From the NCBI RefSeq assembly GCF_900142725.1, contig NZ_FRBW01000003.1:310001-374000 (forward strand): 64,000 nucleotides of DNA, read 5' to 3'. This document shows, one piece after another, positions 1 through 64,000 of the stretch. How positions within the stretch are numbered: the first letter of the stretch is position 1; the number at the start of each line of letters is the position of its first letter. The notes under the pieces were generated by a model. The model saw only the letters and a list, made by a program, of their open reading frames with translations, did not search any database and was not told the origin of the DNA. A program made the position numbers and the translations under genes. This DNA is from Roseibium suaedae. Its GTDB lineage: Bacteria > Pseudomonadota > Alphaproteobacteria > Rhizobiales > Stappiaceae.

Positions 1-1372
1 TGGGAACGAAAACCGCGAGCAGAACGAGGGTCGTCGCGATGACTGGCCCGGTAATCTGCCCCATGGCCTTGGCCGTCGCGTCCTGCGGACTGAGATCCTC
101 TTCACTCAGGATCCGTTCGACGTTCTCCACCACTACGATGGCGTCATCCACCACAATCCCGATGGCCAGAACCAGGGCGAAAAGCGAGATCGTGTTTAGC
201 GACATGCCCAATTCGAGCAGAACTGCGAAGGTGCCAATGAGGGAAACAGGAATGGCAACGGTCGGAATGATCGTCGCGCGCCAATTGCCCAGGAAGATGA
301 ACACCACCGAGACCACCAGAACAAAGGTGATGCCCAGTGTCACAATCACATCGTCCATTGATGCCTGGACGAAATCCGTCGTGTTGAACGGTACCTCATA
401 GGCAACGTCGTCAGGAAAGGCCTGGGACAGTTCCTCAAGACGGGCCTGTACTCCCTCGGCGACGGCAATCGCATTGGCGCCGGGCGCCTGATAGATCGCC
501 AGAATTGTCGAGGCCTTGCCATTGAACGCACCGCTGGCCGAATAGGACTGCGCCCCTCTTTCGACCCGGGCCACGTCGCCAACACGCACAATGGCGCCAT
601 CCTTGCCGGTGCGCAGCACGATGTTCTCGAACTGCTCGACACTGGACAACCGTCCCTGTGCCTTCACTGTGTACTGGAACTGCTGGCCGGCGGGGACCGG
701 CGGGGCACCGATCTGACCGGCTGCCACCTGCAGGTTCTGGTCTCGAATGGCCGTGATGAAGTCGGTCGGCGTCATGCCCATACTGGCCAGACGGTCCGGG
801 TCGAGCCAGATCCGCATGCCATAGGCAAAATCCGTCAGCACGTCCGCCTTGCCAACGCCCGGAACGCGGGCGAGCGAATCCTTCAGATTGATGGACGCAT
901 AGTTTGACAGGAACACCTCGTCATAGGTGCCCTTGGGAGAATAGAGCGCCACCACCAGAAGCATGTTGGTCGAGGCTTTTTGAACGGTCACACCATTGGC
1001 CGTCACATCAGATGGCAACTGGCTGGTGGCCTGACTGACGCGGTTTTGGACATTGACTGCGGCAATATCCGGATCCGTGCCGACGGCGAAGGTCACGTTC
1101 AGGGAATAGCTGCCGCTATCGGAGCTGTTCGACGACATGTAGAGCATGTCGTCGACACCATTGACCTGCGCCTCGATCGGGGCAGCCACCGTATCTTCCA
1201 GAACATCGGCACTGGCGCCGGCATAACTCGCCGACACATTGACGACCGGCGGGGTGATGTTGGGAAACTGTTCGACAGGAAGAGCAAAATACCCGAGGAC
1301 ACCGGCGATGGTGATCACAAGGGAAATCACCAGGGCGAATCTGGGACGCCGGATGAAGAAGACTGAGAACAT
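1..1372 (-). CDS. RND efflux transporter permease, HAE1 family (partial, cut at window start)
   Basis: Inner-membrane proton-driven pump subunit of a tripartite multidrug efflux system. Reading the minus strand from the ATG at 1372 gives an open frame to base 1. It begins MFSVFFIRRPRFALVIS and continues with LPVEQFPNITPPVV, the typical start of AcrB/MexB-like permeases (first transmembrane helix, then the porter domain). About 457 residues are visible, reaching the second group of transmembrane helices (VVDDAIVVVENVERIL, the family motif with paired Asp residues). A full protein is about 1,040 residues, so the C-terminal half is outside the window. The start lies 5 bp after the stop of the adaptor gene, so the two are co-transcribed. 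Substrates cannot be told from sequence. Confidence 0.93.
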   Translation of the reverse strand, partial: MFSVFFIRRPRFALVISLVITIAGVLGYFALPVEQFPNITPPVVNVSASYAGASADVLEDTVAAPIEAQVNGVDDMLYMSSNSSDSGSYSLNVTFAVGTDPDIAAVNVQNRVSQATSQLPSDVTANGVTVQKASTNMLLVVALYSPKGTYDEVFLSNYASINLKDSLARVPGVGKADVLTDFAYGMRIWLDPDRLASMGMTPTDFITAIRDQNLQVAAGQIGAPPVPAGQQFQYTVKAQGRLSSVEQFENIVLRTGKDGAIVRVGDVARVERGAQSYSASGAFNGKASTILAIYQAPGANAIAVAEGVQARLEELSQAFPDDVAYEVPFNTTDFVQASMDDVIVTLGITFVLVVSVVFIFLGNWRATIIPTVAIPVSLIGTFAVLLELGMSLNTISLFALVLAIGIVVDDAIVVVENVERILSEEDLSPQDATAKAMGQITGPVIATTLVLLAVFVP

Positions 1373-1377
1373 GAGCC

Positions 1378-2529
1378 CTACCCCGCCTGGCTGACTGACT
1401 GGACCGCCTTGACCGGGACACCGGGCCGGACCTTCTGCTGCCCCTCCGTGATCACGCTCTCGCCCTCCTGCAGCCCCTCCTTCACGACGAAGTCAGTTCC
1501 AACTTGGGCTCCGAGCTGAACATAGCGCTGTTCCACCGTGCTGCTGGCGTTGACCACGAGCACGAAACTACCGCGCTGATCCCGCTGGACAGCCGCCTGC
1601 GGCACCATCAGGGCTTTTGTTTCCTGAGGGGATTCGATTGTCACAGACACATAGGTGCCATCTGCCAGGAAGCCGTCCTGATTGGCAAACTTGCCCCTTA
1701 GCGCAATTGTCCCGGTCTGGGCATCGACCTTGTTGTCGATGAAGACGATCTTGCCAGTCTCGCCATATTGTTCCCGATTGGGCAGGCTCAGCTTAAGGTT
1801 GGGCGTTTCTTCCGGTTTGAAATCGGACGGGTTCAGATTGTGGGCTTTCAAGGCATTCAGATATTGAGACTGGCTGACTGAGAAGTTCACATAGACCGGG
1901 GCCAGTTGCACCACGGTGCCGAGCGGGCTGGAAGACGGACCAACCACGTCCCCAACACTGTAAGGCGTCTTGCCAATCCGGCCGTCAAAGGGCGCGGCAA
2001 CATCGGTGTAGCTGAGATCGAGATTCGCCTGGGCGAGCGCTGCACTCGCCGCTTCCACGGCCGCCTTGGTCTGAGCCGTCAGGGCTTGCGTTGCCTGGAA
2101 GGCGGCCTGGGAAAGATGACCCTTTTCAAACAGGTCCTTGTCCCGGGCCTCATTCGCGGTCTTCAGTGCCGCATCCGCCTTGGCACTCTCCAGATCCGCC
2201 TGAGCCTTCTGAACATTCGCTTCATACTGGCTTTTCTCGATCACGAAGAGCGTCTGCCCCTTCTTGACCAGCGATCCATCCGGAACGGCCTTCTCGTTGA
2301 GGAAGCCGCTCACGCGGGCCACGAGTTCCACCTCGTTGATGGCGGCGACCTGACCAACGAAGCTCGCGCTCTGGCGGATTTCCTTGGTCTGAATTCCGGA
2401 AACCGTGACCGAAGGCACCGGAACGGCGGCAGGTGTCTTCGCCTCGTCTCCGCATGCCGTCAAAGCGGAAAGTGTCAGCAAAGCGAAAACCTTCGCGCTG
2501 CCGGAAAATGCGCGGTCGGAAAATTTCAT
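1378..2529 (-). CDS. RND efflux periplasmic adaptor (membrane fusion protein), lipoprotein
   Basis: Links the inner-membrane RND pump to an outer-membrane channel. The ATG at 2529 gives a 383-residue protein starting MKFSDRAF; it has AGGGGG 8 bases upstream and is preferred to an in-frame TTG two codons earlier. A lipoprotein signal ends in LTAC about 28 residues in, so the mature protein is probably acylated. The lipoyl/biotin-like half motif (ARVSGFLNEKAVPDGSLVKK), a helical hairpin rich in Ala/Lys/Gln (residues about 95-165) and the beta-barrel domain follow in the usual order for AcrA/MexA relatives. Usual family length is 370-400. It is the first gene of a two-gene operon with the permease; no outer-membrane factor or regulator is next to it here. 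Confidence 0.93.
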   Translation of the reverse strand: MKFSDRAFSGSAKVFALLTLSALTACGDEAKTPAAVPVPSVTVSGIQTKEIRQSASFVGQVAAINEVELVARVSGFLNEKAVPDGSLVKKGQTLFVIEKSQYEANVQKAQADLESAKADAALKTANEARDKDLFEKGHLSQAAFQATQALTAQTKAAVEAASAALAQANLDLSYTDVAAPFDGRIGKTPYSVGDVVGPSSSPLGTVVQLAPVYVNFSVSQSQYLNALKAHNLNPSDFKPEETPNLKLSLPNREQYGETGKIVFIDNKVDAQTGTIALRGKFANQDGFLADGTYVSVTIESPQETKALMVPQAAVQRDQRGSFVLVVNASSTVEQRYVQLGAQVGTDFVVKEGLQEGESVITEGQQKVRPGVPVKAVQSVSQAG

Positions 2530-2676
2530 AAACAAGGCCCCCTACGGCACGACAAACGGGAAAATACGTCCCGCCCATGTACAGGTTGAGAACCCTACAG
2601 GCCAAGTGCGTGGGCGGGCAACACCTGAAAAACAGGGTCGCGTGACAAACCGCTGACGAAAGGAAAGGAATTAATC

Positions 2677-3501
2677 TCAGGCAGGCACAAGAGCCAAAGT
2701 GATGCCGAAGAGGTCCCGAGCCGGAATCACCTTGCGCTCGGACAGGCCTTCGCAGGCCACTTCGAGGGCGGCCAGAACCGGAGGGCTGGACGGCAGGCTG
2801 TCAGCAGCCGCGTCGCCATCGCGGAACCGGTAGGCCCGCGGGGTCAGAACGGAAATCGTGCCACGGGGCGTGTCCATCTCGAGGCCGAGACTGGTCGCGC
2901 GCATTTCGCGCTGACCGGTGAAACCGCCGAGAAACTCGTGATGATCGGAAGGATCAGCCGCCACCATGGTCACGCCCTTCAGGCTGCGCGCACCATTTTG
3001 GTGGGTCTGATAGGCCGGCTTCCAGAAGTTCTCGGGAAACCGGTTGTAGCAGGTGAAGAACCCGATTTCCGGTGCCAGAGGCTCGGCCGTGAAGGTCAGG
3101 TCAAACCCGACTTCGCGAACGGATCCATCCGGCTGCACCGCCTTGCGGCCGAAGGAAAACGGCTCGAAGGTCTGCAAGCCCAATTCCTGAAAGGCCGCAC
3201 GGTCGGCTTGCGGGTCCCGGCTCTCGGCAACGAGCATGGTCATGCCCTCTTTGCCCAATGCCAGATAGTCCCGGTTGAAGGCACCGAAGGAGAAGGCGCC
3301 TTCGCCTGCGTCCTGAATGAGGGAAGCATCGTCCAGGGCGAGCAGCTCGATAAAGAACCCATCGAGCTGGATCAGCCGGTTGGCGGTTCCCCAGGGGTGA
3401 ACCGCCTTTGGCGTGACGGAGAAGCCAAGCGCTTCCCAGGCGCGTGCCGCTGCATCCAGGTCCTGAACAGCAGCGACGACGTGATCGAGCCCGCGAACCA
3501 T
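2677..3501 (-). CDS. VOC superfamily protein (glyoxalase-like domain)
   Basis: A 274-residue protein starting MVRGLDHVVAAVQDLD, the typical first beta-alpha element of a vicinal oxygen chelate (VOC) domain with His7 as a potential metal ligand. The sequence fits the glyoxalase-like family PF13468, which spans two VOC-like halves; the second half contains LKGVTMVAADPSDHHEFLGGF. Members bind divalent metals and act as lyases, dioxygenases or resistance proteins, but the substrate cannot be inferred. It ends 36 bp from pyrG on the same strand (pyrG is upstream). In many rhizobial genomes other genes follow pyrG, so this placement may be lineage-specific. Confidence 0.8.
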   Translation of the reverse strand: MVRGLDHVVAAVQDLDAAARAWEALGFSVTPKAVHPWGTANRLIQLDGFFIELLALDDASLIQDAGEGAFSFGAFNRDYLALGKEGMTMLVAESRDPQADRAAFQELGLQTFEPFSFGRKAVQPDGSVREVGFDLTFTAEPLAPEIGFFTCYNRFPENFWKPAYQTHQNGARSLKGVTMVAADPSDHHEFLGGFTGQREMRATSLGLEMDTPRGTISVLTPRAYRFRDGDAAADSLPSSPPVLAALEVACEGLSERKVIPARDLFGITLALVPA

Positions 3502-3537
3502 GGCTTCCCCCTCATTGTTCCTTGCAAGACCTGACCG

Positions 3538-5193
<1,656 letters not shown>

Positions 5194-5227
5194 TCATCTG
5201 ACCACCCGGGAGTTTCGTTAGACACAA

Positions 5228-5258
5228 TAAAAATGCCCTGCGAAAGAGGCGCAGGGCA
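5228..5258 (-). terminator. Intrinsic terminator of secG
   Basis: On the minus strand a 9-bp perfect stem (TGCCCTGCG at 5234-5242 pairing with CGCAGGGCA at 5250-5258, 7-base loop) is followed by TTTTTATT. It lies 40 bp beyond the secG stop and before the pyrG start, so it should separate the two transcripts. Confidence 0.8.
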
Positions 5259-5298
5259 CTTAATGTCACGGAACCGCGGCCGATAGAGGCCTCACGGC

Positions 5299-5670
5299 TT
5301 ACTGAGCAGCCGGGACCTGCGGACCAGCGGGCTCTTCAGGCTTCTTCAGCGCATCCAGGATACCATTGCCCGAACCACCGGCCGGAGCGGACGGCAGCGT
5401 CTGCGATGCAGACGGAGCGGAATCGAGGATCGAAGACGGGGTCTCATTCATCTTGGCGATGAGGCTGAGCGCAATGGACGTTGCGAAAAAGGCTACAGCA
5501 AGAATCGCAGTCGCACGGGTCAGGACGTTTGCTGTCCCGCGGCTGGACATGAAGCCACCGCCGCCACCGCCGCCCATGCCAAGTGCTCCACCTTCAGAGC
5601 GCTGCAGCAGGACGACCAGCACCAGTGCCAGCACGACCATCAAATGTATGACGATGACTACGGTTTCCAT
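5299..5670 (-). CDS. secG: Preprotein translocase subunit SecG
   Basis: Small membrane subunit of the SecYEG translocon that assists protein export. The 123-residue protein has two transmembrane helices: VVIVIHLMVVLALVLVVLLQ near the N-terminus and TRATAILAVAFFATSIALSL around residues 50-70. Between them is the signature loop [23 protein letters not shown] Pro/Ala-rich cytoplasmic tail of about 45 residues follows, as in other alphaproteobacterial SecG. It sits between tpiA and pyrG on the same strand, a common alphaproteobacterial order. Confidence 0.95.
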   Translation of the reverse strand: METVVIVIHLMVVLALVLVVLLQRSEGGALGMGGGGGGGFMSSRGTANVLTRATAILAVAFFATSIALSLIAKMNETPSSILDSAPSASQTLPSAPAGGSGNGILDALKKPEEPAGPQVPAAQ

Positions 5671-5803
5671 CGTTTGCCATTCTGTTTGTTCAAGATTGGC
5701 GGCGTTCTACACCACCTTTGCCGGGCTTTCCACCCTTGAAATGGAACTTTACTCCATCCCTTTTCAAGGGTGAGCCGACAAATGAACCGGTTTCTGCCGA
5801 AGA

Positions 5804-6562
5804 TCAGGCGTAGGCGGCCAGGATCCCGAGGAAATCAGCGGCCTTCAGGCTTGCGCCACCGACAAGCGCACCATCCACATTGGCAACGCCCATGAGTTCT
5901 GCCGCATTCGCCGGCTTGACCGAACCGCCGTAGAGCAGCCGCATGGCCGCACCTTCCGCGCCAAAGCGCTTCACCAGCACGTCGCGCATGGCGCCATGCA
6001 TGGCTTCGACATCGGCTGCCGTCGGCGTCAGACCCGTGCCGATGGCCCAGACAGGCTCATAGGCGATGATGCTGTTTTGCGCCGTTGCGCCATCCGGAAT
6101 GGACCCCGCCAGCTGGGCAGAGACAACAGCGACTTCCTCGCCTGCCTTGCGCTGCGCTTCGGTTTCCCCGACGCAGATGATGGCCGGAACCCCCGCCCTC
6201 CAGGCAGCTTCCGCCTTGGCGCGCACATCAGAATCACTTTCGCCATGATCGGCGCGGCGCTCGGAATGACCGACGATAATGGCGCTTGCGCCTGCATCGA
6301 CCAGCATCTCGGCAGCCAGATCACCGGTGTGGGCCCCATTTGCCTTGGCGTGGCAATCCTGCGCACCGACCTGGACCGGCGTGCCATTTGCGGCCGCAGC
6401 CATCAGGGCCGTCAGGGTGGCTGGAGCACAGATCATGGTATCGGCCTTGGCGGCAAGATCCGCACTGACACCCGCAGCAATCCGGCTGAATTCCTCCAGA
6501 GATGCCCGGGTTCCGTTCATTTTCCAGTTTCCGGCAACAAGCGGCTTGATGGTCTGCGTCAT
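5804..6562 (-). CDS. tpiA: Triosephosphate isomerase
   Basis: Interconverts dihydroxyacetone phosphate and glyceraldehyde 3-phosphate in glycolysis and gluconeogenesis. The 252-residue length is standard. Substrate-binding Lys14 lies in GNWKMN, electrophile His99 in IVGHSERR, and catalytic base Glu169 in [11 protein letters not shown], the signature of the (beta/alpha)8 barrel family; the phosphate-gripping loop GGSVKP is near residue 211. It is transcribed divergently from ppiD, with about 240 bp between the two starts for both promoters. Confidence 0.97.
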
Positions 6563-6803
6563 GCCCTGCGGTCCTTATGAAAGATCTCGAATTGCGGCCC
6601 TTCGTCTAGCGCCGAATACCGGTTGCGGCCAGAGAAATTTCGCGATCCGGGCCGTTGGGGAAAAGCTTCCTGGCAGAATGTCGCCCGCCGCCTTGCCCGC
6701 TCTGGTTCCCGTCTCTATTATCCGCCCGCTCCGCACTGGAGCTTGAGAGAGTTCAAGAGGCCCGGACAAACCGGACCCCGGATTGGAAGAGACTGGAGAC
6801 GTC

Positions 6804-8696
6804 ATGCTCGACGCGCTGCGCAAGGGCGCCGGCACCATTGTTGCCAAACTGTTTATCGCATTGCTTGTGCTCAGCTTTGCCGTGTGGGGCGTCGCAGACA
6901 TGTTCAAGGGCTTCGGCCAGAACGTGGCAGCTACCGTCGGAGGCACTGAAATCTCGCTGGTCAATTTCGACCGCGAATACCGCCGCGACCTTGCAAACTT
7001 CTCCAGCCGTATAGGACGCACGCTTTCGACCACCGAAGGCGCACAGTTTGGCCTGCCGCAGCAGACCCTCGGCCGCCTCGTGGCTCAGGCAGCTCTGGAT
7101 GAAGCCGCCTCCGGCATGCGGCTGGGCGTGTCCAACGAGCGCCTGATCGACCTGATCCATGCGGATCCGGCTTTCCAGAGCCCGACCGGCGGCTACGACC
7201 GCAACCGTCTGGCCCAGGTGCTGCGCAACGCAGGCGTGACGGAAGACGAATATGTCACCGACCGCCGCAAACTGGCAGAGCGCCAGCAGCTTGCCGAAGC
7301 AGTTTCCGGCGGCATGGTCGCTCCCGACGCTTATCTGGAAGTCGTGAACCGCTATCAGGGCGAAACCCGCAATGTCAGCTTCCTGACCGTCGATGCGGCC
7401 AGCCTTGGCGAAATCGCAGATCCGGACCAGGCTACTCTGGACGCCTATTTCGAAGCGCAGAAGACCAAGTTCCGCGCACCGGAATACCGTGAGGCAGTGC
7501 TTCTCGAACTGACCCCGGACAGCCTGTCCCGTCCGGAAGATGTGACCGACGAAGCGATCCAGCAGGAATACGAAGCCAATACCGAAGATTATTCCCAGCC
7601 GGAGCGCCGCAAGGTTCTCCAGATCGCTTTCCCGAACAAGGACGATGCGGCAAAGGCTGGCGAAGAACTGAAGGCTGGCAAGACCTTTGAAGAGCTCATG
7701 AGCGAGCGCAACCTTGCCGACAAGGACGTCACGCTCGGCCTGATGACCAAGGGCGACTTCCTCGACCCGGCCATCGGCGAGTCTGCCTTCTCGATGGAAA
7801 CCGGCGAGACCAGCGATGTCATCGACGGCCGTTTCTCTCCAGTCGTCATCAAAGTTGCGGAAGTTCAGGCTGCCCACACCAAGCCGCTTGAGGAAGTCAG
7901 CGCGGACATCCGCAAGGCCCTGGCCTCGGAAGCTGCCGAACGCGAAGTCCTCGATCTTCTGAACGATGTTGAAGATGCGCGCGCCGGCGGTGAAGGCCTT
8001 CAGGCCGTTGCCGACCGTTTCCAGCTCAAGACCCAGACGCCCGCTGCCTTCGACAACACGGGTGCCGGTGAAGACGGCAAGGCCGTTCTGCTTCCGGATG
8101 TTGATGGTCTGGTTGCCGGCGCCTTCGACAGCGACATCGGCATCGAGAACGACCCGCTGCCGATCGGTCAGCGCGGCTTCCTCTGGTACGAAGTCACCAA
8201 GGTGATCCCTGGCCGCGACCGCGAGCTTTCTGAAGTCCGCGACGACGTGATCAAGGCCTGGAAAGTCGAAGAGACCGAAAAGCGCATCAACGCCCGGGTG
8301 AAAGAACTGGAAGACAAGGCCAAGGCCGGGACCAGCTTCGCGGATCTGGCAACGGAAGCCGGCCTGACCGTCAAGACGGCTGAAAACGTCAAGCGCGGCG
8401 AAGCCACGGGCGACCTCAGCCAGGAAGCGGCTTCCGTGATCTTCTCCGGCCCGGTCGGAACCGTGACGGATGCGGGCGAAGCAAAGGGCAATGGCCGTCT
8501 GCTTCTGCGTGTCGATGCGGTCAACACCCCTGCCTTCTTTGCCGAAAGCGACGATCTGAAGCAGATCCGCGATCAGCTGTCCCAGCAGATCCAGGATTCG
8601 CTTCTCAACCAGTACATCTCTCAGGTCGAGACCGAGGCCGGTGTCGAGATCAACCAGGCCGCCATTGGCCTCGTGATCGGCTCCCCGACGAACTGA
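6804..8696 (+). CDS. ppiD: Peptidylprolyl isomerase, SurA/PpiD type (periplasmic folding factor)
   Basis: Membrane-anchored periplasmic chaperone and foldase that helps secreted and outer-membrane proteins fold. The ATG at 6804 (GGAGA just upstream) gives 630 residues starting [17 protein letters not shown]; an earlier ATG at 6783 has no better site. One N-terminal transmembrane helix ([18 protein letters not shown]) is followed by a SurA_N-like chaperone region and a parvulin-like PPIase domain around residues 260-370. The length and single anchor match PpiD. It heads the plus-strand run ppiD-trpD-trpC-moaC-moeA with 47 bp to trpD, an arrangement also seen in other rhizobial genomes as far as I recall. 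Confidence 0.9.
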
Positions 8697-8743
8697 CCCG
8701 CCGTGACTGCGCAGCGCCCCGGCAACCCCGAACGGACAAGGCC

Positions 8744-9757
8744 ATGAGTAATTTCAAGGACTATATCGCCAAGGTTGCCGGCGGCGCCTCGCTTTCGCGC
8801 GAGGATGCCCGTCAGGCCTTCGAGATCATTCTCTCCGGCGAAGCAACTCCCTCGCAGCTCGGCGGATTCCTGATGGCCCTGCGCGTGCGCGGCGAGACCA
8901 TCGATGAAGTGACGGCTGCGGTCGACACGATGCGCTCCAAGATGCTTCCGGTGAAGGCACCAGCCGACGCGGTCGACATTGTCGGCACCGGCGGCGACAG
9001 CACCGGCAGCTACAATATTTCCACCTGCACCTCGATTGTCGTTGCGGGCTGCGGGGTTCCGGTCGCCAAGCACGGCAACCGGTCTCTCTCCTCGAAGTCC
9101 GGTTCCTCCGAAGCGCTCGCCCAGCTCGGCGTCAACATCGACATCGGCCCGGACAAGATCAGCGAATGTATCGAGAAGGCCGGTATCGGCTTCATGTTCG
9201 CGCCGCTGCATCATTCCGCCATGAAGCATGTGGGTCCGACCCGCGTAGAGCTTGGCACACGCACCATCTTCAACCTGCTTGGGCCCCTGTCGAGCCCTGC
9301 CGGCGTCAAGCGCCAGATGCTCGGCGTCTTTGCCCGCGAGTGGGTCGAGCCGATTGCCGAGGTTCTGCGCAACCTCGGATCCAAGCATGTCTGGGTCGTC
9401 CATGGCTCCGACGGTATGGACGAGATCACCACCACTGGCGTCAGCTATGTGACGGAACTGAAGGACGGCGCCATCCGCTCCTTCGAGATCCATCCCTCTG
9501 ACGCAGGCCTGCCCCTCGCCCGGATCGAAGACCTCAAGGGCGGCGAGCCAGCGGAAAACGCCCGTGCCCTGCGCGAAGTGCTTCAGGGCGCACACAATCC
9601 CTATCGCGATGTTGTCTTGTTCAATGCCGCCGCCTCCCTCATCATTGCGGGACGGTGCGAGACCTTGACCGAGGGAGTCACCCTTGCGGCGCAATCCCTC
9701 GACAGCGGCGCTGCAGCCGACCGGCTTGAAAAGCTGGTCGCTGTCTCCAACGGATAA
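8744..9757 (+). CDS. trpD: Anthranilate phosphoribosyltransferase
   Basis: Joins anthranilate to phosphoribosyl pyrophosphate, the second step of tryptophan synthesis. The 337-residue protein carries the PRPP-binding glycine-rich loop GTGGDSTGS (residues 81-89) and the anthranilate-contact motif KHGNRS (109-114). The second metal-binding site is in DGMDEI near residue 223. It is followed after 5 bp by trpC. No trpG is attached or adjacent, so the amidotransferase of anthranilate synthase must be elsewhere, perhaps as a TrpE-TrpG fusion, which is common in rhizobia. Confidence 0.97.
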
Positions 9758-9762
9758 ATACG

Positions 9763-10575
9763 ATGGCTGACATTCTGAAGAAGATCGAAGAGTACAAGCG
9801 CGCGGAAATTGCAGCCGCCAAGAGCGTTGTGTCCCAGCGCGAACTCTCCAACCTGATCAGCGACATTGCCCCGCCCCGCGGGTTCCAGAAGGCAATCGAG
9901 GCCAAGCTTGCCGCCGGAGACTACGCGCTGATCGCCGAAATCAAGAAGGCGAGCCCGTCCAAGGGTCTGATCCGCGAGGATTTCAATCCGCCGCTGCTCG
10001 CCAAGGCCTATGAGGACGGTGGCGCAGCCTGCCTGTCCGTTCTGACCGATACCCCCTCTTTCCAGGGCAAGCCGGAATTCCTGAACGCGGCCCGCGACGC
10101 GGTTTCGCTCCCGGCCCTGCGCAAGGATTTTCTCTACGACACCTACCAGGTCTATGAGGCGCGCGCCTGGGGCGCCGATTGCATCCTGATCATTCTGGCT
10201 GCCGTGGACGATGCCATGGCCAAGGCCCTGGAAGACACGGCCTTCGACCTGGGCATGGATGTTCTGCTCGAAGTTCATGACGAGGAAGAGCTGGAGCGGG
10301 CGCTGAAGCTTTCCTCCAAACTCTTCGGCATCAACAACCGCAACCTGAAGACCTTCGAAACCTCTCTGGAAACCAGCGAGCGCCTGGCGCCGATGGTCCC
10401 AAGCGACCGGATCATCGTTGGCGAATCGGGTCTCTTCACGCCGGACGACCTGACCCGCATGGGCAAAAGCGGCATCAACACCTTCCTGATCGGCGAGAGC
10501 CTGATGCGCCAGGAAGATGTTGCCTCGGCAACCCGCGCGCTTCTGACCCGCCAGACCGCCGCAGCTGCGGAGTAA
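9763..10575 (+). CDS. trpC: Indole-3-glycerol phosphate synthase
   Basis: Cyclises CdRP to indole-3-glycerol phosphate in tryptophan synthesis. The 270-residue single-domain enzyme (no TrpF fusion) has the signature [10 protein letters not shown] at residues 59-68, containing the catalytic lysine. Later beta-alpha elements include [18 protein letters not shown] and [10 protein letters not shown], the last forming the phosphate site. It is tightly packed between trpD and moaC (7 bp), consistent with one operon. Confidence 0.97.
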
Positions 10576-10582
10576 GCAGCTC

Positions 10583-11098
10583 ATGAGCGCAAGCGCTGAA
10601 GGTAAGGGACTGACCCACATCGATGCTGCGGGTGCCGCCCACATGGTCGACGTGTCGGACAAAGCCGTCACGTCCCGGATCGCCGTGGCAGAAGGCACTG
10701 TCACGATGCGGCCGGAAACCCTTGAGCTGATCCTCTCCGGCAATGCCAAGAAGGGTGACGTGATCGCCACCGCCCGGATCGCCGGCATCATGGCCGCGAA
10801 AAAGACCCACGAGCTGATTCCGCTCTGCCATCCGCTGGCGCTGTCCAAGGTCACCATCGACATCGAGCCGGACACCACCCTGCCCGGCTTGCGCGTCACG
10901 GCAACCACCAAGGTCAGCGGCCAGACCGGTGTGGAGATGGAGGCGCTGACTGCCTGTTCCGTCGCCTGCCTGACTGTCTATGACATGGCCAAGGCCGTGG
11001 ACCGGGGCATGGTCATCGGTGGCGTGCGGCTTCTGGAAAAGGCCGGTGGCAAGTCCGGTCACTGGACCATTGCAGACGGCGGAACCGGGGGAACCTGA
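10583..11098 (+). CDS. moaC: Cyclic pyranopterin monophosphate synthase
   Basis: Converts the 3',8-cyclo-GTP intermediate made by MoaA into cyclic pyranopterin monophosphate in molybdenum cofactor synthesis. The 171-residue length fits the family (about 160). Recognised by the opening [18 protein letters not shown], the LIPLCHPL segment that holds the active-site Cys and His, and [21 protein letters not shown], with conserved Glu and Asp residues. The stop is 1 bp before the moeA start. Linkage of trpDC to moaC-moeA is typical of alphaproteobacteria. Confidence 0.97.
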
Positions 11099-11099
11099 C

Positions 11100-12317
11100 A
11101 TGGCTGGAAACGCTCCCCTCATTCCCGTTGCTGAAGCGCTGGACCGCCTTTTGAAGGATGTCCGCCCGCTCGGCTCAGAAGAGGTGCCGCTTTCCGCCGC
11201 CAATGGCCGCATTCTGGCGCAGGATCTTGCGAGCCTGCGCACTCAGCCCCCCTTTGCCGCCTCGGCCATGGATGGCTATGCGGTCCGCCATGCCGATGTT
11301 TCGGCAGTCCCTGCTGATCTTGCCATCATCGGCGAGGCTCCGGCCGGGCACGGGTTCACCGGTAAGGTGAACAGGGGCGAGGCGGTCCGGATCTTCACCG
11401 GTGCACCCGTGCCAGATGGCGCTGACACGGTCGTCATTCAGGAAAACACCAGCCGGGATGGTGGTCTGGTCACCGTTCAGGAGCCGCCAAAGCCCGGTGC
11501 GAACATTCGCGCCGCCGGACTGGATTTTGCGGAAGGCGATATTCTCCTGAGTGCAGGCACGCGCCTCGACTATCGCTCCTTGTCGCTTGCCGCCTCCATG
11601 AACCATGCGATGCTGCCGGTCCAGCGCAAGCCGCTTGTTGCCGTGCTGGCAACCGGCGATGAACTGGTGGCCCCAGGCGGTAACCCGGGCCCGGATCAGA
11701 TCATCGCCTCGAATCATGCCGGCATTGCCGCCATGGTCGAGGATTGCGGCGGCGCGGTTCTGGATCTTGGAATTTCCCCGGACGACGCCGGGATCATGGC
11801 GCAGCACGTGCGCCGGGCCATCGAAGCCAAGGCCGATGTGCTGATCACGCTGGGCGGTGCCTCTGTGGGCGATCATGACCTGGTGCAGGGCGTGCTCGGC
11901 AGCGAAGGCATGGAACTCGCCTTCTGGAAGATCGCCATGCGGCCGGGCAAGCCGCTCATGGCAGGTCACCTCGGGGAGACGAAGGTGCTGGGACTGCCGG
12001 GCAACCCGGTCTCCAGCATCGTCTGCGCACTTCTGTTCCTGAAGCCCCTGCTCGCCCGCATGCTGAACCAGCCGGTCTCTGGTGGCCAGCTGGCCGAGGC
12101 AACGCTCAGCGCCGGCCTCAAGGAAAACGATCACCGACAGGACTACATCCGCGCGATGCTGACCGTGGAAGAAGACGGACGCCTGAGCGCCAGCCCTTTC
12201 CAGACCCAGGACAGTTCGATGCTAAGCCTGCTGGCCCGCGCCGGTGCGCTGATCATCCGCCCGCCCCATGCCCCCACCGCCAAGGCGGGCGACAGGGTGC
12301 AGGTCGTCAGGCTCTGA
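11100..12317 (+). CDS. moeA: Molybdopterin molybdenumtransferase
   Basis: Inserts molybdenum into adenylated molybdopterin, the last general step of Moco synthesis. Starting at the ATG at 11100, 1 bp after the moaC stop, gives 405 residues, the usual length. Visible hallmarks are FAASAMDGYAV near residue 55, RIFTGAPVPDGADTVV, the MoCF-fold motifs LATGDELV and TLGGASVGDHD, and MRPGKPLMAG with the conserved GNPVSS loop. It is the last gene of the run. In several related genomes lexA follows moeA, as I recall; here a P450 module follows on the other strand. Confidence 0.96.
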   Translation: MAGNAPLIPVAEALDRLLKDVRPLGSEEVPLSAANGRILAQDLASLRTQPPFAASAMDGYAVRHADVSAVPADLAIIGEAPAGHGFTGKVNRGEAVRIFTGAPVPDGADTVVIQENTSRDGGLVTVQEPPKPGANIRAAGLDFAEGDILLSAGTRLDYRSLSLAASMNHAMLPVQRKPLVAVLATGDELVAPGGNPGPDQIIASNHAGIAAMVEDCGGAVLDLGISPDDAGIMAQHVRRAIEAKADVLITLGGASVGDHDLVQGVLGSEGMELAFWKIAMRPGKPLMAGHLGETKVLGLPGNPVSSIVCALLFLKPLLARMLNQPVSGGQLAEATLSAGLKENDHRQDYIRAMLTVEEDGRLSASPFQTQDSSMLSLLARAGALIIRPPHAPTAKAGDRVQVVRL

Positions 12318-12347
12318 CTGGGGTCAGGTTTTCTGGGGTCCGGTTTT
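12318..12347. repeat. 15-bp tandem direct repeat after moeA
   Basis: Two adjacent copies of CTGGGGTC(A/C)GGTTTT with one mismatch (12318-12332 and 12333-12347) fill the 35-bp gap between the convergent moeA and ferredoxin genes. There is no hairpin. It may simply be a slippage duplication. Confidence 0.7.
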
Positions 12348-12352
12348 CAGCG

Positions 12353-12673
12353 CTACTGCGTGTCCGGAACGTTGATTTCCCAGCCGTCCATGGCCTCGGT
12401 GACGATAATCTGGCAGCTCAACCGGCTGCCGTCCTTCACCTCTGCATTGGCAAAATCCAGCATATCGGCTTCCGTGTCGCTCTTGGCCGGAAGATCCGCG
12501 ATCTGATCATTGCTGAAATAGCAATGGCAGGTCGCGCAGGCGAGCGAACCGCCGCAATCCGCAACGACACCAGAGACATTGCCGTCCCGCGCTGCTTCCA
12601 TGACAGACTTGCCCACCGGAGCGTCCACTTCGGTACGGGTGCCATCGGCTTCGATGAAAATGAGCTTGGGCAT
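12353..12673 (-). CDS. [2Fe-2S] ferredoxin, adrenodoxin/putidaredoxin type
   Basis: Small electron carrier, probably passing electrons from the reductase at 15254 to the P450 at 13959. The ATG at 12673 has AGGAGG upstream and gives 106 residues starting MPKLIFIEADGTR. Cluster ligands are Cys40, Cys46, Cys49 and Cys87 (C-x5-C-x2-C-x37-C), the vertebrate/P450-type pattern rather than the plant type. The acidic helix before Cys87 (SDTEADMLDF) is the partner-docking surface in this family. It is co-directional with the LysR gene upstream (176 bp away). Its promoter region contains a 12-bp word also found in front of the P450 gene. Confidence 0.95.
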   Translation of the reverse strand: MPKLIFIEADGTRTEVDAPVGKSVMEAARDGNVSGVVADCGGSLACATCHCYFSNDQIADLPAKSDTEADMLDFANAEVKDGSRLSCQIIVTEAMDGWEINVPDTQ

Positions 12674-12798
12674 TGTTCGCGCCTCCTCCTTGCGCAGCAG
12701 TCCGGCAGCGCTCTCTCCTAAAGAACCGCTGCCCGTTTCCTCCCGCCGGTGCGTCCCATCCGGCTTGGATCTAGGCGGTAGAGCGCCTGAACCCATCG

Positions 12799-12828
12799 AT
12801 CAATCCGATCGCCTCGATAGATCCGATC
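12799..12828. promoter_or_regulatory. Candidate regulator site upstream of the ferredoxin gene
   Basis: The 12-mer ATCAATCCGATC at 12799-12810 recurs exactly at 13832-13843 in front of the P450 gene. A partial second copy, AGATCCGATC, follows at 12819-12828. Sharing across two promoters of one module suggests a common operator, most simply for the LysR protein encoded between them. This is inference from sequence repetition only. Confidence 0.45.
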
Positions 12829-12849
12829 CAGTTTACCGATGACGCATGG

Positions 12850-13770
12850 TTATTCGGGCCGGGGAACATCCGGAACCGCCTGTGCGATGCGGGCAATTTC
12901 CTGCCGGACCCACATGTGCATGGGCGAATGATGGGTTCTGGAGGTCCAGACAAGATCAATGTCGAAAGGAGCTGGACAAGGACACGGCCGGACCACGACC
13001 TCCTGCTCCATGGAGGCTGCCATCCGGCTCGGCAGGGTCGCGATCAGATCCGTGCCCTTCAGGATCGAGCCGAGATCGGCCGGGCTCGGCACGCCCAGAA
13101 CCTGATTGAGCTGGATGCCCTGCTTTTCCAGTTCCAGCAGATAGTTGGACTTCCAGTTGCCGCCATAGGTCACGATCGCATGGGCGGCAGAAACATAGGA
13201 CGTCAGGTCCAGATCCCGCGTTGCGAGTGGATTGTTCCGGTCCATCACACAGACATAGTGGTCACTGAGCAACCGCCGCTTGAACAGCCCGCTGTCGTTG
13301 AAGCGGATCGGCCCCATCAGGAAATCGCTCTCGCCCCGCTTGAGCTGGGCAGCCCCCGCCCCGAAGGCCTGATAGACCGAAACCGCAAGACCGGGCGCAT
13401 GACGGCGCAGCGCCTTGATCAGATCCGGCAAGATCACCAGCCGCTCATAATAATTGCAGGACAGAGCCACAACGCCACTGGCCTCTGCCGGGTCAAACCC
13501 GCGGGGCGTGGCGATCGCCTGATAGCCATCCAGCATCTCCCGGAGGCCGCTGACAATCTCTTCGCAGCGGTCTGTCGCCGCAATGCCTGCGCCCTGCCGC
13601 ACGAAGAGAGGATCCTGAAACGCCTTGCGCAGGCGTTCCACCGTGTAGCTTACCGTTGACTGATTGACATCGAGCCGTTCGGCCGCCCCTGAGAAGGAAC
13701 CTGAATCAAACACCTGAACCAGCGTTCTCAAGGCATTGAAATCAATTGAAAACGGATCAACGCGGCTCAT
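12850..13770 (-). CDS. LysR-family transcriptional regulator
   Basis: DNA-binding regulator, probably of the neighbouring P450 module. The ATG at 13770 (GGGAGGG upstream) gives 306 residues starting MSRVDPFSIDF. The winged helix-turn-helix at about residues 12-70 reads FNALRTLVQVFDSGSFSGAA then VNQSTVSYTVERLR; the rest is a periplasmic-binding-like effector domain. The architecture and sequence resemble the NodD/PcpR-like subgroup more than CbbR. The gene is divergent from the P450 gene across a 188-bp gap, the classical LysR layout. The effector is unknown, possibly the P450 substrate. Confidence 0.93.
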   Translation of the reverse strand: MSRVDPFSIDFNALRTLVQVFDSGSFSGAAERLDVNQSTVSYTVERLRKAFQDPLFVRQGAGIAATDRCEEIVSGLREMLDGYQAIATPRGFDPAEASGVVALSCNYYERLVILPDLIKALRRHAPGLAVSVYQAFGAGAAQLKRGESDFLMGPIRFNDSGLFKRRLLSDHYVCVMDRNNPLATRDLDLTSYVSAAHAIVTYGGNWKSNYLLELEKQGIQLNQVLGVPSPADLGSILKGTDLIATLPSRMAASMEQEVVVRPCPCPAPFDIDLVWTSRTHHSPMHMWVRQEIARIAQAVPDVPRPE

Positions 13771-13831
13771 GTTCCCTCCCACTGGACACGCGGCTCGTCC
13801 TGACGGGAAATTGAATTCCCCGATAGGACAT

Positions 13832-13862
13832 ATCAATCCGATCTAATTGCCCGATGCAATCG
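13832..13862. promoter_or_regulatory. Candidate LysR operator in the lysR-P450 intergenic region
   Basis: ATCAATCCGATC (13832-13843) is identical to the word upstream of the ferredoxin gene. It overlaps an imperfect dyad CAAT-N8-ATTG (13834-13849) and is followed by the dyad CGAT-GCA-ATCG (13852-13862). It lies 61-91 bp upstream of the lysR start and 97-127 bp upstream of the P450 start, which suits a divergent promoter operator. Confidence 0.5.
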
Positions 13863-13958
13863 AAAGATCCAGACTTGCCCTCATGAATTCGGCAGTCCAC
13901 CTTGGTCTGCCAGGGGGCATATGCCGTTGGAGGACGGCGCCCGGGAGGAGAGGAAACA

Positions 13959-15167
13959 ATGGCTGACGCAGCCCTTGCGCGCTCAGGCGCGCCGCTTGCA
14001 CCGCTGGACACCACCATCACCATCGATCAGCTCACGCGTGATCCCTATCCCATCTACAAGCGCCTGCGCGCCGAGGCGCCGGTCCTGAGGGTTCAGTCCG
14101 TCGGGCGGACCCTTCTGACCAAGGCAGCGGACACCAAGATGGTGAAGGACGATCCGGGACTCTTCAGTTCCGACGATCCCAACACCCCGATGCAGCGAGC
14201 CTTCGGCGCCCATACGTTGATGCGCCGCGATGGCGAGGATCACATGCGCCTGCGCAACGCCATGGCCTCGTCCTTTTCCGCCAAGAACATCAAGGACGTG
14301 TGGATCCCGGCCTATGAGAAAGTGGTCGAGGACTATGTCGCCCGTCTGCCACGCGGCGAAGTGATCGATCTGTTTCCGGCCCTTGCCGGCCCGGTTTCCG
14401 CCCGTTGCCTTGCCATACTGCTCGGCATTCCCGAAGCCAGCGACGCTGACATGGAACTGTGGTCCCAGACCCTGATCAATGGCGCCGGCAATTTCGGCTG
14501 GAAGCCCGAGATCTTCGAGATCTGCGACCGGGAAAACATCCGCATGGATGCCTGCATCAACGGTGCGGCAGACCGCCTGCGGGGGACCGATGACCCAAGC
14601 GCCGTCGCAGCGATGATCAATGCAGCAGATCCGATCGAACAGGAACACATGATCGCCAACATCAAGATCGCGATCGGCGGCGGCATCAACGAGCCCCGCG
14701 ATGCGGCCCTTACGGCAATCTTCGGACTTCTCACAAATCCGGATCAACTGGACGCCGTCCGAAAGGATGACAAGCTCTGGACAACGGCCTTTGAGGAAGC
14801 GGTCCGCTGGGTCGCTCCGATCCAGGCAAGTTCGCGGCGCGTCACGGCTGACACGGAAATCCGTGGCTTCCATATCCCCAAGGGCGATGTGGTCATGACC
14901 ATCCAGGCGTCCTCAAATCATGACGAGGAGATCTATGAGGACGGGCATCTCTACAACATCTTCCGGCCCAAGGTCCCGCATCAGGCCTTCGGCAACGGCC
15001 CGCATTTCTGCATGGGCACCCATATTGCCCGGCGCATGGTCGGCCAGATCCTGCTTCCCTGCCTGTTCGACCGGTTCCCCAACATGAAGCTGACCGACCC
15101 GGAAGAAGTCATCTTCTCCGGTTTCGGCTTCCGTGGCCCGCTGAACTTGCCCGTGATCCTCAACTAG
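13959..15167 (+). CDS. Cytochrome P450 (bacterial class I)
   Basis: Haem monooxygenase; substrate unknown. The ATG at 13959 follows GGGAGGAGAGG and gives 402 residues, the normal size of a soluble bacterial P450. The haem-ligand loop FGNGPHFCMGTHIARR places the thiolate at Cys351, and the K-helix ExxR is Glu280-Arg283. The I-helix reads GGGINEPRD (240-248), where the usual acid-alcohol pair (Asp-Thr in P450cam) is replaced by Asn244-Glu245. This occurs in some bacterial P450 subfamilies and affects how oxygen is protonated. It stands with ferredoxin and ferredoxin reductase genes, so a complete electron-transfer chain is present locally. Confidence 0.96.
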   Translation: MADAALARSGAPLAPLDTTITIDQLTRDPYPIYKRLRAEAPVLRVQSVGRTLLTKAADTKMVKDDPGLFSSDDPNTPMQRAFGAHTLMRRDGEDHMRLRNAMASSFSAKNIKDVWIPAYEKVVEDYVARLPRGEVIDLFPALAGPVSARCLAILLGIPEASDADMELWSQTLINGAGNFGWKPEIFEICDRENIRMDACINGAADRLRGTDDPSAVAAMINAADPIEQEHMIANIKIAIGGGINEPRDAALTAIFGLLTNPDQLDAVRKDDKLWTTAFEEAVRWVAPIQASSRRVTADTEIRGFHIPKGDVVMTIQASSNHDEEIYEDGHLYNIFRPKVPHQAFGNGPHFCMGTHIARRMVGQILLPCLFDRFPNMKLTDPEEVIFSGFGFRGPLNLPVILN

Positions 15168-15253
15168 TGGCATCTTGAAGTTCAGATTCGTCCCGGGCGA
15201 CCGCCCGGGACCCGCCCGCCTCCGGCAAGGACAGAACAGGTCCCGCATTGCTC

Positions 15254-16492
15254 ATGAGTGAAACCACATCCCCCGTCGTCGTCATTGGCGCAGGACAGGC
15301 AGGCCTGTCCTTCTGTGCCAAGCTCCGCAGCCTTGGCCATGAAGGCCCGATCACCCTGATCGGCGAGGAAGCAACCGCCCCCTATCAGCGCCCGCCCCTG
15401 TCCAAGGCCTATGCCCTTGGCGAAATGGACCGGGATCGTTTGCTGCTGCGTCCGCTCGAATTCTACGAAAAAACCGGCATCACGCTGAAGACAGGCGTAA
15501 AGGCCACCGCAATCGACCGTACGGCGAAGACCGTTGCCCTGTCCGACGGCACCGAGCTTGCCTATGGCACCCTGGCGATTGCTACCGGGTCGGTTCCGCG
15601 CCGCCTGCCGGAAGCCATCGGCGGCCATCTGGACGGGGTGCTGACCATCCGCGACCTGGAGGATGCAGACCGGTTTTCCGCGCTTTTGAAGACCGCGAAG
15701 TCCTGCGCCATCATCGGCGGCGGCTATATCGGACTTGAAGCGGCCGCAGTTGCCTCGAAACTTGGCTTGCACGTGACCCTGATCGAAGCTGCAGAGCGTA
15801 TCCTGCAGCGCGTGGCGGCCAGCGAAACGTCTTCTTATTTCCGCAGTCTTCATGACAGCCACGGCGTCCGCATCCTGGAAGGCGCCCGCCTCGCCCGGCT
15901 GAGGAGCGACAATGGCAAGGTAACCGGCGTCGAACTGGAAGACGGAAGCACGATTGACGCGGACTTCGTGATCACCGGCATCGGTGTTCACCCTGCAGAT
16001 ACACTCGCACGGGATGCCGGGCTCGAAATCGACAATGGGATCGCCGTCAATTCCTCCGGCCAAACCAGCGATTCGTCCATCTACTCCTTCGGCGACTGCG
16101 CCTCTTTCCCCTATCAGGACGGCCGGATCAGACTGGAAAGCGTCGGCAACGCCATCGCCCAGGCAGAGGCTGCGGCCGCTTCGGTGATGGGCACCGAAGC
16201 CCCTTATGTGGCCAAGCCCTGGTTCTGGTCGGATCAGTATGATGTGAAGCTGCAGATTGCAGGGCTCAACACGGGATATGACAAGGTGGTCACCCGGCCG
16301 ACCGACGAGAAATGTGTTTCCTTCTGGTATTTCAAAGGCATCCGCCTGATTGCCGTGGATTCGATGAACGACCCCCGCGCCTATATGGTCGGCAAGCGCA
16401 TGATCGAAGGCGGCAAGTCACCGGACCCGGCGCAGATTGCTGACCCGGCTCAGGATCTGAAGACCCTTGCCACGGTGGACACGCCTGCCTGA
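15254..16492 (+). CDS. FAD-dependent ferredoxin reductase (putidaredoxin/rhodocoxin reductase type)
   Basis: Transfers electrons from NAD(P)H to the [2Fe-2S] ferredoxin. The ATG at 15254 gives 412 residues, the usual size. The N-terminal FAD Rossmann motif VVVIGAGQAGLSFCAKL and the central NAD motif AIIGGGYIGLEAAAV are intact. The motif YSFGDCASFPY marks the second FAD-binding segment, and the C-terminal reductase domain follows. The gap to the P450 stop is 86 bp with no terminator. With the P450 and the ferredoxin at 12353 it forms a three-component class I system. The ribosome site is weak, which may set lower reductase levels. Confidence 0.94.
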   Translation: MSETTSPVVVIGAGQAGLSFCAKLRSLGHEGPITLIGEEATAPYQRPPLSKAYALGEMDRDRLLLRPLEFYEKTGITLKTGVKATAIDRTAKTVALSDGTELAYGTLAIATGSVPRRLPEAIGGHLDGVLTIRDLEDADRFSALLKTAKSCAIIGGGYIGLEAAAVASKLGLHVTLIEAAERILQRVAASETSSYFRSLHDSHGVRILEGARLARLRSDNGKVTGVELEDGSTIDADFVITGIGVHPADTLARDAGLEIDNGIAVNSSGQTSDSSIYSFGDCASFPYQDGRIRLESVGNAIAQAEAAAASVMGTEAPYVAKPWFWSDQYDVKLQIAGLNTGYDKVVTRPTDEKCVSFWYFKGIRLIAVDSMNDPRAYMVGKRMIEGGKSPDPAQIADPAQDLKTLATVDTPA

Positions 16493-16560
16493 CGGTGAAC
16501 CGTCTGAGCCGCTCATAGGCCGACGATCTCGCCCATGACAAGAGAAGACAGCTTCAAGAC

Positions 16561-16594
16561 GCCCGGACCGGAGGTCATCCGTGTCCGGGCATTT
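16561..16594 (+). terminator. Intrinsic terminator after the ferredoxin reductase gene
   Basis: An 8-bp perfect stem (GCCCGGAC 16561-16568 with GTCCGGGC 16583-16590) is followed by ATTTTC. It lies about 70 bp past the reductase stop and before wrbA, so it likely closes the P450-reductase transcript. Confidence 0.65.
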
Positions 16595-16645
16595 TCGTTT
16601 CTGCTTCCGGCATCCGAACCGCAGAGTTCTGCGGCGGGCAATCTC

Positions 16646-16664
16646 TGTTCACATATACTGAACA
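16646..16664. promoter_or_regulatory. Dyad upstream of wrbA, possible operator
   Basis: TGTTCA-N7-TGAACA is a perfect 6-bp inverted repeat with an AT-rich centre, about 110 bp upstream of the wrbA start and beyond the terminator of the previous operon. The position fits a transcription-factor site. No dedicated regulator gene adjoins wrbA, so the protein that binds is unknown. Confidence 0.45.
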
Positions 16665-16774
16665 CAGCGTGCGAGATTGCAGGCCTTACGCTGCAACGCA
16701 ACCGGGGTCATGTGTAGGGGCGAGGCAGACCGGACTACGGGTTGCTGCTTAGACAGATTTCTCAGGAGGCCACC

Positions 16775-17374
16775 ATGGCTAAGGTACTCGTTCTCTACTA
16801 CTCCACCTATGGTCACATCGAGACCATGGCCGCTGCCATCGCTGAAGGCGCCCGCTCTGCCGGCGCAACCGTCGACATCAAGCGCGTTGCCGAAACCGTT
16901 CCGGAAGACATCGCGAAGGCCGCCTATTTCAAGCTCGAGCAGGACGCTCCGGTTGCAACCGTCGAAGACCTGAAGAACTACGACGCGATCATCGTCGGCG
17001 CACCGACCCGCTTCGGCCGCATGCCGTCCCAGATGGCCAACTTCTGGGAACAGGCTGGCGGTCTGTGGGCCACCGGCGCCCTGCATGGCAAGGTCGCAGG
17101 TGCCTTCACCTCTTCCGCTTCCCAGCATGGCGGCAACGAAACCACCCTGTTCTCGATCCTCACCAACCTGCTGCATTTCGGCATGGTGATCGTCGGCCTG
17201 CCCTACAGCCACCAGGGTCAGCTGACCATCGATGAAGTGGTTGGCGGCGCACCTTACGGCGCAACCACCATTGCCGGCGGCAAGGGCGAGCGTCAGCCGA
17301 GCGAGATCGAACTGGAAGGCGCACGCCACCAGGGCAAGCTGATCGCCGAAACCGCAGCCAAGCTGCACGGCTGA
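16775..17374 (+). CDS. wrbA: NAD(P)H:quinone oxidoreductase, WrbA type
   Basis: Flavodoxin-fold FMN enzyme that reduces quinones by two electrons, protecting against redox cycling. The ATG at 16775 has AGGAGG 5 bp upstream and gives 199 residues, the standard length. The FMN phosphate loop is [12 protein letters not shown] (residues 8-19); further FMN contacts are [13 protein letters not shown] and [10 protein letters not shown]. It is flanked by a terminator on the left and a convergent permease gene on the right, so it is probably monocistronic. Confidence 0.96.
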
Positions 17375-17417
17375 TCTGCCACAGACTGATCCTGACGGGC
17401 GGGGCCTTTCCTGCCCG

Positions 17418-18167
17418 TCAGAGCACAAAGACCTCGACGAGAATTTTCGCCGAGATCAACACCAGAAGACCGAGAATGATCCGGTCAAAGGTTTCCCGGG
17501 CCACCTTTCGCGCAAGCATTGCGCCAAGCGGCATGGCCGCAAGGATCGCCGCTGTCGCGCCCAGCCCGACGAGAAACCGCTCTCCTGTCAAAAGTCCGAC
17601 CTCGATCAGCCGTTCAAACTGAAAGGCGGACATGACCGAGAAGAACACCGATATGGTCGCGATGAAGGACAGCCGCGGCAGCTTGAGCGCGTTCAGAAAG
17701 CTCAAGGAGGCTGGCGCGGAGATGCCGATTGCCCCCTGCAGCGTGCCGCCAAGGATCCCGACAGGAGCCGCCACCCAGAGGCCTGTCCGGTAAGGCAGAA
17801 CCCAGTCCGACTTCAGCAACCGGAACGCCACATAGCCCAGCACCACCACGGACATGATCACCAGCAGCGCTTCGGACGGCAGACCTGCCAGGAGATAGGT
17901 GCCGATGACCGCCCCGATGCCGCCACCGGCCGCGAACAGGATCACGAAGGGCCAGGGCAGCAGATGACTGCGGGTTTGCCAACCCTGCCAGAAATTGGTC
18001 AGAAGATTGGGCACAACGAACACCGCGACGGCAAACTGCACATCCACCAGCGCCGCCAGAACCGGAACCCCGATGATCGGCGCGCCAGCACCGGTCGCCC
18101 CTTTCAGCAGGCCTCCCATCGCACAGGCAACCAAGGCTCCGGCGAGCGTCAGGATGTCGAGTTCCAC
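17418..18167 (-). CDS. TauE/SafE-family sulfite exporter-like permease
   Basis: Polytopic inner-membrane protein of the TauE/SafE family (PF01925), whose members move sulfite, sulfoacetate or other organic anions. The GTG at 18167, with AGGG 9 bases upstream, gives 249 residues, the usual length, starting with ELDILTLAGALVACAMGG. A GTG at 18275 would add 36 residues that look non-membrane. Seven to eight hydrophobic helices are visible, and the two family repeats contain LLKGATGAGAPIIGVPVLAA and GTLQGAIGISAPASLSFL, related glycine-rich segments. It lies back to back with the zinc-binding protein gene; whether that is functional is unknown. Confidence 0.88.
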   Translation of the reverse strand: MELDILTLAGALVACAMGGLLKGATGAGAPIIGVPVLAALVDVQFAVAVFVVPNLLTNFWQGWQTRSHLLPWPFVILFAAGGGIGAVIGTYLLAGLPSEALLVIMSVVVLGYVAFRLLKSDWVLPYRTGLWVAAPVGILGGTLQGAIGISAPASLSFLNALKLPRLSFIATISVFFSVMSAFQFERLIEVGLLTGERFLVGLGATAAILAAMPLGAMLARKVARETFDRIILGLLVLISAKILVEVFVL

Positions 18168-18386
18168 GGTCTGATTCCCTATCGTGAATTGCGTTGTGAA
18201 AAGGGTTACCGGCTTGATGCTCTTCCTTCCAGCACAACCGGCAGGAATTGCCAAAGCACCTTCCTCCAGCCCCACCCAGCGGCGTGAATTTCGTCCCGTT
18301 CACCGACCCATTTCCCTTTCAGCTGACCTCCCCGATCCCTGGCAAATGCACAGGACCATAAAACGTGCTTGCCAAGTATTTTTGTG

Positions 18387-18418
18387 AACGTTATATCGTT
18401 ACTTGTTACTTTATAACA
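18387..18418 (+). promoter_or_regulatory. Candidate Zur operator upstream of znuA
   Basis: TGTTA-N5-TAACA (18404-18418) is a perfect dyad very close to alphaproteobacterial Zur boxes (AT-rich palindromes of the TGTTATAATATAACA kind, from memory). A second, weaker dyad AACG-TTATAT-CGTT sits at 18387-18400, giving tandem sites 23-54 bp before the znuA start codon. This predicts repression under zinc sufficiency. Confidence 0.65.
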
Positions 18419-18440
18419 CGCACTCACAAGGGAGATCCGC

Positions 18441-19535
18441 GTGTCCTCTTTGAAACCCCTCAGCCGCTCCCGGCGGCTGGCCTCCATCCTTGGTCTTGCC
18501 ACCGCCCTTTCGACAGCCAGCGCCGCAGCAGCTCTTGCGGATGCGCCGAATGTGGTGACCTCGATCAAGCCGCTCCAGTCACTTGCAGCCAGCATCATGG
18601 AAGGCGTCGGAACGCCCAGTGTCCTGATCGATGGCGCAGCCTCGCCCCATGGCTACTCCCTCAAGCCCTCCCAGGCTTCGCAGCTTCAGAATGCCAATCT
18701 TGTCTTCTGGATCGGGGAATCTCTTGAGACCTCACTTGAGAAACCGCTGAGTTCACTGGCTGGCAATGCGGATGTGGTGGAACTGATGCAGGCAAAGGGT
18801 CTGCACCTGGTTCCCTTCCGTCTCGGCAATGGCTTCGGTCCTCATGTTCATGAAGGCGAAGGCGGCGGGCATGACGGACATGACCATGATGAGGCCCACG
18901 CTCATGACGCAGGCCATGACGGTCATCACGATCATGAAGGTCACGATCATGGTGCGGCAGACCACGATGACCATGGTCAGGATCACGAAGGGGGCGAAGA
19001 GGGCCACCACCACGAGGGCACCGACCCGCACCTGTGGCTGGATCCGGAAAACGCCCGCATCATGGCTGCGACCATGGCGGACCACCTGGCGGCCGCAGAT
19101 CCCGCGAACGCCGGCACCTACAAGGCCAATTTCGACAAGCTGAGCGCCCGTCTTTCGGAACTGGAGGCCGGGATCCGGACTGAGCTGGAGCCGGTTCAAG
19201 GCAAGACCTTCGTGGTCTTCCATGATGCCTATCACTATTTCGAGGACCGGTTTGGCCTGGCCGCCTCCGGCTCCATCACGTTGAACCCGGAATCTCCTCC
19301 CGGCGCCGACCGGATCCGCGAAATTCAGCAGAGGATCAAGACTGACGGGGTTGTCTGCGTGTTCGGCGAACCCCAGTTCGAGCCCAAGCTGGTCAGCGTG
19401 GTTCTTGAGGGCACCGATGCCCGCATGGCGACGCTTGATCCTCTGGGCACCGGCCTGACCAACGGCCCAGGCCTTTACGCAGAGCTTCTGCAGGGCATCG
19501 CAAAGACGATGAACACCTGTCTGAGCGGCAAGTAA
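18441..19535 (+). CDS. znuA: Zinc ABC transporter substrate-binding protein ZnuA
   Basis: Periplasmic zinc-capturing protein (cluster A-I). The GTG at 18441, after GGGAG, gives 364 residues with a signal peptide of about 33 residues ending near ALADA. Likely metal ligands are His70 (SPHGY), His197 (TDPHLWLD) and a His in FHDAYHYFED, plus a C-terminal acidic residue. Between the first two ligands, residues 135-191 form a His/Asp/Gly-rich loop with about 20 histidines, typical of ZnuA proteins that scavenge zinc. No znuB or znuC is nearby, so the permease and ATPase must be encoded elsewhere. Zinc regulation is supported by the upstream dyads. Confidence 0.93.
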   Translation: MSSLKPLSRSRRLASILGLATALSTASAAAALADAPNVVTSIKPLQSLAASIMEGVGTPSVLIDGAASPHGYSLKPSQASQLQNANLVFWIGESLETSLEKPLSSLAGNADVVELMQAKGLHLVPFRLGNGFGPHVHEGEGGGHDGHDHDEAHAHDAGHDGHHDHEGHDHGAADHDDHGQDHEGGEEGHHHEGTDPHLWLDPENARIMAATMADHLAAADPANAGTYKANFDKLSARLSELEAGIRTELEPVQGKTFVVFHDAYHYFEDRFGLAASGSITLNPESPPGADRIREIQQRIKTDGVVCVFGEPQFEPKLVSVVLEGTDARMATLDPLGTGLTNGPGLYAELLQGIAKTMNTCLSGK

Positions 19536-19759
19536 ACACGCAAGAGACAGCTTCAGGCCCTGACTTGAAAAGGCCTGGGGCGACTGGGCCTGACAGGCCG
19601 GAACCTTGAGGGAAATTCAGCTTCGGCCCGGCCCACCTGGGCCACAGGAGTTAGGCCTCCTCAGAAAGCACTTCCCTCGAAATCTCTGTGTTGCATCTGG
19701 GCTTTCCCGGGGTTGAGCGGTCTTCTTCCGGGGAGTTTCAGGCGCAAGCCCTGTCAGAA
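19536..19759. other. Non-coding stretch between znuA and the convergent ldt gene
   Basis: About 220 bp rich in short GC dyads, such as GGCCTG-A-CAGGCC at 19587-19599 and GGCCCA-CC-TGGGCC near 19640. I found no open frame and no match to 6S, SRP or tmRNA consensus elements. It may be the 3' untranslated region of znuA. Confidence 0.4.
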
Positions 19760-19793
19760 AAGGGGCCGCACCTTTATGAGGTGCGGCCCCTTG
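19760..19793. terminator. Bidirectional intrinsic terminator
   Basis: A 14-bp perfect stem (AAGGGGCCGCACCT 19760-19773 with AGGTGCGGCCCCTT 19779-19792, loop TTATG) lies between the convergent znuA and L,D-transpeptidase genes. The A/T ends on both sides fit use in either direction. Confidence 0.8.
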
Positions 19794-19824
19794 CCATTTT
19801 GGAAAAGCGGTAAGCTTGCCCGGA

Positions 19825-21834
19825 TCAGCCGCGCGCAGCTTCCGTCGCCGTGATCGCCTTGATCAGATAGGCATCGCGGTCATAGACGTCGGAGAAATAG
19901 CCGATCGAGCCATCTTCCTGCGGCCAGGCGGTGAAGTAGGAAATATAGACCGGGATATCCCCGGTGACCTTTTCCTGCTGGTTCTGGCCCTGGGAAATCC
20001 GTCCACCGACATAGTCCTTGGTCTTGCCAAGCACGGCGGCGGCCATTGCGCGCGGATCCTGAAGACGGATGCAGCCATGGCTATAGGCGCGATCATCCCG
20101 GTTGAAGAGGCTCTTCGACGGGGTGTCGTGCATGTAGATGTGGTGCTTGTTCGGGAACAGGATCTTCAGTTCCCCGAGAGCGTTGCTGGAGCCCGGAAGC
20201 TGGCGCACGTTCACGCTGGTCTTCTTGCGGGCAACGGCGGCCCAGTTGACGGATGCAGAGGACATGGGCTTGCCGCTGGCTGTGGTCACTTCATAGCCGG
20301 TCCGGTCCAGATAGCTCGGGTCCTTCGCCAGCTTCGGCAGCATCTCGTTGACGATGATGGAATAAGGCACGCCCCAGTAAGGGTTGTACTCGACCACCTG
20401 GATCTTGTCGTAGAAGAAGTTGGTCTGGTTGGACTTCTTGCCCACCACCACACGCATGGTCAGCGGGTCACGGCCCGGCTCCGTATAGGTGGCGGTGAAG
20501 GCCGGCTGGTTGATGAAGACCTTGCGCTCGCCCAGCTGTTCGGGCAGCCAGCGGCTGCGCTCCATCGCCAGAACCAGCTTGGAGATTTTCTCCTCATTGG
20601 TCACGCCCACCAATGCCTTGATGGAGTTCTTGCCGACGACACCATCCGGCGTCAGGCCCTTTTCCTTCTGGTAGCCCTTGACCAGCGCAACCAGTTCCGG
20701 GCTGTAAAGCTCGTCGCCCGCATAGGCATCCAGAACCGCCTGATGCTCGGCAAGAAGCTCCGGAGAGCCGTTCTTGCGGATCGCGGCGACGACATTCTTC
20801 ACTTCCGGGCTGGTGTTGTCCGGCTTCAGCAGCGTGCCCGGCGCAATCACGATCCGGTCTTCCGCAACATCCTCGGCCCGCAGCTTGGCAAGGGCCTCTT
20901 TCAAAGCCTTGAAATGGCTGCCTTGAGGCTGCTCGGCCTCAAGGGCCGCAGTCACATCCGCGCTGGATGCAACGCTCTGAAGGTCTGCAACCAGATCCGG
21001 CTTGTGGCGCGGCAGGTCGTGATAACCGGAGAGACGGTCCGGATCGACCCGGCCGCGCTGCGCGTCCAGCATATAGGTGAGCACGGCTGCCGTGAGGTGC
21101 ATCTCGAAGTCCATGAGAGCAGCGTCACGTGCGTCACCTTCCAGACCATTCAGGTTCGGCAACTGGACCAGGTAGTCAGCAGGTTCGAGACCGAATTCAT
21201 CGGCGCTGGCCAGAACACGGCGGGCAAAACCGGCCTTTACACTCAAGCGGCCGTCCTCGATCCAGAGGAAACCCGGATGCTCGCGGTAATAGGCCAGAAG
21301 CGCTTCGCCGACTTCCGGCAGAGCCTTGACCTGCATTTCCTTCAGGACCGGACGGACATGGTCAAACGGCGTCAGAACCACAGGCGCCTCGATCACCGGC
21401 TGCGCACCATCCGGGCTTGCTGCGGCGGCAGGGTCCGCTACATCGGTGCTGGCGGGTTCACTGACGGCCGGCGTGACTGCGGCAGTTTTCAGCTCGGACA
21501 GCTCGGCAAGCGAGACCATCTTAAGCTGGTCAGCCTTGTAGGTGTAATAGCGGGGCGCGGAGACATAGGTTTCCTCGACCACCCGGTCCAGATCCTGCGT
21601 CTCGCGCGGCTGGACTTGCTGCACCCGGTTTTCCTTGGGTGCGAACAGGCGCTGAAAAAAGTTTTGAGCATTCGCTTCACCGGCGCTCACACCCACCAGC
21701 GTAACCGCCGCGGTGCCGGTCATCAGCCCGGCCAGTGCCAGGGACACAAGCCGTCTTGCGGTGCCTGCGTCCTTGCCCTTGCTCCGCATCTCAAGTGCCG
21801 GAGTTCCGGAACGGGACATCTCACGTCGTGCCAT
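19825..21834 (-). CDS. L,D-transpeptidase, YcbB/LdtD-like
   Basis: Periplasmic enzyme that makes 3-3 peptide cross-links in peptidoglycan. The ATG at 21834 gives about 669 residues starting MARREMSRSG. A positively charged stretch and a hydrophobic segment (LVSLALAGLMTGTAAVTLVG, residues about 30-50) form the signal or anchor. After an N-terminal scaffold domain comes a PG-binding repeat (LVKGYQKEKGLTPDGVVGKN), then the YkuD domain with catalytic motif HDTPSKSLF and SHGCIRL, including the nucleophile Cys. Domain order and size match the YcbB class, not the small YkuD proteins. It is isolated, with a terminator downstream. Confidence 0.93.
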   Translation of the reverse strand: MARREMSRSGTPALEMRSKGKDAGTARRLVSLALAGLMTGTAAVTLVGVSAGEANAQNFFQRLFAPKENRVQQVQPRETQDLDRVVEETYVSAPRYYTYKADQLKMVSLAELSELKTAAVTPAVSEPASTDVADPAAAASPDGAQPVIEAPVVLTPFDHVRPVLKEMQVKALPEVGEALLAYYREHPGFLWIEDGRLSVKAGFARRVLASADEFGLEPADYLVQLPNLNGLEGDARDAALMDFEMHLTAAVLTYMLDAQRGRVDPDRLSGYHDLPRHKPDLVADLQSVASSADVTAALEAEQPQGSHFKALKEALAKLRAEDVAEDRIVIAPGTLLKPDNTSPEVKNVVAAIRKNGSPELLAEHQAVLDAYAGDELYSPELVALVKGYQKEKGLTPDGVVGKNSIKALVGVTNEEKISKLVLAMERSRWLPEQLGERKVFINQPAFTATYTEPGRDPLTMRVVVGKKSNQTNFFYDKIQVVEYNPYWGVPYSIIVNEMLPKLAKDPSYLDRTGYEVTTASGKPMSSASVNWAAVARKKTSVNVRQLPGSSNALGELKILFPNKHHIYMHDTPSKSLFNRDDRAYSHGCIRLQDPRAMAAAVLGKTKDYVGGRISQGQNQQEKVTGDIPVYISYFTAWPQEDGSIGYFSDVYDRDAYLIKAITATEAARG

Positions 21835-22579
21835 GCTCTGCTTATCCAATATATCTAGTCCGCATGCCCTTCCCGCTGCTGGATCCAGCCCGGACCGCAC
21901 AACGGGGAGCATGCAATTATCCGCCGCGCAGAACCGCCCCATGGCCCTGCAAACCTGATCCATCACCGCGCCCGCACATATGACAGACATGACGGGGCCT
22001 GATTGCCCTGGCCCCGGTCATTTGCGCCGCGCTCCCCTCTACTTGTCGCCCGGAAGGAGGCGGACAAGTCAGGACAGCCACAAACTGCCATCATCACAAA
22101 GGACTCAAACGGTCCCCACTCCAGAACAGCATGCGGCTGAGAGCCGGAATGTGATTGAAAACACCATCTGATGGATTCCGGCGCAGCATATCCCAATCCG
22201 CCGGGGATGGTTAAGGGGGATTGTCACAATTCCGGCATCGCCTTCGCCACTGCGGGAATTCGGTCACACCCTGCAAGACCCGAAGGTGAGATTGAAATCA
22301 GGGAGAAAAGTCCGACTCGAACCTGGCCGCCATGCGAGGCTTGAACGGCTCCCTAACAAGTCCTTCCGGGAAATAAATCCATACGCGCTCGGCGTTATGA
22401 GATGAAGGCCCGCGAGAGAAAACTCAGCGTTTTGGCGGTCCGGAAAATCCTGATCAGCCAACGTATTTACTTCCAAGGTATTCAAACAATTTCTGAGCTT
22501 GCCAAAATGTTTCCAGCGCTTAAAAAACACACGCACTCGTTGAATAAAAAGAAACCGGCAAGCATCGGGAACTGAAAAA
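21835..22579. other. Gene-free region upstream of ldt and the AT-rich ORF
   Basis: About 745 bp with no convincing gene. Short open frames here lack ribosome sites and codon bias. Base composition becomes AT-rich from roughly 22380 onward, continuing into the following small gene. The promoter of the L,D-transpeptidase gene must lie at the left end. I see no repeat or RNA motif. Confidence 0.5.
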
Positions 22580-22963
22580 TTGAAACTCATATCCCTTCTG
22601 AAAATACTCCTTCCCACACTGATCCTGACAACCAGCGCGGCAGCAGATGAGTATCAGGAACTGAAAAAGCCCGAGATCGAGGCACTTATCAGTGGTCACA
22701 CGATGGAGCTTCGCTCTTTTCACCCGATGCAGTTGGTGTTCCACAAGGATGGAACATTCCGAGTTTCGCACCACACCCCATGTGCTGGAGGTGAGAAAAG
22801 CACATACGAAGTCGATCGGTATGGGCAATTGAAAATTGTCTTCAGAAACTGCGACGGAAAAAAGCGGTCTTACCTGCAGTATCGCGTGTTCAAAAAAGGG
22901 AAACTTTATTTTGTTCGCGACCAGGGGAATACCGGAACCTATAAATTCATCCGGAAAAAATAA
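22580..22963 (+). CDS. Small secreted hypothetical protein, AT-rich
   Basis: I do not recognise the family. A TTG start at 22580 gives 127 residues; no other start lies near the signal peptide. Residues 1-22 form a clear Sec signal (MKLISLLKILLPTLIL then TTSAAA). The mature 105 residues are basic and beta-rich, with paired Cys68 and Cys91 that could form a disulfide. The fold may be a small lipocalin-like or beta-barrel domain, judging from the alternating pattern TFRVSHH, STYEVDRYGQLKIVF and SYLQYRVFKKGKLYFV. Codon use is markedly more AT-rich than the neighbours, suggesting horizontal origin. A hairpin terminator follows. Confidence 0.65.
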   Translation: MKLISLLKILLPTLILTTSAAADEYQELKKPEIEALISGHTMELRSFHPMQLVFHKDGTFRVSHHTPCAGGEKSTYEVDRYGQLKIVFRNCDGKKRSYLQYRVFKKGKLYFVRDQGNTGTYKFIRKK

Positions 22964-22969
22964 AGAACC

Positions 22970-23006
22970 ACCTCTCAAGAACTCAGTTCTTTGGTGAGAG
23001 TTTTTC
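22970..23006 (+). terminator. Intrinsic terminator after the AT-rich small gene
   Basis: CTCTCA pairs with TGAGAG around an inner AGAAC/GTTCT stem, followed immediately by TTTTT. The hairpin sits right after the stop at 22963. Confidence 0.7.
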
Positions 23007-23016
23007 CTCAATACAA

Positions 23017-23042
23017 AAACGGCCGGGAATCCCCGGCCGTTT
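23017..23042 (-). terminator. Intrinsic terminator of ssb
   Basis: An 11-bp perfect stem (AAACGGCCGGG with CCCGGCCGTTT, 4-base loop) lies just past the ssb stop and is followed on the minus strand by a T-run. Confidence 0.8.
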
Positions 23043-23054
23043 GCTGAAACTCGA

Positions 23055-23618
23055 TCAGAACGGAATTTCGTCGTCCATGGCGCCGCCGCCGAAGCCGCCG
23101 CCGCCGCCACCGCCGGAAGAGCTGCCACCACCGTAGCCGCCGCCCGAGGACGATCCGCCGCCGTAGCCGCCGCTATCGCCGCCATAGCCACCGCCGCCGT
23201 AGTTGCCACCGGAGGAAGATCCGCCGCCGAAGCCGCCGCCACCGCCAGCTCCGCCACCGCCTTCACCACGGCCATCCAGCATGGTCAGCGTGGAGTTGAA
23301 GCCCTGCAGGACGATTTCGGTCGAATACTGGTCCTGGCCCTGCTGGTTCTGCCACTTGCGGGTCTGCAGCTGGCCTTCGATATAGACCTTCGCACCCTTG
23401 CGCAGAAACTGCTCGGCAACCTTGCACAGACCTTCGTTGAAGATCACCACACGGTGCCACTCGGTCCGTTCCTTGCGCTCTCCCGACCCACGGTCACGCC
23501 AGGTTTCAGACGTGGCGATCCGCAGGTTGGCAATCGGACGGCCGTCCTGCGTGCGGCGGATTTCCGGGTCAGCACCCAGATTCCCGACCAGAATGACCTT
23601 GTTGACGCTGCCCGCCAT
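23055..23618 (-). CDS. ssb: Single-stranded DNA-binding protein
   Basis: Coats single-stranded DNA in replication, recombination and repair. The ATG at 23618, with AAGGAG 8 bp upstream, gives 187 residues starting [19 protein letters not shown], the hallmark of the OB fold (residues 1-110). A long linker almost entirely of Gly/Ser/Tyr (about 112-178) precedes the conserved acidic tip DDEIPF that recruits partner proteins. The linker is encoded by a GC-rich repetitive stretch prone to length variation. The gene is divergent from uvrA with a candidate LexA box between them, as in many proteobacteria. Confidence 0.97.
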
Positions 23619-24309
23619 GACGCAAACTCCTTGAAACAAGTTCTGTCCGGAGCAGATCGTTGCCGCTGCCGGACAGTGTTCTTTTGGTTCTTTTGGAACG
23701 CTTCCTCTGGCGGCCTGTTAAAGCGGCCGAATTGAAGCGCTCTTCCTTATCCATTGCCCGCACGAGCCAGGCGGAACCCGGCTCCCTGACGGTCTTTCGC
23801 CGACCCTAACGCCAAGTTGGGGCCCGCGCCGGTTTTATTGGCCGAAGTACTGGCCTTTTCCACAAGCCTCTCAGCCGGAGAGCTGCCGATCCATCAGCTC
23901 CAGACGCGCGCCTATGAGAAAAAGCAAAAAACACTGTTCCTTTTTTGTTCCATACCATTTTCCCAAAGCCTGTTCCAGAGATTAAGTCTTGGTCTTCATT
24001 CAAGGGGAGATCGAGGACGGACAGCAGCGTTATTCGGACTTGGCGAAACGCCTTGCAAACGCACATCTGTTCGCCATATGTTCCAATCCAGACAAGACCG
24101 ATTCCGCTTCTGAAAGATCCAACCTTGCGCTGACGCGTAACTGACGGGTTGATCCAGAGCCGCAAAGGCAGCGAAATGGGCGCATTGACGGCTTTTCGAG
24201 GCTGGAACCGCCCGGATTTATTGCTATATGCGTCGGGACTGATATCAGGCTCGGCCTGACATTCCAGCAAACGCACCCAGGCGAGCGGTGCGCATCAGGG
24301 ACAGACTTC
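23619..24309. other. ssb-uvrA divergent intergenic region
   Basis: About 690 bp with no gene I can support. Short frames on both strands lack ribosome sites. It should carry promoters for both ssb and uvrA, and it contains the candidate SOS box listed separately. It is unusually long for a regulatory gap, and the part around 23920-23960 is AT-rich. Confidence 0.55.
23936..23950. promoter_or_regulatory. Candidate LexA (SOS) box
   Basis: GTTC-N7-GTTC, the direct-repeat SOS box consensus of alphaproteobacteria, is matched exactly (GTTCCTTTTTTGTTC). It lies 318 bp from the ssb start and 360 bp from the uvrA start, between two classical SOS genes, which supports function. Confidence 0.8.
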
Positions 24310-27228
24310 ATGACCAAGCAAGCCTCAGGCCGTGCGATTGACCCCACCCGCACCATTTCGGTGCGCGGTGCGCGCGAGCATAATCTGAAAGGCGTTGACC
24401 TCGACCTGCCGCGGGACAAGCTGATCGTGATGACCGGCCTGTCCGGTTCGGGCAAGTCGTCCCTGGCCTTTGACACCATCTATGCCGAGGGCCAGCGCCG
24501 CTACGTCGAAAGCCTGTCGGCCTATGCGCGCCAGTTCCTGGAAATGATGCAGAAGCCGGACGTCGACCAGATCGACGGCCTGTCCCCCGCCATTTCCATC
24601 GAGCAGAAGACCACCTCGCGCAACCCGCGCTCCACCGTGGGCACCGTCACCGAGATCTATGACTACATGCGCCTTCTGTTTGCGCGTGTCGGCATTCCCT
24701 ATTCCCCGGCAACCGGTCTGCCGATCGAGAGTCAGACGGTCAGCCAGATGGTCGACCGGGTGATGGAGCTGCCAGAAGGCACCCGCCTCTATCTGCTGGC
24801 GCCGATCGTGCGCGGCCGCAAGGGCGAATACCGCAAGGAACTGGCCGAGCTGATGAAGAAAGGCTTCCAGCGGGTCAAGATCGACGGTGCTTTCCACGAG
24901 ATTTCCGAAGCCCCTGCCCTGGACAAGAAGTTCAAGCATGACATCGATGTGGTCGTGGACCGTATCGTGGTGCGCGACGACATCGCCGGCCGCCTTGCCG
25001 ATTCCTTCGAAACGGCCCTGAAGCTCGCCGAAGGAATCGCGATCGCCGAATATGCGGACGGAACCGACGACAAGGGCGATCCGCTGCGCATCATCTTCTC
25101 GGAGAAATTCGCCTGCCCGGTCTCCGGCTTCACCATTGCCGAGATCGAGCCTCGGCTGTTCTCCTTCAACAATCCCTTCGGTGCCTGCCCGGCCTGCGAC
25201 GGTCTCGGCACCACCCTCGCCTTCGAGGCGGACCTTGTCGTGCCGGACCAGAGCCTTTCCTTGCGCGAAGGCGCCGTCCTGCCCTGGGCCAAGACCGGCT
25301 CCACCTCGCCCTATTACAACCAGACCCTTGAGGCCCTTGCCCGCCACTTCAGCTTTGCCATGTCCACACCCTGGCGCGACCTGCCCCAGGAGGTTCAGAC
25401 AGCCATTCTCTATGGCACAGGCAAGGATGCCATCGAGGTCGTCTATGATGACGGTGTTCGCTCCTACCGGACGGAGAAGCCGTTTGAAGGGGTAATCGGC
25501 AACATCGAACGGCGTTGGCGCGAGACAGAATCCAGCTGGGTGCGGGAAGAACTCGCAAGGTTCCAGTCCGACCACGCCTGCCCGGCCTGTCAGGGCTTCC
25601 GCCTGAAGCCTGAGGCACTGGCCGTGAAGATCAATGGCCGGCACATCGGCGAGATCACGGAAAAGTCGATCCGCGAAGCCGGCGACTGGTTCAATGACTT
25701 GCCTGGCAAGCTGACGCCCAAGCAGGAAGAGATCGCCGGCCGCATCCTGAAGGAAATCCGCGAGCGGCTTCAGTTCCTGAATGACGTCGGCCTCGACTAT
25801 CTGGCGCTTTCACGTGCCTCCGGAACGCTTTCGGGCGGCGAAAGCCAGCGGATCCGCCTGGCCTCCCAGATCGGCTCGGGCCTGACCGGGGTGCTTTATG
25901 TCCTGGACGAGCCATCCATCGGCCTGCACCAGCGCGACAATGCCCGGCTGATCGAAACGCTGAAGCATCTGCGCGACCTCGGCAACACGGTGATCGTGGT
26001 CGAGCATGACGAGGATGCGGTTCTGGCGGCCGATTATGTGGTTGATGTCGGCCCGGGCGCGGGCGTCCATGGCGGCGAAATCATTGCAGCCGGTACCCCG
26101 GCCGAAATCATGGCCAATCCGAAGTCCCTCACCGGCCAGTATCTGTCCGGCGCAAAGATGGTCGAAGTGCCCCATGAACGGCGCAAGATCAACAAGCGGC
26201 GCCAGATCAAGGTGGTCGGCGCCAGAGGCAACAACCTCAAGAACGTCAATGTGGATGTGCCGCTCGGCACCTTTACCTGCGTGACCGGGGTTTCGGGCGG
26301 CGGCAAGTCCACCTTCCTGATCGACACATTGTTCAAGGCAGCGGCCCGCCGCCTGAACGGTGCCCGCGAGAACCCGGCACCTCATGACCGCATCGACGGA
26401 CTGGAACTGCTCGACAAGGTGATCGACATCGACCAGTCGCCGATCGGACGCACGCCGCGTTCCAATCCGGCCACTTATACCGGTGCCTTTACCCCCATCC
26501 GCGAGTGGTTCGCCAGCATGCCGGAGGCCAAGACTCGCGGTTATCAGGCGGGGCGCTTCTCGTTCAACGTCAAGGGCGGACGCTGCGAAGCCTGTCAGGG
26601 CGACGGCGTCATCAAGATCGAGATGCACTTCCTGCCAGACATCTATGTCACCTGCGACGTTTGCAAGGGAAAACGCTACAACCGTGAAACCCTGGAAGTG
26701 CTGTTCAAGGGCAAATCCATTGCCGACGTGCTGGACATGACCGTGGAAGAGGCTGCCAGCTTCTTCTCCGCTGTTCCCGCCGTGCGCGACAAGATGGAGA
26801 CCCTGGCGCGCGTCGGCCTCGGTTACATCAAGGTCGGCCAGCAGGCCACCACCCTGTCGGGCGGCGAAGCGCAGCGCGTCAAGCTGGCCAAGGAACTCTC
26901 CCGCAGGTCGACGGGCCGCACGCTCTATATCCTGGACGAGCCGACCACCGGCCTTCACTTCCATGATGTCGCCAAGCTGCTTGAAGTGCTGCATGAGTTG
27001 GTCGACCAGGGCAACTCGGTGCTGGTGATCGAACACAATCTGGAGGTCATCAAGACAGCAGACTGGATCGTCGACCTTGGACCGGAAGGCGGCGATGGCG
27101 GCGGGACCATCGTTGCGGAAGGCACGCCGGAAACCATCGCCGCGACGGAGGCAAGCTACACCGGCCAATTCCTGAAGGAACTGCTGGAGCGCCGCCCGCA
27201 GACCGCAAAAGCCGCCGTGAACCAGTAG
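24310..27228 (+). CDS. uvrA: Excinuclease ABC subunit A
   Basis: ATPase that finds bulky DNA lesions for nucleotide excision repair. The 972-residue length is typical. The first ATPase half has Walker [14 protein letters not shown] and signature [16 protein letters not shown]. The second has Walker [14 protein letters not shown] (one Gly replaces the usual Ser, a common variant) and signature [15 protein letters not shown]. Zinc-finger motifs CPACDGLG and CEACQGDG with [10 protein letters not shown] are intact. The start [12 protein letters not shown] agrees with other rhizobial UvrA. It is probably LexA-regulated through the upstream GTTC-N7-GTTC site, and a terminator follows. Confidence 0.98.
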
Positions 27229-27318
27229 GCAGGATACCGATTGGGCCCCTTCCGGGGGTAAAACTCCGGCCAATCAGAATCGCATTGCAGCGCAACATTG
27301 CCAATCAAACCCTTTGCA

Positions 27319-27361
27319 AGCCCTTGGAAAGCCGTGAGAACTGCCTTTCCAAGGGCTTTTT
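27319..27361 (+). terminator. Intrinsic terminator after uvrA
   Basis: A 13-bp perfect stem (AGCCCTTGGAAAG 27319-27331 with CTTTCCAAGGGCT 27344-27356) is followed by TTTTT. It separates uvrA from the DUF1127 cluster. Confidence 0.85.
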
Positions 27362-27410
27362 GCATGACTCAGTCATGCTGCATTGCACTGAGCGCATGAC
27401 TGTCATGCGC
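27362..27410. promoter_or_regulatory. Twin GCATGAC/GTCATGC palindromes upstream of DUF1127 gene 1
   Basis: Two perfect dyads share a core: GCATGAC-TCA-GTCATGC (27362-27378) and GCGCATGAC-T-GTCATGCGC (27392-27410). Their centres are 31 bp apart, about three helical turns. They lie 106-154 bp before the first DUF1127 start, immediately past the uvrA terminator. This looks like a tandem operator for a dimeric regulator I cannot name. Confidence 0.6.
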
Positions 27411-27515
27411 TTAATGCGCTTCTTTAAATTTGAGTGGTGAATTATATCTTCGTCAACAGATCGATGACGCGGCGCACAAAACTCTGTTGCGACGCAAAAT
27501 TTAAAAGGTTATAAC

Positions 27516-27665
27516 ATGTTCGACACCGTCGTTCGCAAGTACAGCACCTGGGTCAAGTACCGTCGCACCATCGACGAACTGTCCCGTCTTTCTTCCCGCG
27601 AACTGAGCGACCTCGGCATCCACCGCAACGACATCAAGTTCGTTGCACGCCGCAGCGCAGTCTAA
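27516..27665 (+). CDS. DUF1127 protein 1 (49 aa)
   Basis: Small basic protein of the DUF1127 family (PF06568), starting MFDTVVRKYSTWVKYRR and containing the family signature ELSRLSSRELSDLGIHRNDI. The ATG at 27516 follows AAAAGG. Known relatives include CcaF1 of Rhodobacter, an RNA-binding factor co-transcribed with CcsR sRNAs, and small rhizobial proteins affecting phosphate and carbon metabolism. Arg/Lys residues in the first half form an amphipathic helix suited to nucleic acid contact. It is followed within 4 bp by the first of three anti-Shine-Dalgarno hairpin units, so gene and RNAs are probably one transcript. RNA-binding by this copy is inferred. Confidence 0.9.
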   Translation: MFDTVVRKYSTWVKYRRTIDELSRLSSRELSDLGIHRNDIKFVARRSAV

Positions 27666-27668
27666 TTC

Positions 27669-27792
27669 GAGATCGCGCTCCACCGAGCCACCTCCTCCCA
27701 GGCTCCGGAGCGCGTAAAACGGACAAGGCATCCTCCTCCCAGTCTTGTCCGCGGAAACGTCGCCCGTCAGCACCTCCTCCCGCTGACGGGCG
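27669..27792 (+). ncRNA. Anti-SD three-hairpin RNA, unit 1 (cuckoo/CcsR-like)
   Basis: Three hairpins each display CCTCCTCCC in the loop, complementary to the GGAGG ribosome-binding core. A: CGCGCTCC 27674-27681 with GGAGCGCG 27707-27714, inner GAGCC/GGCTC. B: GGACAAG 27721-27727 with CTTGTCC 27744-27750. C: CGCCCGTCAGC 27761-27771 with GCTGACGGGCG 27782-27792. The order A-B-C recurs twice downstream. The loops resemble those of the cuckoo and CcsR sRNAs. There is no coding potential and no terminator here, so it is likely processed from a longer transcript. Confidence 0.8.
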
Positions 27793-27827
27793 AGCGTTCC
27801 ACCCGGTGAAAGTCCGGACCAGATTTT

Positions 27828-27950
27828 GAGATCGCGTCTCACATGAGCCACCTCCTCCCAGGCTCGAGACGTGTAAATGGACAAGGCATCCTCCTCCCAG
27901 TCTTGTCCAAAGAAACGTCGCTCACCAGCACCTCCTCCCGCTGGTGAGCG
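27828..27950 (+). ncRNA. Anti-SD three-hairpin RNA, unit 2
   Basis: Same A-B-C layout as unit 1, beginning with the same GAGATCGCG. A: CGTCTC/GAGACG with inner GAGCC/GGCTC. B: GGACAAG 27879-27885 with CTTGTCC 27902-27908. C: CGCTCACCAGC 27919-27929 with GCTGGTGAGCG 27940-27950. Loops are again CCTCCTCCC. Arms of A and C differ from unit 1 on both sides in a compensatory way, which argues for selection on structure. Confidence 0.8.
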
Positions 27951-27994
27951 TCCGTTTCCTCCCGGAGCCAAAAGCCACGGGAAAAAAGAACATA

Positions 27995-28124
27995 GAGATC
28001 GCGTCTCACCGAGCTACCTCCTCCCAAGCTCGAGACGTGCGACCCGGCGGAGCATCCTCCTCCCAGTTCCGCCAAGTCAAATGCGCCTGCCAGCACCTCC
28101 TCCCGCTGGCGGGCGTTTTGCTTT
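27995..28124 (+). ncRNA. Anti-SD three-hairpin RNA, unit 3, ending in a terminator
   Basis: Third copy, starting GAGATCGCG. A: CGTCTC 28002-28007 with GAGACG 28032-28037, inner GAGCT/AGCTC. B: GGCGGA 28046-28051 with TCCGCC 28068-28073. C: CGCCTGCCAGC 28084-28094 with GCTGGCGGGCG 28105-28115, followed by TTTTGCTTTT, so hairpin C here can end transcription. All three loops keep CCTCCTCCC although every stem has changed at least partly. Confidence 0.8.
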
Positions 28125-28467
28125 TCAGCCTCTCCATTTTCCCAAAACAGCTCCCAGCATCACCCATGACGCCGGACGCAGACATGCGGCCGCAGCACAG
28201 CTTGCCGGGCAGTTCGGCCGCGCCGCACCACAAATAAGGTGCGCCGCACCATCAATCTGCACACACCTTGATCAGCAACTGGACGCAGACGAGCTAAAAT
28301 GGCCGCTTTGCTTAGTTCGCAGTCACGAAGCCTGCATTTTATGCAGAGCAGGAGTGCAATTTGCCCACTACCTCAGCATGGCAAATCACCCTATTTGAAC
28401 GGCACACCACGAGGCGGACGCTGCAGCGCAGCGAAAGCCCAATCTCCAAAAGAAAAGAAGAACAACC
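28125..28467. other. Intergenic region before DUF1127 gene 2
   Basis: About 340 bp without a gene. It holds a perfect dyad GGTGCG-C-CGCACC at 28238-28250 and an inverted repeat ATTTGCC/GGCAAAT around 28350-28380. The region presumably contains the promoter and leader of DUF1127 gene 2, because the preceding unit ends in a terminator. Confidence 0.4.
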
Positions 28468-28617
28468 ATGCTTACGTCCGTTGTCCGCAAGTACCAGTCC
28501 TGGCGCCGTTACCGCAGCACTTACGAAGAGCTGTCCCGCCTGTCCAACCGCGAGCTGCACGATCTCGGCATTGCCCGCGGCAACATCGACTACTTCGCTT
28601 ACAACTCGGCTCGCTAA
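28468..28617 (+). CDS. DUF1127 protein 2 (49 aa)
   Basis: DUF1127 family protein starting MLTSVVRKYQSWRRYRS with signature ELSRLSNRELHDLGIARGNI. The ATG at 28468 follows AAGAAG. It is the most divergent C-terminus of the five (YFAYNSAR) and has His in place of the Ser common to the others after REL. It is followed by a GC hairpin without an anti-SD loop (28628-28662) and by gene 3 150 bp later, so genes 2 and 3 may share a transcript. Confidence 0.88.
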   Translation: MLTSVVRKYQSWRRYRSTYEELSRLSNRELHDLGIARGNIDYFAYNSAR

Positions 28618-28627
28618 GGCAGACGTT

Positions 28628-28662
28628 TCCCGCTCAAGACAGGCCGAACGGCCTCAGCGGGA
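28628..28662 (+). other. Hairpin between DUF1127 genes 2 and 3
   Basis: TCCCGCT (28628-28634) pairs with AGCGGGA (28656-28662), enclosing a second perfect stem AGGCCG-AA-CGGCCT. There is no T-run, so it is an mRNA structure or processing site and not a terminator. Its loop lacks the CCTCCTCCC motif found in the other hairpins. Confidence 0.55.
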
Positions 28663-28766
28663 TCTGCAAGACGCACCGGAAGCTGCAGTGGCCCCATCCA
28701 CTCCGAAAAAACAGGTCAGTGCCCACAGAAGGCTCTGGCCGGCAGACCACAAAAGGGAAGAAACAA

Positions 28767-28916
28767 ATGATCGGCACCGTTGCCCGCAAATACCAGAACT
28801 GGAAGCGTTTCCGTTCTGTCTACAATGAACTGTCCCGCCTGACCCCGCGCCAGCTGTCCGACATCGGCATCACGCGCGACGACATCATGCCGCTGGCACG
28901 TTCCTCCGTACGCTAA
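28767..28916 (+). CDS. DUF1127 protein 3 (49 aa)
   Basis: DUF1127 family protein starting MIGTVARKYQNWKRFRSVY with signature ELSRLTPRQLSDIGITRDDI. The ATG at 28767 follows AAGGGAAG. The N-terminal half is nearly identical to proteins 4 and 5. A strong terminator follows (28953-28989) with no anti-SD loop. Confidence 0.9.
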   Translation: MIGTVARKYQNWKRFRSVYNELSRLTPRQLSDIGITRDDIMPLARSSVR

Positions 28917-28952
28917 CCGCACGGCCGGCACAGCCGGCAAGACGGTTCTTCA

Positions 28953-28991
28953 AAAAAGCCCGTATGGCCCTCCGGCCTGCGGGCTTTTTGT
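28953..28991 (+). terminator. Intrinsic terminator after DUF1127 gene 3
   Basis: A 10-bp stem (AAAAAGCCCG 28953-28962 with CGGGCTTTTT 28980-28989) ends in a T-run. An inner GGCC/GGCC pairing is possible. Confidence 0.85.
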
Positions 28992-29052
28992 CCTTTCGGG
29001 TCCTGCCCAGGTTTCCCGAAGGTGAGATTTCCTTACCAAAGTATTACCAAAG

Positions 29053-29350
29053 TCCAAGACCTGCATTTTCGTCAGATCAGACGTGCGGTTTGGCCTCTAC
29101 CTAAGGCAGATCTGCAGGACTATCTTCAGTTCATCAAATGACGAACGGGCCTGACGCCGATCCGCGGTGCTTTAGGCCACAGAGAGAAGAAAGGCCTATC
29201 ATGTTCACCAACGTTGCACGCAAGTACCAGAGCTGGAAGCGCTTCCGGAACACCTACGACGAGCTGTCCCAGCTCTCGAACCGTGAGCTTTCCGACCTCG
29301 GCATCAGCCGTGGCGACATCATGTCCCTGGCGCGGAACGCTTCGCGCTAA
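29053..29350 (+). repeat. Tandem duplication copy 1 (leader plus DUF1127 gene 4)
   Basis: From TCCAAGACCTGCATTTT onward this segment matches 29516-29814 nearly base for base through the leader, then through the coding region. The copies are offset by 463-464 bp. The leader is as conserved as the gene, including a dyad GTTC-A-TCA-AA-TGA-C-GAAC at 29129-29146. This shows a recent duplication of the promoter-leader-gene unit. Confidence 0.85.
29201..29350 (+). CDS. DUF1127 protein 4 (49 aa)
   Basis: DUF1127 family protein starting MFTNVARKYQSWKRFRNTY with signature ELSQLSNRELSDLGISRGDI. The ATG at 29201 lies downstream of AGAAAGG. It differs from protein 5 at only a handful of positions (Ser/Asn, Asn/Ser, Gly/Ala, Met/Arg and the last residues), and the two arose by tandem duplication. 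It is followed by two anti-SD-loop hairpins, the second being the terminator. Function is probably RNA-related as for other members, by inference. Confidence 0.9.
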   Translation: MFTNVARKYQSWKRFRNTYDELSQLSNRELSDLGISRGDIMSLARNASR

Positions 29351-29365
29351 GGTCTGACACATATT

Positions 29366-29457
29366 CCGGGCAGCCGACCTCCTCCCACGGCCCGCCCGGC
29401 GCTACGCGAAAGCGGAAGCACAAAAGCCCGCCGGCTCCTCCCTCCGGCAGGCTTTTT
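29366..29457 (+). ncRNA. Anti-SD hairpin pair behind DUF1127 gene 4, with terminator
   Basis: Hairpin 1: CCGGGC 29366-29371 and GCCG pair with CGGC and GCCCGG 29394-29399 around the loop ACCTCCTCCCA. Hairpin 2: AAGCC-C-GCCGG (29424-29434) pairs with CCGGC-A-GGCTT (29444-29454) around CTCCTCCCT and runs into TTTTTT, a terminator whose loop is itself anti-SD. It likely gives a stable 3'-end sRNA from the DUF1127 mRNA. Confidence 0.75.
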
Positions 29458-29515
29458 TATTGCCTTGCGCAGACCTGATTTCAAACAACGACCAAGTTAA
29501 TAAAAGTAAATCATT

Positions 29516-29814
29516 TCCAAGACCTGCATTTTTGGAAGATCAGGCGTGCGGTTTGGCCTCTACCTAAGACCGATCTGCAGGACTATCTTCAGTTCATCAA
29601 ATGACGAACGGGCCTGACGCCGATCCGGGTGCTCCAGGCCATAGAGAGAGAAAGAAGGCCTGTCATGTTCACGAATGTTGCTCGCAAGTACCAGAACTGG
29701 AAGCGTTTCCGGTCCACCTATGATGAGCTGTCCCAGCTCTCCAACCGCGAGCTTTCCGATCTCGGCATCAGCCGTGCCGACATCCGCTCCCTGGCACGCG
29801 ACAGCGTCCGCTAA
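29516..29814 (+). repeat. Tandem duplication copy 2 (leader plus DUF1127 gene 5)
   Basis: Second copy of the segment at 29053-29350. The leader dyad is conserved at 29592-29609. Scattered substitutions lie mainly before the dyad and just before the start codon, so the copies are old enough to differ but young enough to align without large gaps. Confidence 0.85.
29665..29814 (+). CDS. DUF1127 protein 5 (49 aa)
   Basis: DUF1127 family protein starting MFTNVARKYQNWKRFRSTY with signature ELSQLSNRELSDLGISRADI and ending LARDSVR. The ATG at 29665 follows AAAGAAGG. It is the closest paralogue of protein 4. It is followed by two hairpins with anti-SD or near anti-SD loops, mirroring gene 4 but with different stems. 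Confidence 0.9.
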   Translation: MFTNVARKYQNWKRFRSTYDELSQLSNRELSDLGISRADIRSLARDSVR

Positions 29815-29833
29815 GGGTTGAAGATTTCCAGAA

Positions 29834-29926
29834 TCAGACGGCCGCTCCTCCTCCCACAAGCCGTCTGAAGCGCCGCGAAAGCGGACGCAAAAATGCCCGC
29901 CGGTTTCCTCCCCCGGCGGGCTTTTT
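29834..29926 (+). ncRNA. Anti-SD hairpin pair behind DUF1127 gene 5, with terminator
   Basis: Hairpin 1: TCAGACGGC 29834-29842 pairs with GCCGTCTGA 29860-29868; the 17-base loop contains CTCCTCCTCCC. Hairpin 2: GCCCGCCGG 29895-29903 pairs with CCGGCGGGC 29913-29921 around TTTCCTCCC, followed by TTTTT. The stems differ from the equivalent pair behind gene 4 while the pyrimidine loops are kept. Confidence 0.75.
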
Positions 29927-29965
29927 CTTTGTCTGCTCTCCGAGCAATCAGCCTGCCACGACAAG

Positions 29966-30613
29966 CTACCCGGACTGGCGGGCCATCCAGACATCCAGCG
30001 GTGAGATCACTGGCGCTTCGCCGTTGTTGGTCGGCCAGGAATCAATCGCATAGACCGCTCCGCCTTGCTTTTCCTTCACGGTGGCGGAGGCATGCGGATA
30101 GCGCCCATCCAGGAAGAAGCCGCGGGCAACGGGCGAGGACACCGTGTGATGCTTCAGATAACCGTGCCGCTGCGCCAGTAGCAGCAGGCTGTTGGTGTTT
30201 GTCGATTCATCAATGCAATCCATCTGGCCGCGCACACCGGCATTGTGCATGTCGAGGCCGCCGATGTCGTTGGAGGAGCCAACTATGGGGCCGGCCCTGC
30301 GTTCCTGCCAGCTGACGGCCGCAGAGATCGCTTTCCGCTCCGCCTCGGGCGATGCTGCCCCTTTCTGCAGGATGGATTTCAGCCGGGCGAGGTCCTTGCC
30401 TGAGAAATGCACGGGTGTCTTGTAGGTGCAGCCGAAGCCGTGACAGACATAGATACGGTCAGCCTTCGGTGCCACGCCATTATGCGCACCGTACCAGGCC
30501 TGTGCATCGCCCTCGGACTGACTGGCACAGCCCGCCAGAACGCCGCAAGCGATCAGACCGGCAGAGCCGAGCAGGTTCCTGACGGCTGCTCCTGTCCTTT
30601 TCCTCTCAAACAC
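29966..30613 (-). CDS. Conserved-looking hypothetical lipoprotein
   Basis: I do not recognise a named domain. The GTG at 30613, preceded by GAGGGG, gives 215 residues with a lipoprotein signal ending VLAGC (Cys29). The mature part has paired cysteines in YVCHGFGC and one in MDCIDES, followed by TNTNSLLLLAQRHGYL. The pattern C..C plus a Cys-Asp-Glu-Ser stretch with Asn/Thr could be an enzyme-like or disulfide-stabilised periplasmic domain. It is convergent with the DUF1127 cluster and divergent from trmFO. Nearby AT content is normal, so transfer is not indicated. Confidence 0.7.
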   Translation of the reverse strand: MFERKRTGAAVRNLLGSAGLIACGVLAGCASQSEGDAQAWYGAHNGVAPKADRIYVCHGFGCTYKTPVHFSGKDLARLKSILQKGAASPEAERKAISAAVSWQERRAGPIVGSSNDIGGLDMHNAGVRGQMDCIDESTNTNSLLLLAQRHGYLKHHTVSSPVARGFFLDGRYPHASATVKEKQGGAVYAIDSWPTNNGEAPVISPLDVWMARQSG

Positions 30614-30793
30614 GCAGCGAATCCCCTCTCATTCGTTTGCCCTTACGGAATTGTGTAGCACGGCATTGCGGCTGGCCAAGCAAGACTGTAATCAAACGCC
30701 TGACCGCCCGGATGGTTCGTTGGCTTGCGACGCGCCCCGGCAAAGTGATTGAGGCCTGCATAAAGGCCCCCAAAATCCCAAAGGATCGACGAC

Positions 30794-32194
30794 ATGACCC
30801 CCATCCATGTGATTGGCGGCGGACTGGCTGGTTCAGAAGCTGCCTGGCAGATTGCCCGCCGCGGCATTCCCGTCGTGCTCCATGAAATGCGTCCCGTCCG
30901 CAAGACCGACGCGCACAAGGGGGAAGGACTGGCAGAACTGGTCTGCTCCAACTCCTTCCGTTCCGATGACAGCGAGCACAATGCGGTCGGCCTGCTTCAT
31001 CACGAGCTGCGTCAGGCAGGATCGCTGATCATGGCTTGCGGCGACGCCAACCAGGTGCCCGCCGGCAGTGCGCTGGCCGTGGACCGGGACGGATTCTCAG
31101 ATGCCGTCACCCGCGCCCTTGAAGAGCACCCGCTGATCACCATTGAGCGTGAGGAAATTGCTGGCCTGCCGCCGGAAAGCTGGGACAGCGTGATCGTGGC
31201 AACCGGTCCGCTGACCTCCCCGGCCCTGTCCGAGGCAGTTCTTGCCCGGTGCGGCGAAGATGCGCTGGCCTTTTTCGATGCCATCGCGCCGATTGTCCAT
31301 TTCGACACGGTGGATCTCTCCAAGGCCTGGTTCCAGTCCCGCTATGACAAGGTAGGCCCCGGCGGCAACGGCAAGGACTATCTGAACTGCCCGCTCGACA
31401 AGGACCAGTATGACGCTTTCATCGACGCGCTGATTGCGGGCGACACCGCCGATTTCAAGGAATGGGAAGAAAACACGCCCTATTTCGACGGCTGCCTGCC
31501 CATCGAAGTGATGGCAGCGCGCGGACGCGAGACCCTGCGCCATGGGCCAATGAAACCCATGGGGCTGACCAATGCCCATAATCCGACCGTGAAGGCCTAT
31601 GCGGTGGTTCAGCTGCGCCAGGACAATGCCCTCGGTACGCTCTACAACATGGTTGGTTTCCAGACGAAGCTGAAATACGGCGCCCAGGCGGAGATCTTCA
31701 AGATGATCCCTGGCCTGGAAAATGCCCAGTTCGCGCGACTCGGCGGCCTGCATCGCAACACGTTCCTGAATTCGCCGAAGGTTCTGGATGGCACCCTTCG
31801 CCTCAAGGCAGAACCGCGCCTGCGCTTTGCCGGTCAGATCACCGGCTGTGAGGGCTATGTGGAATCGGCCAGCGTCGGTTGCATGACCGGTATCTTCGCC
31901 GCATTGGAACGCCTCGGCCGCGATATCGTCACGCCTCCGGAAACCACCGCCATGGGCGCCTTGATCGGACACATCACCGGCGGTCATATCTCGCGGGAAA
32001 ACGAAGGTGGCCCGAGCTCCTTCCAGCCGATGAACGTCAATTTCGGCCTGTTCCCGCCGGCCGAGGCACCAAAGACCGGTGCGGACGGCAAGCGGCTGAA
32101 GGGCAAGGAAAAGACCAATGCCAAGAAGCTGGCCATGACCGAACGGGCCAAGGCCGACTTCGCCGCCTGGATCGCCCCGCTTCAGCCGGAATAA
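30794..32194 (+). CDS. trmFO: tRNA (m5U54) methyltransferase, folate/FAD-dependent
   Basis: Methylates U54 of the tRNA T-loop using methylenetetrahydrofolate and FADH2. The 466-residue protein starts [20 protein letters not shown] with the FAD dinucleotide motif at residues 7-17. Family-specific signatures are [20 protein letters not shown], the [14 protein letters not shown] segment and [15 protein letters not shown]. This distinguishes it from the related tRNA modification protein MnmG. It is monocistronic, convergent with the mechanosensitive channel gene downstream. Confidence 0.96.
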
Positions 32195-32251
32195 GGCTGC
32201 CCGAACGTTCAACCGGAGCGCTCCTGAACCAGGCGCTCCGGTCAAGTTTTT

Positions 32252-34135
32252 CTAGGACAGCTGCTCCAGTTGCACCTCACCGTCCGCCTCGCGGGCGAGA
32301 TAGGCCCGTCTGGCCGGAAGCGCGAATTTCGCGCCATTGTCTTCCACGATCTTCATTGCCTCGATCAGGAACAGTTCCTGGAACTTCAGGAAGACATTGC
32401 GGTCCGCCGTCAGGACATAGGCAAAGACCTCGATATCCAGGGAATAGCTGTTCAGCGCGACCAGATTGACCCGCAACGGGCTTTCGGCAACCATTTCATG
32501 GGTTTCGAGGAATATCCGAATCTGATCTGCAATGGCGGTCAACTGCTCCCGGCTGGTCTCGTAGCGCAGGGTCAGAACATGCTTGAGATGGAACTGGTCA
32601 CGGCGGCTGAAGTTGATGAGCTTCCGCTTCGCAAGGTCGGCATTGGAAACGGTGATGACGGTCCGGTCCAAGGCACGAATTCGCGTGGAGCGAATTCCGA
32701 TCGCCTCGATCGTGCCTGAGAATTCGTCGAACTGGCAGAACTCCCCGACCCGCACCATCCTGTCGGCATAAAGGATAATGCCGCCAATGAGGTTCTCGAG
32801 CGTCGGCTGCGCTGCCAGCGCCACCGCCAAACCACCGACACCGAGACCGGCAATCACACCGTAGACCGGAATTCCGATGCGGGTAGCCCCATATCCGGTC
32901 ACCAGCACGGCGGCGATCAGCCCCAATAACCGGAAGCCGGTGAAGAGAAGGCTGGAGTCCAGAGAGTTGCTGGCGGTCACCGGGTTGCGGATGATCCAGA
33001 CGGACAGAAGTTCCACACAGCGGAACACCAGCCAACCAAGGGATGTCCAAACCACTGCGGTGGCAATGGTGCCGACAGCGACCATGGCACTGCCGGTGAT
33101 GTTGACCTCACCCTCCACCAGGAAGCGGAACAATCCAACGGTGGCAATCACCACGAGCGGCATCATCAAGCTCCTCAACCGCCGCCGCAGTTCAGATACC
33201 GGAACGGCGCGCATGCGCTCCCATCGGTAAAGCAGGACAGGAAAGGCAATCGCAACAAGCGACAGGAGGAACAGTGCGATCCACTGCCAATAGGCCTGAG
33301 ACAGGAAATGATGCCTCAGCCAATCCGGTCCCGACTTGATCAGCTCGAACCATTTGGGCGCGACCAGATTGCCGGGCGTATAGATATAATAGTCATAGAG
33401 GTCATCCCCCAGGTCCCGGCGGGAGGGGAACGTCTTGATCAGCTCATAGTCTTCCGGGATCCGGGCAACGGATTCGCTGGTAACCAGATATTCGACACCC
33501 TCGCCGGCCTTTTCCTTGCGTGCGAAGGTGATGTTGGTTCCCGGTATTTTCCAGCGTTCCGGCAACATACTGATGGCCTGGGAATCCAGAAACGATCCGG
33601 CACCCTCACCCGGCACCTCTGACATGTGGGGCAGATAGATCCGGTCAAGGATTTCCTGAAACTGAAGCACCAGCTCCATGCTGGCCCGTTCTCTGGCCGT
33701 CTCCGGAATGGCGGAGAGATCGAAGATCCCCTTCGCCTTGCCGAACAGCGCGAGCACATATTTCAACTGGCGGCGCTGATCGCTTGTCAGAGAACGGCTA
33801 TCACTGGCCTGGAATCCGTCGCGCACCTCCCGCCAGGTCTGACCGGCCTCGTCCATCAGGAGAACGAAACTCTCCAGCGCGGCCCTTGGACTGCTGGTGT
33901 CAGGCGGCGCAAGCGGATTTTGACGCAGATACGATCCGAGATCGAAGGTCGCCGCTTCGATGATATCGTCATCGGTGAAACGGGTTTCCGCCTGTTCTGA
34001 GCCAGAGGTCGTTGCTTCAGCGCCAGCTGTCTGAGCATAAGCGGACAGGAAAGATGGGACGCTGATGGCAGCTGCGACGCAGCCAATGACCAGACCTCTC
34101 CGGAGCCAGCTCACAACCGAAAATTGCCCCGACAT
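32252..34135 (-). CDS. Mechanosensitive ion channel of the MscS family, long form
   Basis: Membrane channel that opens under high membrane tension to release solutes in osmotic downshock. The ATG at 34135, after GGAGAAGG, gives 627 residues with a Sec signal ending in SAYA. A periplasmic region of about 250 residues is followed by several transmembrane helices and the pore-lining MscS segment (GLGVGGLAVALAAQPTLENL), then the beta domain with RVGEFCQFDEFSGTIEAIG. This is larger than MscS (286 aa) and resembles MscM/YbdG-like variants with an extra N-terminal domain. It is a single-gene unit. Confidence 0.9.
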   Translation of the reverse strand: MSGQFSVVSWLRRGLVIGCVAAAISVPSFLSAYAQTAGAEATTSGSEQAETRFTDDDIIEAATFDLGSYLRQNPLAPPDTSSPRAALESFVLLMDEAGQTWREVRDGFQASDSRSLTSDQRRQLKYVLALFGKAKGIFDLSAIPETARERASMELVLQFQEILDRIYLPHMSEVPGEGAGSFLDSQAISMLPERWKIPGTNITFARKEKAGEGVEYLVTSESVARIPEDYELIKTFPSRRDLGDDLYDYYIYTPGNLVAPKWFELIKSGPDWLRHHFLSQAYWQWIALFLLSLVAIAFPVLLYRWERMRAVPVSELRRRLRSLMMPLVVIATVGLFRFLVEGEVNITGSAMVAVGTIATAVVWTSLGWLVFRCVELLSVWIIRNPVTASNSLDSSLLFTGFRLLGLIAAVLVTGYGATRIGIPVYGVIAGLGVGGLAVALAAQPTLENLIGGIILYADRMVRVGEFCQFDEFSGTIEAIGIRSTRIRALDRTVITVSNADLAKRKLINFSRRDQFHLKHVLTLRYETSREQLTAIADQIRIFLETHEMVAESPLRVNLVALNSYSLDIEVFAYVLTADRNVFLKFQELFLIEAMKIVEDNGAKFALPARRAYLAREADGEVQLEQLS

Positions 34136-34269
34136 AACCGCCTTCTCCCCATCACCCGATGTGCCCAATCCGCAAGAATTGCGATGACACTACAAAGGGG
34201 AGTTGAATCTGAGGTTACGCTACAGGCAGATTCTGAATGCGAAAAATCTGTCCTGCGGGCTGCGCAACC

Positions 34270-35124
34270 TCACAGAGAGACGCCAGACTTGCGCGCCGCA
34301 CGCCACAGGATCCACTGGCGCTTGAGTTGGGACAGTTCGGCCGATCCGCGCAGCGGATCAAAATCCTTTGCATCCATCTTCGACAACATTGGCTCGACAA
34401 GGGCCAGTGGCAGGAAGACAGCGGCGGCCCGGGCGGGCACCTCAGCGATTTTCTGACGAACCCGGCCAAGATGATGGCGGGCGTGGCCGCGCAACTCGGC
34501 AAGGGCGGCCTTCAGCTCGGGCGAGCTTTCGCCCTTGAAGACCGTCTGCGTGTCGACCCCATGCCGCGCCAGCAGATCTGCCGGAAGATACATCTGGCCG
34601 CGGGCGGCATGCCAGGGCAGCGCCCGCATCAGGCCGCAAAGACCATAGGCAACACCGGCATGTCCGGCGACGTCTGCCGTACCCGCATCCTCACCCTTGT
34701 TCAGAACAAGGGCGCCAAGCTGGAACAGAGCCGAAACGGTCTCGCCGCAATAGCCTTCCAGATCATGGAGCGTGGGCATGCCATCGTCGTAGAGATCAAA
34801 GACGCGGGCATCGATCATATCGGTCAGCGCCTTGACCGGAAGCTTGTAGGTCCGGATCGTCTGCCCCAACGCGTCGGCCACCGGATTGGCGGCGGCATCG
34901 CCGTGCTCGGTACCTTGCAGGAAGTCCCGCCACCATTGCAGCCGCACTTCGCCGGGAAGCGGATCGCGGATCACATCCCGGACACGGGCGATCTCTGCAT
35001 TGAAGGCATAAAGCGCCCACAGGCCACCCCGCGCCTCTTCCGCCGCAAACAGCCCGGCCAGATACCGGTCCCGGTCCTGGGCGTAGACGATGTCACGGGC
35101 GTGGTCGAAAGAGCTGAAGGTCAT
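34270..35124 (-). CDS. Squalene/phytoene synthase-family protein, NDUFAF6-like
   Basis: A 284-residue member of the squalene/phytoene synthase family that lacks the catalytic aspartate-rich motifs. The site where active enzymes have DxxxD reads ALYAFNAEIARVRD, and the second motif reads GLCGLMRALP. The sequence ALYAFNAEIARVRD with VRLQWWRDFLQG closely resembles human NDUFAF6 (AFNVELAQVKD, then MQFWKK, from memory), an assembly factor of respiratory complex I. It is therefore probably not an isoprenoid synthase. Its neighbour at 35447 is NDUFAF3-like, which strengthens the assignment to membrane-complex assembly. Confidence 0.82.
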   Translation of the reverse strand: MTFSSFDHARDIVYAQDRDRYLAGLFAAEEARGGLWALYAFNAEIARVRDVIRDPLPGEVRLQWWRDFLQGTEHGDAAANPVADALGQTIRTYKLPVKALTDMIDARVFDLYDDGMPTLHDLEGYCGETVSALFQLGALVLNKGEDAGTADVAGHAGVAYGLCGLMRALPWHAARGQMYLPADLLARHGVDTQTVFKGESSPELKAALAELRGHARHHLGRVRQKIAEVPARAAAVFLPLALVEPMLSKMDAKDFDPLRGSAELSQLKRQWILWRAARKSGVSL

Positions 35125-35284
35125 GATGTGATCGTATGCACTTTTGAACGGTGCGAAGTCAAAGGATAGCAGACGTGGTTTTGCTCAAGCCGTCCGGCAG
35201 TCTCCCGTCTCCGCTATCATCGCATTTGGACAACAGAACCTCGAAAACTCATCGCTATAGCCAAAACAAGGCTTCGGCAACCGG

Positions 35285-35421
35285 CCCATCCTTCGAGACG
35301 CCTGGCATAAGCCAGGCTCCTCAGGATGAAAGAGATTTGTAGGAGTCTCTAAGCTACCCGCAAGTTTTCAACCCGGAAACCCTCATCCTGAGGAGGCCGT
35401 CGGGCCGTCTCGAAGGATGGG
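35285..35421. repeat. Inverted pair of REP-like extragenic elements
   Basis: Copy 1 (35285-35330) starts CCCATCCTTCGAGACG and ends CTCCTCAGGATGA. Copy 2 (35381-35421) is its inverted partner, running CTCATCCTGAGGAG to TCTCGAAGGATGGG. Each copy also contains an internal hairpin (GCCTGG/CCAGGC in copy 1). This is the common rhizobial extragenic palindrome type, here forming a large potential cruciform in the only gap over 300 bp of this block. Confidence 0.8.
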
Positions 35422-35446
35422 CTCCGCGTGGTTCGTTCCAGAAAAC

Positions 35447-35827
35447 TCACTCCACCGCCAGCAGCGCTGCGGCGACGGCGCGTTCTTCGGACAGCATGAC
35501 GTTGAAGGTGCGCACCGCAGCCCCCGTAGACATGCTGTCGGAAATGATGCCCGCATCGCGGAACGCCTGCTTAAGGGGCTGGGGCAAGGGCCGGAGGTCC
35601 GGGCCCGTGCCAACCAGAAGCACCTCGATGTCCCCCTGCTCTTCGAGAACACGGGCGAAGGCCTCGATGCTCAGGTCGGAAAAGGAAACCGGGTCCCATC
35701 CATAGATGCCCGACGGCACGCACAGGATGGAACCGCGGTGGGACATGTTGGCGAACCGGAACCCGCCGCTGCCGTAGGCATCCAGCGGGGCCCGTCCTGG
35801 AAAATGCGCGTCCCGAATTTCCATCAT
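35447..35827 (-). CDS. Mth938-like/DUF498 protein (NDUFAF3-like)
   Basis: A 126-residue Mth938-fold protein (PF04430), homologous to human NDUFAF3, an assembly factor of respiratory complex I. Recognised by DAYGSGGFRFANMSHRGS, then GIYGWDP and LLVGTGPDLRPLP, followed by MSTGAAVRTFNVMLSEERAV. The ATG at 35827 is 5 bp past the secF stop, so it is translated with secF. The operon yajC-secD-secF followed by this gene is typical of alphaproteobacteria. The molecular function in bacteria is not established; a role in membrane-protein or complex I assembly is inferred. Confidence 0.9.
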   Translation of the reverse strand: MMEIRDAHFPGRAPLDAYGSGGFRFANMSHRGSILCVPSGIYGWDPVSFSDLSIEAFARVLEEQGDIEVLLVGTGPDLRPLPQPLKQAFRDAGIISDSMSTGAAVRTFNVMLSEERAVAAALLAVE

Positions 35828-35832
35828 CCGCC

Positions 35833-36786
35833 TCAGGCTGCCGGAGCTGCGCCGGTTTCCTGCTTGTCCGCGGTCTCGTCGTCAGACTTGTCGTTCGAAC
35901 GCAGGTTGAACAGGATCAGGAAAGGGGCAGCCAGGAAGATCGACGAATAGGTGCCGATCGCAATGCCGAAGATCATCGCCAGGGTGAAGGACCGGATGAC
36001 CTCACCGCCGAAGGCGTAAAGGGCAAACAGTGCCAGAAGCGTGGTCAGCGACGTCATGGTGGTGCGCGACAGCGTTTCGTTGATGGACTGATCGAGCAGA
36101 TCGGTCAGGCTCATCTTCTTGTAACGCCGCAGGTTCTCACGGATACGGTCATAGACCACAACGGTATCGTTGAGGGAGTAACCGATGATGGTCAGCACCG
36201 CCGCAATGGACGACAGCGAGAAGTCCAGACGCAGCACGACGAACAGGCCGATGGTGATCAGCACGTCGTTGAAGGTGGTCAGGATCGCGCCGAGAGCGAA
36301 CTGCCATTCGAAGCGGAACCAGATGTAGAACATGATCGCGATCAGCGACACGCCCACACCGATCACGCCAGCACGGGCGAGTTCCTCGGAAACGCGCGGC
36401 CCCACCACTTCGATGCGGCGGAAATCGACCTGATCCTCGGCAAAGGCGTCGCGCACATTGGCAACGACAGCCTGCTGGGCAAGTTCACCGCCCGGCTGCT
36501 CTTCGATACGCACGAGAACTTCATCCTCGCCGCCGAATTGCTGCACCTGGACATCGCCAAGGTTCAGATCGCTCATGGTCGAGCGGATGGCCGCGACATC
36601 TGCCGGGCCCTGGGTCTTCATTTCAATGACCGTGCCGCCCTTGAAGTCGATGCCGTAATTCAGCCCGACCGTAAAGAACAGCGCGATGGAACCAAGGCCG
36701 AGAACGATGGCCAGCGGAAAGCTGACCTTTCTGAGCCACATGAAACGGATCTTTGTGTCATCCGGAACAAGTCTGAGCAAAGCCAC
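35833..36786 (-). CDS. secF: Protein translocase subunit SecF
   Basis: Membrane component of the SecDF complex, which uses the proton gradient to complete export of preproteins. The 317-residue length fits. Key features are an N-terminal transmembrane helix before LNYGIDFKGGTVIEM, a periplasmic domain, and the RND-like membrane half starting GVIGVGVSLIAIMFYIWFRF with the conserved SLNDTVVVYDRIREN motif. It follows secD by 16 bp. Confidence 0.97.
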   Translation of the reverse strand: MALLRLVPDDTKIRFMWLRKVSFPLAIVLGLGSIALFFTVGLNYGIDFKGGTVIEMKTQGPADVAAIRSTMSDLNLGDVQVQQFGGEDEVLVRIEEQPGGELAQQAVVANVRDAFAEDQVDFRRIEVVGPRVSEELARAGVIGVGVSLIAIMFYIWFRFEWQFALGAILTTFNDVLITIGLFVVLRLDFSLSSIAAVLTIIGYSLNDTVVVYDRIRENLRRYKKMSLTDLLDQSINETLSRTTMTSLTTLLALFALYAFGGEVIRSFTLAMIFGIAIGTYSSIFLAAPFLILFNLRSNDKSDDETADKQETGAAPAA

Positions 36787-36802
36787 TATTTCTACTCCCG
36801 GA

Positions 36803-38413
36803 TTACAGAGACAGTTTCGTCGGCCGCGCGCGGCGCACCCACATGGCGATCAGGAACCGCGTGAAGGTGAAGGCCGAGAAGACGGTCGTGAAGATACCGA
36901 CGGCCAGCGTGACGGCGAAGCCCTTCACCGGACCAGACCCGAGCTGGAACAGGATCAAGGCCGCGATCAGCGTCGTGATGTTGGCATCAAGGATAGTCCC
37001 GAGAGCGCGGGAGAACCCGGCATCGATAGCGGAGATCGCAGAACGGCCTGCACGCATTTCCTCGCGGATACGCTCATAGATCAGCACGTTGGCGTCCACC
37101 GCCATACCGATGGTCAGAACGATACCAGCAATGCCCGGAAGCGTCAGCGTCGCCTGCAGTGTCGTCAGGACACCAAAGATGAGGATCACGTTCACGGCCA
37201 GGGCAATGTCGGCGATCACCCCGAAACGGCCATAGGCAAGGATCATGAAGATCACGACCGCGGCTGCCCCGATGAGCGAGGCAAGCTTGCCCGCCTCGAT
37301 GGAGTCAGCGCCAAGGCCCGGACCGATCGAGCGTTCCTCGATCACGGTCAGCTTGGCCGGCAGAGCCCCTGCACGCAGGAGCACGGCCAGGTCATTGGCG
37401 CCTTCCACGGTGAAATTGCCCGAGATCTGGCCGGAACCGCCCGTGATGGGCTCGCGGATGACCGGTGCGGAAATCACTTCATTGTCGAGAACGATGGCAA
37501 AGGGCTTGCCGACATTCTGCTGGGTGACCACGGAGAACTTGCGGGCACCTGCGGTGTTGAAGCGGAAGCTCACCACCGGCTCGTTGCTGCGCTGGTCGAA
37601 GTTGACCTGCGCGTCCACGAGGTCTTCACCGCTGAGCAGCGGGGTTTCCGCGATCAGATACGGAATGGGCGGATCATCCGTGGACATGGCGACAACCGTG
37701 CCTGCCGGCGGGCGGCCCTGAAGCGCCTGCTGGGCGGACATGGACGTATCGACCATGTGGAAGGTCAGCTGAGCCGTCTGGCCCACCAGGTCCTTCAGGC
37801 GCTGCGGATCGCTTTCGCCCGGGGCTTCCACGAGAATACGGTCAGAGCCCTGGCGCTGGATGCTGGGCTCGGTGGTGCCGATTTCGTCGACACGGCGGCG
37901 GATGACTTCGATCGACTGCTGGACAATCGACTGCATGCGCTGGTCCAGGCCCTGCTGGGAGAACGTGAAGCGCACGAGGCCATCTTCGGAAACGTTGACG
38001 TCGAACTCGTTGACGGCCTGGCCGCCGAAGACCGAGTTGACCAGCGGGCTGCGCAGCTCGTTCAGACGCGTTGTCGCATCTGCAAGCTGGGACAGATCGC
38101 GGATACGGACCTGAACGCTTTCGCCCTGGATACCCAGACCGGTGTAACCGATGCGCGGCTGATCGCGCAGTGTCGAACGGATATCGCCTTCAAGAGTGCG
38201 GAAGCGCTTCTGGACGTAGTCGGCCTTGTCGATTTCATAGAGCAGATAGGCACCGCCCTGAAGATCGAGACCGAGAACCATCTTGCTTTGCGGCAGGAAC
38301 CCCGGCCAGCTTTCAAGCGTCTTGGCGGAGAAGAAATTAGGCAGCGTCGTCAGAATACCGGCAATGACCACGAGTGTGATGACGGCAATCTTCCAGCGGG
38401 CAAAATAGAGCAT
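36803..38413 (-). CDS. secD: Protein translocase subunit SecD
   Basis: Partner of SecF in preprotein export. The 536-residue protein has an N-terminal transmembrane helix, the periplasmic P1 domain with LGLDLQGGAYLLYEID (family start motif), and the C-terminal membrane half with IGPGLGADSIEAGK and TIGMAVDANVLIYERIREEM. The last contains the conserved Asp in the membrane-spanning proton pathway. It lies between yajC and secF in the conserved order. Confidence 0.97.
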   Translation of the reverse strand: MLYFARWKIAVITLVVIAGILTTLPNFFSAKTLESWPGFLPQSKMVLGLDLQGGAYLLYEIDKADYVQKRFRTLEGDIRSTLRDQPRIGYTGLGIQGESVQVRIRDLSQLADATTRLNELRSPLVNSVFGGQAVNEFDVNVSEDGLVRFTFSQQGLDQRMQSIVQQSIEVIRRRVDEIGTTEPSIQRQGSDRILVEAPGESDPQRLKDLVGQTAQLTFHMVDTSMSAQQALQGRPPAGTVVAMSTDDPPIPYLIAETPLLSGEDLVDAQVNFDQRSNEPVVSFRFNTAGARKFSVVTQQNVGKPFAIVLDNEVISAPVIREPITGGSGQISGNFTVEGANDLAVLLRAGALPAKLTVIEERSIGPGLGADSIEAGKLASLIGAAAVVIFMILAYGRFGVIADIALAVNVILIFGVLTTLQATLTLPGIAGIVLTIGMAVDANVLIYERIREEMRAGRSAISAIDAGFSRALGTILDANITTLIAALILFQLGSGPVKGFAVTLAVGIFTTVFSAFTFTRFLIAMWVRRARPTKLSL

Positions 38414-38487
38414 GTCGGGTAGCCTGTGCTGGGGTGCCAGGCCGGGGCAATGTACCGGCCTGGCGCAAATGCGAAGTCAGGGGGCGC

Positions 38488-38820
38488 TTATGCGCCTTCC
38501 TTGGCCGGCTCGGACTTGGAACGGACTTCCTGGACCATGGAGCGAACGATACGTACCTTCACGCCTTCGGACAGTTCCACTTCCAGTTCACCATCGTCCA
38601 CCACCTTGGAGACCTTGCCGATCAGACCGCCGCTGGTGACGATCTTGTCGCCACGGCGCAGGCCAGCGATCAGGGCCTGGTGCTGCTTCATGCGCTGACG
38701 CTGCGGACGGATGATCAGGAAGTACATGATCACGAAGATCAGGATGAACGGCAGGAACTGGCCGATCATGCCGACATCGAACGGGGCTCCGGTCTGCGCG
38801 AAGGCGGGGGTGATGAACAT
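38488..38820 (-). CDS. yajC: Preprotein translocase subunit YajC
   Basis: Small single-span protein of the SecDF-YajC holotranslocon. The ATG at 38820, after GAGGAG, gives 110 residues starting MFITPAFAQTGAP. One transmembrane helix (IGQFLPFILIFVIMYFLIIR, residues about 16-35) precedes the motif RPQRQRMKQHQALIAGLRRG and a conserved cytoplasmic domain DKIVTSGGLIGKV. It is the first gene of the yajC-secD-secF operon. Confidence 0.96.
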   Translation of the reverse strand: MFITPAFAQTGAPFDVGMIGQFLPFILIFVIMYFLIIRPQRQRMKQHQALIAGLRRGDKIVTSGGLIGKVSKVVDDGELEVELSEGVKVRIVRSMVQEVRSKSEPAKEGA

Positions 38821-39054
38821 CAATATCTCCTCAAGGGGCTTTTCGCGCCGGCAAAGCTTGCCGCCAGCAACAAATGCCAAATTCTGGTGGCCGGACTATA
38901 CCGGCGGCGCGACGGTTTTCAAGTAATCCGGCTAGCTACAAGCGTACCGGAATGGGAATAAGCGCCGTTTTCGTGCCGCCATCCCCGTGTTACTCGTCTT
39001 GCTCGCTCCTGGCCGACCCCAAAGTGGGTCCGAAATTCAAGGTTACAAGTCCCC

Positions 39055-39927
39055 ATGTCCGAAACCAGCGACATCGCTTTGCTCAACCAGAAACTCGATT
39101 CCCTGCTGCAGCTCGTGGCCCGCGCGGTTCCCCCGCTGCCAGTCGCGCCGGACCTTGATGCGGCAGATGCCTTCGTCTGGTCGCCGGCTCCGGGCGAGCT
39201 GGTGCCGGTGGCAAAGGTGAACCGGGTCGACATCGCCCTGCTCTGCTCCGTCTCGCGGGTCCGGGATCTGCTTCTGGAGAACACCCGGCGCTTTGCCAAG
39301 GGCCTGCCCGCCAACAACGCTCTTCTTTGGGGTGCGCGCGGCATGGGCAAGTCCTCGCTGGTCAAGGCAGCTCAAGCCGCCGTCAATGTCGAGATGGGCA
39401 CCAATGATCTGAAGCTGATTGAAATTCACCGCGAAGACATCGAGACGCTGCCCGCACTGATGAAGCAGATCCGCGACGCCAGGCAGCGCTTCATCATCTT
39501 CTGTGACGACCTGAGCTTCGACAATGACGACACGTCCTACAAGTCCCTGAAGGCGGTTCTGGAAGGCGGCATCGAGGGGCGTCCGGACAACGTGATCTTC
39601 TACGCGACCTCCAACCGCCGCCACCTTCTGCCGCGGGACATGATCGAGAACGAGCGCTCCACCGCCATCAATCCGGCGGAAGCCGTCGAGGAGAAGGTCT
39701 CCCTCTCCGACCGTTTCGGGCTCTGGCTCGGCTTCCACAAGTGCAGCCAGGATGACTATCTGGAGATGGTCAATGGCTATGTCGCCCACTACGGTCTGAA
39801 GATCGACGCGGACGCCCTGCGGGCACAGGCGCTGGAATGGGCCACCACCCGCGGCAGCCGCTCCGGCCGCGTGGCCTTCCAGTTCATCCAGGATCTGGCA
39901 GGCCGTCTCGGACACCCCTTGGGTTGA
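39055..39927 (+). CDS. DUF815 AAA ATPase
   Basis: A 290-residue ATP-binding protein of the DUF815 family (PF05673), with Walker A GARGMGKSSLVKA and Walker B-like IIFCDDLSFD. The arginine-finger region contains FYATSNRRHLLP. DUF815 members are conserved in alphaproteobacteria and usually sit next to yajC, as here (divergent). The biological role is unknown; the fold suggests a remodelling ATPase. A terminator follows. Confidence 0.88.
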   Translation: MSETSDIALLNQKLDSLLQLVARAVPPLPVAPDLDAADAFVWSPAPGELVPVAKVNRVDIALLCSVSRVRDLLLENTRRFAKGLPANNALLWGARGMGKSSLVKAAQAAVNVEMGTNDLKLIEIHREDIETLPALMKQIRDARQRFIIFCDDLSFDNDDTSYKSLKAVLEGGIEGRPDNVIFYATSNRRHLLPRDMIENERSTAINPAEAVEEKVSLSDRFGLWLGFHKCSQDDYLEMVNGYVAHYGLKIDADALRAQALEWATTRGSRSGRVAFQFIQDLAGRLGHPLG

Positions 39928-39951
39928 GCCCCGCAAACCCGCAACAAATGC

Positions 39952-39980
39952 AAAAAGCCCCGGCAGGACCGGGGCTTTTT
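39952..39980. terminator. Bidirectional intrinsic terminator
   Basis: A 12-bp stem (AAAAAGCCCCGG 39952-39963 with CCGGGGCTTTTT 39969-39980) has T-runs on both strands. It lies between the convergent DUF815 and nlpD genes. Confidence 0.88.
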
Positions 39981-40004
39981 CTATGACAGGACGTGAAGAA
40001 GACC

Positions 40005-41447
40005 TCAGTCCTTGGGCAGATAACGCGCCGGATCAACCGGCTTGTTGCCCTTGCGAACCTCGAAATGCACCTGCGGCTGGTTGACCGAACCGGTCGCACC
40101 GGCCAGAGCGATGGTGTCGCCCCGGTTGACGGCATCGCCGCGCTTCACGCTCAGCTCCGAATTATGGGCATAGGCCGTAACCCAGCCGTCCTCGTGGCGC
40201 AGCAGAACCAGATTGCCGTAACCCTTCAGTTCGTTGCCCGCATAGATCACGGTGCCGCTGTCGGCAGCCTTGACCGGCGTGCCTTCCGGAACTGACAGGT
40301 TGACGCCGTCATTGCGTGCGCCGCCCGGCTTTGCACCGAACTCGGAAATGACCTTGCCACGCACCGGCCAGCGGAAGTTGGGCACACCGGTTTCAACCGG
40401 ATCGGCATTGGCAACAACCTGCGGCTTTTCGATCTTGGCCGGCGCCGTTTCCTGACGCACAGGTTCCGAAGCACTGGAGATCAGCGCGGGCTTGTTCTGG
40501 CTTTCCGGAACAGAGCCGGACACGCTCACCGTGCGGGCGGGAGCCGTCGCAGTCGAACGGGTCGGCTTGGCACCCGGCGCACTCGCACGGATCGGAGATG
40601 CATCTGTTGCTGTGCCAGAGCGCACTTCCGCGAACTGCGGCTGATGACGCGGCTTGGCGGTCGGCTTCGCGTTGACACCGGCAGCAGAGGCGCTCGGGAT
40701 CGAACCGGTCGTCATCGTGTCAGCTGCCTGCGCCACCGGACGGACAACCGATCCGGAATCTGCGCGGGAAGACCCGCCGTTTGGCGAATAGGCATAGGTC
40801 GGGATGATCAGGCTCTGGCCAGGACGGACAGAGGAAACATCCTCGATGCCATTGACGGCGACGATCGCCCGCTCCGGAACACCGTAGCGCTTGGAAAGGC
40901 CTGCAACCGTATCACCATTGCGCAGAGTGACCCGTGTACCGCCTGCAGACGACCAGCCGTTCCAGGACGCAGCGTTGGTGCTGGAGACCGGTGCGGAAGC
41001 CACCGGCTCACGCAGTGATGCCGTGCGCATTTCCGGAGCCGGAGCCGTTTCAACCGGAGGCAGGGAATTGGACGTCACCGCAGAGCGCGAAGGCATGGAG
41101 GCCGGCGCCTGGGCATAGGCCCCGCCACCGGACGGCACGCTTGCATGCGGCAGCGGCGCTCCATCTGCGGAGCGGGTCACAGAGCCCGTTGTTCCTGTCC
41201 GGCCACCGGCAGAGGGAAGCTGGCCGTTGTAACCATAGTTTTGCGAACCGCTGGCGACATCCCGGTAGGACGGCTGCGACGGCTGGCTTGAGGCAGCCGG
41301 CCTGTTCGACACACTGCTTGTGGTGAAGTCATAGTCGCTGAAGCGTTCGACAGCAGAGCTGCACCCGGCCAGCAGACCGGCGGTCAGGGACATCAAGGCA
41401 ATCCGTGACACCAGATCACCGCGGGGGATACGCAGCCGCTTACTCAT
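40005..41447 (-). CDS. nlpD: NlpD-like lipoprotein, LysM plus degenerate M23/LytM domain
   Basis: Envelope lipoprotein that activates amidases for cell separation. The ATG at 41447 gives 480 residues with a lipobox LAGC near residue 26. A Ser/Ala/Pro-rich region precedes a LysM domain (GDTVAGLSKRYGVPERAIVA) and a C-terminal LytM/M23 domain. In the latter, the metal-binding HxxxD is replaced by NDGVN, as in E. coli NlpD (NKGID), while YAHNSEL and HFEVRKG remain. The domain is thus likely non-catalytic and regulatory. It sits with pcm and surE on the same strand, the classical surE-pcm-nlpD linkage, but no rpoS is present. Confidence 0.92.
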   Translation of the reverse strand: MSKRLRIPRGDLVSRIALMSLTAGLLAGCSSAVERFSDYDFTTSSVSNRPAASSQPSQPSYRDVASGSQNYGYNGQLPSAGGRTGTTGSVTRSADGAPLPHASVPSGGGAYAQAPASMPSRSAVTSNSLPPVETAPAPEMRTASLREPVASAPVSSTNAASWNGWSSAGGTRVTLRNGDTVAGLSKRYGVPERAIVAVNGIEDVSSVRPGQSLIIPTYAYSPNGGSSRADSGSVVRPVAQAADTMTTGSIPSASAAGVNAKPTAKPRHQPQFAEVRSGTATDASPIRASAPGAKPTRSTATAPARTVSVSGSVPESQNKPALISSASEPVRQETAPAKIEKPQVVANADPVETGVPNFRWPVRGKVISEFGAKPGGARNDGVNLSVPEGTPVKAADSGTVIYAGNELKGYGNLVLLRHEDGWVTAYAHNSELSVKRGDAVNRGDTIALAGATGSVNQPQVHFEVRKGNKPVDPARYLPKD

Positions 41448-41581
41448 AGCACTCTCAACCGATAGATGATTGATCATTATGGTTAAGAGTAGAAACCAGT
41501 AAGGTTTATAAAGAGCTAAGAAACCGGCTTATTCTAAGCCAGTGCTGACTTTCGGACAAATAGATCCGCACAGATGCCAGA

Positions 41582-42274
41582 TCAAAGCCGGCCAGCAAGG
41601 CCCGGGAGCAGCGAAATCATGCGCACAACGCCGAGTTTGCGCCGTTCCTCCGAGCCCCCTGCCCGGTTGAGCTTGATCAGCGTCTGCGGTTCGCGGGGAA
41701 TGCCGAGCGGCGCGATCAGAATGCCGCCGGGCTTCAGCTGCGCAAAGAGGCCTTGCGGGATTTCCGTCACCGATCCGTTCAGCACGATCCGGTCATAGGG
41801 TCCTTGCGCGCTCAGCCCGAGAAGTCCATCGGCATGGTGAATGCGGACGGTTTTCAGCTTCAGGGCCGCCGTACGCTGTCCGGCCAGGTCCACGAGGGTC
41901 TGATAGCGGTCAACGCTTTCCACCCTGCCCGCCAGGTGAGCAAGGACAGCCGCCTGATAGCCGGACCCGGTGCCAACCTCCAGGACGGAGTGTTCTGGCT
42001 TCAGTTCCAGCTCCTGCATGACCCGCGCCACGAAGGAAGGCGCGGAGACCACCTGGCCGCATTCAATCGGGAGGGCTGCATCGTCATAGGCGAGATTATG
42101 ATGGACAGCCGACAGGAACAGACGGCGCGGAACCCGCTCTATGGCAGACAGGACCGCACGGTCGCCAATCCCCCGGCGCCGCAACCCGAGCACAAGCGCT
42201 GCCCGCGCCTCCACCTCATCGGCGGTTTCGCGGTGCGGCTCAACAAATTGTCCCGGCCCGTTTGCGCCGCTCAT
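41582..42274 (-). CDS. pcm: Protein-L-isoaspartate O-methyltransferase
   Basis: Repairs damaged aspartyl residues in proteins using S-adenosylmethionine. The 230-residue protein has the SAM motif VLEVGTGSGYQAAVLAHLAG (from residue 97), and the active-site segment YDDAALPIECGQVVSAP is preserved. It lies 22 bp after surE and upstream of nlpD. Length and motifs suggest a functional enzyme. Confidence 0.95.
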   Translation of the reverse strand: MSGANGPGQFVEPHRETADEVEARAALVLGLRRRGIGDRAVLSAIERVPRRLFLSAVHHNLAYDDAALPIECGQVVSAPSFVARVMQELELKPEHSVLEVGTGSGYQAAVLAHLAGRVESVDRYQTLVDLAGQRTAALKLKTVRIHHADGLLGLSAQGPYDRIVLNGSVTEIPQGLFAQLKPGGILIAPLGIPREPQTLIKLNRAGGSEERRKLGVVRMISLLPGLAGRL

Positions 42275-42296
42275 TCATGCCCCCAATGGCAACCGG

Positions 42297-43073
42297 TCAG
42301 TCCTGACCGGAACCGTCCGACAGACTGCGTGCCAGCTGGCCGGCCATATCATGAGCGGTCAGGTCGATGCGCAGGGGCGTGACGGAAATATAGCCGTCGT
42401 CGATCGCATGCAGATCGCTGTTTTCCAGAATGGACTTGCCGCGGTCGCGGAAGGCCAGCCAGAAATAGGGATTGCCGCGACCATCCTTGCGCTCGTCAAC
42501 AACCAGCCCGCTCTGCTCGTGATGCCCCTGCACGGTCACCTTCACGCCGCGCACCTCTTCGGCCGGACAGGCCGGGAAGTTGACGTTGAGCAGGGTAAAG
42601 GGCGGCAGGTTGAAATCGATCAGCTTGCGGAACAGCTCGGTCGCGTGGGCTTCGGCAATGCCGTAATCGGGCCCATTCTCGTCTGACCAGTTGTAGGCCT
42701 GCGAGACCGCGATGGAGCGGATGCCCAGCAGCGAGCCTTCGATGGCACCGGCGACTGTGCCCGAATAAGTGATGTCCTCGGCCAGGTTCTGGCCCCGGTT
42801 GATACCGGACAGAACCAGATCCGGCGCACCCGGCAGAACCTTGCGCAGCCCCATGATGACGCAATCGGTCGGCGTGCCGCGCAAGGCATAATGCCTGTCG
42901 CTGATCTTGCGCAGCCGCAGGGGCTCGCTCAAGGTCAGGGAATGGGCAACACCGCTCTGGTCCGTCTCCGGCGCAATGACCCAGACGTCATCACTCAAGG
43001 TGCGGGCGATCCGCTCCAGAGCCGCAAGACCGGGCGAGTGAATGCCGTCGTCGTTTGTGATCAGGATGCGCAT
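42297..43073 (-). CDS. surE: 5'/3'-nucleotidase SurE
   Basis: Stationary-phase survival phosphatase acting on nucleoside monophosphates. The 258-residue protein starts [20 protein letters not shown], with metal ligands Asp8 and Asp9 in the family signature. [20 protein letters not shown] contains the conserved Asn. It lies between serS and pcm; 1 bp separates it from the serS stop, so the genes are one transcript. Confidence 0.96.
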
Positions 43074-43074
43074 G

Positions 43075-44355
43075 TCAGCCGATGGTCTCCAGCCCGTTCA
43101 TGTAGGGACGCAGTGCTTCCGGCACGGTGACCGTACCATCGGCATTCTGGTAGTTTTCCATGACGGCGATGAGCGTGCGGCCCACGGCCAGACCGGATCC
43201 GTTCAGCGTGTGGACATGGCCGAGCTGCTTTTCGCCCTTGAGACGGTAGCGCGCATTCATGCGCCGGGCCTGGAAATCGCCGCAGACCGAGCAGGACGAG
43301 ATTTCACGGAACGTGTCCTGACCCGGCAGCCAGACCTCGATGTCATAGGTCTTGCGCGCACCGAAGCCCATGTCGCCCGAGCAGAGCGTCATCACCCGGT
43401 AATGCAGGCCGAGCTTCTTCAGGACGTTTTCCGCACAGGAGAGCATGCGCTCCAGCTCATCCAGCGAATCTTCCGGACGGGTGATGGAGACCAGCTCGCA
43501 CTTCTGGAACTGGTGCTGACGCAGGACACCGCGCGTATCGCGGCCCGCAGACCCTGCTTCCGAACGGAAACAATAGGTCAGCGCGGTCACGCGCAGCGGC
43601 AACTCTTCTTCCGCCAGAATTTCACCGGCAACCAGATTGGTCAGCGGCACTTCTGCAGTCGGGATCAGATAATGATCGCCGGTGGTCTTGAAGAGATCTT
43701 CCTCGAACTTCGGCAGCTGACCGGTCCCATACAGGGCCGTGTCATGAACCAGCAGCGGCGGCGACACTTCCGTATAGCCGCTTTCCAGCGTGTGCATGTC
43801 GATCATGAACTGGCCGAGCGCACGCTCAAGACGGGCGATCTGGCCCTTCAGAACCACGAAGCGCGAACCAGAGAGCTTGGCAGCCGTGGCGAAGTCCATT
43901 CCGCCATGGGTCTCGCCCAGTTCGAAATGTTCCTTCGGCTTGTGATTGAAGTTGAAGACCGGCTTTTCACCAACGACGCGCAGCTCGACATTGCCCGCCT
44001 CGTCTTCCCCATCCGGCACATCGTCATGGGGCAGGTTCGGAATGACCGCCAGGGCCGCATCGAGGGCAGCAACCAGCTTGCGCTCTTCCTCTTCGCCGTC
44101 CTGAATGAAGGCCTTGAGCTTGGCAACTTCGTCGATTACCGCTTGGGCAGCAGCCTCGTCCCCGCAGGCCTTGGCCTTGCCAATCTCCTTGGAGGCGGCA
44201 TTGCGGCGGTTCTGGGCGTCCTGAAGCTTGGTGATATGGGACCGGCGCGCATCGTCCAGCGCAATCAGCTTGGCTGCGGAGGGCTCATAGCCACGGCGGG
44301 CAAGACCCGCGTCAAAGGCTTCGCTGTTTTCCCTGATCCATTTGATATCGAACAT
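43075..44355 (-). CDS. serS: Seryl-tRNA synthetase
   Basis: Charges tRNA-Ser. The ATG at 44355 gives 426 residues starting [10 protein letters not shown], the usual bacterial length; an extended frame upstream is not supported. The N-terminal coiled coil (residues about 30-100) reads tRNA. Class II motifs are visible: [19 protein letters not shown], the serine-binding TAEVPLTNL, motif 2 in [11 protein letters not shown], and motif 3 in [19 protein letters not shown]. It is followed by surE. Confidence 0.97.
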
Positions 44356-44422
44356 CGTGCTTCCCGGGCGACGCTTGAGGGAGTGCGGATTGCCGCGCCG
44401 CGCCGGGACGATTGCAGGAGCC

Positions 44423-45217
44423 TCAGCCCTCAGCGGCCTCGCGCTCTGCCTCTCGTTCCGCACGCTGGCGTTCGACAAGCCGGACGGAAATAATGGAGAC
44501 TTCGTAGAGAAGCAGCGTCGGCAGTGCAAGGCCGATCTGCGAAATCGGATCCGGAGGCGTCAGAACGGCCGCGGCGACAAAGGCAAAGACGATTGCGTAC
44601 TTGCGTTTCTCGCGCAGGGTCTGGGCAGACACCAGACCTGCCCGACCCAGCAGGGTCAGGATCACAGGCAGCTGAAACACAAGGCCGAATGCGAAGATCA
44701 GCACCATGATCAGGCTGAGATATTCACTGACCTTGGCCAGATGCTGGATGGCGACCTTGCCGTCTCCGCCCGCCTGCTCCATCGACAGGAAGAAGGTCAT
44801 CGCCATGGGCATGACGAGGAAATAGACGAGGCAGGCGCCAAGAGCGAAGAGAATCGGCGTCGCGACCAGGAACGGCAGGAAGGCCGAGCGTTCGTTCTTG
44901 TAGAGCCCGGGGGCCACGAACATGTAGATCTGGGAGGCCACCACCGGGAACGCCAGGAACAAGGCTCCGAACAGAGCCAGCTTCAACTGGGTGAAGAACC
45001 ATTCCTGCGGCGCGGTGAAGATCATCGAGACATGCTCCGGATTGGGAGCCGCCTTCAGATAAGGCACCGTCAGGATGTTGTAGATGTCGGTCGCAAAGTA
45101 AAAGCAGATCACGAACATCAGGAGGATGGCGATCACCGACTTGAGCAGCCGCTGACGCAATTCGATCAGATGTTCGATGAGAGGAGCCTTGGAGGCCTCG
45201 ATATCATCCTGGCTCAT
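44423..45217 (-). CDS. tatC: Sec-independent translocase subunit TatC
   Basis: Receptor and core of the twin-arginine export system for folded proteins. The 264-residue protein has the family start [20 protein letters not shown] and six transmembrane helices, with FYATD and the [17 protein letters not shown] segments. The start overlaps the tatB stop by ATGA, indicating translational coupling. It belongs to the operon tatA-tatB-tatC, with scpA-scpB upstream on the same strand. Confidence 0.96.
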
Positions 45218-45669
45218 GCCTTGGATCCCTCGGGAGCCACAGTGGCTGCCGTTTTGGCGGATGCGGGAACGGCCGGTTCTGACGGCACGCTGGCAGCCTC
45301 GACAGGAACAGGGTCTGCGACCTGATCCGCAGCCGGAGCCGTTGCCATGGGCACCGGCGGAACCGCTTCAGGCGCAACCGGCTTTGCTGCCTTGGCGCTC
45401 TGCTCCGCCTCGATGGACTTCTTCAGATCCCCCAGGGGATTGGTGTTTCCAGCCGCTTCCACCTGCTTGCGCATTTCGTCGATGCCGGCCTGCTGTTCAG
45501 CTTCGCGGATCGCTTCATTGAAGGTGGACTGGAATTCCCTGGACAGGCGGCGGGCCTTGCCAATCATCTGGCCAACGGTCCGCAGCATGCGAGGAAGGTC
45601 TTTCGGACCGACGACGATGATCGCCACGCAGACGATCACCATGATCTCAGTCCATCCGATATCGAACAT
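45214..45669 (-). CDS. tatB: Sec-independent translocase subunit TatB
   Basis: Membrane protein that binds TatC at the signal-peptide site. The 151-residue protein starts [20 protein letters not shown] with [14 protein letters not shown], the TatB signature. A short amphipathic helix and a Pro/Ala-rich tail of about 70 residues follow. The gap from tatA is about 60 bp. Confidence 0.95.
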
Positions 45670-45729
45670 TCAGGTCCGGCCCACAGGTTGGGTCCGGCTG
45701 CCAGACATGGCGCCGGACGCGTCGTCGCT

Positions 45730-45978
45730 TCAGGAAGCCTTGGACTTGTCTTCAGCCTGCTCGGCAGACATGGTCTGCGCCGGCTGATGATCGATCGTCT
45801 TTGGGGACGCTGCAGGTGTGCTGGAAGCCGACGGTGCATCGTCGTCGTCAGCCATACCCTTCTTGAAGCTCTTGATGCCCTTGGCGACATCACCCATCAG
45901 GTCGGAGATCTTGCCCCGTCCGAAAAGCAGAACGACGACCACCGCGATGATCAGAATCTGCCAAACACTCACGCCCAT
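45730..45978 (-). CDS. tatA: Sec-independent translocase subunit TatA
   Basis: Pore-forming element of the Tat system. The 82-residue protein starts [20 protein letters not shown], followed by [21 protein letters not shown], the hallmark of TatA with its FGRGK hinge and amphipathic helix. A charged tail completes it. It is the first gene of tatABC, with a gap of about 120 bp to the ABC ATPase gene upstream. Confidence 0.96.
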
Positions 45979-46097
45979 GCGTCTAACTCCCGGTTGGTCC
46001 GGCTCTTCAGCCTGCCGCCACTATTACAAAAAAGGCTTCGCAGCCGCAACACAGTGACCATGCCCCCATATAGGAACAAGGAACAAGTCCTTAAAGG

Positions 46098-47267
46098 TCA
46101 CGGCCGCGTCTCAAACACCAGAACATCCTGCGGATCCGTGGACAAACCGACGTCCATGCCCACCTCGAAACCACCTCCGGGACGTGCCCGGGCCTGCAGC
46201 AACCTGTCGTGGCCCTCGACGCGAATGGCCAGAAGATCCATTTCGCCCACGAATCGTTTGGCCACGATGCGGCCCGTCACGCTGGTGCTTCCGGCCGGTT
46301 CCAGAACGATACCGTGCGGACGGACGCAGACCTCAAGGTCCGTTCCGACCGGCGCGCCATTGCCCTGGATCAGGCCGATCGGCGTTTCGATCCCATCGGA
46401 GGACACCCTGCCCTGCATCTGGTTGAGCTCGGAAAAGAACCGTGCGGCAAAGACATCGGCCGGATTGCTGTAAAGTTCCTCGGAGGTTCCGTGCTGGACC
46501 AGGCGGCCACGGCGCATCAGGGCAATCTTGTCGCCCATGCGCATGGCCTCTTCCGGATCATGGGTCACCACGATGCAGGTCGAGCGGGTTTCCCTCAGGA
46601 TCGACATGGTTTCCTCGCGCACACTGTCACGCAGGCGCCGGTCAAGGCCCGAGAACGGCTCATCCATCAGCAAGACACCCGGACGCGGCGCAATGGCGCG
46701 GGCCAGCGCCACGCGCTGCTGCTCGCCGCCTGAAAGCGCATGAGGATAATCCGCCGCGTAGCCTTTAAGGCCGACCCGCTCCAGCGAGGCCAGCGCCTCC
46801 CGCTCCGCAGCGTCCCGGGGCAGATCCTTCAGGCCGAAACAGACATTGTCCAGAATGGTCATATGCGGGAACAGCGCATAATCCTGGAACATCAGACCGA
46901 CGCCACGCTTTTCCGGCGGCACGAACCGGTTGGGACCCGCAACCTCCTGGCCATTGATCAGCACCCTGCCCCGGCTCTGGCGCTCGACACCGGCGGCAAT
47001 GCGCATGAGTGTCGTTTTGCCGCAACCGGAATGCCCCAGAAGACACAGAACTTCGCCCGGCGCGACCGAGAGGGAGAGGTCCACAACCGAGTCATTGCCG
47101 TCGTAGTCGTGGCAAATGCCGTCGAACACCAGCCCGGCCGCAATCGTCGCACGGGCCGTTCCACGGGTTCCCCAGTTCGGATCCCTGTCAGCACCTGAGG
47201 CATGGCTGCGCGAGAGATCTGCTGCCGTTTGGCCGTCTTTTCCCGTCTTCGGGTCTTTCAAGGTCAT
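46098..47267 (-). CDS. ABC transporter ATP-binding protein (FbpC/PotA-like), no permease nearby
   Basis: A 389-residue ATPase with Walker A GHSGCGKTTL, signature LSGGEQQRVALARAIAPRPG, Walker B LLMDEPFSGLD and a C-terminal TOBE-like domain with MQGRVSSDG. It belongs to the type that serves iron or polyamine importers. The N-terminal 40 residues are extra and low in complexity. The start overlaps the scpB stop by ATGA, and it lies between scpB and tatA. No permease or binding-protein gene is present in the window, so the partner is unknown. Confidence 0.88.
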   Translation of the reverse strand: MTLKDPKTGKDGQTAADLSRSHASGADRDPNWGTRGTARATIAAGLVFDGICHDYDGNDSVVDLSLSVAPGEVLCLLGHSGCGKTTLMRIAAGVERQSRGRVLINGQEVAGPNRFVPPEKRGVGLMFQDYALFPHMTILDNVCFGLKDLPRDAAEREALASLERVGLKGYAADYPHALSGGEQQRVALARAIAPRPGVLLMDEPFSGLDRRLRDSVREETMSILRETRSTCIVVTHDPEEAMRMGDKIALMRRGRLVQHGTSEELYSNPADVFAARFFSELNQMQGRVSSDGIETPIGLIQGNGAPVGTDLEVCVRPHGIVLEPAGSTSVTGRIVAKRFVGEMDLLAIRVEGHDRLLQARARPGGGFEVGMDVGLSTDPQDVLVFETRP

Positions 47268-47971
47268 GGAGTCTCGGTTTTCTGATCCAGATCCGTTTCA
47301 TCGAACAGGCCGCCTTCTTCCAGCGGATCCTCTTCCTCGGTCAGGTCCGGCGTGTCGTCCGGCGTCGGCACAAAGAACGAGGCAGGGATCGCGCTGTCAA
47401 GCAGGCCCGCCCCCTTCAGCTCTTCCAGCCCCGGCAGATCGCGGATGTTTTCCAGACTGAAATGCTGGAGGAACAGCTCGCTGGTGCCATAGGTCACGGG
47501 CCGCCCCGGCGTGCGGCGGCGGCCGCGCATGCGCACCCAGCCGGTTTCCAGCAGCACGTCCAATGTGCCCTTGGACGTGGATACGCCGCGGATTTCTTCA
47601 ATCTCCGCGCGGGTCACCGGCTGGTGATAGGCAATGATGGCCATGGTTTCCAGAGCCGCACGGGAGAGCTTGCGCTCCTCCTCCCGGTCCCGGCGCATGA
47701 GATAGGCGAGATCCTCGGCGGTTCTGAAGGCATATTTCCCGGCAACGCGGATCAGGTTGACCCCACGCACCGCATAGGTCCGCTGCAGTTCCGCCAGAAT
47801 GGCCGGAAGATCGCAGCTGCGTGGCAGGCGGTCCTTCAGCTCATCGACGGAGATCGGGTCGGCGGAGGCAAAGAGCAGCGCTTCCACCATGCGCATGCCT
47901 TCCCGGTCCCGGTCGCTGAGCGAAGGGCGGCCGCTTTCGGTAATCGTGAGCAGGTCTGCTTCAGATGCCAT
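47264..47971 (-). CDS. scpB: Segregation and condensation protein B
   Basis: Accessory subunit of the SMC-ScpAB condensin complex, acting in chromosome compaction. The ATG at 47971 gives 235 residues. Winged-helix domains span VEALLFASADPISVDELKD and ALETMAIIAYHQPVTRAEIEEIRGV, the family pattern. The start overlaps the end of scpA by 11 bp, suggesting coupled translation. Confidence 0.95.
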   Translation of the reverse strand: MASEADLLTITESGRPSLSDRDREGMRMVEALLFASADPISVDELKDRLPRSCDLPAILAELQRTYAVRGVNLIRVAGKYAFRTAEDLAYLMRRDREEERKLSRAALETMAIIAYHQPVTRAEIEEIRGVSTSKGTLDVLLETGWVRMRGRRRTPGRPVTYGTSELFLQHFSLENIRDLPGLEELKGAGLLDSAIPASFFVPTPDDTPDLTEEEDPLEEGGLFDETDLDQKTETP

Positions 47972-48773
47972 CCTGACGCTCCTTTGCTTTGGCGCGAATG
48001 TAGATCGGCGTGAAGGCCTCGCCCTGCCGGATCTCGATATGGCCTTCTCGCACCATTTCGAGGCTGGCCGAGAAAGTGCTCGCAATCACGGTTGCCCGGT
48101 CCTCATCGTCATAGAGATAGTCGCGCAAGTAATCGTTGATCGGCGCCCATTCCGCAATCCGGCCGACCAGTCTGGTCAACAGTTCCCGCGCCTCCTGCAG
48201 CGACCAGACATTGCGCCGGATGACCGTGTGGTGCGTAACAGATGTGCGCTGGCGCTGGGTCGCGTAGGCAGTCAGCAGCTCATAGATACTGGCCGACCAG
48301 ATGCTCTTGTGGTTGACGGATGTCGTTTCGGGATAGCCGCGCGCGAAGACATCGACCCCGAGCCGCGACCGCTCCATCAGCCGGGCAGCCACGTCGCGCA
48401 TTGCCTCCAGGCGGCGCAGACGGAAGGCAAGTGCTGCGGCCAGTTCTTCCCCCGACGGCTCGTCCTCACCCTTTTGCTCCGGGATCAGAAGGCGGGACTT
48501 CAGATAGGCAAGCCAGGCCGCCATGACCAGATAGTCGGCCGCCAGTTCCAGCCGCATCTTGCGGGCCTCTGTGACGAAATCGAGATATTGCTGCACCAGG
48601 GCCAGGATCGAGATCCGGGTCAGGTCCACCTTCTGGGTCCGGGCAAGGCTCAGAAGCAGATCGAGCGGACCTTCGAAGCCCTCGACATCGACCATGAGCG
48701 TGGGATCGGACGAGGCACGGTCCTCGCCCAATGCGGTGCTCAGGAGATCGACCTGATCATCATCGCTTGCCAT
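47961..48773 (-). CDS. scpA: Segregation and condensation protein A
   Basis: Kleisin subunit that bridges the SMC dimer in the condensin complex. The 270-residue protein has the N-terminal SMC-binding helix (VEGFEGPLDLLLSLARTQKV) and the C-terminal winged helix. The characteristic FEGPLDLLL is present. It sits between nagZ and scpB with overlap, in the order nagZ-scpA-scpB-tatABC common in rhizobial genomes. Confidence 0.95.
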   Translation of the reverse strand: MASDDDQVDLLSTALGEDRASSDPTLMVDVEGFEGPLDLLLSLARTQKVDLTRISILALVQQYLDFVTEARKMRLELAADYLVMAAWLAYLKSRLLIPEQKGEDEPSGEELAAALAFRLRRLEAMRDVAARLMERSRLGVDVFARGYPETTSVNHKSIWSASIYELLTAYATQRQRTSVTHHTVIRRNVWSLQEARELLTRLVGRIAEWAPINDYLRDYLYDDEDRATVIASTFSASLEMVREGHIEIRQGEAFTPIYIRAKAKERQDGI

Positions 48774-48887
48774 GCCCCAAACTCAGCCCCAGCTGCCGTA
48801 CTCAATCCGCAAACGGCTCCGGACACCTTACCGGGTCCCCATCATTGGCCGCTACGGATGTCCCAATCCTGTCCCGCCCCCCGGCGG

Positions 48888-49904
48888 TCAAACCAGGCTT
48901 TCGGTCAGGGTGCGGAACCGGGCCCAGGCCGCTCCGGCATCAAAGGCCGGATCCGGCGCCTTGAGCCAGCCAAGCGCCCGCTCGCAGCGCAGGCGGCTCA
49001 TCCCCGCCAGATCGGGCGCCACTTCCGCGACGGCCTCCATCTGGTCCAGTTCCCCATTGCAATGAAGCACAAGATCGCATCCTGCGGCAAAAGTTGCAGC
49101 GGATCTTTCCCGTATATCCCCACCAAGGGCCTTCATGTTGATGTCATCGCTCATCAGGACGCCATCAAAGCCCATCTGACCACGAATAATGCTGTCGATG
49201 ATGACCCGGCTCTGGGTCGCCGGCGCCTTCGGATCGATGACGGTGAACAGGAGATGGGCCGTCATGGCCATCGGATAGCTGCTCAGGGCCTTGAAGGGGG
49301 CGAAGTCTATGGCGTCCAGCTCTTCGCGCGGCGCGTCGACGCGCGGCAACTCCAGATGGCTGTCGACGGTCGCCCGGCCATGTCCCGGCAAATGCTTGAA
49401 GACCGGCAGTACGCCGCCCGCCAGAAGACCTTCGCAGGTTTCCTTGCCGAGTTTTGCCACCATGTCCGGCTCGTTGCCATAGGCCCGGTCACCGATGGCA
49501 TCGACCATGCCCGGCTGGCCGACATCGAGAAGCGGCAGGCAATCCACGTTGATGCCAAGAGACAGAAGCTCATGGGCGATCAGGCGCGCGCCAAGCCAGG
49601 CGGCTTCCTTGCCCCGGCCGGGATCGGCCCGGTAAAGGTCGCCGAAAAGCTTCTGCGGCGGAAAGGACGGCCAGTGCGGCGGGCGCAGGCGCATGACCCT
49701 GCCCCCTTCCTGATCAATCAGGACAGGCGCATTCTGACGCCCAACGGCCGCCCGGAAATCCTCAACAAGGGCCGCCACCTGCTCGGGATGATCGCAGTTG
49801 CGCCGGAACAGGATCAGACCCCACGGATCTTCCCTCGTGAAAAATGCCGTCTCTTCCGCCGTGAAGCGCAATCCGGCACAGCCGCTGATGAATGCCTTGG
49901 TCAT
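48888..49904 (-). CDS. nagZ: Beta-N-acetylhexosaminidase NagZ
   Basis: Cytoplasmic glycosidase of family 3 that removes GlcNAc from muropeptides in cell-wall recycling. The ATG at 49904 gives 338 residues. Signature KHLPGHGRATVDSHLELPRV carries the His of the His-Asp dyad, and GFDGVLMSDDINMKAL contains the catalytic Asp. It lies 114 bp upstream of scpA. A good match to GH3 NagZ. Confidence 0.94.
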   Translation of the reverse strand: MTKAFISGCAGLRFTAEETAFFTREDPWGLILFRRNCDHPEQVAALVEDFRAAVGRQNAPVLIDQEGGRVMRLRPPHWPSFPPQKLFGDLYRADPGRGKEAAWLGARLIAHELLSLGINVDCLPLLDVGQPGMVDAIGDRAYGNEPDMVAKLGKETCEGLLAGGVLPVFKHLPGHGRATVDSHLELPRVDAPREELDAIDFAPFKALSSYPMAMTAHLLFTVIDPKAPATQSRVIIDSIIRGQMGFDGVLMSDDINMKALGGDIRERSAATFAAGCDLVLHCNGELDQMEAVAEVAPDLAGMSRLRCERALGWLKAPDPAFDAGAAWARFRTLTESLV

Positions 49905-50019
49905 GAATTGGCTGTATCTGCGCGTTTGCCGCCGGTCAAGCAGGTGGTTGCACCGTGGTCTTGCGTCCGCTTGGGCGAACCGCGCATAAAGGGGCAAAGC
50001 CACCGGATCCGGAGACAAT

Positions 50020-51027
50020 ATGTACGCGCTTCCAGACAGCCCTCAGGGAACCATCCACTCCCTTCAGATTGCCTCGTCCCTGCTGGGGGCCAACATGCTC
50101 GGAGACAGGACAACACGCGAAGTCGCAGTCTATGTTCCGAACGGCCACAGCGGCGAAGGCCTGCCGCTTCTGGTCGACCTTGCAGGCTTCACCGGCAGCG
50201 GCCTTGGCCATATCGGCTGGAAGAATTTCGGCGAGAACCTGCCCGCCCGCCTGGACCGGCTGATCCATGAAGGCGCCCTGCCCCCGGTCGTCGTCGCCTT
50301 CCCCGATTGCTTCACCCGGCTTGGCGGCAACCAGTATATCGACAGTGCTGCCATGGGCCCCTGGGCAACCTATCTGACCACCGAGATGCTGGAGGCGGTG
50401 GAAAGCCGTTTCGGCTGCGGCGGCCCCGGTCTTCGCGCCTGTTTCGGCAAGTCTTCCGGCGGCTATGGCTCGCTGGTCCATGGCATGCTGCATGCAGATG
50501 TCTGGTCAGCCGTCGCCTGTCACTCGGGCGACATGGCCTTCGAGCTCTGCTATCTGCCGGACATGCCCGCAACGCTCAGAACCCTGCAGAAGAAGGGATC
50601 TATCGAGGATTTCGTCCGCGGATTTGAAGCGGGGCCGAAATATTCCGGCTCCGATATGCATGTGCTCATGACGCTTGCCATGGCGGCGACCTATGATCCG
50701 GCTCCGGGCGCTTTCTGCGGCATCCAGCTTCCTGTCGATCCGGAAACCTGCGAGCTGATCGCGGAACGCTGGAACACCTGGCTAAGCTGGGATCCGGTGC
50801 GCATGATGGACCGGCATGTCACGGCGCTCAAATCCCTCAAAGGCCTCTGGATCGATTGCGGCACTTTCGACCAGTACAATCTCCTCTATGGCGCGCGCCG
50901 CCTGACCCGCAAGCTTTGCGACACCAAGGTCCCGCATGTCTATGAAGAGTTCGAGGACAATCACTCGGGCATCGACTACCGCATGGATCTGAGCCTGCCT
51001 TATCTGGCCAAAGCCCTGCTCGGCTGA
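50020..51027 (+). CDS. Alpha/beta-hydrolase, esterase D/PHB depolymerase-like
   Basis: A 335-residue alpha/beta-hydrolase of the putative esterase family (PF00756). The nucleophile elbow GKSSGG places Ser145, and the catalytic His is probably in EDNHSGIDYRMD near residue 310. The acid residue may be in DCGTFDQYNLLY. The upstream ATG lies 115 bp from the divergent nagZ start. Substrate is unknown; relatives act on enterobactin-type or trehalose esters. A terminator follows. Confidence 0.85.
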   Translation: MYALPDSPQGTIHSLQIASSLLGANMLGDRTTREVAVYVPNGHSGEGLPLLVDLAGFTGSGLGHIGWKNFGENLPARLDRLIHEGALPPVVVAFPDCFTRLGGNQYIDSAAMGPWATYLTTEMLEAVESRFGCGGPGLRACFGKSSGGYGSLVHGMLHADVWSAVACHSGDMAFELCYLPDMPATLRTLQKKGSIEDFVRGFEAGPKYSGSDMHVLMTLAMAATYDPAPGAFCGIQLPVDPETCELIAERWNTWLSWDPVRMMDRHVTALKSLKGLWIDCGTFDQYNLLYGARRLTRKLCDTKVPHVYEEFEDNHSGIDYRMDLSLPYLAKALLG

Positions 51028-51054
51028 CGGCGCGAAACGGATCAAGAAAACAAG

Positions 51055-51082
51055 AAAGGCCGGAGCAATGCTCCGGCCTTTT
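51055..51082. terminator. Bidirectional intrinsic terminator
   Basis: A 12-bp stem (AAAGGCCGGAGC 51055-51066 with GCTCCGGCCTTT 51070-51081) has T/A runs on both sides. It lies between the convergent esterase and SPOR-protein genes. Confidence 0.8.
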
Positions 51083-51105
51083 CAATTTCGCAGACTGTTT
51101 CCGCC

Positions 51106-53604
51106 TTACTGGCGGCGGACGAAGCAGTCGCCGCCGGCGGCCTGAAGGCTTTCGCAGACTTGAATGGCCTCATCCTTGGAGCCGGCCGGAATGCGGGCAC
51201 GGTAGAAGGTGCCCTTGTCCGGAATTTCGGCTGCAACGATCACTGCGGAGCGTCCGCCAAGAACCGAAGGATACTTGCGCTGAAGCGCTGTATAGGCATC
51301 ACGGGCAGCCGCATCGGAGCGCTGCGAAGTCACCTGAACCACATAAGTGCCATCCGGAATGGAACCGCTGGACGGAGCCGCTGCTGCAGGCTGGGCAACA
51401 GCGGGAGCCTGGGCCTGAGTCTGAACCGGAGCCGTTCTGACCGGCGCTGCCGCCGGGTTGGTCAGGTCAAGCGGGCCACTGCGGACAGGAGCGGTCTGCT
51501 GCGGCGTGGCAGCTGCCGTGCGCACAGGCGCGGCAGGTTTGCCCTTCGGCAGGGCAGACGGGATTTCGCTTGCAGGCGGCTGTTCAACCGGCGTCAGGTC
51601 TGCAGCCGTTTGAGGCGTCCCCTCGGCCGGTGTTTCTCCGGTTTCAGCACCCGAAACGATCGCCGGGACAGCAGGTGCCGCGCCCGGAAGCGTTGTTCCG
51701 GGAAGAGACGTATCCGTGCCAGCGGGCGTTTCGGTCCCCGCGGCCGGTTGAGCCGGAGCGGTCGCAACACTGCGGATCGGAGCCGGAGCCCCGGAAGGCT
51801 CATCGCCCTCAATGATTGTTCCATCCGGACGCACGACGAGGGTCCGAACCTTCTTCGGACCGGACGGCACCAGCGGATCGCTGGTCACGACGCCAGCAGG
51901 AGCAGGCGGCAGTTCGGCCGGCTGGGTCTGCTCAGGCAGCACCAGGCGCTCGCGCGAGGGATCGGACGCATTGCTGCCAACCCGGTCATAGATCAGCTTG
52001 GAGCTCTGGTTCTCTTCCTTGGGCTGCTCTTCCGGATAAACCTTCAAGGGCTCTTCCAGGCCAGCGATCACCGGCGGAGCGCCATCCGGAACGCTGACGG
52101 AATTGTCCCCGGTCAGAAGCACAACAGCACCGCCGACCAGTGCAACGGCCAGCACGGCACCAGCCGCATAAAGCCCCTTGCGCGATCCCCCGCCATGGGG
52201 CGCAGCCTTCATTTCCCGTTCGGGATGAGGCGGCAGAACGCCCTGCTGGCCAATGGTCGGATCGCTCTCCTGCATGGCGCGGGCGACCGCATCCAGATCA
52301 TAACCACCCGGAGGGGGCGGAGCATCGTCTTCCGGCGTTTCCGGCAGCATGGCTGCTGCTGTCGGCCAGCTCATGTCATCGATGTCATCAGACACATCGA
52401 CCGGCGCGCGGCCCGAGGCCGGCTTGGCCTTTGCCGATGTCCCGAAATCAAGATCGGCAAAAAGCGCGTCAAAGTCCGGACCGGCAGAGCTGCGGGCTGC
52501 TGCTTGAGGCGCGGAAACATGAGATGCGGAATGCGATGCAGAGACTTCAGGCGCACGGTAGGAGGTCGCGGCAGCCTGCGTGTCGATGGACAATGCTGCG
52601 AAGAGATCGTCCTCATCGACCACCGACGCCTTGCGCGCCGGTGCCTGATAGGGCTCGTCCGCAGGGTCGTCCTCGTAAGCCTGAGCGGGCTCGGGCTCCT
52701 GGTCATACTGCCAGCCGCCCTGCTCCTGATCCCGGGAGCTGGAGGCGTAGGAGCTCACGGAAACGGCGGGCGCCTGATGAACCGGCTCGGCCTCGTAAGG
52801 CTCTTCAAATTCGGCTTCGGCTGGCGCAGACAGCTCATAGGCCGTCGCATAGGGATCGGCCGTCTCGGCCTCTTCCGGCCAGCTGTCGGCATAACCTGTA
52901 TCCGTTGCCTGCGCGCCCTGCGGCTCGGACTGAGCCTCAGCCCCGTCATAAGCGGTCACGTCATAGGCAGGCTCATAAGCGGCAGGGGCATCGGCAGCCT
53001 CATCGGCATAAACGGCAGGCTCGGCCTGAACGTCCTCTACCGCGTAGTCCTGTTCCGGATAGTCCACTTCCGGGCTGGCAGGCGCAACAGGATCGAAGCT
53101 CTGGCGCAGGGCGCCCATCAGCTCGTCTTCCAGTTCCGCCGTCAGGTTCTGCTCAAGGTCGAGCGAAACAGTGTTGCCAAGACGCGAGGCAGGCTGAACT
53201 TCATAGGCTGGGGCACTGGCGGCTGCAGGCTGATGGCTTGCCGCCACCGCCGCGCTCAGGCTCTCTTCAAGTCCCCAGTCATCCTCTGCTGCAACAGGCG
53301 CTTCTTCTGCCTGGACGTGCTGTTCCTGGACAGCTCCACCGAACTGCGGCTCGACGCGCTGTGGGACAACAGGCTCCGGGGCACCCCGGCTGAGAGTGTC
53401 GGTTTCTCCGCCCAAGTCATCAAGACCTGCGAAATAGTCGGTATTTCCAACGCGATTGCTCGTCACGCTGGCTCCCGCCTGCTTGTTCCGATTGACGATT
53501 CGGGCCAGTTCAACCAGCGGATCCTCCGCTGCGGACTGGTCCTCCTGCCCCACTGCGCGAGCCGTGGCACGTAAATCGGAGGTCGGACGTTCGTTTGCTG
53601 ACAT
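51106..53604 (-). CDS. Large SPOR-domain membrane protein
   Basis: The ATG at 53604 gives 832 residues starting MSANERPTSDLRA. A long acidic Ala/Pro/Tyr-rich cytoplasmic region (about 1-480) precedes one transmembrane helix (GLYAAGAVLAVALVGGAVVL). A Pro/Ala-rich periplasmic linker and a C-terminal SPOR domain follow, with GTYVVQVTSQRSDAAARDAY and ending GGDCFVRRQ. SPOR domains bind denuded glycan strands at division sites. It lies between argS and nagZ; an SPOR gene after argS is typical in alphaproteobacteria. The acidic half has repeated Tyr/Glu/Pro patterns and is probably disordered. Confidence 0.9.
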   Translation of the reverse strand: MSANERPTSDLRATARAVGQEDQSAAEDPLVELARIVNRNKQAGASVTSNRVGNTDYFAGLDDLGGETDTLSRGAPEPVVPQRVEPQFGGAVQEQHVQAEEAPVAAEDDWGLEESLSAAVAASHQPAAASAPAYEVQPASRLGNTVSLDLEQNLTAELEDELMGALRQSFDPVAPASPEVDYPEQDYAVEDVQAEPAVYADEAADAPAAYEPAYDVTAYDGAEAQSEPQGAQATDTGYADSWPEEAETADPYATAYELSAPAEAEFEEPYEAEPVHQAPAVSVSSYASSSRDQEQGGWQYDQEPEPAQAYEDDPADEPYQAPARKASVVDEDDLFAALSIDTQAAATSYRAPEVSASHSASHVSAPQAAARSSAGPDFDALFADLDFGTSAKAKPASGRAPVDVSDDIDDMSWPTAAAMLPETPEDDAPPPPGGYDLDAVARAMQESDPTIGQQGVLPPHPEREMKAAPHGGGSRKGLYAAGAVLAVALVGGAVVLLTGDNSVSVPDGAPPVIAGLEEPLKVYPEEQPKEENQSSKLIYDRVGSNASDPSRERLVLPEQTQPAELPPAPAGVVTSDPLVPSGPKKVRTLVVRPDGTIIEGDEPSGAPAPIRSVATAPAQPAAGTETPAGTDTSLPGTTLPGAAPAVPAIVSGAETGETPAEGTPQTAADLTPVEQPPASEIPSALPKGKPAAPVRTAAATPQQTAPVRSGPLDLTNPAAAPVRTAPVQTQAQAPAVAQPAAAAPSSGSIPDGTYVVQVTSQRSDAAARDAYTALQRKYPSVLGGRSAVIVAAEIPDKGTFYRARIPAGSKDEAIQVCESLQAAGGDCFVRRQ

Positions 53605-53676
53605 GGGCGTTTTGCTATCCGGCCTAAGGTTGCAGCCCGTTCCCAGCCGGAAACGGGCTATGACTTCCAAAAACTT

Positions 53677-55446
53677 TTAGCGCATCTCTTCAGGCGCTTC
53701 GACGCCCAGAAGCGCAAGACCTGAAGCAAGCACCAAGGAGACTGCACGAACCAAAGCAAGACGCGCTAGGGTTAATTTGGTGTCATTGGCGTTAATAAAC
53801 CGTAATTGAGGCATTTCCTTGCCTCTGTTCCAGTGACCATGCAAAGAGCTCGCAAGCTCATGCAGGTAGAACGCAATCCGGTGCGGCTCGTGGGTTTCTG
53901 CTGCAGCTTCAACGATCTTCGGCCATTCGGCCATCTTCGCAATCAGCTCCAGTTCCCCGATGTCATCCAGCGCGGAAAGATCAGCCGCAGCCAATACTGC
54001 ATCCGACATGTCTACACCCGGCAATTCTTCACCAGCCTGACGCAGGACCGAGCAGCAGCGGGCATGGCCGTATTGCACGTAGAAGACCGGGTTGTCCTTG
54101 GACTGTTCGGTGACCTTCTGGAAGTCGAAATCCAGCGGCGCATCGTTCTTCCGGTAGAGCATCATGAAGCGGACCGGATCACGGCCAACTTCATCCACCA
54201 CATCACGAAGCGTGACGAAGTTACCGGAACGCTTGGACATTTTGAACGGCTCACCAGCGCGGAACAGCTTCACGAGCTGGCACAGGCGCACGATGACTTC
54301 GGACCTGCCACCGGAGACAGCCTTGCCCACGGCCTGCAGACGCTTGACGTAGCCGCCATGGTCGGCGCCGAGGATGTAGATCATCTCGTCGAAGCCACGC
54401 AGGAACTTGTCGCGGAAGTATGCAACGTCGGCCGCAAAATACGTGTAGGAGCCGTCGGACTTCTTCAGGGCGCGGTCGGTGTCGTCACCATAGTCGGAAG
54501 CCTTGAAGAGGGTCTGCTCACGGTCTTCCCAGTCGTCCGGCACCTGCCCTTTCGGCGGCGGCAGCGTGCCTTCATAGATCAGGCCATCACCGCGCAGGGC
54601 TTCAATCATCTCATCGATCTTGGACGGGCCATTGCCTTCATGGGCATGAAGCGTGCGCTCGGAGAAGAAGACGTCATGCTTGACGTTGAGCTGCAGGAGA
54701 TCGTCCCGGATCATGTCCATCATCGCATCGATGGCAACGTTCTTCACGATCGGAAGCCACTCGTCTTCGGACATGTCCTTGAGAGCAGAACCGTGATCGG
54801 CAGCAAGCTTCTGACCGACCGGAACGAGATAGTCGCCCGGATAGAAGCCTTCCGGAATCTCACCGATATTCTCGCCGAGTGCCTCGCGATAGCGCAGGAA
54901 GGCGCTGCGGGCCAAGGTGTCGATCTGGGAGCCGGCATCGTTGATGTAATATTCGCGCACCACATCGTAACCGGCATAGTCGAGCAGGCTCGCCAGCGCG
55001 TCGCCGACAACGGCGCCACGGGTATGGCCAACATGCATCGGGCCGGTCGGGTTTGCGGAGACGTATTCGACGTTCACCTTCTTGCCGCTGCCCATCTTGG
55101 AGCGGCCGAAATCAAGCCCTTCGGCGACGACTGCAGCCAGAACCCGCTGCCACACGGCCGGGGCCAGGCGCAGGTTGATGAAGCCGGGGCCGGCAACGGA
55201 GACTTCCGTGATATCAGGGTCGGCGCGCAGCTTTTCGGCCAGCTTGTCAGCCAGATCGCGCGGCTTGACGCCTGCGGGCTTTGCCAGAACCATGGCCGCA
55301 TTGGTGGCCAGATCGCCATGCGCCGGATCGCGGGGCGATTCCACGGTCAAGCGGGAGATGTCCAGAGCGGATCCGTCAGTGGCCACCAGCTCCAGTCCGG
55401 CAACGGCAGCCTTCACCCTTTCGGCAAATTCAGCGAAGATATTCAT
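53677..55446 (-). CDS. argS: Arginyl-tRNA synthetase
   Basis: Charges tRNA-Arg. The ATG at 55446 (or two codons earlier at 55452) gives 589 residues starting [15 protein letters not shown], normal for the class. The HIGH-type motif is [17 protein letters not shown]; the KMSKS-type motif is [10 protein letters not shown]. The N-terminal additional domain and the C-terminal anticodon-binding domain are present. It is followed by the SPOR gene and preceded by dgt. Confidence 0.97.
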
Positions 55447-55554
55447 AATCATCCAACCTTTACGGGTGCCCTTCCGGACCCCCAAGTAGAACAGCCCCGC
55501 GCGCTGAAGACGTCGTCACGTCCAGTGCTGCAGGGTCTGAAGTCGAGAAGCGGC

Positions 55555-56808
55555 CTAACCCAAATCAGGGGTATCGTCAAATAATCTGCGGTGTTCGTCC
55601 ATGGCGAAGCGATCAGTCATGCCAGCGATATAGTCACAAACGCGCCTTGCCTTGACCTCCTCGGAGGCCACATCCAGTTCATTGCGCCAGGGTGCGGGCA
55701 TGTCGGCCGGATTCTGCATGAAGTAAGCAAAGAGCTCGCGCACAACCCGCGCAACCTGACGACGGACAGCCAGCACATCCTCATGCCGGTAGACCCTGGC
55801 AAAGAGGAAGCGCTTCACTTCCTTTTCCGCAATTTCCATGGCCGGGGAAAACCCGACCATGCAGCGGCCGCAAGCGCGGATCTCTTCCACGGACTTCGGG
55901 TTCAACTCCTTGAGACGGCGGAAAGATTCGGAAATGACATCCTCCACCATACGCGTGATGGAGCGCCGCACGATCTCGTGAATCCGCCGGTATTCCTCAA
56001 GCCCCGGATACTTGGCGTCAACTTCCGCCAGAATATCGGCAAGGAAAGGCACCGCCTTCATGTCCTCGACCGCAAAGAGACCGGCGCGCAGGCCATCATC
56101 AAGGTCATGAGCATCATAGGCAATGTCATCTGCGATGGCGGCGGCCTGCGCTTCCGCACTCGGCCAGCTCGACAGCAGCAGGTCCTGCTTGCCGGCATAT
56201 TCTCGGATGGCAAAGGGTAGCTGGCTGCCTGCAAACTTGCCAAGCGGCTTGCCGTCTTTCTCAATAAGCGGGCCATTATGCTTGACGAGCCCTTCAAGGG
56301 TTTCCCAGGCAAGGTTCAGACCGTCGAACTCCGCATAGCGATGCTCCAGACTGGTCACGACCCGCAGAGATTGGGCATTGTGGTCAAAGCCGCCAAAAGG
56401 CGCCATGCATTCATGCATGACATCCTCGCCCTCGTGCCCGAAGGGCGTGTGACCAAGGTCATGGGCGAGCGCAAGACACTCCGCCAGATCTTCATCCAGC
56501 CGCAAGGCACGCGCCAGAGAGCGGGCGATCTGGGAGACCTCGATCGTATGGGTCAGGCGGGTGCGGAAGTGATCGCCCTCATGATAGACGAAGACCTGTG
56601 TCTTGTGCTTCAGGCGGCGGAAAGCAGACGAATGGATGATCCGGTCACGGTCCCGCTGGAACGGCGTGCGGGTCGGGCTCTCCGGCTCGGGAAACAGGCG
56701 CCCGCGGCTCCTGGCCGGATCCTGTGCAAAAACCGCGCGCTCCTGGGCGCCATACCCTAATTCCAAATCCAATCTCGCCTCCGTTGGGGCTATATCCGCC
56801 GGGCTCAT
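55555..56808 (-). CDS. dgt: Deoxyguanosinetriphosphate triphosphohydrolase-like protein
   Basis: HD-domain hydrolase that cleaves dGTP or other dNTPs to nucleoside and triphosphate. The ATG at 56808 gives 417 residues. HD metal-binding residues are in [20 protein letters not shown] and [16 protein letters not shown]. Family motif [20 protein letters not shown] is at the start of the catalytic core. It lies between argS and the divergent erpA gene, a common rhizobial order. The shorter form typical of alphaproteobacteria lacks some E. coli regions. Confidence 0.95.
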
Positions 56809-56887
56809 GCAGGCCCCGCACATTGACGGCGGCGATGCGAACCCATACCTATCAGGGAAAGCGCCTCCCCCAATTCAAGGCTGCACC

Positions 56888-57229
56888 ATGACCGAAACAC
56901 TTGAACATCCCGTAACAGTGAGTGACCGCGCTGCCAAGCGCATCGCCCGCATTGTTGCCAATGAACCGGAAGGCACCGCCCTGCGCGTCAGCGTGGAAGG
57001 CGGCGGCTGCTCTGGCCTGCAGTACAAATATGATCTCGTGACCGAACGGGAAGACGACGACCTTGTGATCGAGAAGAACGGCATTGCCGTGCTGATCGAT
57101 TCGGTCTCCCTTCAGTATATGACCGGGTCCGAGATCGATTTCGTCGATGACCTGATCGGCCAGTCCTTCCAGATCACCAATCCGAATGCGGTGGCCGGCT
57201 GCGGCTGCGGCACCAGCTTCACGATCTGA
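56888..57229 (+). CDS. erpA: Iron-sulfur cluster insertion protein ErpA (A-type carrier)
   Basis: Carries and inserts Fe-S clusters into target enzymes. The ATG at 56888 gives 113 residues starting MTETLEHPVTVSD. The three conserved cysteines are Cys41 (GGGCSG), Cys105 and Cys107 (GCGCG), the A-type carrier pattern. It is divergent from dgt by 79 bp and followed by xth 65 bp later. Whether it is ErpA or SufA cannot be told from sequence alone, but the position next to dgt and xth fits ErpA. Confidence 0.94.
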   Translation: MTETLEHPVTVSDRAAKRIARIVANEPEGTALRVSVEGGGCSGLQYKYDLVTEREDDDLVIEKNGIAVLIDSVSLQYMTGSEIDFVDDLIGQSFQITNPNAVAGCGCGTSFTI

Positions 57230-57294
57230 CCCTTTCTGCCCGTCCCCCTTGCGGCTGAGACGCACATTGTACCGACCGGAGCCCTGCGCCTGAC

Positions 57295-58080
57295 ATGAAA
57301 ATCGCCACCTGGAATATCAACGGCGTCAAGGCGCGGGTCGAAGCCGTACAGGAATGGCTGAAAGAGGCCTCTCCGGACATTGCCTGTTTTCAGGAGATCA
57401 AGTCCGTGGACGAAGGCTTCCCGCGGGAGGTTTTCGAAGCGCTCGGCTACAACGTTGAAACCCATGGCCAGAAGGGCTTCAACGGCGTGGCCATTCTCTC
57501 CAAGCTGCCCCTGGAAGATGTCCAGCGCGGCCTTCCGGGCGACGACAGCGACGAGCAGGCCCGTTATATCGAGGCGACCGTCTCGACACCGCTGGGAGCT
57601 GTCCGCTTCGGTTGCCTCTATCTTCCCAATGGCAATCCGCTCGGCACGGAAAAATTCCCCTACAAGCTTGGCTGGATGAACCGCCTGATCGCCCATACGG
57701 AGAAACGGCTCGCGGAAGAAACACCCTTCCTGCTTCTGGGCGACTTCAACGTCATTCCCGATCCGGTTGACGCTGCAAAGCCGGAAGCCTGGGTGGATGA
57801 TGCGCTGTTCCAGCCGGAAAGCCGCCAGGCCTTCCGCGCCCTGATCAATCTGGGCATGACAGAAACCGTGCGCGCCTGCACGGAAGCGCCCGAAACCTAT
57901 ACGTTCTGGGACTACCAGGCCGGCGCCTGGCAGAAGAACAACGGCATCCGCATCGACCATATCCTCTTGTCCCCCCAGGCAACCGACCGTCTGAACGGCT
58001 GCGGGATCGACAAATATGTCCGCGGCTGGGAAAAGCCCTCTGACCATGTTCCGGTCTGGGTGGATCTGGCTGCTGCCTGA
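57295..58080 (+). CDS. xth: Exodeoxyribonuclease III
   Basis: AP endonuclease/3'-5' exonuclease in base-excision repair. The 261-residue protein starts MKIATWNINGVKARVEAVQ. Catalytic residues are in QEIKSVDE, GDFNVIPDPVD, RIDHILLS and SDHVPVW. Length is standard. It follows erpA on the same strand. Confidence 0.97.
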   Translation: MKIATWNINGVKARVEAVQEWLKEASPDIACFQEIKSVDEGFPREVFEALGYNVETHGQKGFNGVAILSKLPLEDVQRGLPGDDSDEQARYIEATVSTPLGAVRFGCLYLPNGNPLGTEKFPYKLGWMNRLIAHTEKRLAEETPFLLLGDFNVIPDPVDAAKPEAWVDDALFQPESRQAFRALINLGMTETVRACTEAPETYTFWDYQAGAWQKNNGIRIDHILLSPQATDRLNGCGIDKYVRGWEKPSDHVPVWVDLAAA

Positions 58081-58167
58081 CAGGGCATAGCTGCCGCAAC
58101 GTTCACAGCCTCTTCCGGCAAACCTGCAGGACGTGTTAGGCTTTAGCCTCCACCGGGAGGCGGCGGC

Positions 58168-58581
58168 ATGCTTCGTCCATTGCGAGGATCAGGATCACAG
58201 GCTACGGGCCACAGGGCTCGCGGGCGTTTCCTTGCGCCCGGCCTGATTGTTCCGCTCATGATCAGCGCGATAGCAATGGGCCTTTGGAGCACGGGCAAAG
58301 GACTGGCGGCAGAACAGACGCGCGAATGGCCTTCTGCCCAGCACAAGACCGGGAAACAGGAAGAGCCCCCCTGCACCTGCCGCTACTATGGCGAGGAATT
58401 CAGGCTTGGCGAAACGATCTGCATGAAAGGTCAGGAAGGCAAAAGGATCGCCATCTGTGTGATGGTGATCAACAATCCGTCCTGGGAAAAGACCGGCGCC
58501 GAGTGCCCTTCGGCGCAATTGTCACCCCGAAGGTCTCTTGAAACCCCTGTGAGCTTCGCAAGCCTCAACGGCAAGGGGTAA
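58168..58581 (+). CDS. Small secreted Cys-rich hypothetical protein
   Basis: I do not recognise a named family. The ATG at 58168 follows GGGAGG and gives 137 residues. A basic N-terminus and a hydrophobic stretch (FLAPGLIVPLMISAIAMG) suggest an exported protein with a cleavage near LAAEQ. Mature-region cysteines at 69, 71, 85, 97 and 113 could form disulfides, with the pattern CTCRYYGEEFRLGETICM. It is convergent with the ExoR-like gene. Similar short proteins occur in rhizobia, by my recollection. No clear function. Confidence 0.7.
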   Translation: MLRPLRGSGSQATGHRARGRFLAPGLIVPLMISAIAMGLWSTGKGLAAEQTREWPSAQHKTGKQEEPPCTCRYYGEEFRLGETICMKGQEGKRIAICVMVINNPSWEKTGAECPSAQLSPRRSLETPVSFASLNGKG

Positions 58582-58617
58582 TGCACCCGGCCGGTTTTCG
58601 GGAGAATTTAAGCCAGA

Positions 58618-59466
58618 CTACTGAAGCGCGGGCGTGGAGGCCGTCATCACGGCTGCCGGATTATGATCGATCCAGGTATCGGCCATCGCACGGGCACGGC
58701 CGCGGATTGCCTCGCTTGCCAAACCGAAATACTGCTCGTGAAGAGCATTGATCCAGCCGGAATCCTGACCATGCGCACGGCGGTGGGCGATGGTGAGCCA
58801 CATGAGGCCACGCGCCTTGCGCTCGTCATCATGGCCCTGGGTGAACAGGGTCTCGCCGAGACGCGCCTGAGCACCGACATGCCCCTTCAGGGCTGCCAGA
58901 TTATACCAGCGAACGGCCATGCGGCTGCTGCTGTCCTGATAGAGGCGGCCAAGCTCGTACTGAGCCTGAGGATCGCCAAAATAGGAGGCGGCGTGGGTGA
59001 AGATCTGACGGGCACGCGCAACATTCTGGGGAACGGCATCGGAGATCCCGTTGAGATAGTAATTGCCGAGCGCAACGAAAGCGCTGGCGACGAACGGCGC
59101 ATCCGGAGCTTCCGGACGGTCGTCGCCATGTTCGCGCACGATCTGGCTGTAATATTCGAAGGCCTTGAGGTCGTCTTCCTTGACCCCGTCGCCGGAGGCA
59201 TACATCTCGCCGAGCTTCCAGGCGGCCATGGGCTGGCCGTTTTCAGCAGCGTAACGCAGGGAGTTCAGGGCACCGGCCTTGTCACCGGAGTAATACTGGC
59301 GCGCACCGTAGCGCAGCGCTTCGCTCGGAGAGATCGCTTCCAGTGACAATGGCTTGGTCTGGGTCGGCGTCCCGTCAAAGGCGAGAGCCGCCTGACCACT
59401 GAGGGCCATCGTGACAACGCCGGCAGCCACACCTGCCGTTATGATAAGGTCCCGCAATGCGGACAT
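58618..59466 (-). CDS. exoR: Sel1-repeat periplasmic protein, ExoR-like
   Basis: The ATG at 59466 gives 282 residues with a signal peptide ending near QAALA. Sel1/TPR-like repeats follow: LRYAAENGQPMAAWKLGEMY, PQAQYELGRLY and KGHVGAQARLGETLF. Order and spacing match ExoR of Sinorhizobium, a periplasmic repressor that controls exopolysaccharide and flagellar genes through the ExoS/ChvI two-component system. The neighbour order with xth is also familiar. ExoS and ChvI are not in the window. ExoR identity is likely but rests on recollected sequence. Confidence 0.75.
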   Translation of the reverse strand: MSALRDLIITAGVAAGVVTMALSGQAALAFDGTPTQTKPLSLEAISPSEALRYGARQYYSGDKAGALNSLRYAAENGQPMAAWKLGEMYASGDGVKEDDLKAFEYYSQIVREHGDDRPEAPDAPFVASAFVALGNYYLNGISDAVPQNVARARQIFTHAASYFGDPQAQYELGRLYQDSSSRMAVRWYNLAALKGHVGAQARLGETLFTQGHDDERKARGLMWLTIAHRRAHGQDSGWINALHEQYFGLASEAIRGRARAMADTWIDHNPAAVMTASTPALQ

Positions 59467-60251
59467 GATCTTGAACTCTCTAGGCCTGTCGTATCCCTGT
59501 CCCATCTGTTTCGCACTATATCTGTGCAATTCGACCAGACTTGGGCCTTCCAGGGTCTGAATGTGGCGGTTCGGGGGATTCATCTGGTCAAACCGGGCCA
59601 TCTTGCCCATTTTTCCGAGATCCAATCTGCCCAAGTCCCGAACCACTCCGCTCGTCTCCTGTTTGCTCCGGGCCAGCCCCTGCCAGGTTCAAGGAGAACG
59701 TTGCGAGGCGCCTTCGAAGACCCCTACCGGATGATGTTGAAACATGGCCGAACCGCGGCAGCAACGCCGCATTCAGGGGCAGGATGCGACTCCCTGGGGA
59801 ACCGTTGCCAAAAGGACACAGATTAACCATCCAACCTCGTCAGCTTCACCTAGGACGGGAAATCCACCAAGGGCAACACAACCGGCACCGGCAGCTTCAG
59901 CAGCCGAAATCCGGATCGCTCCTCCCCCGAGAACCTCCCCCGCCCGACCGCAAGCACAGGCTCGCGGAGTCAGACCTTGTCAGAGACACATGGAATCACA
60001 ATCCGGTTCACATTCGGTTGCCAGAACCGTGAAACTGTTACGCCAGCCTGTTTAAAACGGGGGAGTTCCGCGCTTCCGCTTTGATGTTCCAGCTTTGTTC
60101 TGAGACAATCTCTTTTGATTCGGGCAAAAGACGTTTAGGGCAAAGGCATGGCGGCAAGCCCAGTTCCCGCAAGTGGCGCTCAAAAGCTGTTGAGCAGGCC
60201 CGGTGCGGATTTAAGATCAGGCGAAGCCAGGCAGAGGATGGACAGGATTCA
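59467..60251. other. Gene-free region between exoR-like and parE
   Basis: About 785 bp with no supported gene. Open frames here lack ribosome sites and have atypical composition. It must carry promoters for the divergent exoR-like and parE genes. The part around 59830-59990 is unusually rich in CA/CC and A-rich words. An extended parE frame reaches 60081 but has no start as good as the ATG at 60252. No repeat or RNA motif is evident. Confidence 0.5.
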
Positions 60252-62303
60252 ATGAGCGGTAAAAGCGATTTGTTTGGTGGCAACGCGGCTGAAGCCAGAG
60301 AGGACGACCTGCCTTTCCAGAGCGCGCCCAAGCCTGCCAGCAAGCCGGCCGCAGTCCCCGCCATGAATCCGGACGGGGAATATTCCGCCGCCGACATCGA
60401 AGTGCTTGAAGGCCTGGAGCCGGTTCGGCGGCGCCCAGGCATGTATATCGGCGGCACCGACGAGCGCGCCCTGCACCACCTCTTTGCCGAAGTCATCGAC
60501 AACTGCATGGACGAGGCCGTGGCCGGACATGCCACCTGGATCGATGTGTCCCTGGATGCAGAGGGATACCTGACGGTTACCGACAACGGCCGCGGCATCC
60601 CTGTCGACGCCCATCCGAAATTCAAGGACAAGTCCGCACTCGAAGTGATCATGACGACGCTTCACGCAGGCGGAAAGTTCGACAGCAAGGTCTACGAGAC
60701 CTCCGGCGGCCTGCATGGCGTCGGCATTTCCGTCGTGAATGCCCTGTCCGAAGACCTGATCGTCGAGGTCGCGCGCGCCCGCAAGCTGTATCGCCAGCGC
60801 TTCCAGCGCGGTCTGCCGCAGGGACCGCTGGAACATGTCGGCGACACCCAGAACCGCCGCGGCACGCTGGTGCGGTTCAAGCCCGACCACGAGATCTTTG
60901 GCCGCGGCGCAAAGTTCAAGCCGTCGCGCCTCATGTCCATGGCCCGCTCCAAGGCTTATCTCTTTGGCGGCGTCGAGATCCGCTGGCATTGCGCACCGGA
61001 GCAGCTGGAGGAAAAGGACACGACGCCGACCGAAGCCGTGTTCCATTTTCCGGGCGGCTTGCGCGACTTCCTGGCGGAGAAGCTCCATAAGGAACGCCGC
61101 GTTGTCGACGACATCTTTGCGGGCACCACAGGCAAGTCCGGTGGCCATGGCGCCGTGGAATGGGCCGTCACCTGGTATGCGGGCGACGGCTTCGTCAATT
61201 CCTACTGCAACACCATTCCGACCCCGGAAGGCGGCACCCATGAAGCCGGGTTCCGCTATGCGCTGCTGCGCGGCCTAAAGGCCTATGGCGAGCTGACGAA
61301 CAACAAAAAGGCTGCGCTGATCACCGGCGACGACGTGATGACCTCTGCCGGCGGCATGCTGGCGGTCTTCATCCGAGAGCCGGAATTCGTCGGCCAGACC
61401 AAGGACAAGCTGGCGACCAACGAGGCAACCCGCATTGCCGAAACTGCGGTCCGCGACGCGTTCGACCACTGGCTCACCGCCTCCCCGAACCAGGCCAACA
61501 AGCTTCTGGAATGGGTGATCGACCGGGCCGAGGAACGCCTGCGCCGGCGTCAGGAAAAGGACGTTGCCCGCAAGACCGCTGTCCGCAAGCTGCGCCTGCC
61601 CGGCAAGCTGGCAGATTGCTCGGCCAATCAGGCCGACGGCACAGAACTCTTCATTGTCGAGGGCGACTCGGCAGGTGGCTCAGCCAAACAGGCGAGAAAC
61701 CGCGCCAATCAGGCCGTTCTGCCGCTGCGCGGCAAGATCCTGAACGTTGCCAATGCGGGACGCGACAAGCTCGTTGCCAACCAGCAGCTTGCCGACCTGA
61801 TCCAGGCGCTCGGCTGCGGCACCCGCTCGCAATACCGGGATGAGGACCTGCGCTACGAGAAGGTCGTCATCATGACGGATGCTGACGTGGACGGCGCGCA
61901 CATCGCCTCCCTGCTCATTACCTTCTTCTACCGGGAGATGCCCGCGATGATCCGCAACGGCCATCTGTTCCTGGCCGTTCCGCCGCTTTACCGCCTCTCC
62001 CAAGGCGGCAAGACGCTCTATGCCCGCGACGACGCCCACAAGGACGAGTTGATGGCGACCGTCTTCAAGGGCAAGTCCAAGGTGGAAATCGGACGCTTCA
62101 AAGGCCTTGGTGAAATGCTGCCCTCGCAGCTGAAGGAAACCACCATGGATCCATCCAAGCGCACCATGCTGAGGGTCGCCATTTCCGAAATGGCAGAAGA
62201 AGACACCAGCGACACGGTGGAGCGCCTGATGGGCAACAAGCCGGAAGCCCGGTTCCGCTTCATTCAGGACAATGCCGAATTTGCAGAAGACCTGGACATC
62301 TGA
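60252..62303 (+). CDS. parE: DNA topoisomerase IV subunit B
   Basis: ATPase subunit of topoisomerase IV, which decatenates daughter chromosomes. The ATG at 60252 gives 683 residues starting MSGKSDLFGGNAAEA. GHKL motifs are present: DNCMDEA, TVTDNGRGIP and GGLHGVGISVVNALS. The TOPRIM domain has EGDSAGGSAKQARNR and DADVDGAHI. The family marker RRRPGMYIGGTDERALHHL is clear. Length fits ParE (not GyrB, about 800). It is alone, without parC, as is usual in alphaproteobacteria. Confidence 0.96.
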   Translation: MSGKSDLFGGNAAEAREDDLPFQSAPKPASKPAAVPAMNPDGEYSAADIEVLEGLEPVRRRPGMYIGGTDERALHHLFAEVIDNCMDEAVAGHATWIDVSLDAEGYLTVTDNGRGIPVDAHPKFKDKSALEVIMTTLHAGGKFDSKVYETSGGLHGVGISVVNALSEDLIVEVARARKLYRQRFQRGLPQGPLEHVGDTQNRRGTLVRFKPDHEIFGRGAKFKPSRLMSMARSKAYLFGGVEIRWHCAPEQLEEKDTTPTEAVFHFPGGLRDFLAEKLHKERRVVDDIFAGTTGKSGGHGAVEWAVTWYAGDGFVNSYCNTIPTPEGGTHEAGFRYALLRGLKAYGELTNNKKAALITGDDVMTSAGGMLAVFIREPEFVGQTKDKLATNEATRIAETAVRDAFDHWLTASPNQANKLLEWVIDRAEERLRRRQEKDVARKTAVRKLRLPGKLADCSANQADGTELFIVEGDSAGGSAKQARNRANQAVLPLRGKILNVANAGRDKLVANQQLADLIQALGCGTRSQYRDEDLRYEKVVIMTDADVDGAHIASLLITFFYREMPAMIRNGHLFLAVPPLYRLSQGGKTLYARDDAHKDELMATVFKGKSKVEIGRFKGLGEMLPSQLKETTMDPSKRTMLRVAISEMAEEDTSDTVERLMGNKPEARFRFIQDNAEFAEDLDI

Positions 62304-62413
62304 TCCGGCCACATTCGGGCAGTGCTATTTTTTGGGCACTGCCTCTCTCTGAACAAATTGACCCAGCGATAATCATAAGTTACTTCTAGCTACAGTTTTT
62401 GGGATTTTTTCCT

Positions 62414-63220
62414 ATGCTTCATTCATTGTATTCCGCCATAGACCGCCGGAGACGGCCACTTCGGGAACATCATTTCGTGACGTTTCCGGACATCAAGGTC
62501 GCTTATGCGCGCGTCCCAGGCTGCCCTGCACGCACCCTGTCGAAGTTGATCGACCGTCTGTCCAGCTCTGCGCTGGCGTGCAAGTCCGGCATGGCCGCGT
62601 CCCGCAGCAGAGGAACTTCGTCTGCTGGCAATTCCAGCCAGCGCAAGCCGGACCCTGCTCTTGTCTGGCACCGGGATGCAGATCTCTACACGGCCCGCGA
62701 CCTGCAGCGGAAGCTTCCGGATGCCTTCGTCTTTGCCCTGATCCAGAATCCGTTTGAACGGGTCGCAGACAGTTTCGTGTCCGTGATCGAGAGCGAAGCC
62801 CCGCTTCCGACCTTCTTTGCCGACAACGGCTTTTCCAAAGACATGAGCCTGGACCAGTTCGCAGCCCGGGTTGCGACCACTTCCGACATGTCCTGCGACA
62901 ACCAGCTGCGCACCCAGACATCCATTCTGAAACATGAAGGCCGCATTGTTCCGGACCTCATTCTGTCGATGGACCGGCTGCATCTTCAATGGTCCCGCCT
63001 GCGGGGCCAGCTCTGGGAACGGTCGAACGTCGACATCGGCCCGAAGGCACCCGCCATCAGCACCTCCGCCCGTGTCCAGGAACTGGCGCAGGCCCTGACA
63101 AAGTCGCCTGCAGCCCGTGAGCTTCGCCGCCGCTTTGCCCGCGACTATGTCCTACTGGACACCAGCTGGAACGGCGCGACACCGGTTCGCTCAGCTTCTC
63201 CTATCCGCATCTCGGCCTGA
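62414..63220 (+). CDS. Sulfotransferase-family-like protein
   Basis: Possible member of the sulfotransferase family 2 group (P-loop fold). The ATG at 62414 (an earlier TTG at 62399 is possible) gives 268 residues. The 5' PAPS-binding loop would be VAYARVPGCPARTL, a degenerate form of the usual PKxGxT motif. FALIQNPFERVADSFVSVIE matches the second, 3' PAPS motif (RNPxER in the family). Loss of the conserved Lys in the first loop leaves activity uncertain. No carbohydrate operon is nearby, so the substrate is unknown. Confidence 0.6.
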   Translation: MLHSLYSAIDRRRRPLREHHFVTFPDIKVAYARVPGCPARTLSKLIDRLSSSALACKSGMAASRSRGTSSAGNSSQRKPDPALVWHRDADLYTARDLQRKLPDAFVFALIQNPFERVADSFVSVIESEAPLPTFFADNGFSKDMSLDQFAARVATTSDMSCDNQLRTQTSILKHEGRIVPDLILSMDRLHLQWSRLRGQLWERSNVDIGPKAPAISTSARVQELAQALTKSPAARELRRRFARDYVLLDTSWNGATPVRSASPIRISA

Positions 63221-63489
63221 AACAGCTGAGCGAGCGGTCTGGCCGGCCGAACGTCCAGCCGCAGCACCCCTGACAGGCGGAATCCCGCAAAAGGCTGCCC
63301 TGCAGCACTGATACAACCTCCATTGTTAACCGAAATGAGCGTCAGAGCGCTGATCTGGCGAATTTCTGCGCCTTTAGCCGCTCGCGATCATTGACACGCT
63401 AGCGAACAAATGTAGGGTGTGCGCAACCTGGCCTCAGAGGGCCGGAAGATCTCATCATCCGTGCAATAACTTACCGGGCACCCCGCTCT

Positions 63490-64000
63490 ATGTCATTTAA
63501 TAGTCTCGGCCTTAGCGAGAAGGTTCTCGCCGCAGTTGAAGCCGCTGGATACTCCGAACCGACGGCCATTCAGGCAGGCGCCATTCCTCTTGTACTCGAA
63601 CGCCGGGATGTATTGGGCATCGCCCAGACGGGAACAGGCAAGACGGCAAGCTTCACGCTGCCGATGCTCACCCTGCTCGAAAAGGGCCGTGCCCGTGCCC
63701 GCATGCCACGCACGCTGATCCTTGAGCCGACCCGTGAACTGGCTGCCCAGGTTGAAGAAAACTTCGACAAATACGGCGTCAATCACAAGCTGAACGTCGC
63801 CCTTCTGATTGGTGGTGTCTCCTTCGGCGAGCAGGACAAGAAGATCGACCGCGGCGCAGACGTTCTGATCGCGACCCCGGGCCGTCTTCTCGACCACGTC
63901 GAGCGCGGCAAGCTGATGCTTCAGGGCGTGGAAATCCTCGTTATCGACGAAGCCGACCGCATGCTCGACATGGGCTTCATTCCGGACATCGAGCGGATCT
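63490..64000 (+). CDS. DEAD-box RNA helicase (partial, cut at window end)
   Basis: The ATG at 63490 opens a frame to the right edge (170 residues). It starts MSFNSLGLSEKVLAAVE with Q motif YSEPTAIQAGAIP, Walker A AQTGTGKT, motif Ia PTREL, TPGR and the DEAD box in VIDEADRMLDMGF, all intact. It matches RhlE/DeaD-type helicases that remodel ribosomal and messenger RNA in cold stress. A leader of about 270 bp precedes it without a gene, typical of cold-regulated helicase mRNAs; regulation is inferred. Confidence 0.95.
   Translation, partial: MSFNSLGLSEKVLAAVEAAGYSEPTAIQAGAIPLVLERRDVLGIAQTGTGKTASFTLPMLTLLEKGRARARMPRTLILEPTRELAAQVEENFDKYGVNHKLNVALLIGGVSFGEQDKKIDRGADVLIATPGRLLDHVERGKLMLQGVEILVIDEADRMLDMGFIPDIERI

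Follow-up and report, generated by a model that had tools for sequence, protein, structure and literature searches.

Layout of the locus

The window is the whole 64-kb stretch of Roseibium DNA that was analysed, and the locus within it features five DUF1127 genes and a series of hairpins with anti-Shine-Dalgarno (anti-SD) loops. The genes, RNA units, and predicted regulatory elements are:

27384-27406, +: predicted LsrB/VtlR site, TGCA-N6-GCAT-N3-TG-N3-T (pattern; 132 nt 5' of gene 1)
27419-27447, +: predicted promoter, CTTCTT at 27419-27424, 17-nt spacer, TTATAT at 27442-27447 (by eye)
27516-27665, +: DUF1127 gene 1, 49 aa (ORF list, Pfam)
27670-27798, +: alpha-r14 unit 1, three anti-SD hairpins (RF02344 61.4 bits; fold)
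27834-27955, +: alpha-r14 unit 2, three anti-SD hairpins (RF02344 70.3 bits; fold)
27999-28120, +: alpha-r14 unit 3, three anti-SD hairpins, T-rich tail after the last (RF02344 62.4 bits; fold)
28468-28617, +: DUF1127 gene 2, 49 aa, without an anti-SD hairpin 3' of the gene
28767-28916, +: DUF1127 gene 3, 49 aa, without an anti-SD hairpin 3' of the gene
28953-28989, +: terminator-like hairpin 3' of gene 3 (fold)
29040-29200, +: leader/promoter region of gene 4, a near copy (87% identical) of the gene 5 leader
29201-29350, +: DUF1127 gene 4, 49 aa (ORF list, Pfam)
29361-29459, +: alpha-r14-like unit with an anti-SD hairpin, a GAAA hairpin, and a terminator-like stem with an anti-SD loop (RF02344 45.9 bits)
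29505-29664, +: leader/promoter region of gene 5, a near copy of the gene 4 leader
29665-29814, +: DUF1127 gene 5, 49 aa, 42/49 residues identical to gene 4
29829-29928, +: alpha-r14-like unit of the same composition as that at 29361-29459 (RF02344 50.9 bits)

The five 49-codon DUF1127 genes described in a first-pass annotation of this DNA were all found as ORFs, and Pfam DUF1127 (PF06568) matches each of them with E values of 7.9e-16 to 5.7e-14 and 52 to 58 bits, against a gathering cut-off of 23.3 bits. The elements follow one another as gene 1, nine hairpins, genes 2, 3, and 4, two hairpins, gene 5, and two hairpins, and the strict alternation of genes and hairpins given in that annotation breaks down at genes 2 and 3. 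For genes 4 and 5, a conserved upstream ORF like that described at S. meliloti duf1127-1 was considered and dropped as unsupported, since the common ATGACGAACGGG stretch shares the frame of gene 4 and not that of gene 5.

The motif CCTCCTCCC occurs 12 times on the two strands of the window, 11 of these within the locus on the + strand, while 100 shuffles of the window gave a mean of 1.1 and a maximum of 6. Nine exact copies are located in 27691-28104, in agreement with the nine exact loops reported earlier, one at 29378 (3' of gene 4) and one at 29847 (3' of gene 5). The second anti-SD hairpins 3' of genes 4 and 5 carry CTCCTCCC and TTTCCTCCC, which gives the 13 anti-SD-loop hairpins of the annotation as nine in the block and two behind each of these genes, where a GAAA-loop hairpin sits between both anti-SD hairpins. 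The loops of the array copy the anti-SD core of 16S rRNA. For the 456-nt block at 27669-28124 the fold energy is -214 kcal/mol (z = -11.2, 0/100 shuffles), with all nine motifs in loops, and the folds 3' of genes 4 and 5 are weaker, with z = -2.5 and -3.7. By eye, the second hairpins 3' of genes 4 and 5 resemble intrinsic terminators whose loop is anti-SD, since their stems precede T runs; a consensus terminator scan did not list them.

The annotation also took the number and regularity of the hairpins to exceed those of described loci. A record number is ruled out by runs with 14 exact loops in L220 (a Loktanella MAG), 12 in L059 (Stappiaceae), and 10 each in L143, L173, and L204, and the layout of a DUF1127 gene followed by hairpins is common in Stappiaceae. 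The run counter, which also accepts looser loops, gives 10 for the window run: it includes a weak TTTCCTCCC stem near 27957, which was not taken as part of a unit.

GGAGG is absent before all five DUF1127 genes of the window. Across 106 hairpin-linked DUF1127 genes, GGAGG precedes 3, compared to 44 of 964 crude ORF starts (p = 0.62), and matches of at least 6 nt precede 0/106 and 37/964, respectively. Avoidance of self-targeting is thus not supported, the hairpin-linked genes overall not being distinguishable from crude ORF starts.

The alpha-r14 family and its conservation

The block of nine hairpins consists of three alpha-r14 (RF02344) units in tandem, alpha-r14 being the NfeR1 family. Units 1-3 score above the covariance model cut-off of 58.8 bits, and each folds into three hairpins with CCUCCUCCC unpaired, as NfeR1 does. 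The units 3' of genes 4 and 5 score below this cut-off and were not assigned to the family; their middle hairpin has no anti-SD loop. The earlier suggestion of an RNA locus of the CcsR/cuckoo kind encoded with DUF1127 genes is borne out by the RF02344 matches of all three block units. The NfeR1/alpha-r14 identity of the three-hairpin unit and the recognisable regulator site had been missed by the annotation.

RF02344 matches at E ≤ 0.001 were found in 60/61 Stappiaceae genomes (own genome included), 40/61 above the cut-off. A class-wide search found 11/289 genomes at E ≤ 1e-4, with only the own genome above the cut-off. A class-wide scan for two adjacent CCTCCTCCC found 16/289 genomes, several of which also matched the reversed control, and was discarded as too blunt.

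The units share with alpha-r14/NfeR1 the three hairpins, the CCUCCUCCC loops, a length of ~123 nt, and an LsrB-type motif ~60-70 nt before the start, which here is predicted. According to PMC10746234, NfeR1 is a 123-nt RNA transcribed from a promoter of its own, whereas the window features three tandem units after a DUF1127 gene and, additionally, the two reduced units that end in a terminator-like stem. The R. sphaeroides ccaF1-CcsR1-4 operon and the 'CIN1 locus' of cuckoo RNAs also have a DUF1127 gene followed by a CCUCCUCCC hairpin array in the 3' UTR, and the window has this layout, with the gene 1 stop at 27665 and the start of unit 1 at 27670. PMC3927594 describes two stem loops for the R. 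sphaeroides RNA, compared to three hairpins in the window units, and CcaF1 is given as 71 aa in PMC10253847, compared to the five 49-aa proteins of the window. The coupling of anti-SD RNAs to DUF1127 is already described in these two systems and the hairpin number is no record, therefore the locus is best seen as an enlarged version of a stress locus already known from Alphaproteobacteria, one that encodes small arginine-rich proteins alongside hairpins able to mask ribosome-binding sites.

Covariation was determined on 48 of the 59 listed units, 11 being left out by choice (L067, L068, L072, L079). In this alignment 20 of 22 stem pairs changed on both sides (14.6 in shuffles), 94.4% of the alignment cells are paired compared to 78.7% in shuffles, and the loops are invariant, which is the pattern of kept loops and covarying stems that the annotation proposed looking for in relatives. 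The consensus fold resolved the second and third hairpin only, and the control based on further pair types, reached in 48/500 shuffles, is weak. Units 1-3 have one-to-one orthologs in a same-genus genome with 98, 94, and 96% identity, compared to 71-83% between non-corresponding units. The number of units varies between species, and the units duplicate in tandem.

The neighbourhood was studied in regions from 36 of 60 other Stappiaceae genomes (40 stretches) and in a pattern scan of at least 120 stretches, seven of which belong to other groups and do not enter the counts; two loci are in both sets, as L171 and L223 are the same contigs as two of the Stappiaceae genomes. A short DUF1127 gene is present in 35/40 Stappiaceae stretches, the five without one all belonging to genus g6, and DUF1127 lengths depend on the start picked by the script. 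Among the scan matches listed, DUF1127 lies within 600 nt on the same strand in 47/88 runs, on the other strand in 0/88, and at 7/1030 random places. The DUF1127 gene stops less than 130 nt 5' of the array in 39/49 Stappiaceae runs and in 20/21 Rhodobacterales-like runs among the matches listed, a class of 23 loci that was assigned by eye according to the titles of their records, with L131, whose title says no more than Pseudomonadota, and L181 placed by the look of the locus.

The predicted LsrB/VtlR site and the distribution of LsrB

The novelty of the locus is in its input, the predicted LsrB/VtlR site. TGCA-N6-GCAT at 27384-27397 is located at about -70 to -57 from a transcription start predicted by eye near 27454, and the LsrB motif in PnfeR1 is reported at -72 to -60 (PMC10746234). 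The promoter is offered as a prediction only, because a consensus scanner gave no sigma-70 site. The composite pattern has 3 copies in the 5.14-Mb genome and 0 when read backwards; taken singly, either regulator pattern occurs in the window about as often as expected by chance. The Brucella VtlR 15-mer fits the window poorly, its best place in 250 nt having 4 mismatches and lying elsewhere than the predicted site, and in Stappiaceae it is weakly enriched at up to 3 mismatches (15/49 upstream, 5/49 downstream).

TGCA-N6-GCAT is found within 250 nt upstream of 28/39 DUF1127-led runs in Stappiaceae (100 shuffles: mean 0.74, max 4), where membership in a single family makes the genomes non-independent samples, and of 32/39 DUF1127-led arrays among the scan matches listed (shuffles: mean 0.71, max 3). 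Read backwards, it is found in 0/39 of either set. The exact motif is missing within 250 nt in the other 11/39 Stappiaceae runs, and it also occurs downstream in 7/39, some of these being leaders of the next DUF1127 gene. The motif-bearing arrays include Rhodobacterales ccaF1-CcsR-type loci, relatives of the R. sphaeroides locus, where the LsrB-like box is often doubled; one CcsR-like array (L115, genome G082) has no TGCA-N6-GCAT within its 3-kb locus.

The genome encodes a 298-aa LysR-type protein whose best PDB match is 9HH1 (E 1.7e-122), which is LsrB from A. tumefaciens (PMC11975290). Its gene is located 3' of a trxB-like ORF (by motif), and the match and this position together mark it as the LsrB/VtlR gene; weak alpha-r15/alpha-r14 matches are located 3' of it. 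The position agrees with AbcR (alpha-r15, RF02345), whose score there of 26.1 bits is below the 40-bit cut-off. One clear LsrB ortholog was found in each of 12 Rhodobacterales genomes, picked by choice from the 23 Rhodobacterales-like loci, an orthology that rests on the identity gap and on a reciprocal best match for one protein. By motif, trxB is beside LsrB in 0/12 of these genomes, compared to 7/11 other relatives and the own genome. Of the 11 genomes with an alpha-r14 match in the class-wide search, six have no LsrB at E ≤ 1e-40, and their RNA matches are below the RF02344 cut-off; the RNA and the regulator are therefore separable.

It is fairly likely that the NfeR1/alpha-r14 RNAs of Rhizobiales and the Rhodobacterales ccaF1-CcsR operons go back to a single ancestral system whose input has been conserved: a LysR regulator of the LsrB/VtlR type, acting on TGCA-N6-GCAT ~60-70 nt 5' of the start of a transcript that combines DUF1127 with anti-SD RNA. 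LsrB would therefore not be unique to Rhizobiales, as it was called in a 2025 paper, and the Rhodobacterales orthologs contradict this published statement that it is apparently confined to that order. The R. sphaeroides ccaF1-CcsR promoter was published as RpoHI/RpoHII-dependent (PMC10253847); Rhodobacterales LsrB would act in addition to RpoH through a box pair ~40 bp apart. The DUF1127/anti-SD-RNA operons of two orders would gain a common, testable regulator, and the lines of work on NfeR1, on CcsR, and on VtlR-DUF1127, so far pursued apart, would come together; if LsrB drives the CcsR RNAs, one old circuit would link redox/nitrogen stress sensing with SD-masking RNAs. This wider result weighs more than the window locus alone, which is one more case, large and well-formed, of a known class.

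Proposed working and alternatives

The locus is probably an enlarged operon of the CIN1/ccaF1-CcsR type: LsrB would turn on the DUF1127 mRNA, and cleavage of the 3' UTR of this mRNA would yield multivalent RNAs masking the SD sites of uptake and catabolic genes. LsrB (VtlR) would bind 27384-27406 and activate a single ~670-nt transcript comprising DUF1127 gene 1 and the nine anti-SD hairpins as its 3' UTR. By analogy, RNase E would cut this 3' UTR, modulated by the DUF1127 protein, into 120-130-nt NfeR1-type RNAs with three CCUCCUCCC loops each; protein and RNA would be produced together and may act together. By pairing with GGAGG-type SD sites, the loops would shut off the translation of certain mRNAs, chiefly those for uptake and catabolism, with dosage and valency set by the unit copy number. 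Candidate targets are eight open ORFs of at least 100 aa that follow perfect GGGAGGAGG sites, among them DctP, an ABC ATPase, L-rhamnose mutarotase, an HpcH/HpaI aldolase, and a thiolase. Genes 4 and 5, with their own leaders, may be a later duplicated DUF1127-plus-RNA unit whose terminators are also anti-SD-looped.

The part of the protein is where another reading has some, if lesser, probability: the RNAs work as NfeR1, and the DUF1127 proteins are unrelated members of the LsrB regulon that share a promoter and act via protein contacts, e.g., with PhoR, on which Agrobacterium DUF1127 proteins act according to PMC12501420. RNA binding by DUF1127 is not agreed, none having been found for YjiS according to the same source. 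Among the matches listed, a DUF1127 gene within 600 nt on the same strand is lacking in 40/74 rhizobial-type runs and present in 34, and the VtlR pattern precedes 40/75 runs not led by a DUF1127 gene. Brucella VtlR is reported to activate DUF1127 genes and AbcR2 at separate loci (PMC12595884). The Brucella/Agrobacterium VtlR/LsrB regulon, as described in PMC12595884 and PMC7486931, has the same regulator, with DUF1127 genes and anti-SD RNAs as separate target genes, whereas one predicted site precedes both in the window. The close spacing of gene and array in Stappiaceae and Rhodobacterales-like runs argues against unrelated proteins, and so does CcaF1, which is reported to bind RNA and to be involved in CcsR maturation (PMC10253847).

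The preferred reading, in which the RNAs act in trans, has further alternatives. The strong stems directly after the gene 1 stop codon and the terminator-like last hairpins would suit an array acting mainly in cis and little in trans, where it would stabilise the 3' end of DUF1127 mRNAs or serve in their processing or termination. This is quite improbable: a stabiliser would need no invariant loops, yet the loops are fixed while the stems drift, many alpha-r14-type arrays have no DUF1127 gene leading them (75/114 runs among the matches listed), and NfeR1, which silences via its CCUCCUCCC motifs, is reported to lose silencing in loop mutants (PMC10746234). Selfish, functionless tandem DNA, REP-like or otherwise, could account for the tandem duplication and varying number of units; the one-to-one orthology of the units, their conserved place beside DUF1127, and the covarying stems make it barely credible. 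An SD sponge acting as a general translational brake, instead of a regulator of chosen mRNAs, is unlikely, although there are many anti-SD-core loops per transcript and six DUF1127 genes are reported among the top 30 tetracycline-induced genes of S. meliloti (PMC12218461). For NfeR1, targets have been tested in PMC10746234, namely the mRNAs of ntrB and of two transporters, and perfect 9-nt sites before ATG are few: GGGAGGAGG-N3-10-ATG occurs 14 times genome-wide, compared to 1 when read backwards.

The DUF1127 locus and its hairpin RNAs

The window locus is genuine and belongs to a known class, of which it is an enlarged example; its own novelty is modest. The part worth testing is a predicted LsrB-type input that numerous arrays in Rhizobiales, Stappiaceae, and Rhodobacterales have in common. 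The window is located on contig 8 of a 5.14 Mb genome. The five DUF1127 genes of 49 codons each (D1–D5), the nine exact CCTCCTCCC loops between D1 and D2, and the four additional anti-Shine-Dalgarno (anti-SD) loops behind D4 and D5 that were described in the first-pass annotation are all present, in the order D1, nine hairpins, D2, D3, D4, two hairpins, D5, two hairpins. The 64-kb window contains 12 copies of CCTCCTCCC, 11 of which are within the locus (shuffle mean 1.1). The features are:

24310-27228, left flank, a UvrA-like gene
27384-27406 (+), predicted site for the LysR-type regulator LsrB/VtlR
27516-29814 (+), D1–D5
27669-28124, block with a folding z of −11.2
29040-29458 and 29505-29930, tandem duplication of the leader, gene, and terminator unit of D4 and D5, 82% identical
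30794-32194, right flank, a TrmFO-like gene

Folds of the stretches behind D4 and D5 place a GAAA-loop hairpin between the two anti-SD hairpins, the second of which doubles as a terminator-like stem. The duplicated leaders are 87% identical versus 72% for the RNA units, and because the leaders are the better conserved part, they may carry a further element.

The anti-SD loop family was described by Reinkensmeier et al. (PMC3927594), and the coupling of short DUF1127 genes with CcsR-like RNAs has been published as the CIN1 locus (PMC10253847, citing a 2015 paper). The alpha-r14 (NfeR1) family is Hfq-independent and features three hairpins with a CCUCCUCCC anti-SD motif in each (PMC10746234; PMC7143759). 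Units 1–3, the three-hairpin units behind D1, all score above the cut-off of the alpha-r14 Rfam model, and the units behind D4 and D5 score under it (45.9 and 50.9). An alignment of 48 units, out of 59, bore out the expectation that loops are kept in relatives while stems covary. Save for a few single changes, the loops do not vary. Compensatory changes occur in 20 of the 22 consensus pairs, against 14.6 for shuffles, and 94.4% of cells pair, compared with 78.7% for shuffles and no more than 43.2% when partners are slid. One covariation measure on these 48 units, further pair types, was equalled by 48 of 500 shuffles. The first hairpin, which has stems of variable length, is not resolved by the consensus fold but is visible in single-sequence folds.

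Conservation and size of the arrays

Matches to alpha-r14 at E ≤ 0.001 were found in 60 of the 61 Stappiaceae genomes, and 40 of the 61 score over the cut-off. In 36 of the other 60 genomes, 40 stretches were annotated, and these feature a recurrent layout of a DUF1127 gene, three hairpins, a DUF1127 gene, and another unit. A short DUF1127 gene is present in 35 of the 40; the five exceptions are all from genus g6 (G006, G012, and G018). Units 1–3 correspond one-to-one to those of G046, a genome of the same genus, with identities of 98, 94, and 96% versus 71–83% for non-corresponding units, which argues that the array predates the split from G046. Other expansions in the family reach nine exact loops (G014) and 12 (G005).

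A scan of 84,980 species for three adjacent motifs returned at least 120 stretches. Seven of those listed are from other groups, and the rest are Alphaproteobacteria by title, save L131, which is titled Pseudomonadota. Among the matches listed, the Rhodobacterales-like loci (assigned by eye from record titles, L131 and L181 by the look of the locus) have 6–15 loops by a loose counter (3 in L131) and up to 14 exact loops (L220), mostly with a DUF1127 gene in front. Among the 88 listed runs away from locus ends, 47 have a same-strand DUF1127 gene no more than 600 nt away and none has one on the opposite strand, compared with 7 of 1030 random places. Three rhizobial loci (L152, L155, and L159) show the reversed order: a pair of three-hairpin units comes first, and one or two DUF1127 genes follow. 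In L100 (G214) a two-hairpin array is followed by a DUF1127 gene that has an array of its own, and each of the two parts is preceded by TGCA-N6-GCAT boxes.

A predicted LsrB/VtlR site before the arrays

The sequence TGCACTGAGCGCATGACTGTCAT, located 132 nt upstream of D1, fits both the LsrB motif, TGCA-N6-GCAT (PMC10746234), and the VtlR box, GCAT-N3-TG-N3-T (PMC7486931). The single patterns occur in the window at chance level (4 versus 3.8 and 9 versus 9.0 expected); the composite pattern has three occurrences in the genome and none when read backwards. Its other two places are C6:1291975-1291997 and C11:102412-102434 (L261, L263), and no DUF1127 gene or anti-SD hairpin is annotated in these 3-kb loci. 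The D1 site is convincing because of its position before DUF1127-led arrays. TGCA-N6-GCAT is found within 250 nt upstream of 28/39 DUF1127-led runs in Stappiaceae (shuffles 0.74) and 32/39 among the scan matches listed (shuffles 0.71); the two sets share two runs (L171 and L223), from contigs of the Stappiaceae set. For listed scan arrays that have no leading gene, TGCA-N6-GCAT precedes 17/75 (shuffles 1.09) and the VtlR pattern 40/75 (shuffles 1.94), and the ten such Stappiaceae runs have none and one, respectively. In Stappiaceae and the scan matches listed, the reversed TGCA-N6-GCAT control gave 0 in every set and the downstream control gave 7/39, 2/34, and 7/70; the VtlR pattern reached 15/70 downstream among the matches listed. 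A downstream window can take in the leader of a following DUF1127 gene, and some such leaders carry the motif. With a predicted start near 27454 (from TTATAT at 27442), the D1 site would lie at about −70 to −57; the LsrB motif of NfeR1 lies at −72 to −60 (PMC10746234).

The 23 Rhodobacterales-like loci among the matches listed provide 21 runs that have 200 nt or more of upstream sequence. TGCA-N6-GCAT occurs at least once before 20 of these and at least twice before 11, spaced 39–40 bp. The Brucella VtlR 15-mer (PMC12595884), allowing up to 3 mismatches, is upstream of 21/21 and downstream of 0/16 (simple shuffles 1%). The same search gave 51/93 upstream versus 6/89 downstream for the other scanned runs listed and 15/49 versus 5/49 for Stappiaceae. 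TGCA-N6-GCAT is present in G312 and G214 and was not found in the Rhodobacterales-like array of G082 (L115), which is outside the 21 runs.

LsrB relatives and candidate targets

The nearest solved structure to the own-genome LysR gene is 9HH1, the LsrB of A. tumefaciens (PMC11975290), and a trxB-like ORF (by motif) lies upstream of the gene, as in the published lsrB arrangement (PMC11975290). An AbcR-like weak RNA pair is located directly behind lsrB (C6:889048-889393; L006, L264, L266), where alpha-r15-like and alpha-r14-like matches score 26.1 and 31.2 bits, both under the cut-off; the stretch before the pair holds CGCATAGCAGCATTGCA, which resembles the Rhodobacterales box. On the basis of a tree of selected species, PMC11975290 calls LsrB apparently unique to Rhizobiales. 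All 12 Rhodobacterales genomes tested, drawn from the 23 loci, have one close LsrB relative (44–48% identity, E 6.1e-82 to 2.4e-73), and their second-best LysR proteins are at 1.5e-35 or weaker. The DNA-binding regions agree at 35–36 of 47 positions versus 16–23 in 18 paralogues. A reverse search with one protein (L288, Phaeovulum veldkampii) returned Roseibium LsrB first, at 1.4e-78 versus 8.3e-37. The trxB motif was found beside none of the 12 relatives. A LsrB orthologue in Rhodobacterales, where it is reported absent, is together with the shared predicted input the main point of interest. A non-exhaustive literature search, which the founding papers lie outside, returned nothing joining CcsR with LsrB or VtlR, or CcsR with LysR and Rhodobacter sphaeroides. 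Weak alpha-r14 matches in genomes with no LsrB at E ≤ 1e-40 were seen in six Alphaproteobacteria (G078 and G309, with loci L117 and L118, and G290, G338, G069, and G203).

NfeR1 of S. meliloti silences ntrBC and two transporter mRNAs (PMC10746234; PMC7143759). The predicted target list, made without a background gene set, agrees with the transport and catabolic targets of NfeR1 and is a lead only. A perfect GGGAGGAGG lies 3–10 nt before an ATG at 14 places in the genome (1 when read backwards). One of these is antisense to the array itself, five open shorter ORFs, and eight lead into ORFs of 100 aa or more, which encode a DctP solute-binding protein, an ABC ATPase, an L-rhamnose mutarotase, an HpcH/HpaI aldolase, a thiolase, a MoxR-type ATPase, a DUF4440 protein, and one protein with no Pfam match.
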